From Clostridia bacterium (GTDB taxonomy: Bacteria > Bacillota > Clostridia > Oscillospirales > Acutalibacteraceae), in contig JAFSEP010000029.1 in the NCBI GenBank assembly GCA_017435665.1, positions 1-57,710 of the forward strand: a stretch of 57,710 nucleotides of DNA. Direction: 5' to 3'. The position numbers and the translations under genes were made by a program. The notes beneath the pieces were generated by a model. The model worked only from the letters and a program-made list of their open reading frames with translations. It was not told where the DNA came from and did not search any database. Below, one piece after another: positions 1-57,710 of the stretch (the first letter of the stretch is position 1; every line of letters begins with the position of its first letter).

Positions 1-51
1 CCCTCCTTCGTGTTTTGTTATTGCAGTTGGCAGACCGCTTTAACTATTATA
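1..51 (-). promoter_or_regulatory. Promoter -10 and ribosome site of a gene beyond the left edge
   Basis: Read on the minus strand, a TATAAT hexamer lies at 46-51 and a strong GAAGGAGGG ribosome site ends at base 1, pointing off the left edge. A minus-strand gene therefore probably starts just outside the window. No good -35 hexamer is seen at 17-18 bp, so the promoter call is weaker than the ribosome-site call. Confidence 0.4.
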
Positions 52-106
52 CACGGCGGAGGTCTTTTCTTCCGCTTTTTCCTGTTCATCTATGTAATTC
101 CTTTGG

Positions 107-129
107 AACCACGCGTCCAACGCGTGGTT
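107..129. terminator. 10-bp perfect hairpin with 3-nt loop
   Basis: AACCACGCGT and ACGCGTGGTT pair perfectly around a 3-base loop. A short T run (TTTT) follows on the plus strand. It lies between the terminator of the zinc-ribbon gene and the promoter pointing left, so it could be a second terminator or an operator-like palindrome. No gene orientation decides between these. Confidence 0.35.
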
Positions 130-139
130 TTCGTTATAC

Positions 140-167
140 AAAAAAATCCGCTGTCTCACGACAGCGG
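140..167 (-). terminator. Rho-independent terminator of the zinc-ribbon gene
   Basis: On the minus strand an 8-bp stem (CCGCTGTC/GACAGCGG, loop 4) is followed by a run of seven T. It starts 26 bases after the stop codon of the zinc-ribbon gene. Confidence 0.85.
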
Positions 168-193
168 ACCATAAGAGCTATAATCTGTAAAAA

Positions 194-478
194 TTATGCC
201 TCTTCTTCCTCTTTCATCTTTGCAAAGCATTCGCTGCAGAATACGTCTCTGCCTTCAGTGGGCTTGAACGGTACCTTAGCTTCGCCGCCGCATGATGCGC
301 AGGTTGCTACGAACATTTCACGGGCAGGTCTTGCTGCATTCTTTCTTGCGTCACGGCACTTCTTGCAGCGCTGGGGCTCATTCTGGAAGCCCTTTTCTGC
401 ATAGAATTCCTGTTCACCTGCTGTAAACACAAATTCCTCGCCACATTCCTTACAGATGAGAGTTTTGTCTTCGAACAT
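194..478 (-). CDS. Zinc-ribbon domain protein (CxxC-x17-CxxC type)
   Basis: A 94-aa cytoplasmic protein with two zinc-ribbon-like halves. The N-terminal half has CKEC at about residues 9-12 and CKKC at about 38-41; the C-terminal half has CASC at about 60-63 and CSEC at about 81-84. Each half could hold one zinc ion through four cysteines. This arrangement matches the small 'probable zinc-binding / CxxC-x17-CxxC' proteins common in Bacillota, whose role is not established. The start ATG has a GAGG site 9 bases upstream. The gene lies downstream of the sigma-factor gene on the same strand with a 94-base gap, and no clear promoter was found in the gap, so it may be co-transcribed. The end is highly acidic (KMKEEEEA). 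Confidence 0.85.
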   Translation of the reverse strand: MFEDKTLICKECGEEFVFTAGEQEFYAEKGFQNEPQRCKKCRDARKNAARPAREMFVATCASCGGEAKVPFKPTEGRDVFCSECFAKMKEEEEA

Positions 479-572
479 TTTTTTAACCTCGCTTGATTTT
501 ATTTACCCATAACCAATTATTGCACTGTTCATTTTCAAAACACTCAACCTCAGAAAATGGGTATGCCTATTT

Positions 573-1136
573 TCACATCGCATCAACAGTTTTCTTCAAT
601 TTCCTCCTGATCCGCTGAATGGCATTGTCTATACTTTTAGTACCCGACTGCAGCTGTTCAGCGATTTTCTCATAGCTGTTTCCGCTGAGGAAAAGATGAA
701 AGACCTGCTTTTCGAAATCGGAAAGACTTTCGTCAATCCTTGTCATCAGCCTCTTGGTTTGCTCCTTCATAATAAAGTAAGCCTCCGGGTCAGCCGACAA
801 GTCAACAGTCTGTGCATCCATCTCATCCATAGGAACAAGCGATGAGGGCGGAATACGCTTCTTTCTGTTAAGCGTGTTAATAGCCGAAATTATACGGTGA
901 TCCATGCATACACCCGCATACGTCTTAAACGAAGCACTGCCGTCCGTTTTATAGGTGTAGTATGCGGAAAGGAAGCCTATCATCGCCTCCTGAACCAGAT
1001 CATCATACTCTATGTCTGACGAAACATAACCCTTCGCCTTTTCTCTTGCAAAATCCATATAGGTTTTCACTAATTGAGTAAGAGCTGCATCATCACCGTT
1101 TCTTGCTTTTAAAATAAGTTCATTTTCCACGGTCAT
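573..1136 (-). CDS. RNA polymerase sigma factor, SigH-like (sigma-70 family)
   Basis: An alternative sigma factor of about 187 aa. The region 2 core is YDDLVQEAMIGFLSAYYTYK, followed by the region 2.4-like stretch FKTYAGVCMDHRIISAINTL and a basic RKKR. Region 4 near the C-terminus has a helix-turn-helix, with LSDFEKQVFHLFLSG then YEKIAEQLQ. There is no region 1.1 or full region 3, as in sporulation sigma-H and related factors (usually a little over 200 aa). The frame opens with a GTG at 1154, but the ribosome site GGAGG overlaps that codon, so the ATG at 1136 is the better start. A near-perfect promoter lies 50-70 bases upstream. SigH identity is inferred from length and layout; another small sigma factor is possible. 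Confidence 0.8.
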   Translation of the reverse strand: MTVENELILKARNGDDAALTQLVKTYMDFAREKAKGYVSSDIEYDDLVQEAMIGFLSAYYTYKTDGSASFKTYAGVCMDHRIISAINTLNRKKRIPPSSLVPMDEMDAQTVDLSADPEAYFIMKEQTKRLMTRIDESLSDFEKQVFHLFLSGNSYEKIAEQLQSGTKSIDNAIQRIRRKLKKTVDAM

Positions 1137-1193
1137 TGCATTGTTTTCCTCCACTTATTCAGCAAAACGGTATAATTATGTATCATCTTCTTA

Positions 1194-1222
1194 ATAATAC
1201 GCCAAAAAAATCAGTTTGTCAA
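1194..1222 (-). promoter_or_regulatory. Promoter of the sigma-factor gene
   Basis: On the minus strand TTGACA (1217-1222) and TATTAT (1194-1199) are separated by 17 bp. Transcription would start near 1187, leaving a leader of about 50 bases. Confidence 0.75.
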
Positions 1223-1283
1223 CAGAAATTTTGTGTGATTTACATAAAAACTGTCTCGTCGCCCAAGAAAACTGAAGTAAATA

Positions 1284-1314
1284 AGAAAACAGCCCTCACT
1301 GAGAGCTGTTTTCT
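1284..1314 (-). terminator. Terminator of the first BIG2 gene
   Basis: A perfect 10-bp stem (AGAAAACAGC/GCTGTTTTCT) with an inner CTC/GAG pairing. It lies 7 bases past the stop codon at 1321 and separates the BIG2 gene from the sigma-factor promoter. A and T runs flank both arms, so it could act in both directions. Confidence 0.75.
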
Positions 1315-1320
1315 GCTGTA

Positions 1321-4300
1321 TTAGTATTCGAAATTATAATATGTTATTTTTTCTTCAATAGTCGTTTCAAAGGAAGCCGTAACCGTTACATCAAGAGTTC
1401 CGAGATCGTCCATACTTTCGGACATTACCATTTTTGCATTTGCAAACTCAAGATCGGACTTGAAATAGCATTCTACCTTTTCAACCTGATTTGTAATCTT
1501 ACTTACGGTAATTACTACTCTGCCGTCTCTGTATGTCTGATTAAGCGTTCCGTAGCTGACCGAGTTGCCCTCGCCGGTGCCCATTGCAGTCTTCATCTCG
1601 TTTGCATAATTATCGACGTATGCCTTATCAAAAACAGGCATAACCTTTGCATACTGAGAAGTTGCAACTGAACCTACACCCATCTTTGCCTGATCTTTAA
1701 GCTCAAGTACGATATCAAAGGTTGTACTTCCCGGGTTATCATTAACAGTTACCTTTTCTACCATACTTTCATCGCAGGCAACAAGCTTAGGCAATGTATT
1801 GTTCTTTGTTTCAAAAATGCTTTCCGAGAAAAGCTCATTAACGATATCGCCGGAATCCATACCCATCTCATCAAGGAGACTGTCCTTGTTTAAGGAGATA
1901 AACGCATTGATAATCGGATTGGATGCCTTCATGCTGATATCCGATTCGGAAACCTTTGTTTCAAGATAATGGGCTTCCTTGTCTCTTACTGCAGACTGAG
2001 CATTTGTTGCAAATTCCGAATAAGCCTTGACCAGCTCGAAGTTTGCAGGCGGAATTTCAAATTTAGCAGGACTGAAATAAATTCTCTTTTCAATCTTCTT
2101 TCCCGATGAACCGTCGTGCTTATAGGTCATATCCACATATACACAGCTGTCTGCATCGGCAGGAAGATCCTTTTTGAGTGTGAAGGTAACCGAGCCGTCC
2201 TCCTTCACCGTCCAGTTATGCTCGAAGTATTGGTTATTATCAACGGGATATGAGCTTATATCATAATCAAAGCAGTTCACCGTTTCGATTTCCTTGTCGC
2301 CAACCATTACCTTAGGCTTAACGGTAACCGAATCACCCTTTGACAATCCTTCATAAAGCGTGTCCACCTGAACGTCAGCCACGGTAATCTTTGCAGGAAC
2401 CGAGGTTGTTATAATATCACCTGCAGATGCAGAAATCTCAGTTACGCCCGAACCTACAACAGAGAAGGTTGCAGAGCAATAGGTTGAGGATTTTCTGTAT
2501 GAAACAAACTGCAGAACGCTCTCATCAGATACTTTAAAGTCAAGGCCCAGCTCGGAAACAAGATTTGAGGGCTTTGTTCTGACGATGAGAGTTACAGTCT
2601 TCTGACTTGTTACCGTTTCAACGTTGACATAGCTTTCGTGGAACTCCAAGGACGGAGTTTCAACGGATATATCGAAGGTTGCTTTCTTTCCGCCGTCAAC
2701 GGATGTTGCGGTAATGGTGGCTGTACCTTCGCCTACCATAAGAATTGTTCCGTCATCCTGAGGCTTTGCAACGGAGGTATTGCTTGAGGTATAAGTGCAG
2801 GTCTGCTCAGAAGCGTTTGACGGGGTATAGGTTATATTCGGTGAGAATACCTGATTTACAAAGAATTTATTTGAGTTAATATCTGCTCCGTTTTCGTCCT
2901 TTGCAAATTCAATGCCCGTTACGCTAACCTTTTCCTTGATTGTCAGCGTATATGTTCCCTTTACACCGCTTCCGTCCTTGGCTGTTGCTGTAATCGTAAC
3001 ATCCTTTGAACCGAAATCAAAGAGGCCGGGAGCCTTCTTGACTGTGATATTGCCGTTAGCATCAATTGTTACATAACCCGTGTCGCTTGATGACCATGTA
3101 ACATCCTGCTTTGCGCCCTTAGGCTGAACAACAGCATTGATCTTACCGGTCTTTCCCACATACCAGGAGAAGGATGAGGGTAAAACCGAAATTTCAGTAG
3201 CCTTGGGCGTAACGGTTACTGTGCAGACTGCCTTCTTACCGCCATCCTTTGTGGTGACTGTGATTGTTGCGGTGCCTGCCTTGATTGCTCTTACGTTACC
3301 GTTTGAGTCAACAGTTACAACGCTTGAATCGCTTGAAGTCCACGTTACCGATTTATTTGATGCGTTTGAGGGATATACCGTAGCTGTGAGTCTGTATGTA
3401 GCGTTTGAGGTTCCCTGAGTAAGATTTATCTTGCTTGAGGAAAGGCTTACGGATGTGACTGAAACTGTCTTTACCGTAACGCTGCAGCTTGCCGAACGGT
3501 TTGTTCCGTCTGTGGTTGTTGCCGTAATCTTTGCAGTACCGTCCTTGATGAGCTTGACGTTACCGCTTGAATCAACGGTTGCAACAGATGTGTTGCTTGA
3601 CTTCCACCTGAGAGTCTTGTTTGAAACGTTTGAAGGCTTGAGAGCTGCCGTAAGCTTAAAGCTTGCACCCGGAGAGCCTGCATAAGAGCTATGGCTGAGT
3701 GTGACAGAGGATGCGCCGATACTGTTTACGGTAATCTTACAGCTTGCGCTCTTACCGCTGCCGTCCTTTGCCGTTGCAGTAATTGTGGCAGTACCCTTCC
3801 TGAGTGTTGTCACAACGCCTGAGGACGAAACCGTTGCAACAGATGTGTTGCTTGATTTCCAGGTAAGACTCTTGTTTGTCGCATTTGACGGGCTGACCGT
3901 TGCGCTGAGAGACAGCGTAGCGTTGGTCGGCAGAGTTGCACCTGTCTTATTGAGGGCAACCTTTGTAACCTTTACTGCAGAAACGGTAACCTTGACGGTT
4001 GCCTTCTTTCCGCTTCCGTCCTTTGCCTTGCAGGTAATCTTGGCTGTACCGATACCCTTTGCAGTAATCTTACCCTTTGAGCTTACGGTTGCAACCTTCT
4101 TATTGCTTGATGACCAGCTTACGCTCTTATTTGTTGCCTTTGAAGGAGAAACCGTTGCCTTTACGGTTGTGGTCTTTCCTACGGTAAGCTTCACGCTTGT
4201 TTTGCTGAGCTTGATCTTACTTACCTTAGTGGGCTTCTTGACGGTAACCTTACAGGTTGCCTTTTTTCCTGAGCCGTCCTTTGCCTTTACGGTGATTGTG

Positions 4301-4584
4301 ACCTTACCTGCCTTCTTTGCGGTAATCTTACCAGAGGAAGAAACCGTTGCAACCTTTTTGTTGCTTGATGACCAGGTCACCTTCTTATTGCTTGCATTTG
4401 AGGGACTGACCGTAGCCTTGAGCTTATAGGTCTCACCCACATAAATGGTGATACTTGTTTTGTTAAGCTTAATCTTCTTTACTTTTTTCTTGCTTGCCGC
4501 AGTTGAGGTCATACCGACTGAAACAGTGCTGAAAAGCATAAGCACCGTCATCATAACGGCAAGAATTCGCTTCAGAGTTTTCAT
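1321..4584 (-). CDS. Secreted multi-BIG2 (bacterial Ig-like) surface protein, paralogue A
   Basis: A 1087-aa exported protein. Residues 1-30 are a Sec signal peptide (MKTLKRILAVMM, hydrophobic core, AAS cleavage region). Seven Ig-like BIG2 repeats of about 80-85 residues follow; each begins with a V.KI.L.KTS-type strand and contains the signature VTWSSSN..VATV and G.ITAK.AG...IT. The last 400 or so residues are not BIG2-like and are homologous to the C-terminus of the neighbouring paralogue. There is no LPXTG, SLH or other anchor, so attachment is unclear. The ORF is open 18 codons further upstream, but the ATG at 4584 has AGGAGG 8 bases away and begins the signal peptide. BIG2 domains usually act as stalks or in adhesion; the ligand is unknown. 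Confidence 0.85.
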   Translation of the reverse strand: MKTLKRILAVMMTVLMLFSTVSVGMTSTAASKKKVKKIKLNKTSITIYVGETYKLKATVSPSNASNKKVTWSSSNKKVATVSSSGKITAKKAGKVTITVKAKDGSGKKATCKVTVKKPTKVSKIKLSKTSVKLTVGKTTTVKATVSPSKATNKSVSWSSSNKKVATVSSKGKITAKGIGTAKITCKAKDGSGKKATVKVTVSAVKVTKVALNKTGATLPTNATLSLSATVSPSNATNKSLTWKSSNTSVATVSSSGVVTTLRKGTATITATAKDGSGKSASCKITVNSIGASSVTLSHSSYAGSPGASFKLTAALKPSNVSNKTLRWKSSNTSVATVDSSGNVKLIKDGTAKITATTTDGTNRSASCSVTVKTVSVTSVSLSSSKINLTQGTSNATYRLTATVYPSNASNKSVTWTSSDSSVVTVDSNGNVRAIKAGTATITVTTKDGGKKAVCTVTVTPKATEISVLPSSFSWYVGKTGKINAVVQPKGAKQDVTWSSSDTGYVTIDANGNITVKKAPGLFDFGSKDVTITATAKDGSGVKGTYTLTIKEKVSVTGIEFAKDENGADINSNKFFVNQVFSPNITYTPSNASEQTCTYTSSNTSVAKPQDDGTILMVGEGTATITATSVDGGKKATFDISVETPSLEFHESYVNVETVTSQKTVTLIVRTKPSNLVSELGLDFKVSDESVLQFVSYRKSSTYCSATFSVVGSGVTEISASAGDIITTSVPAKITVADVQVDTLYEGLSKGDSVTVKPKVMVGDKEIETVNCFDYDISSYPVDNNQYFEHNWTVKEDGSVTFTLKKDLPADADSCVYVDMTYKHDGSSGKKIEKRIYFSPAKFEIPPANFELVKAYSEFATNAQSAVRDKEAHYLETKVSESDISMKASNPIINAFISLNKDSLLDEMGMDSGDIVNELFSESIFETKNNTLPKLVACDESMVEKVTVNDNPGSTTFDIVLELKDQAKMGVGSVATSQYAKVMPVFDKAYVDNYANEMKTAMGTGEGNSVSYGTLNQTYRDGRVVITVSKITNQVEKVECYFKSDLEFANAKMVMSESMDDLGTLDVTVTASFETTIEEKITYYNFEY

Positions 4585-4628
4585 ATATATTCCTCCTTCC
4601 GGAAATCCGGAGATTTTTATGCACAGTA

Positions 4629-4657
4629 ATAATAACACACAAAGAAAATATTTTCAA
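4629..4657 (-). promoter_or_regulatory. Promoter of BIG2 paralogue A
   Basis: On the minus strand TTGAAA (4652-4657) and TATTAT (4629-4634) are 17 bp apart, about 45 bases ahead of the start codon. The arrangement is the same as at paralogue B. Confidence 0.65.
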
Positions 4658-4693
4658 GAACACTTACACCCAAAACGGTAGGATATTCTAAAT

Positions 4694-4718
4694 TTAACAA
4701 TTTATTAGTTAAAAGGCA
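4694..4718 (-). promoter_or_regulatory. Conserved 25-bp element upstream of the BIG2-A promoter
   Basis: The stretch TTAACAATTTATT-AG-TTAAAAGGCA recurs at 8705-8729 with 23 of 25 bases identical and the same distance (36-37 bp) from the -35 hexamer. It contains a TTAAC...GTTAA inverted repeat in this copy. It may be a regulator site or UP-like element, or simply duplicated sequence. Confidence 0.45.
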
Positions 4719-4751
4719 TAAATATCACAAAACTTATTAACGGTAAAATAT

Positions 4752-4785
4752 TACCCCATACCCTGCTTCGGCAGGGCATAGGGTA
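4752..4785 (-). terminator. Terminator of BIG2 paralogue B
   Basis: On the minus strand a 15-bp stem, including two G-U pairs, closes on the tetraloop CGAA and is followed by TATTTTA. It lies 12 bases past the stop codon of paralogue B, so the two BIG2 genes are separate transcription units. Confidence 0.85.
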
Positions 4786-4796
4786 GTAATGCTTTA

Positions 4797-7700
4797 TCAA
4801 TATGTGATATCAAAAACCGATATTCTTTCTTCAACGCTTACCGTAAACGTTGCAATGGTGTTCATATTGAACTTTCCGAAATCCTCAAGTGTTACGGAAA
4901 CGTCAAGATTTGCATTTGTCATCTTAACATCTGAAACGAAGTAATAATCACACTTTTCGATTTTATCCGTAATCTTGTTGATTGTCAGAACGACCTTACC
5001 GTCTCTGTAAGACTGTTCAAGTGTTCCTTCGTTGATTTCCTCCATTCCGTATCCGCTTGCACCGGTATTCATATACTCGGTGAATCTGGTCTTGAAGGCT
5101 GAAATCTGTGTTTTTCCGATAACCGGCAAGGTCTTGCCGTATACAGTCGAATTAACATCCGAAACACCTGCAGCTGCCTGAGAGCCGAGAGTGAGCACAA
5201 GCTGATAAGTGACACCGCCGTTATCAATAACCTCAACAGATTTCACCTGAGAAGCGTTTATGCTTACGGGAACAATCGCACCCGTAACTGACTTATCCAC
5301 CAGCTTTTCAGGCTCGCTGAAAACATAATAAACCATATCGGCAGCACCCAGCTCGTCCTCGGTCATATCCTTCATGCTTGCCTGTATCATTGAGTTTGTC
5401 AGCCAGTTATCGCTTGACAGCTTAACCTCTGCATCGATTACATTAATATTGTTATAGCTGACATCCTTGTGCCTTGTGCCTACGGCAGACGAAGCTGACT
5501 GTGTGTAATTCTTGATCGCCTGAAGAGCATCCTCCTGAGAAACTGTCTCATAGGTATCTGAAACGAAATATACGTTCTTGCTGAAATCAGGCTTTGTCTC
5601 GGGGTAAGGCACAACTGTTACGTATGCGCCCTTTGCGGGAAGCTCTCTGAGAATTTCAATTTCATATACGCCCGTTGCCTGCTTTGTTACGCCCAGATAT
5701 TCTGCGTATGCGGCAGGGACGTTGCAAAGCATATCGGGAGAAGCAAAGACTCTGTCCTCGTTAATTCCGACCTCAGGAGTGATTGTTACCCTGTCACCTG
5801 CACTGAGACCGTCATGATAATCGTCAGCCATAATACCCTTTACCTCTATTTTGAAGGGCTCGCTGCTGATTTTTCCGTCAGCCGTGGTGAAGGTTACCGT
5901 AGTCTCACCCTCCTTGAGAAGCTCAAAGGTAAGGTATGATGAATTATTTGCACTTCCTGCTTTTTCGGTTGAAACATGTCTTACAATACTTTCGTCCTCA
6001 ATAACGAGCTTCATACCGAGGTCATATATAACCTCAGGGGGCGACCAGATTGCCTGAAGGGTCATTTCTTCGCCTACATAACCGGGTTCATAGGTTTCGC
6101 CCATCTTTGCCATGAGATAAAGCATAGGCTCTGCAACTGCAAACTGAGCGCTTGCCGTTACACTTGTATTATCAACCGAAATCGCCGTGATTGTTGCATT
6201 GCCCTTTCCTACGGCAATGAGCCTTCCGTTTTCAACTCTGATTACTTCGGGATTATTTGAAACATATCTTACCTCTGTTTCGGAAGCGTTTGACGGGCTT
6301 ACCGTAACGGAGGCAGTCATCTCCTGACCTACATATGTGCTGTAATTAGTTTTTGAGAAGGCAACACCCGTGACGTTAACCTTTTCCTTTATCATAAGGG
6401 TTGCAGTACCCTTCTTGCCGCTACCGTCCTTGGCGGTGGCAGTAACGGTGATTTTCTTGGCTCTGTCACCGAGAACTCCCTCGTCCTTATCAAACATTGT
6501 GGGTGCCTTCTTGATTGTGATATTGCCGTTTGCATCAATGCTTGCATAGCTTGTATCGCTTACAGACCAGGTTACCTCCTGACTTGCGTAAGAGGGATTA
6601 ACGAATGCCTGAGCCTGTCCCGTTTTGCCGTTATACCAGGAATTTGTTGTAAGATGAACTCCGACCTCTGTTGCCTTGACCTGTGAGGTTATGCTGCAGC
6701 TTGCCGCCGCACCGCTTCCGTCTGCGGCTGTTGCGGTTATTGTCGCTGTGCCGCCGCCAACAAGCGTAACCTTACCTGATGCATCAACGGTTGCAACCGA
6801 GGTATTGCTTGATTTCCAGTCGATTCTCTTATCTGTTGCATCTGCGGGAGCGATTGTTGCGCTGAGCTGATGTGTTGAGCCTGAAAGAGCCGTAATTGAA
6901 GTCTTATTAAGAGTAATACCCGTTACCTTAACTGCCTCCACAACCTTAACCTTGCAAACAGCAAATGCGCCCTTGCCGTCTGCGGCTGTTGCCTTAATGT
7001 TCGCTTCGCCGAGACCTGTATATGTAATTGCGCCACTTTGATCTATCTTAACAACGCTTTCGTTATCCGATGACCAGATAACATTCTTATTTGTAGCATA
7101 AGAGGGTGCTACCGTAGCCGTAAGAACATCCCCCGTCCTTCCGACAACTGCAACTATCTCTGTTTTTGAAAGTGTTATTCCCGTAACGTCTGCCGTACCT
7201 ACCGTTACAACGCAAACTGCTGTTGCCCCGCTGCCGTCTGCCGCTGCTGCAGTAATTGTTGCAGTTCCCGTTGAAAGAAGCACAACCGTTCCTCCGGCAT
7301 AAACGTTTGCAACAGAGGGGTTGCTTGATTTCCAGACAAGCGCCTTGTTTGTTGCGTTTGAGGGATATACTGTTGCGTTTATGGCGAAGGTTTCACCTGC
7401 CACATTCTTATCGCTGTCGGTAAGAGGATACTTGTTTCTGTCAAAAACAATCTGTGAAACAGGAACATCCTTAACCTTTATCTGACAGGCAGCAGTCTCG
7501 CCGCTGTCGTCCTTTGCTTCAGCAATAACCGTTGCTTCACCGCTGCTGATAAGTCTGACGTTACCGTAAGCGTCAACCGTTGCAACGGAAGGATCGCTTG
7601 AATACCAGGAAAGCTTCTTATTAGTTGCATTTGAGGGACTGACCGTTGCAGTCAGTCTTACCGTTGAGCCTATATCGCCCTCATAATATGCCTTTGAGAG

Positions 7701-8594
7701 CGTTATATCGTTTACAAGTATGGGCTTTACCGTAACTCTGCAGGTATCCTTTTCACCGCTTCCGTCCTTTGCGGTTGCAGTGATTACTGCCGAGCCTACA
7801 CTGACAGCAGTAACCTTGCCCGATGAAGTAACTGTTGCAACGTCTGTGTCGCTTGACTTCCACGTAACGTCCTTATTCGTTGCGTTTGAAGGTGATATAT
7901 CATAGCTGAGGGTATAGGTCTTACCCGGAGTGAGTGACATTGAGTTTCTGTCAAGGTCTACCGACGTAACCTTTACGGTTTTCTTCTTCGTTACGGTCAC
8001 CTTCACCTTTGCCTTCTTACCGCTTCCGTCCTTTGCCTTGCAGGTGATTGTTGCCGTACCTGCCTTCTTTGCGGTAATCTTGCCCTTTGAGCTGACAGTA
8101 GCAACACTCTTGTTGCTTGATGTCCAGCTTACGCTCTTATTTGTAGCCTTTGAAGGAGAAACCGTTGCCTTTACGGTTGTGGTCTTTCCTACGGTGAGCT
8201 TCACGCTTGTTTTGCTGAGCTTGATCTTGCTTACCTTAGTGGGCTTCTTGACGGTAACCTTACAGGTTGCTTTTTTGCCTGAGCCGTCCTTTGCCTTTAC
8301 GGTGATTGTGACCTTACCTGCCTTCTTTGCGGTAATCTTACCTGAGGAAGAAACCGTTGCAACCTTTTTGTTGCTTGATGACCAGGTCACCTTCTTATTG
8401 CTTGCATTTGAGGGGCTGACCGTAGCCTTGAGCTTATAGGTCTCTCCCACATAAATGGTGATACTTGTTTTGTTTAGCTTAATCTTCTTTACTTTTTTCT
8501 TGCTTGCCGCAGTTGAGGTCATACCGACTGAAACAGTGCTGAAAAGCATAAGCACCGTCATCATAACGGCAAGAATTCGCTTCAATGTTTTCAT
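4797..8594 (-). CDS. Secreted multi-BIG2 (bacterial Ig-like) surface protein, paralogue B
   Basis: A 1265-aa exported protein with the same signal peptide as paralogue A and nine BIG2 repeats against seven in A. Repeat strands such as VTGITLNKTSIT, VTWKSSD and VATVDASG are clear throughout. The first two repeats are nearly identical to those of A at both DNA and protein level; later repeats have diverged. The C-terminal region (from about residue 840) has no recognised domain but shares blocks with A, such as SYRDGKVV and the endings EERISVFDITY / EEKITYYNFEY. The start ATG has AGGAGG 8 bases upstream. No membrane anchor or sorting motif is seen. It probably forms an extended stalk at the cell surface; function beyond that is unknown. 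Confidence 0.85.
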   Translation of the reverse strand: MKTLKRILAVMMTVLMLFSTVSVGMTSTAASKKKVKKIKLNKTSITIYVGETYKLKATVSPSNASNKKVTWSSSNKKVATVSSSGKITAKKAGKVTITVKAKDGSGKKATCKVTVKKPTKVSKIKLSKTSVKLTVGKTTTVKATVSPSKATNKSVSWTSSNKSVATVSSKGKITAKKAGTATITCKAKDGSGKKAKVKVTVTKKKTVKVTSVDLDRNSMSLTPGKTYTLSYDISPSNATNKDVTWKSSDTDVATVTSSGKVTAVSVGSAVITATAKDGSGEKDTCRVTVKPILVNDITLSKAYYEGDIGSTVRLTATVSPSNATNKKLSWYSSDPSVATVDAYGNVRLISSGEATVIAEAKDDSGETAACQIKVKDVPVSQIVFDRNKYPLTDSDKNVAGETFAINATVYPSNATNKALVWKSSNPSVANVYAGGTVVLLSTGTATITAAAADGSGATAVCVVTVGTADVTGITLSKTEIVAVVGRTGDVLTATVAPSYATNKNVIWSSDNESVVKIDQSGAITYTGLGEANIKATAADGKGAFAVCKVKVVEAVKVTGITLNKTSITALSGSTHQLSATIAPADATDKRIDWKSSNTSVATVDASGKVTLVGGGTATITATAADGSGAAASCSITSQVKATEVGVHLTTNSWYNGKTGQAQAFVNPSYASQEVTWSVSDTSYASIDANGNITIKKAPTMFDKDEGVLGDRAKKITVTATAKDGSGKKGTATLMIKEKVNVTGVAFSKTNYSTYVGQEMTASVTVSPSNASETEVRYVSNNPEVIRVENGRLIAVGKGNATITAISVDNTSVTASAQFAVAEPMLYLMAKMGETYEPGYVGEEMTLQAIWSPPEVIYDLGMKLVIEDESIVRHVSTEKAGSANNSSYLTFELLKEGETTVTFTTADGKISSEPFKIEVKGIMADDYHDGLSAGDRVTITPEVGINEDRVFASPDMLCNVPAAYAEYLGVTKQATGVYEIEILRELPAKGAYVTVVPYPETKPDFSKNVYFVSDTYETVSQEDALQAIKNYTQSASSAVGTRHKDVSYNNINVIDAEVKLSSDNWLTNSMIQASMKDMTEDELGAADMVYYVFSEPEKLVDKSVTGAIVPVSINASQVKSVEVIDNGGVTYQLVLTLGSQAAAGVSDVNSTVYGKTLPVIGKTQISAFKTRFTEYMNTGASGYGMEEINEGTLEQSYRDGKVVLTINKITDKIEKCDYYFVSDVKMTNANLDVSVTLEDFGKFNMNTIATFTVSVEERISVFDITY

Positions 8595-8639
8595 AATTTG
8601 GCCTCCTTTTAAGAAAACTGACGATTCCTATACAGTTTT

Positions 8640-8668
8640 ATCATAACATAAGGCGAACCTTTTTTCAA
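8640..8668 (-). promoter_or_regulatory. Promoter of BIG2 paralogue B
   Basis: On the minus strand TTGAAA (8663-8668) and TATGAT (8640-8645) are 17 bp apart, about 46 bases ahead of the start codon. Confidence 0.65.
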
Positions 8669-8704
8669 CAAATTACCGAACAAAAAACTCCTGCAAAATC
8701 AAAA

Positions 8705-8729
8705 TTAACAATTTATTTTTTAAAAGGCA
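8705..8729 (-). promoter_or_regulatory. Conserved 25-bp element upstream of the BIG2-B promoter
   Basis: Second copy of the element at 4694-4718. It differs at two positions and keeps its spacing to the promoter. The sequence between element and promoter is not conserved, which argues for selection on the element itself. Confidence 0.45.
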
Positions 8730-8871
8730 GAATTTTTATAACAGAGTGTTCATCTTCTCGTTTTCAGTCTGTATAATAATCAAAACTCTGCGAAAAATAC
8801 AATATATATGTATCAGGACGAAAAAAATAAATAAATATCGAAAAAAATCAGATATTTTTTCAAAAAAAGGC

Positions 8872-8900
8872 TTTTCAAACAATAAAATTAGTGATATAAT
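8872..8900 (+). promoter_or_regulatory. Promoter of murA
   Basis: TTTTCA (8872-8877) and a perfect TATAAT (8895-8900) are 17 bp apart. The rest of the divergent gap between BIG2-B and murA (about 8669-8871) is AT-rich with nothing else recognised apart from the 25-bp element. Confidence 0.6.
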
Positions 8901-8974
8901 ACTTGAGTATTATTATGTAATGTTACGTTTATCTTCGTTATAAATCCTAATAAGTAATGAAAAGAGGGATCGCT

Positions 8975-10261
8975 TTGGAGAAAATCGTCATTCGTGGTGG
9001 CAACAGGCTTACGGGCGAGGTTGACATCAGCGGTGCAAAAAACTCTGTCGTTGCAATCATCCCTGCTACACTTCTGGCTCAAGGGGTATGCCGTATTGAA
9101 AACATCCCCGATATAAGCGACGTCGTTTGTATGCTTCGCATTCTCAGTCAGATGGGTGCAGAAATCAAATATATAAATAAAAGTACTGTGGAAATCAACA
9201 CCAAGAACGTTAATTCCTATATCGTTCCCCTTGAGATGACAAAGCAGCTTCGTGCTTCATATTATCTCATCGGCGCACTTCTGGGCAGATACAACCGTGC
9301 AAAGGTTGCCCTTCCCGGCGGATGTGATTTCGGTGTACGTCCCATCAACCTTCACATCAAGGGCTTCGAGCTTCTCGGTGCAACGGTGAATGTTGAAAAA
9401 GCTATGATAAACGCTCAGGCTGACAAGCTCACAGGCAGCTCCGTTTATATGGATCAGGTTTCAGTCGGTGCCACAATCAATGTTATGCTTGCCGCAGTTA
9501 AGGCAAGGGGTCTTACAATAATCGAAAACGCCGCCAAGGAGCCTCACATCGTTGATCTTGCCAACTTCCTCAACGCTATGGGTGCTGACATCAGAGGTGC
9601 AGGTACAGACGTTATCAAAATTCACGGTGTTAATGAGCTTCACGGCTGTTCATATTCAATCATCCCCGACCAGATTGAAGCCGGCACATATATGGTTGCC
9701 GCTGCTGCAACTCAGGGTGATGTCCTTGTAAAAAACGTAATTCCCAAGCATCTTGAAGCTATTTCCGCAAAGCTGGAGGAATGCGGCGCAACAGTTATCA
9801 GAAACGATACCTCAGTCCGTGTTATCGCTGACGGAAGACTCAGAAAGTGCAATATCAAAACAATGCCTCATCCCGGTTTCCCCACAGATATGCAGCCTCA
9901 GATAGCAGTTCTCCTTGCTCTTGCAAACGGAACAAGCGTTATTAACGAAGGCGTATGGGATAACCGTTTCCGTTATGTTGACCAGCTCACACGTATGGGA
10001 GCTGATATTCAGGTAAACGGTACGGTTGCCGTTATTCAGGGAATAGAGGAGCTTACCGGTGCTCCCGTAAGAGCCGACGACCTTCGTGCAGGTGCCGCAA
10101 TGCTTATTGCCGGTCTTGCCGCAAGAGGTACAACGGAAATAGAAAATGTTGTATACATTGACAGAGGCTACGAAAACTTTGTTGAAAAATTCCGAGCATT
10201 AGGTGCTGATATCTATCGCAAGGAGTTCGAAGACAAGGAAGCAATCAAAAACATAGGTTGA
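8975..10261 (+). CDS. murA: UDP-N-acetylglucosamine 1-carboxyvinyltransferase
   Basis: Transfers the enolpyruvyl group of PEP to UDP-GlcNAc, the first committed step of peptidoglycan synthesis in the cytoplasm. The product is about 428 aa, normal for MurA. The active-site loop PGGCDFGVRP carries the catalytic cysteine (about Cys117) that is also the fosfomycin target. The N-terminal MEKIVIRGGNRLTG and the conserved SGAKNS (substrate lysine/asparagine) are typical. The ATG at 8957 has no ribosome site. The TTG at 8975 has AAGAGGG 6 bases upstream and gives the family's usual N-terminus, so TTG is chosen. A hairpin follows the stop codon. Confidence 0.95.
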   Translation: MEKIVIRGGNRLTGEVDISGAKNSVVAIIPATLLAQGVCRIENIPDISDVVCMLRILSQMGAEIKYINKSTVEINTKNVNSYIVPLEMTKQLRASYYLIGALLGRYNRAKVALPGGCDFGVRPINLHIKGFELLGATVNVEKAMINAQADKLTGSSVYMDQVSVGATINVMLAAVKARGLTIIENAAKEPHIVDLANFLNAMGADIRGAGTDVIKIHGVNELHGCSYSIIPDQIEAGTYMVAAAATQGDVLVKNVIPKHLEAISAKLEECGATVIRNDTSVRVIADGRLRKCNIKTMPHPGFPTDMQPQIAVLLALANGTSVINEGVWDNRFRYVDQLTRMGADIQVNGTVAVIQGIEELTGAPVRADDLRAGAAMLIAGLAARGTTEIENVVYIDRGYENFVEKFRALGADIYRKEFEDKEAIKNIG

Positions 10262-10268
10262 TAAAAAG

Positions 10269-10300
10269 AGGCTGTGGTTAGCGCTGACTAGCCACAGCCT
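10269..10300 (+). terminator. Hairpin after murA
   Basis: A 12-bp stem (AGGCTGTGGTTA/TAGCCACAGCCT with one G-U) and 8-base loop lie 8 bases after the murA stop. The T tail is short (TTAGTA), so some read-through into walJ is likely. Confidence 0.6.
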
Positions 10301-10320
10301 TTAGTATAGGAAGTAATATA

Positions 10321-11106
10321 ATGACTGAATTCTGTTCTCTCTTTTCCTCATCATCGGGGAACTGCACATATATAGGTGACGGTGAAACCGGAATACTTAT
10401 TGATGCAGGTGTATCTGCAAAGAAAATAACCCTTGCCCTTGAAAGCAGAGGCTTGTCGCCCGAAAGCATAAAGGCAATATTCGTGACCCACGAGCACAGC
10501 GACCACACAAACGGCATACGTGTGCTTTGCTCGAAGCATTGTATTCCCGTATACGCCACCGAGGGTACGCTTATGGGAATGAGCGATATAATCAACGGCA
10601 AATATCCCACGGACAAAATCGGCTATGAGGGTATGCCTGTGGGTGATATGATTGTTCGTCCCTTCCCCACTCCTCATGACAGTCTTGAAAGCTGCGGATA
10701 TATAATCGAAACCTCTGACGGAAAGAGAATTGCCGTAGCAACGGATATCGGACATATGACAGACACAATAAAAGAAAATCTTATGGGCTGCGACCTTGTT
10801 ATGCTTGAATCCAACCACGATATAGGCATGCTCAACAACGGTGCATACCCCTATTATCTGAAAAGACGTATTCTTTCGGACGTGGGGCATCTGTGCAACG
10901 AGGTTTGCGCAGAAACAGCTGTTGAGCTTGTTAAAAACGGAACGAAGCACCTGTATCTGGGTCATCTGAGTGAAGAAAACAATCTCCCTCAGCTGGCATA
11001 CCAGACAACCTTCTGTGCCCTTACAAGCGCTGGCGCAGTTATGGGCAAGGATTTTATGCTCACGGTTAATCCTAAGGAAAACACTCAGGGAATTTTCAGA
11101 TTTTGA
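10321..11106 (+). CDS. walJ: MBL-fold exonuclease/hydrolase, YycJ/WalJ type
   Basis: A 261-aa metallo-beta-lactamase-fold protein. The dinuclear metal motif THEHSDH is at about residues 57-63, with further ligands at TPHDS and VATDIGHM and the late GHLSEENN. The N-terminal SLFSSSSGNCTYI is characteristic of YycJ/WalJ, linked in Bacillus and Streptococcus to DNA repair and cell-wall homeostasis. It is followed 9 bases later by rlmH; yycJ and rlmH also lie near each other in Bacillus. The start ATG has an AGGA site 9 bases upstream. It may depend partly on read-through from murA. Confidence 0.88.
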   Translation: MTEFCSLFSSSSGNCTYIGDGETGILIDAGVSAKKITLALESRGLSPESIKAIFVTHEHSDHTNGIRVLCSKHCIPVYATEGTLMGMSDIINGKYPTDKIGYEGMPVGDMIVRPFPTPHDSLESCGYIIETSDGKRIAVATDIGHMTDTIKENLMGCDLVMLESNHDIGMLNNGAYPYYLKRRILSDVGHLCNEVCAETAVELVKNGTKHLYLGHLSEENNLPQLAYQTTFCALTSAGAVMGKDFMLTVNPKENTQGIFRF

Positions 11107-11115
11107 GGTGACAAT

Positions 11116-11592
11116 ATGACTTTCACGATTATCTGTATAGGTAAGCTTAAAGAAAAGTATCTTGCAGACGCCTGCAACGAATACAAAAAACGGCTTTCGG
11201 CATTCAAGCCCGAAATCATTGAGCTTTCCCCCGAAAGACTCAGCGAAAATCCCGGTGAAAATGAAATAAAAAACGCCCTTGCAAAAGAGGGCAAGAGCAT
11301 TATATCAAAAATCCCCAAGGGTGCGAGGGTTTACGCCATGTGCATCGAAGGAAAGCAGAGAACAAGTGAGGAGCTGAGTGCCGAATTTGACAGAATCAAG
11401 CTCAGCGGTACAAGTAGTATCGCATTTATCATCGGAGGTTCCTTCGGACTGAGTGATGAAGTAAAGGCTCTTGCTCACGAAAAGCTTTCCATGAGCAAAA
11501 TGACCTTCCCCCACCAGCTTGCAAGAGTTATGCTTCTTGAACAGATTTACAGAGCGACTCAGATAAGCACCGGTACGAAGTATCATAAATAA
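11116..11592 (+). CDS. rlmH: 23S rRNA (pseudouridine1915-N3)-methyltransferase
   Basis: A small SPOUT methyltransferase of 158 aa that methylates pseudouridine 1915 in helix 69 of 23S rRNA. The N-terminal strand ITIICIGKLKEKYL-like region, the SAM-binding knot FIIGGSFGLSDEV and the C-terminal MTFPHQLARVMLLEQIYRA are diagnostic. The ribosome site GAGGTGA overlaps the walJ stop region, indicating coupling. No plus-strand terminator follows directly; the next plus-strand signal is the antisense-RNA promoter. Confidence 0.95.
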   Translation: MTFTIICIGKLKEKYLADACNEYKKRLSAFKPEIIELSPERLSENPGENEIKNALAKEGKSIISKIPKGARVYAMCIEGKQRTSEELSAEFDRIKLSGTSSIAFIIGGSFGLSDEVKALAHEKLSMSKMTFPHQLARVMLLEQIYRATQISTGTKYHK

Positions 11593-11611
11593 AAACTTGC
11601 CGTCATAACTA

Positions 11612-11640
11612 TTGACAAGGCAAGAAAAAAAATATATAAT
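11612..11640 (+). promoter_or_regulatory. Perfect consensus promoter of the antitoxin RNA
   Basis: TTGACA (11612-11617) and TATAAT (11635-11640) are separated by exactly 17 bp. The -35 sits in an imperfect inverted repeat (CTTGCC...GGCAAG). No plus-strand ORF with a ribosome site follows, so the product is most likely a small RNA. Confidence 0.8.
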
Positions 11641-11646
11641 ATCTAT

Positions 11647-11746
11647 AGAAAGAGGTACTGCGATAAGCAGTTGTCCCCTTTTAGTTAATTGTGTTAAACA
11701 GAAACACCACCAACTTTTAGGCGAGTTTTGGTGGTGTTTCTTACTT
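11647..11746 (+). ncRNA. Candidate antisense RNA antitoxin (type I TA)
   Basis: Inferred RNA of about 100 nt running from the consensus promoter to the hairpin at 11701-11740. A small 5' hairpin (ACTGC/GCAGT) is followed by the long terminator stem. The last 50 or so bases would be complementary to the 3' end of the convergent minus-strand toxin mRNA, the geometry of TxpA/RatA and BsrG/SR4 in Bacillus subtilis. It contains no convincing start codon with a ribosome site. The ends are estimated from the promoter and hairpin only. Confidence 0.6.
11701..11740. terminator. Shared bidirectional terminator of toxin mRNA and antitoxin RNA
   Basis: A perfect 13-bp stem (GAAACACCACCAA/TTGGTGGTGTTTC) with a 14-base loop. 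The plus strand continues TTACTTTA and the minus strand TGTTTAA, so it can end transcripts from both sides, making them overlap through the whole hairpin. Confidence 0.75.
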
Positions 11747-11759
11747 TATGTAAGTGTTG

Positions 11760-11858
11760 CTATTTTCTTCTCTTGTTATCAGAAAAAATCGTGTAGCAAG
11801 CAACGACAATTGCGACAATCAAAGAAGTGAACATAATCAGCTCAGTAAAAGTCACCAT
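11760..11858 (-). CDS. Small hydrophobic peptide, candidate type I toxin (holin-like/TxpA-Fst type)
   Basis: A 32-aa peptide with a short polar N-terminus (MVTFTEL), one membrane-spanning segment at about residues 7-24 (rich in I, V, A, F) and a basic end (NKRRK). This is the layout of small type I toxins and of the 'putative holin-like toxin' peptides of Bacillota, and the MVTF.EL start resembles that family. The ORF is open further upstream, but the ATG at 11858 has a perfect AGGAGG 8 bases away and the extended part would overlap the promoter. A second in-frame ATG at 11864 is too close to the ribosome site. The leader can fold to hide the ribosome site. Probable action is at the membrane; toxicity is inferred. 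Confidence 0.65.
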   Translation of the reverse strand: MVTFTELIMFTSLIVAIVVACYTIFSDNKRRK

Positions 11859-11867
11859 AGTCATCAC

Positions 11868-11885
11868 CTCCTCACCTAAGAGGAG
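11868..11885 (-). promoter_or_regulatory. Hairpin sequestering the toxin ribosome binding site
   Basis: In the minus-strand mRNA CTCCTC (11880-11885) can pair with GAGGAG (11868-11873) across a 6-base loop, covering most of the AGGAGG site. Type I toxin mRNAs commonly mask their ribosome site this way. Confidence 0.6.
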
Positions 11886-11906
11886 CAAACCACCTATCTT
11901 ATTGCA

Positions 11907-11937
11907 GTACCTGCGTGTGCAAAGCACACGCAGGTAC
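11907..11937 (-). promoter_or_regulatory. 14-bp perfect palindrome at the toxin transcription start
   Basis: GTACCTGCGTGTGC and its exact complement are separated by AAA on the plus strand (TTT in the mRNA). The predicted transcription start (about 11931) lies inside it, so the mRNA would begin with an 8-bp hairpin; as DNA it could also be an operator. Which applies cannot be told from sequence. Confidence 0.6.
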
Positions 11938-11966
11938 ATTATATACCAAGGTAATAAATATGTCAA
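11938..11966 (-). promoter_or_regulatory. Perfect consensus promoter of the toxin gene
   Basis: On the minus strand TTGACA (11961-11966) and TATAAT (11938-11943) are separated by exactly 17 bp. Together with the antisense promoter this gives two full-consensus promoters facing each other about 300 bp apart. Confidence 0.8.
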
Positions 11967-11987
11967 ATTATGTTTGCTTTATAATGC

Positions 11988-12905
11988 TTAGCCTTGCCGC
12001 AATTTGCCCACTAATGTTGTGCACCCGTCAACAAGGAATTCTATGTTTTCCTCTTGATAAACGGTGTCCCTTTTTGTGTGTATTCTGTCCATATAAAGCG
12101 TTCCTTTGGCGGTTCGTTTTAATGCAGCAACACCCACTCCGCACTTGAACGCCATCTGATCCGAGGGATAGAATATACCTTTGTTCAGCACCTCAACAGT
12201 AAACTCACCGTTGCCCTTAAAGCAATCCTCAAGCAAGTCCTTGTAATCGATTGCACCTTTTTGCAAGGCAAAAATAAAATTATTTCCGTCGGAAACACAG
12301 TCAAAATTAATCAGAAGCTTGTCTTTCATTTCTTTTTTGTGCTTTGAATTATACGAGCTAGAACCTAATAAGCCTGCTTCTTCAAAATCGAAAAGTATAA
12401 AAGCTACTTCGCTTTTCGCTTCATCAGGCAGCTTCTTCATCAAATCGGTTATTACCGTCACCCCTGATGTATTGTCGTTTGCAGTATGTTTGTTAGCGGG
12501 ACCTGCAATAAACAAAATATAGGTCAACAGGAAACTCACATACCACCCCAAAAATGCAAAATCACTCTCAAGATATGTCAGAAGTCCTGCCACCAGAAGT
12601 GAGGGAAACAGCATAATTAAAGAAACAAATATCTGATACAATAAATATAAGCCCATATTTTTAGGGGTTATAAAATTCGGAACAGGCATAACTGCACAGG
12701 TGTCATAATGTGCGGTAAATACAACCCTTGAAGCTTCAGGACTGCCGACGATTATATTTTTTGCTCCAAGGCTTCCTTTTTCAACATTGGTTTTATAGCC
12801 CAATGAATCGGCATATTCAACAAAGCTGCGTATAAAATCGTCCTTTTGCTTTCTTGTTTTTCGGATTTCGTGCTTATCAAAAATAATTTTAGTAAAATCC
12901 GTCAT
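11988..12905 (-). CDS. M28-family metallopeptidase with membrane insertion
   Basis: A 305-aa zinc aminopeptidase-like protein. The M28 ligands are visible in order: AHYDT (about 70-74), NDNTSG with the bridging Asp (about 143-148), FEEAGLLGS with the catalytic and metal glutamates (about 171-179), NFDCVSDG, and the late RIHTKRDT histidine. Between the first and second metal motifs sits a roughly 60-residue insertion with two strongly hydrophobic stretches (YQIFVSLIMLFPSLLVAGLL and FLGWYVSFLLTYILFIAG), suggesting a membrane hairpin. There is no signal peptide, so the topology of the catalytic domain is unclear. The ribosome site is AGGAG before ATG 12905. It lies just past the aspS terminator; no separate promoter was recognised. 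Confidence 0.8.
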   Translation of the reverse strand: MTDFTKIIFDKHEIRKTRKQKDDFIRSFVEYADSLGYKTNVEKGSLGAKNIIVGSPEASRVVFTAHYDTCAVMPVPNFITPKNMGLYLLYQIFVSLIMLFPSLLVAGLLTYLESDFAFLGWYVSFLLTYILFIAGPANKHTANDNTSGVTVITDLMKKLPDEAKSEVAFILFDFEEAGLLGSSSYNSKHKKEMKDKLLINFDCVSDGNNFIFALQKGAIDYKDLLEDCFKGNGEFTVEVLNKGIFYPSDQMAFKCGVGVAALKRTAKGTLYMDRIHTKRDTVYQEENIEFLVDGCTTLVGKLRQG

Positions 12906-12926
12906 CTCATCATCTCCTAATCACAA

Positions 12927-12956
12927 AACGGCACTTCGTCTTTCCGAAGTGCCGTT
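12927..12956 (-). terminator. Terminator of the hisS-aspS operon
   Basis: A perfect 12-bp stem (AACGGCACTTCG/CGAAGTGCCGTT, loop 6) lies 9 bases after the aspS stop, and TTTTGTG follows on the minus strand. Confidence 0.8.
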
Positions 12957-12965
12957 ATTGTTATA

Positions 12966-14753
12966 TCAATCTTCCTTTTTCAAAAGCTGAATACCTAAGT
13001 CAACAAGCTGATCGTCAAATACAGGTGACGGACAGTCTGTCATAGGCTCTGAAGCATTCTGTACCTTGGGATATGCAACAACATCTCTGAGTGTTTCACA
13101 CTTGAGCATCTGCATACAAAGTCTGTCAAGGCCGATACCGAAACCACCGTGGGGAGGAGGACCGAACTTGAAGGCATCAAGAAGATAGCCGAACTTTGTG
13201 TATGCTTCTTCATCTGAGAAGCCGAGAAGCTGGAACATTCTGTTCTGAAGGTCGGGGTTTGTGATACGGATTGAGCCTGAGCAAAGCTCGATTCCGTTGA
13301 GAACAAGGTCATATGCCTTTGCTCTTACGTTTGCCTTGTCTGTTTCAAGATAATCGAGGCACTCATCCATGGGAGAAGTGAACGGATGATGCATAGCAAC
13401 GAAGGACTGTGTTTCGTCATCCCAATCGAAGAACGGGAACTCGACAATCCAGAGAAGGTTGAACTTATCCTTGGGGATGATATCAAGCTTCTTCGCAACA
13501 ATCTGACGAACTGCACCAAGAACCGAGAATACAGCATTTGCATTGCTGTCAGCAACGATAAGAACAACGTCGCCGGGCTTTGCATCAGCCTTTTCCATAA
13601 TTGCAGCCATTTCTTCCTCACTCATAAACTTAGCAAATGAAGATGAAGATGTTCCGTCCTCGTTTATTCTTATCCAGGCAAGACCCTTACCGCCAATACC
13701 CTTTACAGTTTCAATAAGCTTATCTATTTCTTTTCTTGTGTATGTTGTAACAGCGTTCTTTGCTGTGATACCTCTTACGCTTCCGCCGCCTGCAACTGCT
13801 GACGAGAATACAGAGAATGCGCTGTCCTTTACAATATCACTGAGATCATAAAGCTCCATAGCATATCTTGTATCGGGCTTGTCTGAGCCGAAGCGTTCCA
13901 TAGCTTCCTTGAAGGTGAGTCTGGGGAGAGGTGTTTCTATCTCAACACCAAGTGCTTCCTTGAACACACGCTTCATATAGCCTTCGCCCATTTCAAGCAC
14001 ATCTTCCATATCAACGAAGCTCATTTCAACGTCTACCTGAGTAAATTCAGGCTGACGGTCTGCTCTTAAATCCTCGTCTCTGAAGCAACGGGCAATCTGC
14101 ATATAACGGTCAAAACCTGCAACCATAGAAAGCTGCTTATAAAGCTGAGGTGACTGGGGAAGGGCATAGAACGAACCGTTGTGTATTCTTGAGGGTACGA
14201 GGAAGTCTCTTGCACCCTCGGGAGTTGATTTGATAAGCATCGGTGTTTCGATTTCAATGAAACCGTTTTCATCAAAGTAGTCACGGGTAATCTTCGCAAT
14301 CTTATGACGCATAAGGATGTTTCTCTGTAAATCAGGACGGCGAAGGTCAAGATAACGGTATTTAAGTCTTGTAAGCTCACTTGTCTGACAGTTTTCAACA
14401 ATCTCAAAGGGAGGTGTTTCACTCTTTGCAAGAACTCTCAGGTCGTTTACCTTGATTTCAATTTCACCTGTGGGAATGTCCAAATTCTTGCTTGAACGCT
14501 CCTGAACAAGACCCTTTGCCATAAGCACAAATTCGCTTCTTGCAGCAAATGCCTTGTCGAAGATTTCCTTATCTGTTGTATCATCAAAGGCGAGCTGAAC
14601 AATACCTGTTCTGTCTCTCAGGTCGATGAAAATAAGAGCACCAAGGTCTCTCTGTCTCTGAACCCAGCCTGCAACAACGATTTCTCTGCCGATATCCTTA
14701 GCTGAGAGAGTGCCGCAGTAGTCTGTTCTCTTTAAACCGTTCATAAAATCCAT
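12966..14753 (-). CDS. aspS: Aspartate--tRNA ligase
   Basis: Charges tRNA-Asp with aspartate in the cytoplasm. The 595-aa length fits bacterial AspRS. The N-terminal OB-fold anticodon domain carries VAGWVQRQRDLGALIFIDLR. Class II motif 2 is ARCFRDEDLRADRQPEFTQ and motif 3 is GIGLDRLCM; the bacterial GAD insertion lies between them (about residues 280-420). The start ATG has a GAGAGGT site 8 bases upstream. It is the second gene of an operon with hisS (16-base gap) under one T-box. Whether it also charges tRNA-Asn cannot be told here. Confidence 0.95.
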   Translation of the reverse strand: MDFMNGLKRTDYCGTLSAKDIGREIVVAGWVQRQRDLGALIFIDLRDRTGIVQLAFDDTTDKEIFDKAFAARSEFVLMAKGLVQERSSKNLDIPTGEIEIKVNDLRVLAKSETPPFEIVENCQTSELTRLKYRYLDLRRPDLQRNILMRHKIAKITRDYFDENGFIEIETPMLIKSTPEGARDFLVPSRIHNGSFYALPQSPQLYKQLSMVAGFDRYMQIARCFRDEDLRADRQPEFTQVDVEMSFVDMEDVLEMGEGYMKRVFKEALGVEIETPLPRLTFKEAMERFGSDKPDTRYAMELYDLSDIVKDSAFSVFSSAVAGGGSVRGITAKNAVTTYTRKEIDKLIETVKGIGGKGLAWIRINEDGTSSSSFAKFMSEEEMAAIMEKADAKPGDVVLIVADSNANAVFSVLGAVRQIVAKKLDIIPKDKFNLLWIVEFPFFDWDDETQSFVAMHHPFTSPMDECLDYLETDKANVRAKAYDLVLNGIELCSGSIRITNPDLQNRMFQLLGFSDEEAYTKFGYLLDAFKFGPPPHGGFGIGLDRLCMQMLKCETLRDVVAYPKVQNASEPMTDCPSPVFDDQLVDLGIQLLKKED

Positions 14754-14769
14754 TGTAATTTACCTCTCT

Positions 14770-16107
14770 TTATAATATTGAATTAAGATCTATACTGTCA
14801 TCAATTCCCAGATTTTCGTATAAAGCCGACATACTCTGCTGAATTGATATATTCATAAAATTATCAACGAAGTCATCAAGCTGAACCTCAGTTGTTTCAC
14901 CTGTCTGCATATTTTTAAGGTTAGCCTTGTTTTCGTCAATCTCCGTGTCGCCCAGCACCATTGTGTATTCAGCGCCAAGCTTGTTTGCAAATTTCATCTG
15001 CGCTTTTACGGATCTTCCCACAACGTCAAATTGCGCATTCACACCCTCAGTGCGAAGCTGAGAAACAATCTCCGCAGCCTTGAAGGAAGCCTTATCACCC
15101 ATCGATGCAATATAGATATTGCAGGGCTTATCTGCCGGGAAGGGAATATTCTGTGCTTCCATAAGAAGCATAAGTCTCTCAATACCCATACCGAAGCCGA
15201 GAGCAGGAGTAGGAGCTCCGCCAAGCTCCTGACAAAGACCGTCATAGCGTCCGCCGCCGCATACTGTTCCCTGAGCACCGATTTCATTTGAAACGAACTC
15301 GAAAACTGTGCGTGTATAGTAGTCGAGACCTCTTACGATTGTGGGATTGACCTTGTATTCAATGCCCATAGCATCAAGATACATCTTAGTTTTGTCAAAG
15401 TGCTCCTTGCAGTCATCGCAGAGGAACTGAAGAACTGTGGGGGCATTCTTTGCAATTTCACCGCATACGGGGCTCTTGCAGTCAAGTATGCGCATAGGGT
15501 TTCTGTCAAGTCTGCCAAGGCAAGTCTCACAAAGGTCGCCCTTATATTTTTCAAAGTATTCCTTCAATGCCTTATGGTATTCCTTACGACATTCGGGACA
15601 TCCGATTGAGTTGATTTCAAGCTGTAAATTCTTCACATCAAGGAAAGTGAAAACATCGTTTGCAAGTGCAATAACCTCTGCATCTGCAGCCGGTGAAGCT
15701 GTGCCTACACACTCAACTCCGAACTGATGAAACTCACGGAGTCTGCCTGCCTGAGGCTTTTCATATCTGTAACAGCTTGTCAGATAGCACATCTTCTGGG
15801 GAAGGGGCTCGTTGAAAAGACCGTGTTCCAGAAAGGCTCTGATAACACCTGCTGTACCCTCGGGACGAAGAGTTATCGACCTTTCGCCCTTATCGTTGAA
15901 TGTATACATTTCCTTCTGCACCACATCCGTTGTGTCGCCCACACCTCTCTGGAAAAGCTCGGTGTGTTCAAAAACGGGAGTGCGTATTTCTTTAAATCCG
16001 TAATTACCTGCTATTTCAAGGACAGTCTGCTCAATAAACTGCACCTTATAGCTTTCGTTGGGCAGGGTATCCTGTGTACCCTTGATTGCCTTAGTCACAA
16101 GTGCCAT
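14770..16107 (-). CDS. hisS: Histidine--tRNA ligase
   Basis: A class II synthetase of 445 aa that charges tRNA-His. Motif 2 is CYRYEKPQAGRLREFHQFG, the histidine-specific motif is GLDYYTRTVFE, and motif 3 is GFGMGIERLMLL. Between about residues 165 and 235 there is an extra Cys-rich stretch (CPEC, CETC, CKSPVCG, CDDC), consistent with a zinc-binding insertion seen in clostridial HisRS. The start ATG has GGAGG upstream. It is the first gene after the T-box and is followed by aspS. Confidence 0.95.
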   Translation of the reverse strand: MALVTKAIKGTQDTLPNESYKVQFIEQTVLEIAGNYGFKEIRTPVFEHTELFQRGVGDTTDVVQKEMYTFNDKGERSITLRPEGTAGVIRAFLEHGLFNEPLPQKMCYLTSCYRYEKPQAGRLREFHQFGVECVGTASPAADAEVIALANDVFTFLDVKNLQLEINSIGCPECRKEYHKALKEYFEKYKGDLCETCLGRLDRNPMRILDCKSPVCGEIAKNAPTVLQFLCDDCKEHFDKTKMYLDAMGIEYKVNPTIVRGLDYYTRTVFEFVSNEIGAQGTVCGGGRYDGLCQELGGAPTPALGFGMGIERLMLLMEAQNIPFPADKPCNIYIASMGDKASFKAAEIVSQLRTEGVNAQFDVVGRSVKAQMKFANKLGAEYTMVLGDTEIDENKANLKNMQTGETTEVQLDDFVDNFMNISIQQSMSALYENLGIDDSIDLNSIL

Positions 16108-16125
16108 TATTCTACCTCCAAAATA

Positions 16126-16345
16126 AAAAATGCTTCATCCCGATAGTACACTAAGGTACTGCAAGGGATGAAGCCATAGCTCCACGGTGCCACCCTATTT
16201 GCTGTCATTGACAGCCACTCTTTAAGGTTATGTGTCTCGGCAGTATCTTCGGCATACTATTATACAATCTCCCACCAACCGATTGCTCTCTGAAATAAAA
16301 TCATATGCTTACTACTCTGCGTCATCGACTGTTTTTAGTTAATCA
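16126..16345 (-). promoter_or_regulatory. T-box leader of hisS-aspS, tRNA-Asp specific
   Basis: On the minus strand the leader contains the T-box AGGGTGGCACCGTG (16183-16196), stem I with GGTTGGTGGGAG, and an intrinsic terminator. The terminator is a 10-bp stem (GCTTCATCCC/GGGATGAAGC, 16132-16141 with 16165-16174) followed by ATTTTTTATTTT. In the specifier loop the 3' side reads GAA-GAT-A, placing GAT (Asp) at 16245-16247 between the arms GCATA/TATGC and GCAG/CTGC. The variable T-box base after TGG is C, which pairs with discriminator G as in tRNA-Asp; bacterial tRNA-His has C73. Uncharged tRNA-Asp should therefore promote read-through into both synthetase genes. Confidence 0.9.
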
Positions 16346-16351
16346 CTCTGA

Positions 16352-16381
16352 ATTATGAACGAACAATATTTCTCCAGTCAA
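16352..16381 (-). promoter_or_regulatory. Promoter of the T-box/hisS-aspS operon
   Basis: On the minus strand TTGACT (16376-16381) and CATAAT (16352-16357) are 18 bp apart, overlapping the 3' end of mgsA. Start would be near 16345, just ahead of T-box stem I. Confidence 0.55.
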
Positions 16382-16751
16382 GGTCGCCTCTTTCAAGGGC
16401 GTGTATAAGAGCCTCTGCAGTTGCAATATTCGTTGCAACAGGGATATCGTGAACATCACAGAGTCTCACAAGATTTGTGTCACTTGACTCACCCGGCTTG
16501 GGATTGAGAGGATCTCTGAAAAGAAGGAGAAGGTCGATTTCGTTACATGCAATTCTTGCACCGATCTGCTGTGCTCCGCCCTGAGAACCGCTGAGGAACT
16601 TAACAATGGGGAGCCCCGTTGCTTCACTTACGATTTTACCGGTTGTGGCGGTGGCGCAAAGTGAATGTCGGCTCAGAATACCGCAATAGGCTATACAGAA
16701 CTGTGTCATAAGCTCTTTCTTTGAGTCGTGTGCAATTAAAGCTATGTTCAT
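16353..16751 (-). CDS. mgsA: Methylglyoxal synthase
   Basis: Converts dihydroxyacetone phosphate to methylglyoxal and phosphate, a bypass of lower glycolysis. The protein is about 132 aa. The N-terminus [12 protein letters not shown], the phosphate-binding [14 protein letters not shown] (about 65-78) and FRDPLNPKP with the catalytic Asp (about residue 85) match the family, as does [14 protein letters not shown]. The ORF is open 25 codons further upstream, but the ATG at 16751 has AGGAGG 8 bases away and gives the normal family start. It follows minD in the cell-shape cluster, as in other Clostridia. Confidence 0.93.
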
Positions 16752-16880
16752 GCTTTCTACCTCCTTGTTTTTGATAGTAATAATTTCAAAATATCGATGT
16801 TTATTATAGCAAAAAATAAAATGCAAATCAATAAATTTTAAAGATATATTTATTTTTTTGTCGGATTTTGCTTTTTTGTA

Positions 16881-17600
16881 TCAGAATTTAAGTGTCAGCG
16901 GTATCTGTTCCTTCTTTATTCTGCCCGCAATTCTTACAAAAGCATCATATGAAGGCTGGCTTTTCCTTTCCATAACCTTACCGAAGGTAATATTTTCATC
17001 CTCGGGAACAACGCCTATAAGCTGAAGCATGGTCTCATCTATAACCTTGTCTATGTTAAGCAGCTTTCGGGATGCAACCGACTTTCTTCTGAAACGGTTA
17101 ATTATCAGCCTTATGTCTCTCATTCCTGCCTGCTCAAGCTTTTCCCCTGCTCTTGATGCACTTCTTACGCAGACTCTGTCTGCCGTTGACACAATCAGAG
17201 CTCTGTCAGCCGCTGAGGAAGCAAGCTCGAAGCCCGTATCAATTCCTGCAGGTGCATCAATGAGAATATAGTCGTAATCCCCGTCAAAAAGCATAATCAT
17301 TTCTTTAACGCTTTCGGGAGTATAGGTCTCATCAAAATGCAGAGGGCAAGTCAGCAGGTCAATTCCGCCTGCATTAACAAGAGCCGTATCCTTCATGCAG
17401 TTGCCCTTGATCACGTCGCCCCAATCATAGACAATTCTTTCGCTGACACCCAGAAGCACATCAAGGCTCCTCAGTCCTATGTCTCCGTCCACAAGAAGCA
17501 CGCTGTGTTCTCTGCGGGCGAGTTCTTTTCCGATGGCAACACAGCAGGAGGTTTTTCCGACTCCGCCCTTGCCCGATGCTATAACAATTTTTTCAGCCAC
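16881..17600 (-). CDS. minD: MinD-like ParA-family ATPase
   Basis: A 239-aa deviant-Walker ATPase of the MinD/ParA family. Walker A is GKGGVGKTSC near residues 10-19, the switch I-like motif is DGDIGLRSLDVLLG, and Walker B is DYILIDAPAGID. In MinCDE systems MinD binds membrane and MinC to position the division septum. Here the C-terminus (RIKKEQIPLTLKF) does not look like the usual amphipathic membrane helix. The gene sits between mrdA and mgsA with no minC or minE, although these normally flank minD in clostridial clusters. It starts with GTG, with AAGGAAG 6 bases upstream. A different ParA-type role is possible. Confidence 0.8.
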   Translation of the reverse strand: MAEKIVIASGKGGVGKTSCCVAIGKELARREHSVLLVDGDIGLRSLDVLLGVSERIVYDWGDVIKGNCMKDTALVNAGGIDLLTCPLHFDETYTPESVKEMIMLFDGDYDYILIDAPAGIDTGFELASSAADRALIVSTADRVCVRSASRAGEKLEQAGMRDIRLIINRFRRKSVASRKLLNIDKVIDETMLQLIGVVPEDENITFGKVMERKSQPSYDAFVRIAGRIKKEQIPLTLKF

Positions 17601-17684
17601 AGCATTCTTCCTTTCTTAATTACCTTTCAAGGCTTTTTAGCAATGTTACGGTAAAAATATACCCTGTTGAAGCTTATCAGGCTT

Positions 17685-19706
17685 TTAAGATACTTTTCCG
17701 TATTCATCCCTCTCATCAACCGAATCGGAGGATGAGAAATATTCATTTATTATTTCAACTGCAAGAGATGCCGTTGAAGCACCGCCGCTTGCACCTTCAA
17801 TAACAATTGAAATTGCAATCTGCGGGTCGTCTGCAGGAGCATAGCACACAAGAATACCGTTGTTGCTTTCCTCGTTTTTGCCGTTTACCACCTTGTTGAC
17901 GGTTGTTGTACCTGTCTTAGCGCAAACGGGCACAACTGCATCCTTGAAGTAATCCTCACCGACCTTCAGCATACCCTTCTGAACAAGCTCCCAGTTCTTC
18001 TCTGAGAAGTTAGCCTGTGACAAAACACGTGATTCCGATGTATAAACCGTCTGCGTGAAGTCAGATGTCATAATGCTTTTGACAAAATGAGAGCTTCGTC
18101 TTGTTCCCCTGCTTGCAACCGTTGCCACATATGAGCAAAGCTGCATTGGAGTGAACTGATTATTACCGTGGCCGATACCTGCCTGAAGTGTCAGACCGGG
18201 GGTCCACTGCTCACCCAGAGCCTCTCTTGAAGCGATAGAGTCGAGGGTGCCCTCACTTTCATAAAGCTCAACGCCTGTCTTTGTGCCGAGGCCGAACATA
18301 GTCATATAATCATTGAGCCTCTGTATTCCCAGAAGCCTTGAAACCTCATAGAAAAAGATGTTACAGCTGTTATGAATTGCCTCAACAACGTTCTGCTTTC
18401 CATGAACGTGAAGGCATTTGGGGCGGTAGTCAGTATAATAATTATATATACCTGCGCACTTAACCTCATAGCTGCTGTCTTTTATTATATTTTCTTCAAG
18501 CCCTGCCATAGCAACGGAGAGCTTTATTGTGGAACCGGGGGTGTAAACACTCTGCAAAGCTCTGTTCCAAAGGGGAGCCAGCTTGTCCTTATTAAGCTTC
18601 ACAACATCCTCAGCGTAGGTATCAAGATTAAAGGTGGGATAACTGGCAAGGGCAAGCACGTCACCCGTCGCAATTTCCTGAACCACAACAGATCCCACAA
18701 GCTGATAGCGTCTTACACTTGCCAGCTTTTCGTTTACAAGCCAGTCCAGCTTTTCCTGGGCTGTTTTCTGAACATCATAGTCAATAGTAAGAATTACGGC
18801 GTTTCCCTGAACGGGCGTTTCCGTATAAACAGTTTCCTTGTTGCCTTCAGAATCGACAGTTACGGTTTTTTTGCCGTCAACACCCTTGAGATAGCTTTCA
18901 AATTTCTTCTCAATTCCCGTTTTGCCGATGATGTCATTCATACCGTAGCCGTTTTCCTTCAGCTCACTATATTCATCAGCATCAATTGCTCCTATTGTAC
19001 CGATAATATGAGGTGCAATGCTTCCGTCGATATAATGACGTGAGGAAACTATCTGCAGCTCAACACCCTGATAGAAGCTGCTGTTTTCCTTAATGATTGC
19101 AACAATTTCGTTTGATACTTCCTCAGCAAAGGTATACGGATTTGATGATGAGAAAAAGCCCTTCTTCATCCCGTAGCAGACAGAAGCAATCTTTCTTGCC
19201 TGTTTTTTCTTGTAGCCCTCAAGACCGTATCTTTCAATAAGAGCATCGAGGCAGTTTTCAGCTGTTGCGTATTCGTTGAGATTAAGGAAATCCTTTGACT
19301 TGAGATAAGCTATATCGCTGTCTCTGTCTTTCTCGAAAACTGCCTTGCCGTTTCTGATTTTTATCGGCAGAGTATCAAGCCACTCGCTTCCGTTTTCTTC
19401 AAAAAGCTTTATAAGCGAGTCGATTATTTCGACTCGCTTTTCCATTTCCTTCTGTGAAGGAAAATAGTTGGAATCGAAAATAACCGAGTTTGACTGACGG
19501 TTTGTAACAAGAACCTTACCGTTTCTGTCATATATCTCGCCTCTTGCCGCTTCTATATTAACGGTTGAAGCATTTACAACCTTGTTCTCCGAATTGTCGG
19601 CATTAACCACCTGAATTCTGAAAAGATTGGCAGAAAAGAGCGCAAAAACACTTATAACTATGCCCACAATTATAATATTGCGTCTTTTCAGCTTCTGCGC
19701 ATCCAT
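17685..19706 (-). CDS. mrdA: Penicillin-binding protein 2 (elongasome transpeptidase)
   Basis: A class B penicillin-binding protein of about 673 aa that cross-links peptidoglycan during side-wall growth. An N-terminal membrane anchor (NIIIVGIVISVFALFSANLF, about residues 10-30) is followed by the dimerisation domain with GEIYDRNGK. The transpeptidase domain has PGSTIKL (catalytic Ser about 393), SCN (in NSCNIFFYE) and AKTGTT. The frame opens with an ATG at 19715 directly against the AAAGG ribosome site; the second ATG at 19706, 9 bases away, is the better start. It follows mreD by under 20 bases. Confidence 0.92.
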   Translation of the reverse strand: MDAQKLKRRNIIIVGIVISVFALFSANLFRIQVVNADNSENKVVNASTVNIEAARGEIYDRNGKVLVTNRQSNSVIFDSNYFPSQKEMEKRVEIIDSLIKLFEENGSEWLDTLPIKIRNGKAVFEKDRDSDIAYLKSKDFLNLNEYATAENCLDALIERYGLEGYKKKQARKIASVCYGMKKGFFSSSNPYTFAEEVSNEIVAIIKENSSFYQGVELQIVSSRHYIDGSIAPHIIGTIGAIDADEYSELKENGYGMNDIIGKTGIEKKFESYLKGVDGKKTVTVDSEGNKETVYTETPVQGNAVILTIDYDVQKTAQEKLDWLVNEKLASVRRYQLVGSVVVQEIATGDVLALASYPTFNLDTYAEDVVKLNKDKLAPLWNRALQSVYTPGSTIKLSVAMAGLEENIIKDSSYEVKCAGIYNYYTDYRPKCLHVHGKQNVVEAIHNSCNIFFYEVSRLLGIQRLNDYMTMFGLGTKTGVELYESEGTLDSIASREALGEQWTPGLTLQAGIGHGNNQFTPMQLCSYVATVASRGTRRSSHFVKSIMTSDFTQTVYTSESRVLSQANFSEKNWELVQKGMLKVGEDYFKDAVVPVCAKTGTTTVNKVVNGKNEESNNGILVCYAPADDPQIAISIVIEGASGGASTASLAVEIINEYFSSSDSVDERDEYGKVS

Positions 19707-19724
19707 AACAGTCATCCTTTCTAT

Positions 19725-20267
19725 TTATTCCTCGGCAACAGCCGCCTCTCTGTATTTAAGTGAAATCATTTTTATGAAATAGTAATATACGGGGGTCAGC
19801 ACTACCGTATACAGCGCTGAGGGCAGATACTTAACAAGAAGCAGGTGCCCTGCCCCCTGCATACCGCCTGCTGTCACAAAGAACAGCCAATATGCAAGCA
19901 CGCAGCCCAGGGAGCATATCGCCGTATAAAAAATTGCCGTCACAATATTGTTTCTCATATAACGCCTGATAAGGTAGGAGCAGAAAAATCCCGTCAGCAC
20001 AAGTAACAGGGAATAAAAGCCGTCCATACGTGCTGAATAAAAATCCCATATCAGACCTGCCGCAAGTCCCATAAGCATAGATATCATTTCTCTTTCAAAC
20101 ATCGAAATGCATATGACTAAGGGTATAATCAGCATAGCCGAAGCATTATATATTTTCGGAAACAAACCGTTAGTATTCTGTAAAATTGCTGTAAATACGA
20201 TAAGCAGAAGGAATATCCCGTTCCGCTTGTATTCTTCTTTATTTTCTCTGAAACGCAAGATATTCAC
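19725..20267 (-). CDS. mreD: Rod shape-determining protein MreD
   Basis: A 180-aa integral membrane protein with about five hydrophobic segments and an acidic C-terminus, matching MreD in size and place. It bridges MreC and the wall-synthesis enzymes in the elongasome. The segment GLIWDFYSARMDGFYSLLL is typical of the family. It starts with GTG (short spacing to AGAGG) 19 bases after mreC and precedes mrdA. Sequence conservation in MreD is low, so position in the cluster is part of the evidence. Confidence 0.88.
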   Translation of the reverse strand: MNILRFRENKEEYKRNGIFLLLIVFTAILQNTNGLFPKIYNASAMLIIPLVICISMFEREMISMLMGLAAGLIWDFYSARMDGFYSLLLVLTGFFCSYLIRRYMRNNIVTAIFYTAICSLGCVLAYWLFFVTAGGMQGAGHLLLVKYLPSALYTVVLTPVYYYFIKMISLKYREAAVAEE

Positions 20268-20286
20268 CGTCCTCTGCCTAATTTAA

Positions 20287-21153
20287 TTACTCTGCACTTT
20301 CGGGTATATCGTTTACACCCTGACCCTCAAAATCAGTTATGATGAAAATGTCCTCTAGCTCCGTTATATCAATGGAAGGAGTCACAACGGCATTAACCGA
20401 AATGTCGTGTTCACTTTCTGTAATATCGGCGATTTTTCCGATAATAAGTCCCTTGGGATAAACACCGCCGATACCCAGAGTACAGACAATACCGCCTACT
20501 GAAACCCGAGTGCTTTTGTCAAGACCCGCAAGCATACAGTTTCCTGCAAGTGCAAGCTCGGCAGTCGTTGTTGTATAACCGGACTCTCTTGTTCTTGACT
20601 CCATTGCGCTGATGTTTACCTTGGGATTTAAAATTGTCCACACCTCGCTGTATGTAGCTTTAACGCTGTGAACAACACCCACAACGTAATTGCCGTATAC
20701 AACGGGGTCATTTACGCTGATATCGTCAGCCGAGCCCTTATCAATAATAAATGAATAGAAGGCATCCATAGAATCCCTGCCGATAATGTTTGCAGGAGCA
20801 AGAACAAAGTCTTCATTTTTCTCTTTAACGTCGAGCATTACGGAATACGACTCCAGCTTCTGCTTGAGCTGTTCATAATCCACAAGCTGACCCTCATATT
20901 CGGATATCTGTTTTTCAAGCTCCTCTATCTTTGCAATATACTGTCCGCTTGACCTGAACTGAAGGTTGAGCTCGCCCATTTTATCAGCAACAGTTGCAGA
21001 AAGCCTCTGCACAGGCTTCATAATAAAGCCTGCAACGCTCTGCAAGGGTGAGGCGTTTGATGATGATATAACTGCAATAATCACACCGAAAAGCAAAGCG
21101 GCAACAGTTACCGCAAGAATTTTAAAACGTCGTGAAGAAAAGAACTTTCCCAC
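20287..21153 (-). CDS. mreC: Rod shape-determining protein MreC
   Basis: A 288-aa bitopic protein. One N-terminal membrane segment (ILAVTVAALLFGVIIAVISS, about 13-32) is followed by a coiled coil (about 70-105, IEELEKQISEYEGQLVDYEQ) and the periplasmic beta-barrel domain with ANIIGRDSMDAFYSFIIDKG and GVVHSVKATYSEVWTI. It acts as elongasome scaffold binding PBP2. The start is GTG with GGGAGGG 8 bases upstream. A hairpin separates it from mreB. Confidence 0.93.
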   Translation of the reverse strand: MGKFFSSRRFKILAVTVAALLFGVIIAVISSSNASPLQSVAGFIMKPVQRLSATVADKMGELNLQFRSSGQYIAKIEELEKQISEYEGQLVDYEQLKQKLESYSVMLDVKEKNEDFVLAPANIIGRDSMDAFYSFIIDKGSADDISVNDPVVYGNYVVGVVHSVKATYSEVWTILNPKVNISAMESRTRESGYTTTTAELALAGNCMLAGLDKSTRVSVGGIVCTLGIGGVYPKGLIIGKIADITESEHDISVNAVVTPSIDITELEDIFIITDFEGQGVNDIPESAE

Positions 21154-21195
21154 AGGGACATCCCTCCCTTTTGATTTATACTGAAAACAGACAAC

Positions 21196-21224
21196 AAAAG
21201 GCAGAGTTAAAACTCTGCCCTTTT
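21196..21224 (-). terminator. Hairpin between mreB and mreC
   Basis: A 9-bp stem (GGCAGAGTT/AACTCTGCC, 2-base loop) with a T run on the minus strand lies two bases after the mreB stop. It could reduce transcription into mreC so that mreB is made in excess. Confidence 0.6.
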
Positions 21225-21225
21225 A

Positions 21226-22236
21226 TCAATATGTTTTTGAAACAATGTCAAGAGCATTTGACTCAAGGCACATACCTGTACCGTCAACAACACAGTCCAG
21301 AGGATTTTCCGCAATGTGAACGGGCATTCTTGTTTCCTGACTGATAAGCTTGTCAAGACCTCTGAGAAGTGCGCCGCCGCCCGTGAGCATAATACCGTGG
21401 TCGATTATATCGGCTGCAAGCTCGGGGGGAGTCTTTTCAAGAGTTGCACGGATTGCATCAAGAATCTGGTTAACGGGGTCTGAAAGAGCCTCTCTGATTT
21501 CTTCAGATGAAACGGAAACGTTCTTGGGAAGTCCGTCAAGAAGGTTTCTGCCCTTAACCTCCATAACACCCTCTCCCTCATATGGGAAAGCCGAACCGAT
21601 TTTAATTTTGATATCCTCAGCAGTTCTTTCACCGATAAGAAGATTATACTTTTTCTTTATATATGCGATAATTGAAGCATCAAAATTGTCGCCTGCCACT
21701 CTTGCCGAACGTGAAGTAACGATATCACCAAGAGAGATAACAGCAACCTCTGCAGTACCGCCGCCGATGTCAACAACCATACTGCCCGTTGCTTCGCTTA
21801 CGGGGAGACCTGCACCGATAGCTGCTGCCATGGGTTCTTCAATAAGACTTACGTATTTTGCACCTGCAGAACGGGCTGCATCGTGAACGGCTCTGCGTTC
21901 AACCTCCGTAACACCTGAGGGAATACAAATCATTACCCTTGCTCTGTTGAAGGGAGAGGAGCTGATTGCTCTGCTGATGAACTTTTTAAGCATTTCTGCA
22001 GTAACGTCAAAGTCAGCGATAACGCCGTCCTTGAGAGGACGCATAGCTGTGATTGAGCCGGGAGTACGGCCTATCATTTCCTTAGCCTGAGTACCTACTG
22101 CAACAACCTTGGGAGGATTTGTTCTTACGTCAACCGCAACAACGGAGGGTTCACGGATAACAATTCCCTTTCCCTTTACGAAAACCAAAGTGTTGGCAGT
22201 ACCAAGGTCAATACCTATATCCTGTGAAAAAAACAT
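21226..22236 (-). CDS. mreB: Rod shape-determining actin MreB
   Basis: A bacterial actin of 336 aa that forms membrane-bound filaments directing side-wall synthesis. Phosphate 1 loop [18 protein letters not shown], phosphate 2 [17 protein letters not shown] and adenosine-binding [14 protein letters not shown] are all intact. The N-terminal MFFSQ is typical of Gram-positive MreB. It is the first gene of a mreB-mreC-mreD-mrdA-minD-mgsA run and has its own promoter. Confidence 0.96.
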
Positions 22237-22286
22237 GAGAATATCTCCTTTCTGTTTTTTAAAAATCAGTTTCTTACATTCATAAT

Positions 22287-22315
22287 ATTATACCCTAATA
22301 TTACTTACAAAACAA
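22287..22315 (-). promoter_or_regulatory. Promoter of the mreB operon
   Basis: On the minus strand TTGTTT (22310-22315) and TATAAT (22287-22292) are 17 bp apart, about 50 bases ahead of mreB. The region between maf and mreB holds nothing else recognisable. Confidence 0.6.
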
Positions 22316-22373
22316 TAGAAATACGAGAAAAAACTTATTATTTTTTCTAAAATTTTACTTTTATCAGCAATTA

Positions 22374-22955
22374 TTATTCTTCAAAGGGAAGATGACCCTT
22401 TATTCCGAATTCACCGAGCATTCTCGCAGCCTTTGCCACGGGCAGACCGACTATCGTAAAATAGTCACCCTCTATGGATTTCACAAGCATTGATCCCACT
22501 CCCTGAATTCCGTATGCGCCTGCTTTGTCCATAGGCTCATCGGTGGCTATATATGCATCGATAAGCTCATCGCTCAGAGGATAAAAGCGCACGTCGGCAC
22601 GTGAAACAAGAGAAAGAGTCCTGTCCTTACTGCAAACGCAAAGCCCCGTATAGACCTGATGAACTCTGCCCGAAAGTGCTCTGAGCATTGCCCTTGCAGC
22701 CTCCTTATCCTCGGGCTTTCCGAGAATAGTATTACCGAGGACAACAATCGTATCCGAGCCCAGAACAACTGCATCGGGATTTTCCTCAAGGACAGCCTGA
22801 GCCTTCTTTCTTGAGAGTATCTCACAGGCGGTTTCCGGCTCTACGCCTTCAGGCATTGTTTCGTCTATATCAGCCGGGCAGACTTCATATTCATAGCCCG
22901 CATTTTTAAGAAGCTCTTTTCTTCTGGGCGAAGCAGAAGCAAGTATCAGTTTCAT
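22374..22955 (-). CDS. maf: Maf family nucleoside triphosphate pyrophosphatase
   Basis: A 193-aa house-cleaning pyrophosphatase that hydrolyses non-canonical or modified nucleotides to monophosphates. The signature LASASPRRKELL at the N-terminus, the catalytic-region SDTIVVLG and the KAGAYGIQG block are diagnostic. Its start overlaps the stop of the upstream NUDIX gene (ATGA), so the two are translationally coupled. Maf next to mreB is a common order in Bacillota. Confidence 0.94.
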   Translation of the reverse strand: MKLILASASPRRKELLKNAGYEYEVCPADIDETMPEGVEPETACEILSRKKAQAVLEENPDAVVLGSDTIVVLGNTILGKPEDKEAARAMLRALSGRVHQVYTGLCVCSKDRTLSLVSRADVRFYPLSDELIDAYIATDEPMDKAGAYGIQGVGSMLVKSIEGDYFTIVGLPVAKAARMLGEFGIKGHLPFEE

Positions 22956-23494
22956 ATCTTCACTCCCTTGATAAGTGCAAGTTTAAGAACAATAGTCTGT
23001 GTCTTGCCGTCTTTGATTTCGCCGTTCATAACCATTCTGACGGCATCCTCAAGCTTAATTCTTTCAACATTGAGAAATTCATCCTCATCAAGTCTCTGCT
23101 TCCTGAATTCAAGATTATCTGCGTAATAAAGGTGAATTATCTCACTGCAGTAGCCCGGTGTGGGATAGAATTTTCCTAAAGATTTCATCTTATCGGTAAC
23201 GAAGCCTGTCTCCTCCTCAAGCTCACGCATACCTGCATCATAGGGATCCTCATCCTTTTCAAGCTTTCCGGCAGGAAGCTCAAGTATAACCTCCCTGTAA
23301 GGATATCTGAACTGTCTTACCATTATAAGCTCATTATCGGCAGTAAGGGGTGCTACGCATACTCCGCCGTTATGGTATGCGACCTCTCTTATAGATTTAT
23401 GTCCGTTGGGCAATTCGACCTCATCCTTCCTGACGGTAAAAATTCTGCCCTCAAACATTACGTTTTCACTAAGTGTCTTTTCCTCAAGCAACAT
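22952..23494 (-). CDS. NUDIX hydrolase, ADP-ribose pyrophosphatase type
   Basis: A 180-aa NUDIX enzyme. The NUDIX box fits GX5EX7REUXEEXGU exactly, from GKLEKDE through MRELEEETGF at about residues 82-104. The N-terminal VMFEGRIFTVRKDEVELPNG and LIMVRQFRYPYREVILELPAG resemble ADP-ribose pyrophosphatases (NudF type), which recycle or detoxify ADP-ribose. The ORF is open 14 codons upstream, but the ATG at 23494 has AGGGAG 8 bases away. It shares ATGA with maf and is divergent from the TetR gene. Confidence 0.9.
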   Translation of the reverse strand: MLLEEKTLSENVMFEGRIFTVRKDEVELPNGHKSIREVAYHNGGVCVAPLTADNELIMVRQFRYPYREVILELPAGKLEKDEDPYDAGMRELEEETGFVTDKMKSLGKFYPTPGYCSEIIHLYYADNLEFRKQRLDEDEFLNVERIKLEDAVRMVMNGEIKDGKTQTIVLKLALIKGVKI

Positions 23495-23585
23495 AATTTC
23501 AGCTCCCTCTGTCTTGATGATTAAAGTATAACACATTTTTTGCCAAATAAAAACAGTAATTTTCGCTTACACCCTCCCTTTTCCC

Positions 23586-23614
23586 TTGCATTTTTTTGTA
23601 TAAAATGATAGAAT
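23586..23614 (+). promoter_or_regulatory. Possible promoter of the TetR-FGGY operon
   Basis: TTGCAT (23586-23591) and TAGAAT (23609-23614) are 17 bp apart. The -35 is poor, which would suit a weakly expressed regulator. Confidence 0.4.
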
Positions 23615-23643
23615 AACAGAAGAATGTTTTTTGAGGTAATAAA

Positions 23644-24300
23644 ATGAGCAAAGATATGATATATCATAAGCCGACCTTTGATAATATTCCTGCCGAAAAG
23701 CGGGAAAAAATTCTCTCTGTTGCCCTTACGGAATTTGCAACCAAGGGCTTCGAAAACGCTAATATAAACACCATCGCAAAAAAAGCCGGAATAAGTATAG
23801 GCTCTCTTTATAAATACTTCGACAGCAAGGCTGACCTGTTTTCCACAACCGTATACAACGGTATCAGCGCACTTGAAATTATACTCAACGAAATTTCCGC
23901 AAGTGAGGCGGATGTTACGGAAAAGCTGGAAAGGCTTATCCGAACTGCTGTTGATTTTTCCAAAAAGCAGACCGAGCTTATCAAGCTCTATAACGAAATC
24001 ACCACCGAAAGCAACGCCGAAATAGTCCGTGCTATTTCCGGCAAGGCTGAGGCAATCGCTGCAAAGGTGTATATTGAAGCGATCCGTCAGGGTCAGGAAA
24101 AGGGCGAAATCCGAAAGGATATTTCTCCCGAAATGGCAGCTTTTCTTCTTGATAATATCGTTATGGCAATTCAGTTCTCCTATTCCTGCGATTATTACAG
24201 CGAACGCTTCAAGGTGTTCGCAGGAGAAGATATCTTCGAAAAAGATGAACTCGCAATTGAAGGGTTCCTTAATTTTGTGAAATCAGCCTTAAAGGCTTAA
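23644..24300 (+). CDS. TetR/AcrR-family transcriptional regulator
   Basis: A 218-aa repressor. The N-terminal helix-turn-helix is clear (ILSVALTEFATKGFENANINTIAKKAGISIGSLYKYFDSKADLF in order, about residues 22-66), followed by an all-helical ligand domain with no recognisable ligand. GAGG lies 7 bases before the ATG. It precedes the FGGY kinase by 19 bases on the same strand, so it probably controls its own operon in response to a sugar-related or other small molecule; this is inference. Confidence 0.88.
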   Translation: MSKDMIYHKPTFDNIPAEKREKILSVALTEFATKGFENANINTIAKKAGISIGSLYKYFDSKADLFSTTVYNGISALEIILNEISASEADVTEKLERLIRTAVDFSKKQTELIKLYNEITTESNAEIVRAISGKAEAIAAKVYIEAIRQGQEKGEIRKDISPEMAAFLLDNIVMAIQFSYSCDYYSERFKVFAGEDIFEKDELAIEGFLNFVKSALKA

Positions 24301-24319
24301 GTAAAGGAAGAAATATATT

Positions 24320-25906
24320 ATGAAGTACGCACTCGCATATGATATCGGTACAACAGGTGTAAAAACCTGTCTGTTTGAAATCGATTCATCAATCAGACTT
24401 ATTGCTGACTCAATGGCCGGCTACGAGCTTTACGTTCTGCCCGGCGGCGGCGCAGAGCAGGATCCCAATGAATGGTGGGAGGCTATGTGCAAAACCACAA
24501 AGGAGGTCATCGAAAAAACAAACTTTGACCCCGCTAAAATTGACGGTATCTCATTCTGCTCACAGATGCAGGGCCTCGTTCTTGTTGATAAGGACGGTCT
24601 GCCCGTAAGACGTGCTATGAGCTATATGGACCAAAGAGCAAGACAGGAGCTCAAGGACGGTATGGCAAACGGCCTGCAGATTGCGGGCGCTAACGTTACA
24701 AAGCTCATTCCCTCCCTTCTTATCACAGGTGCCGTTTCAGCATCTGTTAAGGACCCCGTATGGAAATATAACTGGGTTAAGAACAATGAGCCCGAAGTTT
24801 TCAAAAAGGCATACAAGTGGCTTGACGTTAAGGAAGCTCTCATCTGCCGTATGACAGATAAGTTCATTATGACTCAGGACTCAGCCTTCGCAACTCTTAT
24901 TTACGATATAAAGAAGAAGTGCTGGAGCCCGAAAATGTGCTCAATGCTCGGTGTTGATATGAACCACCTTGCAGACATCATCAAGTGCTCGGATAAGGTA
25001 GGCGGTCTTACAAAGAAGGCTGCTGAGGAGCTCGGTCTTGCAGAGGGTACAGCAGTATTCGGCGGCGGCGGTGACGGCTCCCTTATCGGTGTCGGTGCAG
25101 GTGCATCAGCTATGGGAAGCACTCACATTTATATGGGCACATCAGGCTGGGTTTCAACAGTTGTTCCCAAGAGCATGGTTGACGTAAGCACGATGATGGC
25201 AGCTATCGTGGGCGCTCAGGACAATTCCTTCAATTTCTTTGCAGAGCTTGAAACTGCAGGCAAGTGCGTTGAATGGGTAAAGAACCACCTTGCACTTGAC
25301 GAAATCGGCATTTATCTTCAGAAGAACGACGTTGCTTCCGACCCCGAAAGCGTATACACGTCACTTTATACATATCTTCAGGACGTCATTAAGACTGTTC
25401 CCGCAGGCTCAAACGGTGTTATTTTCACACCCTGGTTCCACGGTAACCGTTGTCCCTTTGAGGATCCCAATGCAAGAGCTATGTTCTTCAATATGAATCT
25501 TGAAACAGGCAAGAGCGAGCTTATCAGAGCAGTTGTTGAGGGCGTATGCTTCCATATGAGATGGTTCCTTGAGTCTCAGGAAAAGAAGACAAAGACCTCC
25601 GACGTTATCCGCTTTGTTGGCGGCGGTGCTCTCGGTGATGCAACCTGTCAGATTCTTGCTGACTGTCTCGGCAGAAAAATTGAAACAGTGCCCTCGCCCC
25701 AGAATGTAGGCTCAGTCGGTGCTGCAGTCGTTATTGCAGCGGGTCTCGGTGTTATCAAGGATGTCAATGAAGCTGCAAAGCTCGTAAAGGCAGACAAGGT
25801 TTACACACCCAACGCAAAGGATAAGGCTGTTTACGATAAGAATTATGCTGTTTACAAGGAGCTTTACAAGTCAAACAAGAAGCTCTTTGCAGCTATGAAC
25901 GCATAA
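24320..25906 (+). CDS. FGGY-family carbohydrate kinase (xylulokinase-like)
   Basis: A 528-aa sugar kinase of the actin/hexokinase fold. The N-terminal phosphate loop is AYDIGTTGVKTCLFEID and the second domain has GGGGDGSLIGVGAG and YMGTSGWVS. The C-terminal FGGY-like region has IRFVGGGALGDATCQILADCLG and VGAAVVIAAGLG. The substrate-loop GISFCSQMQGLVLVD resembles xylulokinases, but FGGY enzymes vary widely and the sugar cannot be assigned. No isomerase or transporter lies beside it. A strong hairpin terminator follows. Confidence 0.88.
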   Translation: MKYALAYDIGTTGVKTCLFEIDSSIRLIADSMAGYELYVLPGGGAEQDPNEWWEAMCKTTKEVIEKTNFDPAKIDGISFCSQMQGLVLVDKDGLPVRRAMSYMDQRARQELKDGMANGLQIAGANVTKLIPSLLITGAVSASVKDPVWKYNWVKNNEPEVFKKAYKWLDVKEALICRMTDKFIMTQDSAFATLIYDIKKKCWSPKMCSMLGVDMNHLADIIKCSDKVGGLTKKAAEELGLAEGTAVFGGGGDGSLIGVGAGASAMGSTHIYMGTSGWVSTVVPKSMVDVSTMMAAIVGAQDNSFNFFAELETAGKCVEWVKNHLALDEIGIYLQKNDVASDPESVYTSLYTYLQDVIKTVPAGSNGVIFTPWFHGNRCPFEDPNARAMFFNMNLETGKSELIRAVVEGVCFHMRWFLESQEKKTKTSDVIRFVGGGALGDATCQILADCLGRKIETVPSPQNVGSVGAAVVIAAGLGVIKDVNEAAKLVKADKVYTPNAKDKAVYDKNYAVYKELYKSNKKLFAAMNA

Positions 25907-25927
25907 TTGAGAAAACAAATATATCAA

Positions 25928-25966
25928 GAGGCGTCTCCGGAAAGGAGATGCCTCTTAGTTTTTATA
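25928..25966. terminator. Terminator after the FGGY kinase
   Basis: An 11-bp stem (GAGGCGTCTCC/GGAGATGCCTC with one G-U) is followed by TTAGTTTTTAT on the plus strand. It also lies at the end of the convergent GH28 gene. Confidence 0.75.
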
Positions 25967-25973
25967 AATCATT

Positions 25974-27479
25974 TTAATTGCCGGAATTCCCGTTATTTGT
26001 ATCCGTCAGATTATCAGCAGGTCTTTTGTTTACGCTTCTGGGTGTGCACGTAAAGCTTTCTACTGTTATTCCCTCAGCATTTCTTACAAACAGACCGTAA
26101 ACGGGAAGCTCCCAATAAGGCGAAAGCTCATGAGACGTTGTATATATACTGCAAAGTCGGGTTATTTCAGGATATTCCTGCATAGCCTCGTATCCCACGC
26201 CGCCTTCTCTTATGTATATTTCTTCGTCGCTGTCTCTGTAAACGGCATCCACTTTGCTGATAAGTATATTTTTCACGTTATACTCCCTGCCCTGATGAAC
26301 AACACCGGTAACGGCTGAAGGCAGAGAAACATTTCGGGCTGCGATGTTTCTTATAGTAATGTTTTTCATCTCTCCCGGTTCAATGCCGTTTCTGTCTCCC
26401 AGCCACACAAGGAACGGCGAGGTCACTCCGTCCATTCTGATATTCTCAACAAGAATATCGCTTACACTTCCTCCGCAATCCGATTGTATGGATATGCCTG
26501 CATACCCGCCCGTTGTATTGTCATTAAAGAACTCGCAATTCCTTACGGTTACATTTCTCACATTTCTGTATACGGTTGTGCCGATTTTGAAGCAGTTAGC
26601 AAGGCTCATAGCTTTACAATCCTCAATAAGTATGTTTTCAACATCCTTATTTCCGTCGGCCTTGATGCACAGAGCATCATCACCTGTGGCGATATAGCAG
26701 TGACGTATAACTGCGTTACTGCAGCAGCTAAGGTCAAAGCCGTCGCTGTTTGCCACGTGATAGTTATTATTTATAACCACATTTTCAACAGTAATTCCGT
26801 CTCCCTGAAATATGTTGCAGGTCCAGGCTGCCGACTCATATAGCTCAATATTGTGAATATCAACGTCCTCACAGTTGCAAAGCTCAATAAGATTAACTCT
26901 GCCGCTGTTTAACTTTTCAAATCTGATTCTGTTTCTGAACTGCATTATGTAAGTTTTCAGGTGAAACTTCTCAAGAGGCAGGAGCTTTTCAGGACATTTT
27001 GCCTCCTGACAGTAGGTTGCACCGCTTCCTTCTATTCTTCCTCCGCCGCAGATAGCTATATTCTTTGCTCCGTCAGCATAGATAAAGCCTTCTCTTGTCC
27101 TGCTTGAAACAATATATTCGCCCTCTGCAAGTCTGCTTTCTGCTTTTTTATTGGTTTCATAATCAATGCATCTGAGCGTGCCTTTAACGAAAAGAGTAAC
27201 ACCGCTTCTGAGCACCACGGTTGATGAAAGAAATATCCCCTCAGGAATAACAACGGTTCCTCCTCCGTTCTGACTGACTACAGATATCGCCTCGTTTATT
27301 GCTTTGGTATTGACCCGATAATCGGCATCGGGAGCAGCACCGAAATCCGTGACGGTGACATATTCGTCAGGCAGCCTTTCCTCATAAAGATACTCACCTA
27401 AAGGTATGTTCTCAACAAAATCGCAAGCTTCACTGTTCTGCTTCACATCATAAAATTCAACAGCGCCGTTTTTGAGCAT
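25974..27479 (-). CDS. GH28-like right-handed beta-helix glycosidase
   Basis: A 501-aa cytoplasmic-looking protein (no signal peptide) with a pectate-lyase/polygalacturonase beta-helix. The N-terminal VTDFGAAPDADYRVNTKAIN is typical of this superfamily. GH28 motifs I and II are present (NSDGFD at 244-249, TGDDALCIKA at 265-274), keeping the catalytic aspartates. The motif III Gly-His-Gly is replaced by LANCFKIG (293-300) and the Arg-Ile-Lys motif by GISIQSD (328-334). It may be an exo-acting enzyme on pectin fragments or a different substrate; the specificity is uncertain. The ribosome site is AGGAGAAG, and there is a good promoter upstream. Confidence 0.75.
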   Translation of the reverse strand: MLKNGAVEFYDVKQNSEACDFVENIPLGEYLYEERLPDEYVTVTDFGAAPDADYRVNTKAINEAISVVSQNGGGTVVIPEGIFLSSTVVLRSGVTLFVKGTLRCIDYETNKKAESRLAEGEYIVSSRTREGFIYADGAKNIAICGGGRIEGSGATYCQEAKCPEKLLPLEKFHLKTYIMQFRNRIRFEKLNSGRVNLIELCNCEDVDIHNIELYESAAWTCNIFQGDGITVENVVINNNYHVANSDGFDLSCCSNAVIRHCYIATGDDALCIKADGNKDVENILIEDCKAMSLANCFKIGTTVYRNVRNVTVRNCEFFNDNTTGGYAGISIQSDCGGSVSDILVENIRMDGVTSPFLVWLGDRNGIEPGEMKNITIRNIAARNVSLPSAVTGVVHQGREYNVKNILISKVDAVYRDSDEEIYIREGGVGYEAMQEYPEITRLCSIYTTSHELSPYWELPVYGLFVRNAEGITVESFTCTPRSVNKRPADNLTDTNNGNSGN

Positions 27480-27517
27480 AACATCTTCTCCTATTATAAA
27501 TCAATCGTTTCAACTGT

Positions 27518-27546
27518 GTTATATCACAATGTAGCTTCATAGTCAA
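27518..27546 (-). promoter_or_regulatory. Promoter of the GH28-like gene
   Basis: On the minus strand TTGACT (27541-27546) and TATAAC (27518-27523) are 17 bp apart, about 38 bases ahead of the start codon. Confidence 0.6.
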
Positions 27547-27562
27547 TAGGAAACTGCCCGCA

Positions 27563-27598
27563 AAAAACGGTGGCACAAAATAAAATGCCACCGTTTTT
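27563..27598 (-). terminator. Terminator of the propeller-like gene
   Basis: A perfect 13-bp stem (AAAAACGGTGGCA/TGCCACCGTTTTT, 10-base loop) with A/T runs on both sides lies 14 bases after the stop codon of the 670-aa gene. Confidence 0.85.
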
Positions 27599-27611
27599 GC
27601 TTATATTAAGT

Positions 27612-29624
27612 TTATTTCCAGAGTAATGAAAGGTTTTCAAATATCATTGAAACCCAAGCCTTTACAAATCTTACAAGCTTTTCAATAATCAACTGTACTG
27701 TGCTTGTTGCAGGATCTGTTTCTTCTGTTACAGACGGATCTTCTTCAAGCATCCAGATCTGAGTTGAATAGAAGGGGTTAGCCGTACCAATCATAAGGCC
27801 TGCGTCCATATTGGCAAAAACTCTGAGACCGTGGTTATAGGGATCACCGAAACCGTTTGTTGTGATTGTCTTGAAGTTTACGCCGTCCTCACTTACATAA
27901 AGGTCAAAACCTCTGTCTGCGGTAACGGTATATTTTGAGCATTCAAGAATACCCTTGACTATATCAACAACCTTATTGATTGCACCTGAAATATCCGTAC
28001 CCTTGAACTTTTCAACAATAGCCTTGATATCAAGACCTGCAAACATCTTTGCGAGTTCTTCAATACTGAAGTTCTCGAAGAGATCCTTTGCATCTTCTGT
28101 TTCTGAATCCTTGTTTGTAGTCATATCAAGAAGTGTCTTAACAAAGCCTAAAAGCTTCTGCCAGTCAGCAAGTGACATCGTAACAACATCACCGTTTGTA
28201 AGCTGTGCCACGGGTTCAAGGAGACTGCTTGTATCAAATGTACCTACATAGAGCTTGCCGTTGTATGAAGTCATTCTCCACATATACTGATTTTCGTGTC
28301 TGCCGAAGCCTGAACCGATGCCTGAGATGCCGCCATCAGGGAACATTGATGTTGCATCGCCGACAACAAGCTCCATATTTTCGTTCTTGTCCATTCTGTA
28401 AAGACCAACAGACTGTTCAAGGTTTCTGTTCATAAACTCGAAATCTGACTTGAAGAGAATACCTTCAAGAGCGAGCTGTTCATCGTTGTATTCACCGATG
28501 TAGAGGTAATCGCCGTAAACCTGAAGAACGCCGGCGCCTGCTCTTGTTCTTTCGGGGTCAATACCGAATGTATACTTTGCACCGTCTTTTTCCTGATCGC
28601 CTGCAATAGCTGTCCATGTCCATGTTCCGTCCTCGTTTTCGTCACCACGTACAAGAGCGAAAGACTGCATACTGTATTTATCAGGCTTGTTTTCGGGAGT
28701 ACCTGTGCAGAGTGAAACATAAACGCTTCCGTTAAACTCAACCATTTCCCAGATTGAACCGCCGTAGATGCTGTCTGTATAGTGGTATGCGGGATAGTTG
28801 AAGAGGTCTTCCTGATTTGCAATTTCAGTAAATGCTTCCTGACCGTCCCAGGGATGATCTGAAATAAGAATCTGGGGACCGTCAAGGGTTACTGCACTGA
28901 GTATAAGCTTATCCTCAAAAACGCAAAGACCACGGATTGTTGAAGAAATATTTGCCTTGTGTGCAAGATATGCATCCTGAGCGCTGATACCTGCATAAAC
29001 TATCTTGCATTCATCTGTTGCGGGATCAACCTGAACAATCTTTGCAAGTCCTGAAACTGAACCGCAGAAGTAAAGCTTGCCCTTGTATTCGCAAACATTA
29101 CGGAAAAGAACATTGATACCGTCAATTGACTTACCCATAAGCTGAGTTACTTCGTTTGTGTGCACATTTACCTTAACAAGAACACCGCCTGCGTTATAAC
29201 CGTCAACCTCACCTGTGAAGAAGTCACCGTTGAACATAACGTCGAGGGTTGCCTGCATTTCTGCCTTGTCGAAGTCATTGCCGAGAACACTGTCCATAAA
29301 GTCGAGGGTCTGTCCCATTGCATTGTAGCAGGTTGCAACATACACATAGTCACCCACACCGATAGCTGACCATGAATAGTTCTGACCTCTTGCACCCTGA
29401 CCCTTGTCCACAGCTGCTGTCACACCGTTGCCTACATAGTCAACAATACCGTCAACCTCACCAAGACCTTTGTCGGGATGCGAAATTTTTGTTGCAGTAT
29501 ATTTTCCTGATGCTGAAGAATATGTAATCGCACCGTTGAAAGCTACTGCACCGATAGCAAGATTAAACAGCATTACTGCTGCCATAATCAGGCTGAGGAG
29601 TGCTTTTGTTTTTCTGCTTTTCAT
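27612..29624 (-). CDS. Secreted beta-propeller-like protein of unknown function
   Basis: A 670-aa exported protein with a Sec signal peptide (residues 1-29, AVA cleavage region). I do not recognise the family. Repeated short strands of the form 'G.LY...' occur about every 50-70 residues (YKGKLYFCGS, FEDKLILSAV, FNGSVYVSLC, YGDYLYIGEY, YNGKLYVGTF), suggesting a beta-propeller of six or more blades. A helical region rich in K and D (about 500-570) interrupts the last part. The C-terminus is a hydrophobic/amphipathic stretch (VRFVKAWVSMIFENLSLLWK) like the ends of the giant proteins further right. The ribosome site AGGTGG lies 7 bases before the ATG. Single-gene unit. Confidence 0.6.
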   Translation of the reverse strand: MKSRKTKALLSLIMAAVMLFNLAIGAVAFNGAITYSSASGKYTATKISHPDKGLGEVDGIVDYVGNGVTAAVDKGQGARGQNYSWSAIGVGDYVYVATCYNAMGQTLDFMDSVLGNDFDKAEMQATLDVMFNGDFFTGEVDGYNAGGVLVKVNVHTNEVTQLMGKSIDGINVLFRNVCEYKGKLYFCGSVSGLAKIVQVDPATDECKIVYAGISAQDAYLAHKANISSTIRGLCVFEDKLILSAVTLDGPQILISDHPWDGQEAFTEIANQEDLFNYPAYHYTDSIYGGSIWEMVEFNGSVYVSLCTGTPENKPDKYSMQSFALVRGDENEDGTWTWTAIAGDQEKDGAKYTFGIDPERTRAGAGVLQVYGDYLYIGEYNDEQLALEGILFKSDFEFMNRNLEQSVGLYRMDKNENMELVVGDATSMFPDGGISGIGSGFGRHENQYMWRMTSYNGKLYVGTFDTSSLLEPVAQLTNGDVVTMSLADWQKLLGFVKTLLDMTTNKDSETEDAKDLFENFSIEELAKMFAGLDIKAIVEKFKGTDISGAINKVVDIVKGILECSKYTVTADRGFDLYVSEDGVNFKTITTNGFGDPYNHGLRVFANMDAGLMIGTANPFYSTQIWMLEEDPSVTEETDPATSTVQLIIEKLVRFVKAWVSMIFENLSLLWK

Positions 29625-29860
29625 AAAAATCCACCTTATTATTTTATTTCCGTTGATTTTAAAACATCAAACGGATTATCCGTTATATTTTATAATGTAA
29701 ATATTAAACACCTGATACCATATTCTAAAATCTTTATTAAACTTTTTAATTCTTTTTAAAAGTTTTTCGTCTATATACATTAAAAACGTATTTTTTGCTA
29801 CATTAACCTCATATATGTTTATTATCCAAGTGCTTTATAAAAATTCAGTATATAAACAAG

Positions 29861-29896
29861 AGCATACCGGAACCGCATAAGCAATTCCGGTATGCT
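29861..29896 (-). terminator. Terminator of the LRR membrane-protein gene
   Basis: A perfect 12-bp stem (AGCATACCGGAA/TTCCGGTATGCT, 12-base loop) lies 18 bases after the stop codon; the T tail (CTTGTTTATA) is interrupted. The remaining gap (29625-29860) is AT-rich with no gene seen. Confidence 0.65.
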
Positions 29897-29914
29897 TTAC
29901 TGTATTATTTATCC

Positions 29915-31996
29915 TTATTCTCTTTCTGCACCGTAATTGACCACGGCAGTTTCATTCGTTTCATTTCTGAATTCAGGGGCCCAATGATCACCGGGTTTGA
30001 TCTTCTTGAAGTCTGCTTCCGAAAGAGCTACATTGACCTGAGTGAGGCCTGCCTTGTTGCCGCTTTCATCGATATGTGCATTATAGCAGAAGCTATATCC
30101 ACCAAGCTTCTTGACTGAAGACGGGATATAAAGATAGCTCAGTGACGATGCATAATTGAAGCCGTCTGTTCCGATGCGCTCAATGCCTTCGGGAAGTGAC
30201 TTGTAGATTTCACCGAGGTCTGCAATCATGCTTTCGTCAGTTGTCATAATCTCCTTATCTGCCTTATAAGAATAAATATTTTTAAGCTCAAAGGCTCTGA
30301 GAAATGCAAGATCGCCGATTTCCTTGAGACCTTCAGGCAGATAGAGTGTAACAATATCACTGTAAGCAAAGGCTGAACGGGCAATCCTTGTTGTCATTGA
30401 AGGAACAACATATGTGTCACCCTTGTCATATGCAGCAGGATAGTGAAGGAGAACTGACTTATCCTTTGTATAGAGAACACCGTCAATATCACAGTAGTTT
30501 TCGTTGGCTTCATCAACGATAATATTTTTCAGGGCGCGAAGGCTGAAGAATTCCTTACCCTCAAGATCTTTGACGTCCTTGCCGATATATACTGTTTCCG
30601 TGTAAATGTCCCACTTGAAAGGATAGTCGCCGATAGAGGTTATAGCCTTACCGTCAGCACTTTCAATTCTAAGCTCATTTGACTTGTTTACATTGATGTA
30701 CGCTGAAAGCTCAAGGCTTCCGTCTTCCTTTTCAGAGAAGGTAAATTCCTCATCATATCTCTTTTCCGCATTATAAACCAACTCAACCTTTTTATTGAAA
30801 AGTCCGCTGTCATATGTGGGGATCCACTGGTCGCCTGTTTCAACATTGCTGAACTCTTCTTCGCTTGCGGCAATATATATCTTTTCATTGCCGTCAAAAT
30901 GATCTCCGTTCTTATAAACGGTGTCCCAGAAAGCGTGGTGTCCGATATATTTCACGGATGCAGGTATGCGAAGGAAGTTTGATGATCTGTCATAGCTCAT
31001 AGCATCGGAGCCGATATATTCAAGTCCGTCAGGAAGTGAACGGTAAACGCCACTCAGCTTGTCAATGGCGGTAAAATCGGTAACATCTCCTGCTGTGCTT
31101 GACTCATATGAATAAATGTCAGCAAGATTCCAACACTTGAAAATTGCCATCGTCTCAATTGTTTTAAGCCCTTCCGGCATATAAAGTGCCGCAATTGTTC
31201 CCTCTGAGAAGCAGAGCTTACCGATTTTTTCAACAGTTGCAGGAAGCACATATGTAAGCACATCTGCCTTGTAGGCTGTGTAAAAATCAATATTGTCGGG
31301 CCAGATGCCGTCGTTGCCGTCATTGTCGGGCCAGATTACGTCGTTATACCCGTGCTTTTCACGAAGATATGCAGAATAGTTCATAGGATAGCAGATAATC
31401 TCTGTCTTATCCTTGTTATAAAGAACGCCTTCTATATCGCAGAAATATTCGTTTTCCTCATCAACAATAATCTGTCTCAAGGCACGGCAGGTATAAAATG
31501 CTTTGCCGTCAATTTCCTTAACATCCTTGCCGATATAGATTGTCTGCACAACCTCATCACAGTTAAAGCAGTATTCTGCAATAGATGTAACGGGCTTAGT
31601 TTCATCCTTCTTGAGGGTGAAGTTCTTTTCGGGGTCAGAAACATCATTGTTTGTAATGAGTTCTGTTGCATAGTCAATTTTAAGCTCTTTGATGTAACCT
31701 GTATTGTTGAACTTAGTAAATTCGTAGCCGATTTCATTCTGGTTAAATTCAAAAGGCGCACGGCTTACAACTCTTACGCTGAAATACATTGAAAGGAAAA
31801 CAGCGATAAGAATAAGCACGGTAAAAACCACCTTTTTGAGCATAAAATTCTCAAAGGGTTTATTAATATGCGGTGGGGCAAGACCCTCTATCTGATAGGT
31901 CCAGATTTCGTCATCGGGAACATCAATGACTACATCAACGGGAGCTGTCATGCCTTTATACTGTTTTTGCTCTTTTTGCTTTTTTTCTTTTTTCAT
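29915..31996 (-). CDS. BspA-type leucine-rich-repeat membrane protein
   Basis: A 693-aa protein with a 55-residue lysine-rich cytoplasmic N-terminus, one membrane segment (VVFTVLILIAVFLSMYFSV, about 56-74) and an outward region of LRR_5 (BspA-like) repeats, for example VLPATVEKIGKLCFSEGTIA and YLPEGLKEIGDLAFLRAFEL. The extracellular part is an internal duplication: GKDVKEIDGKAFYTCRALRQ and GKDVKDLEGKEFFSLRALKN start equivalent halves of about 280 residues. BspA LRRs often bind host or other proteins; no ligand can be named. It lies 12 bases after the transporter-like gene, so the two form an operon. Confidence 0.8.
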   Translation of the reverse strand: MKKEKKQKEQKQYKGMTAPVDVVIDVPDDEIWTYQIEGLAPPHINKPFENFMLKKVVFTVLILIAVFLSMYFSVRVVSRAPFEFNQNEIGYEFTKFNNTGYIKELKIDYATELITNNDVSDPEKNFTLKKDETKPVTSIAEYCFNCDEVVQTIYIGKDVKEIDGKAFYTCRALRQIIVDEENEYFCDIEGVLYNKDKTEIICYPMNYSAYLREKHGYNDVIWPDNDGNDGIWPDNIDFYTAYKADVLTYVLPATVEKIGKLCFSEGTIAALYMPEGLKTIETMAIFKCWNLADIYSYESSTAGDVTDFTAIDKLSGVYRSLPDGLEYIGSDAMSYDRSSNFLRIPASVKYIGHHAFWDTVYKNGDHFDGNEKIYIAASEEEFSNVETGDQWIPTYDSGLFNKKVELVYNAEKRYDEEFTFSEKEDGSLELSAYINVNKSNELRIESADGKAITSIGDYPFKWDIYTETVYIGKDVKDLEGKEFFSLRALKNIIVDEANENYCDIDGVLYTKDKSVLLHYPAAYDKGDTYVVPSMTTRIARSAFAYSDIVTLYLPEGLKEIGDLAFLRAFELKNIYSYKADKEIMTTDESMIADLGEIYKSLPEGIERIGTDGFNYASSLSYLYIPSSVKKLGGYSFCYNAHIDESGNKAGLTQVNVALSEADFKKIKPGDHWAPEFRNETNETAVVNYGAERE

Positions 31997-32008
31997 GTCG
32001 CTCCTCCT

Positions 32009-33784
32009 TTATCCTACAAATCCGCCACTGACGGTTTCACCCTGTTCCTTGGCAATTTTTTCGGTTACCTCAGCACGGCGCTGAAGCACCTGCATAACCT
32101 TGCTCTGCTTTTCGTTATCGTAATCCCAGAAAATATAAGGAATGGTCATAAGAAGATAACCTATAATATCAATAATCAGGGGAATAGCGATAATCTTAAC
32201 ACGGGATTCATCAAGATAGAGAACATCCCAGTTACTGTTAAAGCCGAACTTGAGAAGGAAAATAGGAATAATAAGGCCGATAAATGAGGTTATGGGGCCT
32301 GTGAACCAACCGAAAATACCTGCAAAGCTTTCAAGTCTTTCGCCTGAAAGATACATCTGATAATCGCCGATACGGGTATTCATATCGTGACCTGCAGTTG
32401 TGGGGATTGTCTTTGTCATTTCCATAAGGAACATAACAATGATACAGATTGTACCGCACAGCATCAGGTTTTCACCGCAGAATATGAAGGCAAGAACAAT
32501 AAGTCCGTTACCGAGAGCTCTTGTAAGCTGGTAGAAAATCATAATCTGCTTATAGTCAAATCTCTTGAGGAAATAAGGGGCACACAAATCGGGCGGCGTT
32601 CCTGCGAAGGATATCAGGTTAATAATAATCGCATAGGGAAGACCTGCCAGACGGAAGGTATAAAGGTAAAGTATTGTAGTAATCGCAAGCATACCGTTAC
32701 CCAGAGCATCAATGAGACCAACAACGGTATTGATAAGAAGATACTTGTTTCTCAGAACACCGAATATACCGTCCCAGAAGCGTATCTGCACCTTCTTTTC
32801 AAGAGGCGGCTGTGGAATTCTTTCCTGGAACTTACCTGCAAAAACGAGGGTCAGTAACGCAGGAACAATGAAGCATATGGGATATACCCAACGGTAAAGG
32901 TTAATGTCAGCCCATTCATATTCAAGAGAGTCAACAACAATGGGGATGATAATTGAAATGATGGTGTGAATGAAGTGAGAGAGCTTAACAGGATATGTTC
33001 TTACAAGAAGTCTTTCTCTCATATCGGGGCTTATGGTCTTTGAGCAGGTTTCAAGACTGTTTCCGAAGCCGAAAATGCTGAAGCAGGCAAACAGAAGGTT
33101 TGCAACCCATACTCTTGTGACCATATCGGGAATATTGTAAAGAGGAAGCCAGCCAACAAGTATAACCATAATACACTTGGGGATCGTATCACAGTAAAGG
33201 GAATACTTGTATCTGCCGAATTTCGGAATAAGCTTCTTCCTCCAGAAGATGTTTCTTGCGCCTGCCCAACCGTTCCAAAGAATATGCGTACCAAGTATCT
33301 TCAGCGCCGAAGAAGCGTTGATACCGATACTCTCCATATTGTTCAGATATGCAATAAACGAGTTGGTAGAGGTTGAAAGAAACGGAAAATTGCAGAATGT
33401 CATCACAAGACCTATACCAATCAGTGAAACATACAGCGTATATAACGCCTTTTCCGTTTTCTTAGGTAAAAATCCGAGATTATCGTTGATAATCCAGCCT
33501 ATAAGAGTCCATATGTAATTCAACGGCATATTAATTATGCCTATGATCGAGAACGTAAGATAGGGCAGCTTGTAATGGTGCATAAACAGGTAACAAGATG
33601 CCCAGAAGCCTATATTCTCAAGTATTTTTACACCCACGTAGTTACTTCCTACGCCTAAGAAGATGCTTCCGTATTCCTTATAGGGAACATAGTTGCCCTC
33701 TCTCGGGGTGTTCCAATGGGTTTTGATTTCAGTAAAGAGTGACTTCACCTTTCCGGGTGAGCCTCCGTTCTTTTCTTCACTCAT
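32009..33784 (-). CDS. Polytopic MFS/GPH-like transporter
   Basis: A 591-aa membrane protein with about 12 hydrophobic segments, arranged like glycoside-pentoside-hexuronide (GPH) or other MFS symporters. Inter-helix loops such as TISPDMRERLLVRTYP and GIFGVLRNKYLLINTVVGL resemble GPH-type proteins. The substrate cannot be assigned. The ORF begins earlier, but the ATG at 33784 (MSEEKNGG) has AGGAGG 10 bases upstream; the ATG at 33793 lies almost on the ribosome site. It is longer than usual MFS proteins, with extra loops of 20-40 residues. It is co-transcribed with the LRR protein, an unusual pairing, and the promoter carries palindromes. Confidence 0.7.
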   Translation of the reverse strand: MSEEKNGGSPGKVKSLFTEIKTHWNTPREGNYVPYKEYGSIFLGVGSNYVGVKILENIGFWASCYLFMHHYKLPYLTFSIIGIINMPLNYIWTLIGWIINDNLGFLPKKTEKALYTLYVSLIGIGLVMTFCNFPFLSTSTNSFIAYLNNMESIGINASSALKILGTHILWNGWAGARNIFWRKKLIPKFGRYKYSLYCDTIPKCIMVILVGWLPLYNIPDMVTRVWVANLLFACFSIFGFGNSLETCSKTISPDMRERLLVRTYPVKLSHFIHTIISIIIPIVVDSLEYEWADINLYRWVYPICFIVPALLTLVFAGKFQERIPQPPLEKKVQIRFWDGIFGVLRNKYLLINTVVGLIDALGNGMLAITTILYLYTFRLAGLPYAIIINLISFAGTPPDLCAPYFLKRFDYKQIMIFYQLTRALGNGLIVLAFIFCGENLMLCGTICIIVMFLMEMTKTIPTTAGHDMNTRIGDYQMYLSGERLESFAGIFGWFTGPITSFIGLIIPIFLLKFGFNSNWDVLYLDESRVKIIAIPLIIDIIGYLLMTIPYIFWDYDNEKQSKVMQVLQRRAEVTEKIAKEQGETVSGGFVG

Positions 33785-33819
33785 CCACGCCATTCCTCCT
33801 TTGTAATTTAATAACATAC

Positions 33820-33848
33820 ATTTTATCAAATTTGTTTGATTAAATCAA
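33820..33848 (-). promoter_or_regulatory. Promoter of the transporter-LRR operon with overlapping palindromes
   Basis: On the minus strand TTGATT (33843-33848) and TAAAAT (33820-33825) are 17 bp apart. A perfect palindrome TTGATT-A-AATCAA (33836-33848) covers the -35, and ATCAAA-TTTG-TTTGAT (33825-33840) covers the spacer and the edge of the -10. A further TTTGATTAA follows at 33855. This is the layout of a repressor operator; the regulator is unknown. Confidence 0.5.
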
Positions 33849-33963
33849 CCTGTATTTGATTAATTTTGTAAAAAACGACCAATAATTATAAACAGTTTCT
33901 ATACAAAATCTTATCGGGTTGAAACTAAAAAGATTAAAACTAAGCAGAAACGGAAATGTGTCT

Positions 33964-35259
33964 ATGAAATCTGTATGGGAAGCAAATGCAAAATTATCCT
34001 CTTTCCCTGAGCTCAGCTCTGACTGCAAAACTCAGGTGCTTATAATCGGCGGAGGCATTACGGGAATACTCACAGCCTGCTGTCTGAAAGAAAAGGGCGT
34101 CGACTGTATACTTGTTGAAAAAGACAGAATTTGCGGCGGCGTTACAAAAAACACCACAGCAAAAATCACTTTTCAGCACGGACTGATTTACCGCAAGCTC
34201 CTTGATAAAAAAGGAAAAGATGCCACTCAGGGTTATCTTTTTTCAAACAGGCTCGCCTTCGAAAAGCTGTGCAAGCTTTGCAAAGGCATTGATTGCGATT
34301 TTCAGATAAAGGATAATTATATATACTCTGTTTATAACCGAGACGTACTTGAAAAGGAAATGTCTGCTCTTGAAGAAATCGGATATAATCCCCTCCTTGT
34401 TTCAGACCTTCCCCTTCCATTTGCCAATGTGGGGGCCGTTTGTTTTCCCCGTCAGGCTCAGTTCAATCCTCTGAAACTGCTTTCAGCACTTTCTGCCGAC
34501 CTGAGAATTTACGAAAACACCTTTGTCAAAGATATAAAAGGAAGAACTGCATTCACAGACAAATTCAGAATTGAAGCAGATAAAATAATCGTTGCCACTC
34601 ATTTCCCCTTCACGGATAAGCACGGAAGCTATTTTATGAAGTTATATCAGAGTCGCTCATATGTTATTGCTCTTGAGAACGCTCCTGATATCAACGGAAT
34701 GTATCTTGATGAAAACGATAACGGTTTATCCTTCAGGAATTACAAAGATATGCTGCTTATCGGTGGTGGCGACCATCGCACAGGTAAGGGCGGCGGCGAT
34801 TGGGCAGAGCTGAGAAGCTTTGCAGCTATGCACTATCCCGAAGCAAAAGAAAAATTCCGTTGGGCTACTCAGGATTGTATGAGCCTTGACGGTATCCCGT
34901 ATATAGGCAATTATTCCCTGTTCACCCCCGACGTATATGTTGCTACCGGCTTTAACAAGTGGGGAATGACCGGAGCAATGCTGTCAGCCATGCTCCTTAC
35001 AGACGCAGTTACAGATAAGAAAAACGATTTTGCTCATATATACAGTCCCTCCCGAAATATGCTGAAGCCTCAGCTTTTCGTCAACGGCCTTGAAACGGTA
35101 TCGAACCTTGTCGGATTCCCTGAAAAGCGCTGTACACATCTGGGCTGTGCTCTCAAATGGAATAAGGCTGAGCATACCTGGGACTGCCCCTGCCACGGCT
35201 CAAGGTTTGACGAAAACGGTAAAGTGCTTGACAATCCCGCTGAACGCAATCTTGATTAA
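33964..35259 (+). CDS. FAD-dependent oxidoreductase with C-terminal Rieske [2Fe-2S] domain
   Basis: A protein of about 431 aa. The FAD-binding DAO fold begins with QVLIIGGGITGILTACCL (about residues 22-39), and the second FAD contact is GIPYIGNYSLFTPDVYVATGFNKWGMTGAM. The C-terminal Rieske motif is complete: CTHLGC then CPCHGSRF (two Cys-His pairs as 2Fe-2S ligands). The architecture matches YhfW-type oxidoreductases of Bacillus; the electron donor and substrate are unknown. The frame opens with a TTG at 33919, but the ATG at 33964 gives the usual family start, though its ribosome site is weak. Single gene, divergent from the transporter operon. Confidence 0.85.
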   Translation: MKSVWEANAKLSSFPELSSDCKTQVLIIGGGITGILTACCLKEKGVDCILVEKDRICGGVTKNTTAKITFQHGLIYRKLLDKKGKDATQGYLFSNRLAFEKLCKLCKGIDCDFQIKDNYIYSVYNRDVLEKEMSALEEIGYNPLLVSDLPLPFANVGAVCFPRQAQFNPLKLLSALSADLRIYENTFVKDIKGRTAFTDKFRIEADKIIVATHFPFTDKHGSYFMKLYQSRSYVIALENAPDINGMYLDENDNGLSFRNYKDMLLIGGGDHRTGKGGGDWAELRSFAAMHYPEAKEKFRWATQDCMSLDGIPYIGNYSLFTPDVYVATGFNKWGMTGAMLSAMLLTDAVTDKKNDFAHIYSPSRNMLKPQLFVNGLETVSNLVGFPEKRCTHLGCALKWNKAEHTWDCPCHGSRFDENGKVLDNPAERNLD

Positions 35260-35269
35260 CGCAGACAAA

Positions 35270-35300
35270 AAACGCATCAGAACAATGTTCCGATGCGTTT
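35270..35300. terminator. Bidirectional terminator between convergent genes
   Basis: A 9-bp stem (AAACGCATC/GATGCGTTT) with an inner GAAC/GTTC pairing and A/T runs on each side serves both the Rieske gene and the YfcE gene. Confidence 0.75.
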
Positions 35301-35305
35301 CACTT

Positions 35306-35854
35306 TTATTCTGTTATATCAAATTCCTTATAGACTTCACCCTGAAGGTTCTTCCAGATAAACTTGCCGTTATCCAGAATCATATAGCTGTGAGGTGAAT
35401 TTTCCTTCGGGATTGATACCGAGCCGGGATTGATATAATACTTTGAGTCAAACTCCCTTACAACGGGAATATGTGTGTGCCCGTGAAGAAGGATATCACC
35501 CTGCTTGAGCATAGGCGGATTGTCTGTATTATGGATATGACCGTGGGTTGCGAAAATCATTCTGTCACCCTCGGAGATAATACAGTAATCGGCAAGAATG
35601 GGAAACTCAAGCACCATCTGATCCACCTCAGTATCACAGTTTCCTCTGACACAGAGCAGCTCCTCTTTTATTTCGTTGAGCATTGAGATAACCTGCTTAG
35701 GAGCATATCCCTCAGGTAAATCGTTTCTCGGCCCGTGGTAAAGAATGTCTCCGAGAATAAGCAGCTTATCCGCTTTTTCTCTCTTGTATGCTTCAAGCAG
35801 TTGCTGACAATACAGAGCTGAACCGTGTATGTCGGAGGCAATCATAAGCTTCAT
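35306..35854 (-). CDS. yfcE: Metallophosphoesterase, YfcE phosphodiesterase type
   Basis: A 182-aa calcineurin-like phosphoesterase. The metal motifs are SDIHGS (about 7-12), GDILYHG (about 35-41), GNCD (about 71-74), THGH (about 103-106) and GHTH (about 124-127), all intact. YfcE hydrolyses phosphodiester bonds of small substrates in vitro; its cellular substrate is not known. It lies 12 bases downstream of an unknown membrane-protein gene on the same strand, so the two are an operon. Confidence 0.9.
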   Translation of the reverse strand: MKLMIASDIHGSALYCQQLLEAYKREKADKLLILGDILYHGPRNDLPEGYAPKQVISMLNEIKEELLCVRGNCDTEVDQMVLEFPILADYCIISEGDRMIFATHGHIHNTDNPPMLKQGDILLHGHTHIPVVREFDSKYYINPGSVSIPKENSPHSYMILDNGKFIWKNLQGEVYKEFDITE

Positions 35855-35866
35855 AAGAGAACCTCC

Positions 35867-37645
35867 TTATTCGGCTGTAATCTTCTCTGCATCGATTATC
35901 TGCTTATCGCTCTTTTCGGCAGTAATTTTAACCTTATCACCCTTGTTAAGGATAACAACCGTTTCGTTGTCCCCTGCTTTTACGCAGTAGTAAACCTTAC
36001 TACCCTTGAGTCTTACATAGTAATAGCTGTCACCGCCGATAACTGCAGTTCTGATATCGGTAATTTCACCCTCAACGGTTTCTGTCTCGTCGGTAACATC
36101 TTCGCCGTTCTGGATATCGTTTTCGATATCCTCAATGTCCTCAATGTCAACCTTGATGTTAATACCGTTTTCCTTGAGCTTTGCAATATAGTTTTCAGTA
36201 CATTCAGCTATTGTCGTACCTGTAACAACAACCTGATACTGCTCAACGTTAACCATTGCATACATCTTAACAAGACTTGCATCATCCTTGAGAGACATAA
36301 AGTATGTGGGCTGTCCGTTAATGTTGAGAAGAAGCGGGAAGGTTGCCTTATACTTATAATTCTGCACAGCACCCTGAGCTGAGTTAGCTGCAGAATATTC
36401 CTTAGCACCCGAAATCTCATAGAAATTGGCTTCCTTTGTTCTCATATTCACAAGAACAAAGCCGATGATAGCTTCGTCACTACCTGCTGACGTAACACCT
36501 GTATAAAGATAAACGTCATCATTGATTGCAAGATAGTTTGAGCCCTCAGTTGCATTCTTAACACCTGTCTGACCGATTATTGAGTTCCAGAAGCCGTTTG
36601 CATAGCGTCCGTAGTAATTATACTGTTCAACAAGGAGCGCAGGTGAATAAATACCGTCAAGCCACTGGAGAGAAGAATCTGTCTTGATTTCGTCTATTGT
36701 GTATTCCTTACATTCACCCGTTACGGCATCCATAAGAATTGTTCCTATTACGTCTGTACCGCCGAAAATGCCTATTGTCTTATCAAGAACGGGGCAAACC
36801 CAATAGGGATTTCCTGCTTCGTTAATTTCAAATGTTGCGGTGCCGAGAAGATATGTGGGATAGTTGAAACGAAGATGTCTTGCAACATTTCTGTTAAAAT
36901 ACTCGTGACTTGAGTATCTCATATATTTACCTTCTTCAAGCATAACAAGCTCTGCCTTCTGTGTAACCATATCTACTACAATATAGCCGGGCAAGCCTGC
37001 TGATGTGTTCTTGAGCCACTTGAAAACGTCGCCGTACATAAGTGTTGTGAGCTTAACGGGCTTGTTTCCGTAGTTGATCTGAGTAAATTCTGTTGCAACC
37101 TCGAACTGTGAAACCTTACCGATTGAAGCAAGGTCACCGAGAGTTCTCTTTGCAAGAGTAGCTGCTGCAGCATCGTCAAGAACAGGAACTGCGCTGAAAT
37201 CTACCTCCTGAATATCTGAAGCAAAGCTCTTGCTTTCGTCAACTGTTATAATTTTACTGTAAGAATCAGCTCTGAAGAAAACTGATGAAGCTGCAAATGC
37301 AATACCGATAAAAACTGCTGCAACCACTGCAATCACAGCAGGCACGATGCTCATTTTCTTCACATAGCCGATATATTCAGGTTCTTTAAATGCACCCGAA
37401 AGCACATAAAGCGCCGCAACATAAATACCGATAACAACTGCGAAGAATTCATACATTTCCATTGCCTTTATGTTAAAAGCCGGAAGCATAAAATAATAAG
37501 CAACAGCTCCGCCCACAAGTGCAAGAATAACTGCGATTATGTTTTTAACTGCCGCATTTTTGGGGTAAAGTATAACGGCTTTGCTTTTCTTTTTACCATT
37601 TTCACCGCCCTGTCCGCCGGTGAAATCAACTTTAATAGGGTCCAT
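35867..37645 (-). CDS. Membrane protein of unknown function with large extracytoplasmic domain
   Basis: A 592-aa protein I cannot assign to a family. After a soluble N-terminus (residues 1-30) there are about four hydrophobic segments (about 33-130: IIAVILALVGGAVAYYFMLP, FFAVVIGIYVAALYVLSGAF, VPAVIAVVAAVFIGIAFAAS). Then comes a large domain of about 380 residues with motifs such as GLPGYIVVDMVTQKAELV and GTDVIGTILMDAVTGECKEY, which look like two PepSY-like or related repeats. The C-terminal 90 residues (ITDIRTAVIGGDSYYYVRL, ILNKGDKVKIT) resemble an OB-fold. An acidic linker precedes them. It has its own promoter and is followed by yfcE. Confidence 0.6.
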   Translation of the reverse strand: MDPIKVDFTGGQGGENGKKKSKAVILYPKNAAVKNIIAVILALVGGAVAYYFMLPAFNIKAMEMYEFFAVVIGIYVAALYVLSGAFKEPEYIGYVKKMSIVPAVIAVVAAVFIGIAFAASSVFFRADSYSKIITVDESKSFASDIQEVDFSAVPVLDDAAAATLAKRTLGDLASIGKVSQFEVATEFTQINYGNKPVKLTTLMYGDVFKWLKNTSAGLPGYIVVDMVTQKAELVMLEEGKYMRYSSHEYFNRNVARHLRFNYPTYLLGTATFEINEAGNPYWVCPVLDKTIGIFGGTDVIGTILMDAVTGECKEYTIDEIKTDSSLQWLDGIYSPALLVEQYNYYGRYANGFWNSIIGQTGVKNATEGSNYLAINDDVYLYTGVTSAGSDEAIIGFVLVNMRTKEANFYEISGAKEYSAANSAQGAVQNYKYKATFPLLLNINGQPTYFMSLKDDASLVKMYAMVNVEQYQVVVTGTTIAECTENYIAKLKENGINIKVDIEDIEDIENDIQNGEDVTDETETVEGEITDIRTAVIGGDSYYYVRLKGSKVYYCVKAGDNETVVILNKGDKVKITAEKSDKQIIDAEKITAE

Positions 37646-37678
37646 AGCAACGACCTTCCTTTCTTATTGCTTTACTTG

Positions 37679-37708
37679 ATTATACATCATCTGCTCATAT
37701 TTTTTCAA
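37679..37708 (-). promoter_or_regulatory. Promoter of the membrane protein-yfcE operon
   Basis: On the minus strand TTGAAA (37703-37708) and TATAAT (37679-37684) are 18 bp apart, 34 bases ahead of the start codon. Confidence 0.65.
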
Positions 37709-37756
37709 TACGTAATTATTAACGTTTTCATTAAGAAATATACTATAAGATATTCA

Positions 37757-37781
37757 GCCCTGTGCCTATGAGACACAGGGC
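37757..37781 (-). terminator. Hairpin after the 1768-aa gene
   Basis: An 8-bp stem (GCCCTGTG/CACAGGGC, 9-base loop) lies 20 bases past the stop. The minus-strand tail is not T-rich, so termination may be inefficient. Confidence 0.45.
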
Positions 37782-37800
37782 CGTTGTTTTGTTATGAAAA

Positions 37801-40800
37801 TCAGAGCTTAATGCCTATCTTTGCAAGGATATTCTTGAAGAAGTTGATGATTGAGTTAATGAAGTTCATAAATATTGAAGGCTCCTTCTCAACCTTATCC
37901 TCCTGACCGGGAATTACGTGCTTATCAAACTGAGCTGTTGCTGTTGCCACGTATTCACCTGTCATCTTATCCTTTGAGCAAACAATCTGCCACTCTCTGA
38001 AGGTGTAGGTGTAAACTTCGGTCTGATTCTTACCGGGTACACCGTTATATGCGGTTGTGATATCGGAATGCTTAACATTTTCAACAATCTTTTCATCACC
38101 GTTACCGTCAATATAAGTAACCTTATAAGTCTTTTCGACCTTCTTGTAAACTGCTACGAGAGCAAGCTCCTTAACGTAGCCCTCCTGAGTCTCGTAACCC
38201 TCATCACCGGGCTTCTTGCTGAAGTCGAAGCCGTAGCCCAGATAATCGAGCATTGCCTTTGTTTCAGCTACCTCTGCCTCAACGTTTTCATATTCATATC
38301 CGCCGTAAGTCCAGCCGAGGAATTCGAAGGTATGAACATCCGTTTCGTGCTTGATGGGATCCTCGGGTCTTTCAACCTTGCTGCCATAGGTGTATTCAGC
38401 AGGTCTTGTAAGTCTCTCGCCGTTATCGTCATAGAAGGTTACTCTGAACATTCTGCCTGCTGTGAGAATCATCTCCTCAATCTCACCGCAGACTGAGCAT
38501 ACACGGTACTGGTAGCCGTCCTCTGTCTGAGTGGGAAGCTTTTCTACTACCCAATCATTCCAGGTATGGCTTGCAGGTACATCAGACTCCCAGACTACAA
38601 CCCAGTTCTTACATGCTTCACAGTACTGCTCATTTCTTGCAGGTCTTACGCATGTTGCGGGATATTCCACTATCTCACCTACGAGAGTATGGCTGCCTGT
38701 GGGTTCGATAACCTCTGTGAACTTATGTGTATGGTCATACTGACATGTGTATTCAATCTTACCTGCTGTTACGCAGTCGGGCTTAACGATAATCGTGCCG
38801 TTGTCATAAGCGTGACCTGTCTTTGAAAGAACCTTTTCCTGAGTTGCGTCACAGTAATAGCACTTCATTGTAACCTTACCGTCTGTGATACAAGTGGGAG
38901 CTACCTTTGTGCCTGCAACCTCAACTATGAAGCTGTGCTCAAGTGCATCTACTGCTTCTGTGTATGTGTCACCGCAGTTTTCACAAGTATATGTGATTTC
39001 ACCTGCTTCACCGCACTTAGCCGGAGTAGTAACCTCTGAGGTATACTTATGACCGAGCTTGTTTATTGTGTTTGTCTCAACCACAGTCTGACAAACCGGA
39101 CAAGAAACGATTGCGTGACCGTCTTCTGTGCAGGTTGCCTGCTTGAAGTCGAGCTTGAGCTGATGCCCCTTTGCAGGAACGTCATATGTGTAAGTAACAC
39201 CGCAGTCGTGCTCAGCCGTACACTTGAATACAAGCTTACCTGCTGTATCACAGGTTGCTTCAACTGAAGCCTCTGTATCCTTAACGAAGTTATGCTCGCC
39301 TGTGGGAGCAAGGGGAGCTGTTTCTGTTACACCACAATTATTCTTACAGGTTCTTGTAAGTTCGCCTGCTTCAGTTTCTGTTGCTTCCTTTGTTTCTTCC
39401 CATTCGCCCCAGTCGTGACCGAGAGGATCGCTTGTCGTGATAGTGTATGAATGTCCGCAAGCGCAACTGTAAACCGTCTTTGCACCTATTGTGCAGTTTG
39501 CAGGAATGTCTTCTGTTGTGTATGTGTGTCCTGTTGCAGGAATTATGATTTCCTGCTCATCACCGCAAGCGCAAGCTGTCTTATAGCTGCCTGTCTCTGT
39601 GCAGCTTGCTTCAACCCTTGAGCCCTCAACCTCTGTATAGCTGTGGCTGAGCATGGGGATCTTATAAGATTCGATTTCTTCGCCGCACTTACCGCATACC
39701 AGCTTCACATAGCCTGTCTCTGTGCAGGATGCATCCTTAGTGTCAAGTGTAAGCTCGTGGCCTGTTGCAGGAATTGTTTCCACATAGTTCGCATCGCAGT
39801 CTGTATGAGTTGTACATACCCAAGCCTGTGAACCGGCTGTATCACAATCGGGAGCAACATACTCACCCTTTACAAATGAATGAGCGCCTGTTGCAGGAAT
39901 TGTTGCATATTCGGGAGCAGCATTACATACTGTACAGTATCTTACTAACTGACCGTTTTCGGTTGCCGTTGCAGCACTAATAACCTGCCAATTATCAATA
40001 TAGCTGTGTCCGTTGGGGACTGCTGTTGCCAATTCATATCTGTCGCCACAATCTGCGCAGATATAAAGTGAAATCTGAGGTGTTGTACAGGTTGCCTGTG
40101 TGACAACTGTACCTGTGCCATAGTTATGTTCGTTGGGAACCCCTGTTATGATTGTGTAAGTATGAGTTGCATCATTCTTACAAGTCCATGTTTCTGTGGG
40201 AGCTTCTGTGCAGGTTGCCTGAGTTTCTGCTGTCTTCTCATAGTCGTGACCGAGCTTGGAAGTGACAAATTCTCTTGTGCTGTTACAGATTGTACAGATT
40301 TCTGCATCTATACCTGTTTCGGTACATGTAGCTGCCTTTGTGTTTGCAGCATTCTCGGTCCAATTATGTTCAAGGGCATCGGTCTGTCTTGCTTCGCTTG
40401 CGATGCCGCAAACCGTACAAGTTCTCTTTTCAAGGCCTTTTACCCCACAGCTCGCCTTTTCAACCGTTGTCCAATCGCCGTAGCTATGCACGCCTGTGGG
40501 TTCAATTGAACGGTATTCGTCTTCACCGTGACAAACTGAACATTCTCTCTTTTCGGTTCCGTAGTTGCTGCAGGTAGCTTTTTCAACAACTGTCCATTCT
40601 TCAGGAATGGTATGAACTCCTGTGGCAGGAGTAGCTGTTATCTTTTCATATCCGCAGTTATATGCACATGTTTCCTTTACATAACCTGCTGTTGCGCAAG
40701 TGGGAGCAAGAGTTGTTGTTGAGATAAGGTGATTATCCTTTGCAGGTAGCTGCTCTGAATAACTTGCAAACCAACAAGTTGTACATCTCTGAACGGTATA

Positions 40801-43107
40801 ACCCTTTGACATACAAGTGGGTGCAACTACTGTCTTTGCGCCCCATGTGTGATCTGTGGGATATTCAAATCTGTATTCTGTCTTATTGCAAATTTTACAA
40901 GTCTTTGTATATACACCTGTTTCGTTACACTTTTCTTTATTAACGAGTTCTACTTCCTCGCCCCAATCATGTTCACTTTCTTCTGTGTATGTTTCAAAAC
41001 TGTTTTCATCAATAGCGCCGCAGATAGAACAATAGGTTGCCTTTAAGCCTGCTGTACCGCAGGTTGCATCAATAATTTTCCTCTTTGTTGTTTCCCATGT
41101 GTGACCTGCTGTGTCGCCGTTAGCAACTGTGTAAGAGTGGTCACAACCGGTACATTCATATAATGTTGAACCGTCTGTTGTACAGGTTGAATCAACTGTT
41201 GTTTCAGTGTAAGAGTGATTTGTTCCCGTGAACTGAGCTGTAAATACAAGGTCATCTGTTACATATGAGCAAGCACTTGTGTTTTGATCCCATTTATCAA
41301 ATATATAATGCTTGTCTGCATCATAATCCTTTTCAGGTGTTGCGGGAACAGTAACTGTGTCACCGTATTCAACGAAGTGATAACCGTCTTTTATAATAGC
41401 ACCTTCATCGTCAAGGAAGAGAACAACATACTTGTTCTTTTCAAGATTTGCAACAGCATTGTTAATTGCATCTGCATAATCGTCAACCATATACTGCTGA
41501 GAATAGCGCAATCCTCTCACTACTGCCTCTAATGCACGAGTCAGAGCCATTCTTGAAGCTTCTGTATATTTTGCCTCATATTCTGTTTCATCTGTGTGCT
41601 TTTCTGCTTCTAAGATCGCCGCATCAACATCTGAATAATCAGCAAAATGCTCTTCGGTATCATATACGGCAGTATATGCAACATTTGAGATTCCCATTAC
41701 AGGAAGCGTATCCGAAGGTCCGTATATATTATCGGCATTTGCCCAATGCGAGAAAGTATAAGTGTAATCACCGTCGGCAGATGTTACCGTTTCGGGAATT
41801 GTGGGTGCCACAACCGGCAATGAATAATAAACACTGGCAGTTTCAGTAACATTTACATTAGAGGAGTTCTTATATGTAAATGCTGCGTTATGCTGGTCAG
41901 CCTGCCATGCGGCATACCATGTTAAATCGGAAACCATAGTCGTTCCTGATACTAACGATGTCACATTGGTGGGAACATTATTTGTTGCATATGAATCCTC
42001 GTAATCCGTTGTGTAAAAGCCCTTAAGCGAAAAGCCTGTGCGCACTGCATCAGGTGTGCTGCCGAAAGTATTTCCGTATTGTTTTGTTGTGGTGGCAGCA
42101 GTATTGCTTAATGCACCGCCGTTTGCATCTAATGTATATGTGTATTCAGGATCGTTAAGAGTGACAGTTCTGTTCAAATAAACACTTCCGTATTTAGCCT
42201 GAACATATACATTTTTGTAGTCCGTTGACCCGCTTATCTGTGCAGAAGATGTTGTTGTTAAAACGCCTGTTGACGAATTGAGAGAAACACCTGATATATT
42301 TGTTGCTGAAGAGGAAAGTGCTGTTGTGGGGTTAGTTGCTGAAAGATAGAATGTGGGGTCATATGACATACGAACACCATACTGGTCATAAACACCGGCT
42401 GTATATGTGTTTGTTATATTACTTTCCCCCGTCTTAGGAATTGTAATTGATGTTGCACCTGAGAGAAATTTCACTTCACTTGCAGTAGGAGCACCATCAT
42501 ATGCATTAGAGGAATTGGTAGTAGTACTTGTACCATCGCCAGAAGCACTTACCTTGTTGCCGGCAATATTAACTGTAATAAGAGCTACACCACCCAGCCA
42601 AGTCTGAACATGTGAACCCGCTTTTCCGCTCCATAAAGTGAATGTCGTATCCGTCGAGAAAGTTGATGATGTACTAACTTCAACTTGGGTAAGATACCAT
42701 TCTGTGATATCGGTAGAGCTACCATAAATATGCAAAACTATACTAGTAGGTATACCATCCATTTGAGCTGTACATGAATTAGAACCCTCAGTCTGTACAT
42801 GAGTATTACATGTCTTTGAGCCTGTTGAAGAAGTACCACCACTCAAACTAACGATATAAGTGCCTGTCGAACCATCTTGCTTGGTATAAGTTACCTTCAT
42901 ACCGCTTTTATCGTCCTCAGATGTTCCACCGGTATATTCACCACCATTGTCATCATCTTTATTGATAACATCATAGGAAAATCTGACATAATACTTTCCT
43001 GCCGTAGCGGCCTCAGCCTTAAACTCCGGCACAACAAACACTAAGCTTGTGAACACCATAAGCAGAGATAAGAAAACTGATAAGCCTTTTTTGAAAATTC
43101 GTCTCAT
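37801..43107 (-). CDS. Giant secreted Cys-rich repeat protein I (about 23 C/CxxC/H modules)
   Basis: A 1768-aa exported protein. Signal peptide at residues 1-34 (MRRIFKKGLSVFLSLLMVF, AEAA cleavage region). The first 450 residues are Ser/Thr-rich with one InlB-type (Listeria-Bacteroides) repeat. About 23 modules of 37-48 residues follow, each with the pattern TC-x(4)-G-x(5)-C-x2-C ... GH, for example ATCTETG, CTICN and SKLGH. Near the end are two more InlB-type repeats (FLGWTYGG) and an amphipathic tail (INFFKNILAKIGIKL). There is no LPXTG. Three Cys plus His per module suggests metal binding or disulfide staples; neither is shown. AGGAGG precedes the ATG. Confidence 0.75.
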   Translation of the reverse strand: MRRIFKKGLSVFLSLLMVFTSLVFVVPEFKAEAATAGKYYVRFSYDVINKDDDNGGEYTGGTSEDDKSGMKVTYTKQDGSTGTYIVSLSGGTSSTGSKTCNTHVQTEGSNSCTAQMDGIPTSIVLHIYGSSTDITEWYLTQVEVSTSSTFSTDTTFTLWSGKAGSHVQTWLGGVALITVNIAGNKVSASGDGTSTTTNSSNAYDGAPTASEVKFLSGATSITIPKTGESNITNTYTAGVYDQYGVRMSYDPTFYLSATNPTTALSSSATNISGVSLNSSTGVLTTTSSAQISGSTDYKNVYVQAKYGSVYLNRTVTLNDPEYTYTLDANGGALSNTAATTTKQYGNTFGSTPDAVRTGFSLKGFYTTDYEDSYATNNVPTNVTSLVSGTTMVSDLTWYAAWQADQHNAAFTYKNSSNVNVTETASVYYSLPVVAPTIPETVTSADGDYTYTFSHWANADNIYGPSDTLPVMGISNVAYTAVYDTEEHFADYSDVDAAILEAEKHTDETEYEAKYTEASRMALTRALEAVVRGLRYSQQYMVDDYADAINNAVANLEKNKYVVLFLDDEGAIIKDGYHFVEYGDTVTVPATPEKDYDADKHYIFDKWDQNTSACSYVTDDLVFTAQFTGTNHSYTETTVDSTCTTDGSTLYECTGCDHSYTVANGDTAGHTWETTKRKIIDATCGTAGLKATYCSICGAIDENSFETYTEESEHDWGEEVELVNKEKCNETGVYTKTCKICNKTEYRFEYPTDHTWGAKTVVAPTCMSKGYTVQRCTTCWFASYSEQLPAKDNHLISTTTLAPTCATAGYVKETCAYNCGYEKITATPATGVHTIPEEWTVVEKATCSNYGTEKRECSVCHGEDEYRSIEPTGVHSYGDWTTVEKASCGVKGLEKRTCTVCGIASEARQTDALEHNWTENAANTKAATCTETGIDAEICTICNSTREFVTSKLGHDYEKTAETQATCTEAPTETWTCKNDATHTYTIITGVPNEHNYGTGTVVTQATCTTPQISLYICADCGDRYELATAVPNGHSYIDNWQVISAATATENGQLVRYCTVCNAAPEYATIPATGAHSFVKGEYVAPDCDTAGSQAWVCTTHTDCDANYVETIPATGHELTLDTKDASCTETGYVKLVCGKCGEEIESYKIPMLSHSYTEVEGSRVEASCTETGSYKTACACGDEQEIIIPATGHTYTTEDIPANCTIGAKTVYSCACGHSYTITTSDPLGHDWGEWEETKEATETEAGELTRTCKNNCGVTETAPLAPTGEHNFVKDTEASVEATCDTAGKLVFKCTAEHDCGVTYTYDVPAKGHQLKLDFKQATCTEDGHAIVSCPVCQTVVETNTINKLGHKYTSEVTTPAKCGEAGEITYTCENCGDTYTEAVDALEHSFIVEVAGTKVAPTCITDGKVTMKCYYCDATQEKVLSKTGHAYDNGTIIVKPDCVTAGKIEYTCQYDHTHKFTEVIEPTGSHTLVGEIVEYPATCVRPARNEQYCEACKNWVVVWESDVPASHTWNDWVVEKLPTQTEDGYQYRVCSVCGEIEEMILTAGRMFRVTFYDDNGERLTRPAEYTYGSKVERPEDPIKHETDVHTFEFLGWTYGGYEYENVEAEVAETKAMLDYLGYGFDFSKKPGDEGYETQEGYVKELALVAVYKKVEKTYKVTYIDGNGDEKIVENVKHSDITTAYNGVPGKNQTEVYTYTFREWQIVCSKDKMTGEYVATATAQFDKHVIPGQEDKVEKEPSIFMNFINSIINFFKNILAKIGIKL

Positions 43108-43185
43108 TTTTAATTTCCTCCTTGAGTGAAATCATCTATGTAATCGGTTGTGATCATTATACCGTTATTCCGAGGTTAGGGGGGA

Positions 43186-43352
43186 TAAGCCTCGCCTGAA
43201 AGGAGAGGTGGCAGCCGTAAGGCTGACGGAGAGGTTCCTAAACAACGCCTGCGGCGTTGGAACTGTTCAAAGAATATCCCGGTGCGAAGCTCGCACCGCT
43301 TTGATACCTCTCAGTCACTTCGTGACAGCTCCCCTTTCAGGGAGAGCCCGAA
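43186..43352. repeat. MITE-like palindromic repeat, copy 1
   Basis: About 165 bp with imperfect terminal inverted repeats. The left arm contains CCTGAAAGGAGAGGTGGCAG; the right arm, read in reverse, contains CCTGAAAGGGGAGCTGTCAC. Internal small hairpins are GGTGCGA/TCGCACC and CAACGCC/GGCGTTG. No ORF lies in it. It abuts the -35 region of the 1768-aa gene, whose -10 (TATAAT, 43156-43161) lacks a recognisable -35. The rest of 43108-43557 holds no gene; a terminator follows at 43476. Confidence 0.65.
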
Positions 43353-43475
43353 AGCATTTCTGCACAATTACCCTATCATATAATGATACATATTAACTAT
43401 ACACCATTTCTCAAAATATTTCAATGCTAATTTAAAGATTTAATTTATTTTTTTAGATTTTTTCACACAAAAATA

Positions 43476-43503
43476 TCACCCGTGAGCCGAAGCTCACGGG
43501 TGA
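43476..43503 (-). terminator. Terminator of the 2621-aa gene
   Basis: A perfect 12-bp stem (TCACCCGTGAGC/GCTCACGGGTGA) closing on TTCG in the minus-strand RNA, followed by TATTTTTGTG. Confidence 0.85.
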
Positions 43504-43557
43504 TTAAATTTGTTTGGCTTTTTAGCTTCTCAGCTTTTAGCCGAGGAACACTCAATC

Positions 43558-46500
43558 TTAGTAAATATAACCGCAGTTGCCGCAATCACAGCAAGTGTAG
43601 CTCTTGAAGATTGAGCGAAGAAGGTTAGTGAACCATCTCTTAATCTTACCGAAGAATGTGTCAGCGTGGCATACGCAACGGCAAACTGTCTTTGAGAAGG
43701 AGTTGAGCTTAACTGAGCCCTTACCGTCCTTAACTACGAGTGTACCTGAAAGGTCGTCATAACCCTGCTTGGATACGTTTACTCTGTAGCTGCCGTCTGT
43801 TACAACATCCTTTGCGAAGTAAGCCTTACCCTTTGAATTTGTTACAGCTACTGTTACCTGGAGATCGCCGAGGTAAATTGAAACTGATGCGCCTTCAACG
43901 GGGTTGCCGTTTGAATCTGTTACAGTTACGATGATAGCATTTGAATCTGCCATACCCTGAGTAACTGTCTTTGTCCATGTGTCACCGCAAACAGAGCATA
44001 CATATGTTACCATAACCTTGCCGTCAGCAGTTGTTGTACGGTTGGTTTCCTTATATGTGTGACCTGTTGCTGCGCTTGTGTATGTTACCCACTCATATCC
44101 GCAAACATTACATGTGTATGCTGTTGATGCGGGATTTGCGCAATCAGCGGGAGTGCTTACACTTGAAGCATTTGCTGAGTGCTTAACAGCTGTAAATCTT
44201 GCATAAACTGTTACATTTGCGTTAACTGTTGCATTGAAGTCATATGCAACACCGCCCTCTGTTGCTGTGTACCAGCCTGCAAATACATAGTGGTATACAG
44301 AGTTGTGAGCCTTTTCAGGAGCTGCCTCGGGAACTGTTGCTGTGCCGCCTTCAGTAACAGTCTGTGTGAAGATTGTCTTTGAGCCTGTTTCGCTCTTGAA
44401 GGTTACATAGTATGTCTTAATGCCCGGGTTAGCCTTGAACTCAGCAGAGTATGTTACGTTGCCTGTTACTGCAGGAATTGCATCTGCTGCATAGATGTTA
44501 GTGCCATCTGACCAGCCGAGGAATGTGCTGTTGAGAAGTACCTGATCCTCGGGAGCAACAACCGTTGCACCGTAAGTGTATTCCTTAGAGGAGATAATCT
44601 TACCTGAGTTGTTAACAAATTCTACTGTGTAGGTCTTTGTAACAGCCTTGATGTTAGCATAGATTGTTGTGTTGCCTGTGATATCCATGGGCAGCTTGAG
44701 AGCCTTGCCGCTTGCATCAGTCCATGAGAGAACATATGTTGTCTGTTCAACGTCCTCAGGAATTTCGATAGTGGGAAGGTCTGACTTGCGCAGCTGAGCG
44801 CCGTCCTTGAGGATAATAGTTGATGTTGCACCGTTGAATGTGTCAACAACTGTTACAACGTATGCTGTTGTGGGAGTTGTGTCTGTGTAAGTGCCACCGC
44901 AGCGTGAGCACTTGTATGTGAACTTAGTTACGAAGTTGCCGTTCTGTTCAACTATTTCTTCCTTAACAAGCTGATAGTTGTGACCGAGTGCGGGAACTGT
45001 CCTTCTTTCTTCTGCGCCGCAAACCTTTCCGTTTGCATCCTTATTTGTACAGGTTCTTACCTTATAGCCTTCATCTGTACAATTTGCATCAACCTTATTC
45101 CATTCTGAATATGAGTGGTTATCTGCATCGATAGCAATTACGTCAATGTATGTCTCGCCGCAGACTGTGCACTTGTAAACGCCTTCGCCTACCTTTGAGC
45201 AGGTTGCAGGCTCGTTTGTCTTAACAAGAGCACCCTGAGTATGACCGCCCTTTGACGGGATTGCTTCTGTCTTGAGTGTTACGCCGCAGACTGTACATTC
45301 GATGTGCTTTGAGCCGTCCTCTGTACAATTTGCCTTCTTATCAACGATCCAGTCGCTTTCCTTGTGACCGAGTGCGGGAATAATTACTGTGCTGTCGGGC
45401 TTGAGCTCACCGCAAACTGAGCAGTAAATAGCCTTTGAGCCGTTTGTATCACAATCAGCTTCTGTGATAATTGTGTATTCTGTGTTCCATGTGTGTTCGC
45501 CTGTTGCTTCGTCACCTTCAGAAACCTGAACGTCACCGCAACGTGAGCATGTCTTTGTGATAACACCGTCTTCAACGCAAGTTGCATCTGTCTCAACTGT
45601 TACATAATCGTGACCGAGAGCAGCGATACCGCCTGTTACGATTACTGTTGCATCGCAGTTCTTACACTTGAATACGCCGTCACCTGCATCTGTACAGTTA
45701 GCAGCCTTGATTGTCTTAACGAGAGTTGTTGAAGCCTCGTGTGCACCGAAGGCGCCTTCCTCTGTGATTGTATCTTCACATCTTGTACATGCGTATGTTA
45801 CTGTTCCACGTGTTTGACAGTCACCCTTTGTTTCTGAGAGCTTTTCGCCCTTTTCGTGACCGAGAGCAGGAATAACAACTTCCTTAGTTGCTGTGCAATC
45901 TGTGCCGCCGCACTTGTAAACTGTAAGTCCGTCTGTTACACAGTCAGGAGCCTTTGAAGCATCTTCATCGATGATGTTGAATACGTGGTCGCCTGTTGCC
46001 TTGATTACCTTTTCTTCCTTATAATCGCAGCGTGAGCATTCCCATAATTCGTAACCGTCTGTGTTACATGTTGCTTCCTTCTTGCTTTCTTCGTCAAGAA
46101 CAAGGTTGTGACCGAGAGCAGGAATTATCTGAGCATCCTTTGTTACGTCACATCTTGAGCAATGAATTGACTGTGAGCCTGCTGTTACGCAGTCAGCAGC
46201 CTTATCAACTGTGTATTCTGCATCCCAAGCGTGACCGAGCTTTGTAAGTCTGTCAACGATCTTGATTTCAACATCGCAATTCTTACATGCCTTGATTGTG
46301 TATGCGTCGTCTGTACAGGTTGCGGGATACTTTGTCTCTTCCCAATCGTGGCCGTCAAGGTTGCCCTCCTGGCTGAGAACCTCACCGCAAAGCTTACATA
46401 CTACCTTAGTAAGTGTGCTGCCTGTGCATTCGCTTTCAATAGTGATTGTTTCCCTCTGATCTTCGGGATGGTTGAGAGCAGGATCACCGTCTACGGTTTC

Positions 46501-49500
46501 CTTCTTGCCGCAACCGTTTGCACATTCGTAAACTGTGTAACCGGCCTTTTCGCAGTCAGCTTCAACCTCTTCAACGATCTGCATATCGTGACCGAGAGCA
46601 TCTACATAATCTGCTACGTATTCATCTGAGCAGAGTGAACATGTATATGTTGTATAACCTGCATCATCGCAAGTGGGCTCTGTTACAACTGAATCATAGA
46701 TGTGCTCAAGAGCATCAACGGGAGCCTTCATAAGCTCTGCATTACACTTCACGCAGTAAAGTGTCTTTTCGCCGGCCTTTTCGCAAGCAGGCTCTGTTGT
46801 AACCTTCCACTCTGTGTTAGCTGCAACCCACTCTTCGTCATTCATATCGTGAGTAAGAGCAGGAATCTTGCCTGTTTCAAGAACCTTTTCACAAGCTGTA
46901 CATTCCTTATGCTTTGTTCCTTCTGTGAGACAAGCAGCCTCTGTGTCAACAATCCAATCACTTGCAACGTGTTCGCCAGCAATGTAAACTACCTGTTCAG
47001 CTGCATTGCCTGCCTTATCTGCTACTGTGATTGTGTACTTACCTGCCTTAAGAGCAGTTTCTTCTTCAGGATCGCCTACAACGAAGACGTCAACAAGATT
47101 ACCTTCTTCGTCCTCTACCTGAACACTGCTGTATGCAACCGGCTTGCCGTCTGCATCTGTTACTGCGATTGTTGTTGTGTCGATTTCGTGATTGTCATTA
47201 AGTGCAAAACCGAACCAAAGACAATCAATGTGTGTCTGAATTGTCGGAGCTGCTTTGTCAAGCTGAAGTGTAGCAGTCTGAAGCTTATATGTCTTGCCGA
47301 CATAGTCTGTTACAACAATGTTGAGATACTTACCTGCAAAATCAGCAGGAATCAGGAAGTTATAGTTAACCTCTGTATCGAACTCATTTTCAACCTTGTA
47401 TGTGTGTGTTGTTCCGTCTGACCAAGTATACTTGATTGTCTTGATACCGTTACCAACATCTGTTGTGAGAATTGAGATGATTGAATCGTCTCTTACATAT
47501 GCTGTGCTTTCATAGTTCCAGATAGGTTCGCCGTCTGCATCATATTCACATTCGTTTGTCCAGCTGTTGCCGCCGATTGTGATCTGACCTACGGGAGAAG
47601 TATCGTCCCTAAGCTTTGCAATTTCTGCTGTCTGTCTGTATGAACATTCTGTACAGTCACGGTGCTGTGAACCGAGATCCTTGTATGTAGGAGCTACGTC
47701 AACTGTCCAGTCACTGTCATTAATCACACCGTCTCCGTTAACATCCCAATCGTGAGCCTCTTCTTCGTATACAACATAGAGGTCAAGGTTGCCGTTAACT
47801 GTAATTGCTGTTGTTGTGTCAAGAACTGTGGTTTCGCCGTCTGTGATTTTGTCTGCATCAAAGACTACGTCTCCGCCCTGAGCTGTTGCAAATCCGGCAA
47901 GTACATAGTGCTTGTTTGCATCTGATTCCTTCTCAAAGTTTGTAACATATACAACTGAACCGTATGTGGTGCTGTATGTCTTGAGAAGCTGACCCTCCTC
48001 GCCGTAAACATTTATTCTGTACGGGTTAGGAATAAAGTCGAATACTGCGATATAGTAAAGAGTTCCGGTAATATGTGTACCCTTTGTGAATACTACGCCG
48101 CTTTCCTTGTAATCAGCTGAGTTTATAACGTTGCCTTCTGCATCAAGAAGGTTACCTGCCTGGTCAGCAAGATACCAACCTGCGAAGCCCCATGTCTTAC
48201 CCGGCTGTGTTTCTGTATTTTCGAAAACAGGAGCAGTTGCAGGCATTGAGATAACACGGTTATATGTGTAATTAACTGTTGTGTATATGCCGATGCCTTC
48301 TGCTGTGGGTGTTAACCAGTGTACCTGATAATAAACATCGCGACCTGAGAATACAGCCTTGTATTCTGCATCTCCTGTTACTTCGGGAATTTCGTCACCG
48401 TCATAAAGTCTTGCACCGTCTGACCAGCCGTCAAATACGTATTCGTATCTGACTGTTGATTCCTTTGTGGGATCAGCAGGAGCTATGGGTCTGCTGCCGT
48501 ATTCGATTGTCTGCGGAGCACCGATAACTGTCTCGCCGTCTTCACCGTAGAAGGTTACAGTATACTTTCTTACTGTTTCTTCATATGTTGCGATGTAGAA
48601 GGTTACTTCATCTCTTTCGGGAGCCTTGATTTCTGCGCCCTCTGCATAGAATGCGCCTACCTGGCCGCCATGGAATTCTGTCCAGCCTGTGAACTTATAG
48701 TCATACTGAGCTGTGCTTTCCTTCTTGGGACCTTCGGGAGCAACAATTGTATCGCCCCACTTGTATTCCTTAGCTTCGCCAATAACCTCGTAGTCACTGT
48801 CAGCATCCTTGAGGAAGCTAATGTTAGCCCATTTGATTTCATTATACTTTGCATAGAAGGTATAGTCATCACCTGTGATGCTGAACTTACCGTTCTCTAA
48901 CTTTTCGCCCCAAGTATCAGTCTCAGCATTGTATAAATACCAACCGTCAAATTCATATGTTGTGTTGCCGACACGATCCTTCTTGGGAGTTTCAATTTCG
49001 GGAACTGTTACGCTGCCGCCGAAGCTGAGCTCCTGATCGTAGCAAAGCTCTGTGCCGTTATAGAAATATGCGTGATAACGAACGGGAACTGCATCATAAA
49101 CTGCTGTATATGTTTCGGGGCCGAGAACCTGAACCATTGTTTCCTTGCTTGAGGGTTCATATTCATTACCCTTTGAATCTACCCAATGTGAGAAGATATA
49201 GGATGATGTCTGATCACGCCATTCAGCAGCGTTGGGAAGTGATACCCATGAAGCATAGTCAGCTGTATAGCTGAGGCTGCCTGCATTTGCGCCACCCTCG
49301 TTTGTGCCGAACTGTGTTGTGATTGTATGCTGAGCAACCTTGCGCTCAAACTGTGCATAATATGTTACGTTTTCAAGAATTCTAAATGCGTCACCCTTCT
49401 TGATAACAACATCGCCCTCTTCGGAAAGAGACCAACCGATGAACTCGTAAGCGTATGCATCAACGCCGTTGATCTTTTCTGCAGGCTTTACGGGATCTGT

Positions 49501-51423
49501 GGGAGCAACCTTGCTTTCGTTGAACTTACCCTCTACTGTCTGACTGTATGAAGAGTCAGCAGGATTAAGAAATGTTGCTGTATAGCTTGTAAGATCGCCT
49601 GATCTCTTGTATTCAGCCTTATACTTAGCAACCGTTACACCTTCGGTTGTGCTGTTGAACAATTCATCACCGAGAACTGCGCCCGTTTCCATATTCACCC
49701 AACGGTAGAATATGTATGTACCTGCCTCGTTGGTATAGCTTGCGGGAGCCGTGGGCTGAACCGCTGAAATTTTTGTATTATAGTAGCCTGAAACCTTTGC
49801 GTGAAGCTGACCGTCATATGTATAGAACTCTGCATAGTTTGTAACAGGGATCCACTTTGCATAGCAGACTACATTATCAACGACCTGTGTGGTCTCCGTT
49901 ACCTTTGTGCCGGTGCCGTCAACGCCTGTGTACCAACCGTCAAATGTGTAACCTGTCTTTGTGGGGGTGGGAAGTTCACCGATTTCCTCACAACCGTAAA
50001 CAGGAACACGGTCACTGCTAATGACAAAGTTCTCTCTGCGATCCTTCTCATAGAATTTGATGTTTGAGAAAGTGAACTTGTTTCCTCCTGAGGTGCCATT
50101 ATAGTTTGCATCAAAACGGATTGTTACATAGTCTACGCCACTGGGAATAACAAAATCCTTTGTTGCAAGACCTGATTCAGCCTTTGAAAGACGGTTTGCT
50201 TCGTCATTGAAGAGACCTGTTTCTTCTTTATCAATGTTATTAAAGAAAACGTAAACGTCTGTGTTAGCTGCTTCGCCTCTGACATATTCAAGAGTATATG
50301 TCTTGCCCGGCTGAACGGGAATCTGATAAGAACTCTTCAATGTCTGCTCAGCTGTGGCGGTATTTTCGAGTGTCAGCTTACCATTTAACTGATCTATGGT
50401 TGCATTGCCTGCAAAGGAAGATACCGGAGCATTTGCCAACCAAGCGTTAAGAGAAAACAGATTTTCGTAGTTAACGTCATAAATGACATTCTTTATTTCG
50501 TATTTGACACACTCTGCTGCGTATTTAGTTCCAAAAAATGCATAAACAAACACATCAACCGTATGTGTTCCTTCTGCCGCATTTGTTACAACATAGCTCT
50601 TTGCCGCATTAGTAACATTAAGATATCTACTATCGCCAGAGCCGGCAAGTGTAATGCCGTCTATAGTTGTAGCGGTAGGCTCCTCACTGTCGCTGGAAAG
50701 AACGAAACTCGGTGTACATGCCCAAGCTACTCCGTACTGATCCTTAGTAACTATATTGGGGGTTGGGTCGCTTTGGTTTGTTTTGCCGTCATAAGGCACA
50801 TCAATATTATAAACTGCTCCAGACGGATTTTTATCCCAATCAATTGAATCAAATACAGGTTCCGGCCAGTTGCAATCAGCGACTCCTTGGTCGTATGATG
50901 CAAAACCCGTTGCACTGCCGGCGTTATCGGCACCTGCCTTAACATTATAACCATCATCCCAATAGTATGTAAATCCGCCGGTTTGGCCTGTTGTCGCCGA
51001 AATACCAACATATTCTATACGTCCGTGGACTGCATCACCAGCGTCTTTTGAGCCGTTTTTTTCTTCTGCACCGCTAATGGAAAGTTCGACTTTATACGGC
51101 CAACCGGAAGTAGAAACTTCCAGTGTCTTTCCGTTGCCCGTGGTCTTAAACGCATTAGTAACATCTACCGTTGTTGAAGATGAGGTGGTAGCGGCACCAT
51201 TATTTGTGTATGTTTTGTAGTATACGATAAACTTAACGGAAGCATTTGGACTGTCACTTGTGCTTATCGCATCAGTTACATTATAATTAATGTATGTGTA
51301 ATATGTTCCGGGGTTAACCGCCTCTGCTTCCGGAACCACATCAGGTACCACAAACACAAGGCTTGTAAACACCATAAGTAATGCCAGGAAAGTCGAGAGA
51401 GATTTCTTCAAATATTTCTTCAT
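43558..51423 (-). CDS. Giant secreted Cys-rich/InlB-repeat protein II (2621 aa)
   Basis: A very large exported protein. Signal peptide at residues 1-35 (MKKYLKKSLSTFLALLMVF). A jelly-roll-like, carbohydrate-binding-module-like region is at about 330-460 (YQIPVQPGKTYTLEYVRG). Roughly ten InlB-type beta repeats follow (FDGWYTG, FVGWS-like) to about residue 1250. An Ig-like region comes next, then about 17 C/CxxC/H modules (about 1420-2150), more InlB repeats, two more Cys modules and a carboxypeptidase-regulatory-like domain (VEGASVSIYLGD). The end has the Cys clusters CRCVCH and CCDCGNCGYIY around an amphipathic helix (KIKRWFTNLLRSIFKS). The ORF opens 15 codons upstream, but ATG 51423 has AGGAGG 10 bases away. 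Probably surface-located. Confidence 0.75.
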   Translation of the reverse strand: MKKYLKKSLSTFLALLMVFTSLVFVVPDVVPEAEAVNPGTYYTYINYNVTDAISTSDSPNASVKFIVYYKTYTNNGAATTSSSTTVDVTNAFKTTGNGKTLEVSTSGWPYKVELSISGAEEKNGSKDAGDAVHGRIEYVGISATTGQTGGFTYYWDDGYNVKAGADNAGSATGFASYDQGVADCNWPEPVFDSIDWDKNPSGAVYNIDVPYDGKTNQSDPTPNIVTKDQYGVAWACTPSFVLSSDSEEPTATTIDGITLAGSGDSRYLNVTNAAKSYVVTNAAEGTHTVDVFVYAFFGTKYAAECVKYEIKNVIYDVNYENLFSLNAWLANAPVSSFAGNATIDQLNGKLTLENTATAEQTLKSSYQIPVQPGKTYTLEYVRGEAANTDVYVFFNNIDKEETGLFNDEANRLSKAESGLATKDFVIPSGVDYVTIRFDANYNGTSGGNKFTFSNIKFYEKDRRENFVISSDRVPVYGCEEIGELPTPTKTGYTFDGWYTGVDGTGTKVTETTQVVDNVVCYAKWIPVTNYAEFYTYDGQLHAKVSGYYNTKISAVQPTAPASYTNEAGTYIFYRWVNMETGAVLGDELFNSTTEGVTVAKYKAEYKRSGDLTSYTATFLNPADSSYSQTVEGKFNESKVAPTDPVKPAEKINGVDAYAYEFIGWSLSEEGDVVIKKGDAFRILENVTYYAQFERKVAQHTITTQFGTNEGGANAGSLSYTADYASWVSLPNAAEWRDQTSSYIFSHWVDSKGNEYEPSSKETMVQVLGPETYTAVYDAVPVRYHAYFYNGTELCYDQELSFGGSVTVPEIETPKKDRVGNTTYEFDGWYLYNAETDTWGEKLENGKFSITGDDYTFYAKYNEIKWANISFLKDADSDYEVIGEAKEYKWGDTIVAPEGPKKESTAQYDYKFTGWTEFHGGQVGAFYAEGAEIKAPERDEVTFYIATYEETVRKYTVTFYGEDGETVIGAPQTIEYGSRPIAPADPTKESTVRYEYVFDGWSDGARLYDGDEIPEVTGDAEYKAVFSGRDVYYQVHWLTPTAEGIGIYTTVNYTYNRVISMPATAPVFENTETQPGKTWGFAGWYLADQAGNLLDAEGNVINSADYKESGVVFTKGTHITGTLYYIAVFDFIPNPYRINVYGEEGQLLKTYSTTYGSVVYVTNFEKESDANKHYVLAGFATAQGGDVVFDADKITDGETTVLDTTTAITVNGNLDLYVVYEEEAHDWDVNGDGVINDSDWTVDVAPTYKDLGSQHRDCTECSYRQTAEIAKLRDDTSPVGQITIGGNSWTNECEYDADGEPIWNYESTAYVRDDSIISILTTDVGNGIKTIKYTWSDGTTHTYKVENEFDTEVNYNFLIPADFAGKYLNIVVTDYVGKTYKLQTATLQLDKAAPTIQTHIDCLWFGFALNDNHEIDTTTIAVTDADGKPVAYSSVQVEDEEGNLVDVFVVGDPEEETALKAGKYTITVADKAGNAAEQVVYIAGEHVASDWIVDTEAACLTEGTKHKECTACEKVLETGKIPALTHDMNDEEWVAANTEWKVTTEPACEKAGEKTLYCVKCNAELMKAPVDALEHIYDSVVTEPTCDDAGYTTYTCSLCSDEYVADYVDALGHDMQIVEEVEADCEKAGYTVYECANGCGKKETVDGDPALNHPEDQRETITIESECTGSTLTKVVCKLCGEVLSQEGNLDGHDWEETKYPATCTDDAYTIKACKNCDVEIKIVDRLTKLGHAWDAEYTVDKAADCVTAGSQSIHCSRCDVTKDAQIIPALGHNLVLDEESKKEATCNTDGYELWECSRCDYKEEKVIKATGDHVFNIIDEDASKAPDCVTDGLTVYKCGGTDCTATKEVVIPALGHEKGEKLSETKGDCQTRGTVTYACTRCEDTITEEGAFGAHEASTTLVKTIKAANCTDAGDGVFKCKNCDATVIVTGGIAALGHDYVTVETDATCVEDGVITKTCSRCGDVQVSEGDEATGEHTWNTEYTIITEADCDTNGSKAIYCSVCGELKPDSTVIIPALGHKESDWIVDKKANCTEDGSKHIECTVCGVTLKTEAIPSKGGHTQGALVKTNEPATCSKVGEGVYKCTVCGETYIDVIAIDADNHSYSEWNKVDANCTDEGYKVRTCTNKDANGKVCGAEERRTVPALGHNYQLVKEEIVEQNGNFVTKFTYKCSRCGGTYTDTTPTTAYVVTVVDTFNGATSTIILKDGAQLRKSDLPTIEIPEDVEQTTYVLSWTDASGKALKLPMDITGNTTIYANIKAVTKTYTVEFVNNSGKIISSKEYTYGATVVAPEDQVLLNSTFLGWSDGTNIYAADAIPAVTGNVTYSAEFKANPGIKTYYVTFKSETGSKTIFTQTVTEGGTATVPEAAPEKAHNSVYHYVFAGWYTATEGGVAYDFNATVNANVTVYARFTAVKHSANASSVSTPADCANPASTAYTCNVCGYEWVTYTSAATGHTYKETNRTTTADGKVMVTYVCSVCGDTWTKTVTQGMADSNAIIVTVTDSNGNPVEGASVSIYLGDLQVTVAVTNSKGKAYFAKDVVTDGSYRVNVSKQGYDDLSGTLVVKDGKGSVKLNSFSKTVCRCVCHADTFFGKIKRWFTNLLRSIFKSYTCCDCGNCGYIY

Positions 51424-51518
51424 CCTGAAATATCCTCCTTTAAAATATTTTTTTGAATTTGTTTCCAAAATTATTTATATATAAAACCGACCGCCTGTCG
51501 GCATAGAACGGGGGACGA

Positions 51519-51649
51519 CAGCCCCTTCCGTCACAACCTATGGTTGTGCCACCTTCCCCTGAAGGGGACGGCTTTTTCGCGGTTTCCCCTTTATTCATAG
51601 GCTCCCCTTTCAGGGGGAGCTGTCACGAATGTGACTGAGGGGGCTTTGC
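51519..51649. repeat. MITE-like palindromic repeat, copy 2
   Basis: About 130 bp with imperfect inverted ends: GCCCCTTCCGTCACAACC on the left against the complement of GTGACTGAGGGGGC on the right. It shares with copy 1 the core TGTCACGAA.GTGACTGA next to CTCCCC..TTTCAGG. No ORF. Together the two copies bracket the 2621-aa gene. The rest of 51424-51971 is AT-rich with no gene seen. Confidence 0.65.
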
Positions 51650-51932
51650 GACTTAGGGGGGCAATAAGCATAGTTATAGAGATAATAATCCACTATTAGT
51701 TATGGTTATTATAGCATTTTTAGTCAAACAGGTCAACGAAAATAATCCAAATTTTACATAATAATTAAATTTTGTATCTTTTGAATAATTTAAGGGGGCT
51801 TCATTTGGTTAAAATTACAAATAAATTGTGTAAATAAACAATCGTAATACAATATGTTGGTGAAATGTTTGTTTTGTGCCTTGATTTGCCAAAAATCTGT
51901 TCCTAAAAAATCTTACCACCTGAAAACAAAAC

Positions 51933-51955
51933 AACCGCTGCATTTTGCAACGGTT
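51933..51955 (-). terminator. Terminator of the phosphatase operon
   Basis: An AACCG/CGGTT stem with inner TGC/GCA pairing is followed on the minus strand by TTGTTTTGTTTT. Confidence 0.7.
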
Positions 51956-51971
51956 ACCGATAATTAAGTTA

Positions 51972-52436
51972 TTATTCAGAATTCTTTTCAAGCAGTCCAA
52001 GACAGCCTTCATAAATATCATTATAGGCCACGTCAAACCGACGGGAATACCAAGGGTCCGAAACGTCTCCCGGTCTGTCAGTAAAGTCCATTAACTTATG
52101 CACCTTCCCCTCGGGATCGCTTCCGAAAATCTTCATTGTATTCCTAAGATTCATACTGTCCATAACAATAAAGTAATCATACTTATTATAATCGCTCTTT
52201 CTGAGCTGAACAGCCCTTTTACCGGCACAGGAAATTCCGTGCTTCGCAAGCTCCTCACGGGCAGGCGGATAAACAGGATTGCCGATATCTCCCCATATCT
52301 CCTCTGTACTTGTGGCGGAAGAGGAAGCTGAAAAGGAATCCCCCAATCCTTTTTTGTTAATCATATCTTTAAATATAAACTCAGCCATAGGCGAACGGCA
52401 GATGTTCCCGTGGCAGACGAACATTATTTTTGTCAT
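51972..52436 (-). CDS. Low-molecular-weight protein-tyrosine phosphatase
   Basis: A 154-aa enzyme that removes phosphate from phosphotyrosine. The P-loop CHGNICRS (about 8-15) has the catalytic Cys and Arg of the CX5R motif, and the general acid lies in SDPWYSRRF (about 127). All key residues are present. It overlaps the upstream four-helix-bundle gene by four bases (ATGA), so the two are translationally coupled. In Bacillota such phosphatases often counter tyrosine kinases of capsule or polysaccharide synthesis, but no such genes are in the window. Confidence 0.92.
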   Translation of the reverse strand: MTKIMFVCHGNICRSPMAEFIFKDMINKKGLGDSFSASSSATSTEEIWGDIGNPVYPPAREELAKHGISCAGKRAVQLRKSDYNKYDYFIVMDSMNLRNTMKIFGSDPEGKVHKLMDFTDRPGDVSDPWYSRRFDVAYNDIYEGCLGLLEKNSE

Positions 52437-52786
52437 AGCATTTTCTCCTTTGCAGTTCTGCAGGAAGCAATTAAAAGTCTGCGAATATTACCACACAGTT
52501 TCTCCGCACGTTGATATTCAAAAGTATCAATTCTTTTAGTTTCATACATCAATTTCAGCCAATAACTAGTTTCGTTTGATTCTTTCAAAGCAATTTCAAG
52601 TTTTGAAACGAAATCTTTTTTGCTTTGTGCATACTGTGCTTCGTGGATATTAGCACCAACTGAAGTTCCTGCTCTTGCAAGTTGATCGGTCATATAGGAG
52701 CTTTTTGGTGCAGTTATACTGTCAACAAGGTTCACGATAACAACTGCAAATTCAAAAGATAAGTCAAGTAGTTTGTTTTCGGCCAC
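52433..52786 (-). CDS. Four-helix-bundle protein (23S rRNA intervening-sequence/S23 family)
   Basis: A 117-aa all-helical protein of the S23/Avd-like four-helix-bundle family, first found encoded in 23S rRNA intervening sequences and also related to the accessory protein of diversity-generating retroelements. Signature stretches are LARAGTSVGANIHEAQ and DFVSKLEIALKESNETSYWLKLM. The ATG frame extends 17 codons further upstream, but the GTG at 52786 has AGAGGG 7 bases away and gives the usual family length. Function is unknown. It is directly preceded by the hairpin array at 52842-53003 and followed by the phosphatase (ATGA overlap). No reverse transcriptase is nearby. Confidence 0.85.
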   Translation of the reverse strand: MAENKLLDLSFEFAVVIVNLVDSITAPKSSYMTDQLARAGTSVGANIHEAQYAQSKKDFVSKLEIALKESNETSYWLKLMYETKRIDTFEYQRAEKLCGNIRRLLIASCRTAKEKML

Positions 52787-52841
52787 AAAAATACCCTCTT
52801 TCAGAAGATTTATATCAAAAATGGTTACGTTTTTCAATGAT

Positions 52842-53003
52842 ATATCGCTTATGCGATATGATATACGCCGAGGCGTATGATATACTTGCTACGCAAGCGT
52901 GATATAATATCCGTTCCTTCATATGCGAAGCATATATCATCCACCGAAGGCGGATATCATATCGAAGATATATCACCCGTTCCTCAAGGGACGGATATCA
53001 TTG
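52842..53003. repeat. Array of small hairpins separated by GATAT/ATATC
   Basis: About six or seven palindromes follow one another, each flanked by GATAT(A) or its complement. They are ATATCGC-TTAT-GCGATAT (52842-52859), ATACGCC-GA-GGCGTAT (52863-52878), CTTGC-TAC-GCAAG (52885-52897), ATATGC-GAA-GCATAT (52921-52935), TCCACC-GAA-GGCGGA (about 52940-52954), ATATC-GAA-GATAT (52959-52971) and CCGTTCC-TCAA-GGGACGG (about 52978-52994). The linker orientation flips near the middle (GATATA on the left, ATATCAT on the right). No ORF is present. It lies between the tRNA terminator and the four-helix-bundle gene. Confidence 0.75.
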
Positions 53004-53043
53004 AAAAAAGTCACCTTTGTCAGTAGACAAAGGTGACTTTTTT
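53004..53043. terminator. Strong bidirectional terminator of the tRNA-Ser operon
   Basis: A perfect 18-bp stem (AAAAAAGTCACCTTTGTC and its complement, loop AGTA) ends in six T on either strand. It lies directly after the CCA end of the tRNA-Ser(GCT) gene. Confidence 0.9.
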
Positions 53044-53045
53044 CG

Positions 53046-53136
53046 TGGCGGAGAAGAGGAGACTCGAACTCCTGCGCCGGTTGCCCGACCTACGCCCTTA
53101 GCAGGGGCGCCTCGTCACCAACTTGAGTACTTCTCC
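53046..53136 (-). tRNA. tRNA-Ser (anticodon GCT)
   Basis: A 91-base class II tRNA with encoded CCA. The acceptor stem GGAGAAG pairs with CTTCTCC, the anticodon loop reads CTGCTAA, there is a long variable arm, and the T arm has GTTCGAGTC. It reads AGC/AGT serine codons. Confidence 0.95.
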
Positions 53137-53175
53137 GTGTGACGCTGTTGAGCGTATTCTGTTATAAATAAAAAA

Positions 53176-53265
53176 TGGCGGAGAGAGTGGGATTCGAACC
53201 CACGGTACGCAGGGCGTACGACGGTTTTCAAGACCGTTCCGTTATAACCGCTTCGGTATCTCTCC
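53176..53265 (-). tRNA. tRNA-Ser (anticodon TGA)
   Basis: A 90-base class II tRNA with encoded CCA. The acceptor stem GGAGAGA pairs with TCTCTCC, the anticodon loop is CTTGAAA, there is a long variable arm, and the T arm has GTTCGAATC. It is the first gene of a two-tRNA operon with tRNA-Ser(GCT), 39 bases apart. Confidence 0.95.
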
Positions 53266-53282
53266 GTTTATATTGCTGAACT

Positions 53283-53311
53283 ATAATATCACAACCGCTT
53301 GGTTTTGTCAA
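53283..53311 (-). promoter_or_regulatory. Promoter of the tRNA-Ser operon
   Basis: On the minus strand TTGACA (53306-53311) and TATTAT (53283-53288) are exactly 17 bp apart; the mature tRNA starts about 18 bases downstream of the -10. Confidence 0.8.
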
Positions 53312-53331
53312 CAACTTTTTTTATTTTATTT

Positions 53332-53943
53332 TCAATTTTTCAGCTCATAGGTTTTGAAGGCACCTAAAGTGAACAGTACGCTGATATACTTGGTCATTTC
53401 CTCGGGACTTACTATCATACCGTCATCCATCCACTGCATAATCACACCAATGATTCCGGAAATCAGATAGGTTGTCAGATAGTGCTCAGGCTTGTCCGTG
53501 CCGTATTCAACAGACGAATCGGGAATATGCTTCTTGACATCAGACATTATCTTTTCCAGAAGCTGAGTATTTATGTCGTTATTCAGCAGAAATCTGCACT
53601 GAATTTCGTTTTCCTTGCAGAACTCAAAAAATCGTGTTACGTAAACCACATATGCCTCCACACCGTGAAGCTCTTCATCGGGCTTGATAACCGTTTCATA
53701 AAAAACAGCATAAATCTCATCCTGAAGCTGGTTCACCATATCAAAGATATCATCATAGTAAAAATAAAAGGTTGAACGGTTAACGTCTGCAAGGGCGGTC
53801 AGCTCACTTACCGTAATATCGGTAACCGACTTTGTCTCAAGAAGCTTTATAAGCGAAGTCCTGAGTGACTTGATAGTTTTACGCACTCTGCGGTCCTTCA
53901 TATTTATTGTTCTCTTTTTCTGCTCATTTTTATTTCCAGCCAT
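53332..53943 (-). CDS. TetR/AcrR-family transcriptional regulator
   Basis: A regulator of about 203 aa. The helix-turn-helix (SLIKLLETKSVTDITVSELTALADVNRSTFYFYYDD in order, about residues 28-64) is clear; the C-terminal helical domain (FCKENEIQCRFLLNN, TYLISGIIGVIMQWMDDG) resembles the DhaS/TetR_C_33-like group. GTG at 53949 opens the frame, but the ATG at 53943 has GAGG 7 bases away. No target operon adjoins it: tRNAs lie downstream and a hairpin upstream. A roughly 110-base gap upstream shows no clear promoter. Confidence 0.85.
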   Translation of the reverse strand: MAGNKNEQKKRTINMKDRRVRKTIKSLRTSLIKLLETKSVTDITVSELTALADVNRSTFYFYYDDIFDMVNQLQDEIYAVFYETVIKPDEELHGVEAYVVYVTRFFEFCKENEIQCRFLLNNDINTQLLEKIMSDVKKHIPDSSVEYGTDKPEHYLTTYLISGIIGVIMQWMDDGMIVSPEEMTKYISVLFTLGAFKTYELKN

Positions 53944-54052
53944 TTCCACACCTCATAGAATTTATACATCTATATTATAACGCACACCTGTCGGAAAATC
54001 AATATATATCCGAAAAATTTATAAACCTTAACATATCATAAACCCAAAGCTT

Positions 54053-54085
54053 AACGCCGACTGCTCATAAAGAACAGTCGGCGTT
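54053..54085 (-). terminator. Hairpin after the third giant gene
   Basis: A perfect 11-bp stem (AACGCCGACTG/CAGTCGGCGTT, loop 11) lies 37 bases past the stop codon. The T tail is poor (TTAAGCTTT). Confidence 0.6.
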
Positions 54086-54121
54086 TGGTGTTTTGAAATA
54101 TGCTCCTATCTGAAGGGTATA

Positions 54122-57100
54122 TCAGAATACGATGCCTATCTTAGCAAGAATTGACTTAATCCATCTGATAAGCCATCCGAAGATGCCGTCGCTGTCTTCA
54201 TCTTCCTTCTCGATGGGAATCTGTCTGAATTCAGGAGTTACGGTTGCTTCGCCTGTCTCATAATCACAGCTGATGTTCCAGCCCATAAATTCATACCTGT
54301 AATCTGATGTTGCAGCCTTTGTGGGCGTTGCACCATTGTATGCCTTTGTGATTTCTGAGAAGAGAATATCCTTGCCTGCTATACCTTCAACGGGGATTAC
54401 CTTTCCGCTTGCATCACGGAAGGTTACCTTATAGCTCTTTTCAATTGCCTTATACTGAGCGATAACAGCCATCTGCTTGTGAACGCTGTTGAGCTCACCC
54501 TCTGTATGATCCCAACCGATAAACTCGTATGTATACTTATCGTCCTGAGCCTTTGTGGGATTCTTTTCGGGTCTGATTGTGTAATCGCCTTCAATATAGT
54601 ATCTGGGTGCTGTAAGTCTCACGCCGTTATCATTATGATATACAACGTAGTATACCTCGTCGCCGTAGAAGTCGTTTCTTGTTTCCTTCAAGCCGCAACG
54701 TGGGCAGCTACGCTCTGCATAACCGGGTGTCTTGCCATCCTCAGAGGGCATTGTAATAATTGTCCAGGGTGAGAACTTGTGTCCGTATGCGGGAGTGATT
54801 GTTCCTGCACCGACAAGCTTTCCGCAATCCTTACATACCGTTGCACCTGTGTAACCGGGTGTTGTACATGTGGCTTCTTCGTATACACCTTCAACTATAT
54901 TCTTGTGGTTATCAGAATCGATGGGAAGTACATTTTCCTTCTCTTCGCCGCAGTATTCGCAAACATAAACCTCAAGGCCTGTTGCAATACAGGTTGCTTC
55001 CTTGGTTGATACAAGGTTCCACTTGTGGTTTTCGCCGTTTGCGGGAATTTCTACGGTAGTGCGTGAAATTTCTGTTCCACATACTGAACAGTAAACTACT
55101 GATTCATATGAGCCTGCCTTATCGCAAGTGGGTTCTACACGGTTTTCTTCAACTGCCGCATCGGGTGTGTGAGCAAGCTTGGGAGTTGCTGTACCCTTTG
55201 TTTCAAGTGCACCACAGCATGACCAATGAATGTCACCTGTGTAACCTTCTGCTGTACAGGTTGCATCCTTCTGATTCTTGATAACTGTTGCTGTGCCTGT
55301 ATGTGCATCTGCGTTAACAGGAATTACTGTGCTTGCAACCTTAACTGCGCCACAGCAATCATACTTTGTATCGCCTGTTGCACCGGGTGTTGTACATGTA
55401 GGTGCTACATAACCGTCTACGTGTGTCTTGTCTGTTGTATGTGCATCTGCATCAACAGGAATTACTGTGCTTGCTACCTTGACTGCACCGCAGCAATCAT
55501 ACTTTGTATCACCTGTTGCACCGGGTGTTGTACATGTGGGTGCTACATAACCGTCTACATGTGTCTTGTCTGTTGTATGAGCATCTGCATCAACGGGAAT
55601 TACTGTGCTTGCTACCTTAACTGCACCGCAGCAATCATACTTTGTATCACCTGTTGCACCGGGTGTTGTACATGTGGGTGCTACATAGCCTTCTACATGT
55701 GTATCTTCTGTTGTGTGTGCATTAGCATCAATGGGAGTTGCTGTACCCTTTGTTTCAAGAGCACCACAGCATGACCAGTGAGTATCACCTGTGTAGCCTT
55801 CTGCTGTACAGGTTGCATCCTTCTGATTCTTGGTAACTGTTGCTGTACCTGTGTGTGCATTTGCATCAACAGGAATTACTGTGCTTGCAACCTTAATTGC
55901 GCCACAGCAATCATACTTTGTATCGCCTGTTGCACCGGGTTTTGTACATGTGGGTGCTACATAGCCTTCTACATGTGTATCTTCTGTTGTGTGAGCATTA
56001 GCATCAACGGGGATTACTGTGCTTGCTACCTTAACTGCACCGCAGCAATCATACTTTGTATCGCCTGTTGCACCGGGTGTTGTACATGTAGGTGCTACAT
56101 AGCCTTCTACGTGTGTATCTTCTGTTGTATGTGCGTCTGCATCCTTAGCAACTTTTTCTGTGCGCTCAGCAGCGTTACATACTGTACATGTGAATGTCTT
56201 AACGCCTTCTGCTGTACATGTGGGATATATTGTTACAACTCCGTCATTCCATGTATGGTCAGCATTAACTGTGAATGTAACTGTATCTTCGTTGCCGATT
56301 TCGTCTGTTACAACAAGTGTGTGAACGCCTGCATCGCTAACAGTAAGTTCACCGTCAACATTAACTGTTGCGCCGTCAAGAGTCGCTGTTACATCAAGTC
56401 TGTCTGTTACTGTAATCTTAACACCGCCGCAATATACGAGTGTTTCCTCGTTACCGTCTACAAGCGGAGTGATTGTAACTTCAGGAGCACTTGTATCAAG
56501 CACAAAGCCGTCTGTGCTTGCATATGCCACATTGCCTGCCTTATCTGTAACCTTGGCATAAACAACATAATCGTTTTCATTTGCCTTTAAGATTGTAAGC
56601 TTATTTGTTGCATCATAAGCTGTCCAGACATTTGTTGTTGCTGTGATATCTTCAATCACTTCATTTGAAACGATATATTCAACTGTTGCAACGCCTATTC
56701 CCGCATCTGCACCGTTGATTTCAAGCTCGATATCATAATTTACATATGTGCCGAAGGTGATTGTATTGAGAAGCTCATCCCATGTAGTTCCTTTCCACTT
56801 GATTGAAACTGTGGGTGCAGTTGTATCTTCGTTGGCTTTGATCTCTTCTGTAAGTGTTACCTTACAATCCTGACATGTATATGTTCCGATACCGGCTTCG
56901 TTATATGTGGGAACCTTTGTAATTTCATAAGTCCAGTTGTGCTTTGCAGTTTCTTTCTTTCTGCAATCGTCATACTGACAGGTTCTTGAGTGAGTTGTTG
57001 TATCCTTGTTTTCAAGTGTTACCTCAACGTCTGCTGTCCAATCACCATAGTTATGTTCACGTACTTCGCCGTATTCGAAGGTAATCGCTGTGCCGTTGTT

Positions 57101-57710
57101 GTTAGCCTCTGATGCGGGCACCTTACATACCGAACAGCTCTTGTAATATACAGCCTTATTATAGCAATCTGCTGCAGAAACAAGGTATGCTGTTTCTACG
57201 ACCTCAATCCAGTTGTGTCCTGTTGCAGGATCTACTGTATCTGTAATTTCTGTTGTTGCACTTTCGTCTGTGTACTTCTTACCGCAACCGCCTACTGTTG
57301 TACATGTCCAGTACTCAATGTTACCGTCATTGAGACAATCAGGTGCTGCTGCTTCTGTCTTGACAAGTGTGTGCTTGAGTGCAGGAACTGCTTCTGTCTT
57401 TGTCTTTGTAGGACAGTTTGCGTTCTGACATGTGTATGTCTTAACACCGTCTTCTGTACATGTGGGTTCTGTTGTTACTACGCCTGCATCCCAGTTGTGA
57501 TCCGTTGCAGGAACTACTGTTTCTGCAAGTGTTATTGCTGTTGTTGCATCTTTATCTGCATAAAGTTTACCGCAACCGTCAGCTGTTGTACATGTCCAGT
57601 ACTCAATGTTACCGTCATTGAGACAATCAGGTGCTGCTGCTTCTGTCTTGACAAGTGTGTGCTTGAGTGCAGGAACTGCTTCTGTCTTTGTCTTTGTAGG
57701 ACAGTTTGCG
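54122..57710 (-). CDS. Giant secreted Cys-rich repeat protein III (partial, runs off the right edge)
   Basis: At least 1196 residues; the reading frame stays open to base 57710, so the N-terminus and signal peptide are outside. A GTG at 57121 is inside the frame but has no reason to be a start. From the open end come Cys modules (about 96-residue repeats), an Ig-like region (VTITPLVDGNEETLVYCGG), then seven tandem 46-residue modules (55181-56134), further single C/CxxC/H modules, two InlB-type repeats (EFIGWDH, EFMGWNI) and an amphipathic tail (WLIRWIKSILAKIGIVF) matching the tail of protein I. No LPXTG. Probably the same kind of surface protein as proteins I and II. Confidence 0.75.
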   Translation of the reverse strand, partial: ANCPTKTKTEAVPALKHTLVKTEAAAPDCLNDGNIEYWTCTTADGCGKLYADKDATTAITLAETVVPATDHNWDAGVVTTEPTCTEDGVKTYTCQNANCPTKTKTEAVPALKHTLVKTEAAAPDCLNDGNIEYWTCTTVGGCGKKYTDESATTEITDTVDPATGHNWIEVVETAYLVSAADCYNKAVYYKSCSVCKVPASEANNNGTAITFEYGEVREHNYGDWTADVEVTLENKDTTTHSRTCQYDDCRKKETAKHNWTYEITKVPTYNEAGIGTYTCQDCKVTLTEEIKANEDTTAPTVSIKWKGTTWDELLNTITFGTYVNYDIELEINGADAGIGVATVEYIVSNEVIEDITATTNVWTAYDATNKLTILKANENDYVVYAKVTDKAGNVAYASTDGFVLDTSAPEVTITPLVDGNEETLVYCGGVKITVTDRLDVTATLDGATVNVDGELTVSDAGVHTLVVTDEIGNEDTVTFTVNADHTWNDGVVTIYPTCTAEGVKTFTCTVCNAAERTEKVAKDADAHTTEDTHVEGYVAPTCTTPGATGDTKYDCCGAVKVASTVIPVDANAHTTEDTHVEGYVAPTCTKPGATGDTKYDCCGAIKVASTVIPVDANAHTGTATVTKNQKDATCTAEGYTGDTHWSCCGALETKGTATPIDANAHTTEDTHVEGYVAPTCTTPGATGDTKYDCCGAVKVASTVIPVDADAHTTDKTHVDGYVAPTCTTPGATGDTKYDCCGAVKVASTVIPVDADAHTTDKTHVDGYVAPTCTTPGATGDTKYDCCGAVKVASTVIPVNADAHTGTATVIKNQKDATCTAEGYTGDIHWSCCGALETKGTATPKLAHTPDAAVEENRVEPTCDKAGSYESVVYCSVCGTEISRTTVEIPANGENHKWNLVSTKEATCIATGLEVYVCEYCGEEKENVLPIDSDNHKNIVEGVYEEATCTTPGYTGATVCKDCGKLVGAGTITPAYGHKFSPWTIITMPSEDGKTPGYAERSCPRCGLKETRNDFYGDEVYYVVYHNDNGVRLTAPRYYIEGDYTIRPEKNPTKAQDDKYTYEFIGWDHTEGELNSVHKQMAVIAQYKAIEKSYKVTFRDASGKVIPVEGIAGKDILFSEITKAYNGATPTKAATSDYRYEFMGWNISCDYETGEATVTPEFRQIPIEKEDEDSDGIFGWLIRWIKSILAKIGIVF
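55181..56134 (-). repeat. Seven tandem 138-bp (46-aa) coding repeats
   Basis: Units begin with AHTTEDTHVEG or the variant AHTGTATV and contain PTCTTPGATGDTKYDCCG with a CC pair in place of CxxC. Five units are of type 1 and two of type 2 (KNQKDATCTAEGYTGD), in the order 1-1-2-1-1-1-2. DNA identity between type 1 units is very high, pointing to recent expansion. Confidence 0.85.
57295..57710 (-). repeat. 288-bp (96-aa) coding repeat at the right edge
   Basis: Bases 57295-57422 recur identically at 57583-57710, an offset of 288. The repeat codes for two Cys modules and probably continues beyond the window. Confidence 0.85.

What the first reader, a model, noticed from the sequence alone, without database searches (positions are those of the whole stretch)
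11612..11966. Compact candidate type I toxin-antitoxin locus with two perfect, facing promoters
A 32-aa peptide with one membrane span and a basic tail (minus strand, 11858-11760) has a perfect TTGACA-N17-TATAAT promoter. A second perfect TTGACA-N17-TATAAT promoter on the plus strand drives a short non-coding RNA towards it, and both end at one 13-bp bidirectional hairpin. The transcripts would overlap by about 50 nt at their 3' ends, as in TxpA/RatA and BsrG/SR4. The peptide resembles holin-like toxins, but I recognise no described copy in this neighbourhood (rlmH/M28 peptidase).
Basis: partly seen in the sequence, partly recalled or inferred. Interest (0 to 1): 0.75.

Follow-up and report, generated by a model that had tools for sequence, protein, structure and literature searches.

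The report
Membrane peptide and antisense RNA pair
A gut Ruminococcus-type bacterium carries a tiny membrane-peptide gene facing a small antisense RNA, most likely a toxin and its RNA antidote; it is one copy of a large, apparently unnamed family of such pairs in gut Clostridia, in which both RNAs of a pair carry matching hairpins.

Summary
The two facing promoters are the only perfect TTGACA-N16-18-TATAAT sites in the window (0.02 expected). A covariance model of the plus-strand RNA (R1) matches 21 of 34 genus genomes at E 0.01, and 28 of 200 family and 41 of 295 order genomes at E 1e-4; one genome has 25 matches of 44 bits or more. R1 holds no promoter, yet 97 of 104 top matches have one of 11/12 or better just upstream (0 of 277 control windows). 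Opposite most lie small hydrophobic ORFs with a coding signature in the five groups compared. No Rfam match. The window peptide is under the Hol_Tox cut-off (14.3 vs 23.3 bits), but a peptide with the same kind of RNA partner passes it (32 bits). Unexpectedly, toxin leader and antitoxin carry the same 5' hairpin sequence in the same sense, matched pair by pair (29 non-redundant pairs, z 12.7; controls flat). How that hairpin acts is open. Novelty: new variant of a known kind.

The parts
11612..11640 (+). antitoxin-RNA promoter, TTGACA-N17-TATAAT, 12/12
11647..11748 (+). predicted antitoxin RNA, about 100 nt (ends inferred)
   Evidence: covariance model match 11647-11742, 63.5 bits; fold z -4.6
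11652..11678 (+). 5' hairpin of the antitoxin RNA, GAGGTACTGC-GATAA-GCAGTTGTCCCC (inner stem ACTGC/GCAGT, loop GATAA)
   Evidence: fold; covariation; coordinates read
11700..11741 (.). shared bidirectional terminator hairpin, 14 perfect pairs as read, poor T-tails
   Evidence: termination inferred
11760..11858 (-). 32-aa single-span basic-tailed peptide, predicted toxin
   Evidence: homologues; Hol_Tox sub-threshold
11867..11885 (-). SD AGGAGG (11872-11867) inside a hairpin: CUCCUC (11885-11880) pairs with GAGGAG (11873-11868)
   Evidence: fold; cis leader-SD pairing is pair-specific across 29 pairs (z -4.4)
11880..11912 (-). leader copy of the antitoxin 5' hairpin sequence, AGGTACTGCAATAAGATAGGTGGTTTGCTCCTC, in the same sense as in the antitoxin RNA
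11913..11931 (-). 5'-terminal hairpin of the predicted toxin mRNA (GCGTGTGC-TTT-GCACACGC; start site assumed 7 nt after the -10)
   Evidence: fold
11938..11966 (-). toxin promoter, TTGACA-N17-TATAAT, 12/12

Best explanation
A chromosomal type I toxin-antitoxin pair. The minus strand makes a roughly 240-nt mRNA for a 32-aa membrane-inserting peptide; the plus strand makes a roughly 100-nt RNA that meets it tail to tail. The two share one terminator, so about 57 nt at their 3' ends are perfectly complementary. Inferred mechanism: the toxin mRNA is made with its SD held in a CUCC/GGAG hairpin; the antitoxin docks through the complementary terminator loops and 3' ends; its 5' hairpin, whose 3' arm imitates the leader's own anti-SD arm, then acts on the leader/SD region to keep translation off; the duplex is cut, probably by RNase III (by analogy with the Bacillus pairs). 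If the antitoxin decays faster than the mRNA, the peptide is made and damages the membrane. Shown by sequence: architecture, conservation, coding signal in relatives, RNA structure support, paired hairpin sequences. Inferred: transcription, RNA ends, toxicity, order of binding, RNase.
For: Two perfect facing promoters, unique in the window. Homologous RNA and peptide together in relatives. RNA family R1: 21 of 34 genus (E 0.01), 28 of 200 family and 41 of 295 order genomes (E 1e-4); stems covary, 98.5% of cells paired and 78 double-changed cells against 33 in shuffles. Independent validation: promoter of 11/12 or better upstream of 97 of 104 matches (41 of 46 at loci found with R1 alone) vs 0 of 277 control windows; toxin-side promoter of 10/12 or better in 68 of 99 vs 11 of 176. 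Codon position 2 changes least and position 3 most in all 5 toxin groups compared. A relative with the same kind of RNA partner passes Hol_Tox (32 vs 23.3 bits), and an 18-sequence alignment led by the window peptide aligns to it (hhalign E 1.3e-7). SD in a cis hairpin. Pair-specific antisense at the 3' ends (-81 vs -33 kcal/mol) and pair-specific 5' hairpins.
Against: No expression or toxicity data. The window peptide itself is below the Hol_Tox cut-off and no genus genome has a match over it (0 of 34). The window terminator has weak T-tails and was not reported in full by the scanner. The antitoxin 5' arm does not pair better with its own leader (p 0.91) or SD (p 0.28), nor does the whole 5' hairpin with the leader (p 0.22) (p 0.06 in the 63-unit test). 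13 of 34 genus genomes have no R1 match at E 0.01, and only 9 have one at E 1e-5 or better, so it is dispensable. The own genome's second copy (L115) does not favour its own leader in the hairpin test (14th of 29). Some ORF calls are spurious and 7 of 104 gave none; some weaker matches show no recognisable pair (e.g. L107, L160). Short hydrophobic peptides align easily, so one search is weak evidence taken alone.
Confidence: 0.85

Rival explanations
1. Still a type I pair, but the 3' overlap alone does the silencing, as described for RatA. The shared 5' hairpin is a common stability, RNase or protein-binding element that both RNAs need, and plays no part in pairing. (A rival for the hairpin's role, not for the type I reading.)
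For: The 3' duplex dominates the energetics. The antitoxin 5' arm and the whole hairpin show no pair-specific complementarity to the leader (p 0.91 and 0.22). AUAA-containing loops recur in both RNAs of many pairs.
Against: A generic protein site would not need to match pair by pair, yet it does (z 12.7 in 29 non-redundant pairs). The 3' arm does pair better with the cognate leader and SD region (p 0.001 and 0.008, uncorrected for 8 tests).
Confidence: 0.4
2. A convergent antisense RNA tunes a non-toxic small membrane peptide with a physiological role.
For: No toxicity test exists; the locus is chromosomal here, next to rlmH; many single-span peptides are not toxic (general knowledge).
Against: Multicopy and patchy distribution, tandem copies, three viral-contig copies, non-syntenic position, strong dual promoters and sequestered SD fit addiction-type modules better.
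Confidence: 0.13
3. Chance arrangement of promoter-like and ORF-like sequence.
For: In the 2.5-kb scan, promoter-like sites in general are no more frequent than in shuffles (5 vs 5.5).
Against: Perfect sites: 2 vs 0.02 expected; homologous loci with the same plan in many genomes.
Confidence: 0.01

Closest known systems
par / Fst-RNA II of plasmid pAD1 (Fst/Ldr family; PMC7472228, passages seen)
   Same: Convergent promoters, about 33-aa toxin, shared bidirectional terminator, repeats at both 5' ends, an SD-sequestering hairpin and a 5' helix in the toxin mRNA.
   Different: In par the repeats are direct, so the two RNAs are complementary there. Here they are inverted, so both RNAs carry the sequence in the same sense. 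The PXXXG(C) motif named for Fst in that paper is absent from the window peptide, which has no proline.
TxpA/RatA and BsrG/SR4 of Bacillus subtilis (PMC6562991, passages seen)
   Same: Pairing at the 3' ends, small toxin; in BsrG/SR4 the SD is sequestered as well.
   Different: 100-140 bp of complementarity there, about 57 nt here and none in the coding part; no shared same-sense 5' hairpin appears in the passages seen.
Hol_Tox, PF16935
   Same: A partner peptide of the same RNA family passes the cut-off (32 bits); an alignment led by the window peptide aligns to it; the best genus match reaches 21.2 bits.
   Different: The window peptide (14.3 bits) and all matches in 34 genus genomes stay under 23.3 bits; by eye, a CY-IF-(N/D) end marks this branch.
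Type I pairs of Clostridioides difficile (CD2517.1-RCd8 and others; PMC6563280, passages seen)
   Same: Convergent overlapping pairs in Clostridia.
   Different: Described there with a long complementary region; sequences not compared here.

Membership tests
Type I toxin-antitoxin system | small hydrophobic membrane peptide | tested here: met
   32 aa, one hydrophobic stretch, basic tail (read); third-position-biased changes in relatives; membrane location itself not tested
Type I toxin-antitoxin system | antisense RNA from its own promoter, complementary to the toxin mRNA | tested here: met
   sequence level only: perfect promoter, about 57-nt overlap, conserved RNA family
Type I toxin-antitoxin system | peptide toxic, RNA neutralises it | not testable with these tools
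   needs expression
Hol_Tox PF16935 | score over the curated cut-off of 23.3 bits | tested here: not met
   14.3 bits, E 0.038; a relative with the same kind of RNA partner meets it (32 bits)
par/Fst | convergent RNAs with a shared bidirectional terminator | tested here: met
   termination inferred
par/Fst | direct repeats giving complementary 5' regions | tested here: not met
   repeats are inverted, so same sense in both RNAs
par/Fst | Fst-type toxin sequence | tested here: not met
   no Fst model among Pfam or NCBIfam hits up to E 10 (HMMER filters may drop weak ones); no proline, hence no PXXXG
TxpA/RatA-like | 100-140 bp of complementarity at the 3' ends | tested here: not met
   about 57 nt, 3' UTR only, with assumed RNA ends
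Any Rfam family | match at gathering score | tested here: not met
   window (4 matches, none at this locus), this locus at lax threshold (18 matches, all far below gathering), 10 relative loci (none)

The most novel reading that the evidence does not exclude
An undescribed, clade-wide family of type I antitoxin RNAs that work by mimicry. The antitoxin carries a copy of the toxin leader's own 5' hairpin. Its 3' arm displaces the leader's 3' arm, freeing the leader's CUCC to clamp its own SD, and can also pair with the SD directly, while the terminator duplex tethers the two RNAs. Each pair keeps its own hairpin version, which would let dozens of copies coexist in one cell without cross-talk.
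Probability: 0.33. Interest if true: 0.78.

Novelty: new variant of a known kind. Interest (0 to 1): 0.6.

Why it matters
Gut Clostridia appear to carry a multicopy class of RNA-controlled membrane peptides whose antitoxin RNA matched nothing in Rfam 15. The shared same-sense hairpin is a concrete, testable departure from the antitoxin pairing described for par/Fst, and may explain how one genome holds some 25 similar pairs without cross-silencing. The covariance model gives an annotation handle where such short ORFs are easily missed.

Tried and rejected
Rfam at gathering and lax thresholds gave nothing credible. PADLOC nothing for 3 peptides; NCBIfam and PHROGs only weak hits for the window peptide; for the L133 peptide NCBIfam gave ComI (28.3 bits, cut-off 55) and the type I toxin PepG1 (19, cut-off 70), both below cut-off. 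blastn of 11600-11980 against phage and plasmid records: no match at E 0.01. First idea, that the 5' regions of the two RNAs pair by full strand exchange: not supported (antitoxin 5' arm p 0.91, whole hairpin p 0.22). Idea that the matching hairpins reflect an inverted duplication of the whole promoter region kept alike by gene conversion: promoter spacers and upstream DNA show no pair-specific likeness (z 1.06, p 0.15), nor do the linker (z 0.67) or reversed leaders (z 1.6). Synteny at rlmH: 33 of 34 genus genomes matched and 30 loci (own included) were returned; the rlmH end was located in 24; none of those 23 relatives has facing promoters in the next 700 bp (less where the locus ended), and the M28 peptidase was found beside rlmH only in the own genome among the 30 loci, so no empty-site comparison was possible. 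A 24-row alignment of order-level hairpins (5 of 29 rows left out) put the 5' arms in different registers and was not used. Weak R1 matches under about 40 bits on the strand opposite a strong match are the terminator palindrome read backwards and were left out of the 104. One search was given the window and 93 of the 176 loci then held, chosen by hand to avoid overlaps; some weaker ones (e.g. L099-L107, L145, L160, L169, less those named in the call) were not included. Structure prediction was not run: a 32-aa single helix would say little.

Full report
Observation. TTGACA-N17-TATAAT lies at 11612-11640 (+) and 11938-11966 (-), facing inwards. These are the only perfect N16-18 sites in the window; 100 shuffles gave 0.02 on average. 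The ORF 11858-11760 (-) encodes MVTFTELIMFTSLIVAIVVACYTIFSDNKRRK behind AGGAGG at 8 nt. Its T-tails are weak, so termination is inferred. Predicted RNAs: about 100 nt (+) and about 240 nt (-), overlapping about 57 nt at the 3' ends with assumed ends, with fold z -4.6 and -5.3.

Homologues. A peptide search in 59 relatives gave matches in 14 at a lax E of 1, own genome included; the weakest of these are not such loci. The best are two copies in G009 (57 and 55%, E near 1.5e-7). A DNA search of the same 59 gave 7 genomes, own included, with hits concentrated on the plus-strand promoter and RNA. Reading 22 loci showed that most of the better-scoring ones are full pairs: promoter, 5' core GTACTGCGATAAGCGGTTnCTCC, AT-rich linker, palindromic terminator, and opposite it a small ORF with SD and promoter. 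The core as a pattern hit 24 stretches in the 84,980-species collection, all titled Ruminococcus, uncultured Clostridia or Oscillospiraceae (the own genome may be left out there), and 3 viral contigs.

RNA family. A 35-sequence alignment (A1; one of the 36 units left out) gave model R1. Its structure has a two-part 5' hairpin and the terminator; 98.5% of cells pair, 11 of 18 pairs have double changes, and the covariation score is 0.349 against 0.172 in shuffles and at most 0.105 when slid (the structure was derived from the same alignment). Most of this comes from the terminator helix (8 of 11 pairs); in the 5' hairpin 3 of 7 pairs have double changes and 3 never vary. R1 matches: genus 21 of 34 at E 0.01 (9 of 34 with a best E of 1e-5 or better), family 28 of 200 and order 41 of 295 at E 1e-4, class 13 of 391 at E 1e-5 (own genome included in each; large searches use stricter filters). 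Some weaker genus and order matches, read, still show strong promoters and opposite ORFs; others (e.g. L107, L160) do not. Of 11 class-level loci inspected, 5 showed a good promoter within about 65 bases upstream by a crude scan, so spread beyond the order is less certain. G031 has 37 matches, of which 25 reach 44 bits; the weaker ones include mirror reads of the palindrome. The own genome has this locus (63.5 bits), one at C64:7880-7970 (57.1 bits; opposite ORF MEYLIMSALILILSTGYILAIKNDNKKK), and two weaker ones at C54:3407 (35.0) and C63:79130 (27.6) with peptides MPIIITLHIF(S/R)YTVTIRIK(S/D)NNRHSAK.

Independent validation. R1 contains no promoter. I took the 104 best of 156 matches over the window and 93 of 176 loci then held (down to 40.7 bits). 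97 have a promoter of 11/12 or better and 82 of 12/12 just upstream, against 0 of 277 control windows in the same loci. Loci first found with the promoter region in the query could be biased; among loci brought in by R1 alone in the family and order searches it is 41 of 46. On the opposite strand 68 of 99 have 10/12 or better against 11 of 176 control windows. An opposite ORF was called for 97 of 104, some clearly spurious. In five toxin groups (21-36 aa) nucleotide changes by codon position were second fewest, third most (for example 165/61/281 over 28 pairs), as expected for translated peptides.

Toxin identity. The window peptide scores 14.3 bits with Hol_Tox (cut-off 23.3). Other members with the same RNA reach 19.3, 21.2 and, in L133, 32 bits, over the cut-off; several others gave no Hol_Tox hit at all. 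An 18-sequence alignment led by the window peptide aligns with the L133 peptide at E 1.3e-7, which must be read with care for short hydrophobic helices. My reading: a divergent branch related to Hol_Tox peptides, not a member by the curated test.

The shared hairpin. The toxin leader and the antitoxin carry the same 5' sequence in the same sense. In the window: AGGTACTGCGATAAG-CAG-TTGTCCCCTTTTAG (antitoxin) against AGGTACTGCAATAAGATAGGTGGTTTGCTCCTCTTAG (leader); local score 25, none of 1000 shuffled leaders as high (highest 24), and the own leader ranks first of 63. Across 63 clean units (of 97 with an ORF call, filtered on promoters, SD and hydrophobicity) the cognate score is 22.0 against 15.1 for non-cognates. 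In 29 non-redundant units it is 21.4 against 14.0, z 12.7; the own leader is first in 18 of 29. Against: L026 ranks 26th (its ORF call is doubtful) and L115, the second copy in the own genome, 14th. Linker control z 0.7, reversed-leader control z 1.6, promoter-spacer control z 1.06. Both arms contribute (z 10.5 and 10.8). Permutation treats units as independent, so the z values are indicative.

What the hairpin may do. In the leader, CUCC after the hairpin can pair either with its own 5' arm or with the SD (GGAGG); the MFE of the window leader puts it on the SD, and leader/SD pairing is pair-specific (z -4.4). The antitoxin 3' arm (GCGGUUnCUCC type) pairs better with the cognate leader (p 0.001) and the cognate SD region (p 0.008); the 5' arm does not (leader p 0.91, SD p 0.28), nor does the whole hairpin (p 0.22); the terminator arm against the leader gives p 0.014 (eight comparisons, uncorrected). 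This favours, without proving, a model in which the antitoxin copies the leader's 3' arm so as to move the leader's CUCC onto the SD, or covers the SD itself. The 3' ends give by far the strongest pairing (-81 against -33 kcal/mol for non-cognates) and are the likely docking and RNase III site (inference). In the window the leader reads GGUGGU where most relatives read GGCGGU, and the terminator arm reads ACCACC where many read ACCGCC, a single co-change that hints at leader-terminator contact as well.

Context. None of 23 relatives with a readable rlmH end has such a pair there. Together with tandem copies, patchy distribution and three viral contigs, this suggests gain and loss over time.

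Known systems. par/Fst shares the plan, but its repeats are direct and the two RNAs are complementary there (PMC7472228, passages). The Bacillus pairs share 100-140 bp (PMC6562991, passages). The Clostridia review does not contain the word Ruminococcus (PMC6563280, term search and passages). The Pro-SMP finder paper mentions holin-like toxins in general (PMC10903887, passages). Text searches for the core sequence (0 papers), for Ruminococcus with type I toxin-antitoxin (15 of 60 listed), for Hol_Tox/TxpA names (30 of 84 listed), and for combinations (20 of 171 listed) showed no description of this family in the listings I saw. The library holds open-licence papers only and the lists were capped, so this is not proof of absence.

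Noticed in passing
G000:C54:3407-3490 (L120) and G000:C63:79130-79220 (L121): A second type of convergent pair in the own genome: peptides MPIIITLHIF(S/R)YTVTIRIK(S/D)NNRHSAK opposite an RNA with a GGUAACCG...CGGUUAGCC-type 5' end and a similar terminator.
   Followed up: partly
L087, L088, L089 (IMG/VR viral contigs): The antitoxin core with opposite small ORFs occurs on three viral contigs; L089 carries a second, different pair as well (880-966, minus).
   Followed up: partly
G031 (25 R1 matches of 44 bits or more), e.g. C78:3488-4544 and C22:4612-5048: One genome holds about 25 copies, some in tandem, with peptides of several sequence groups.
   Followed up: partly
window 16161-16334 (-): T-box leader just upstream of the 445-aa ORF 14770-16107, which looks like histidyl-tRNA synthetase (name recalled, not tested).
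   Followed up: no
window 52929-53003 (-): Gut-1 RNA (RF01706) next to two tRNA genes.
   Followed up: no
window 12927-12956: Palindromic 12-pair hairpin between the M28 peptidase ORF and the 595-aa aspS-like ORF (name recalled), reported as terminator-like on both strands.
   Followed up: no
window 4797-8594 (-): 1265-aa secreted-looking protein made largely of repeated segments ending in TVTVK-like strands (Ig-like repeats by eye).
   Followed up: no
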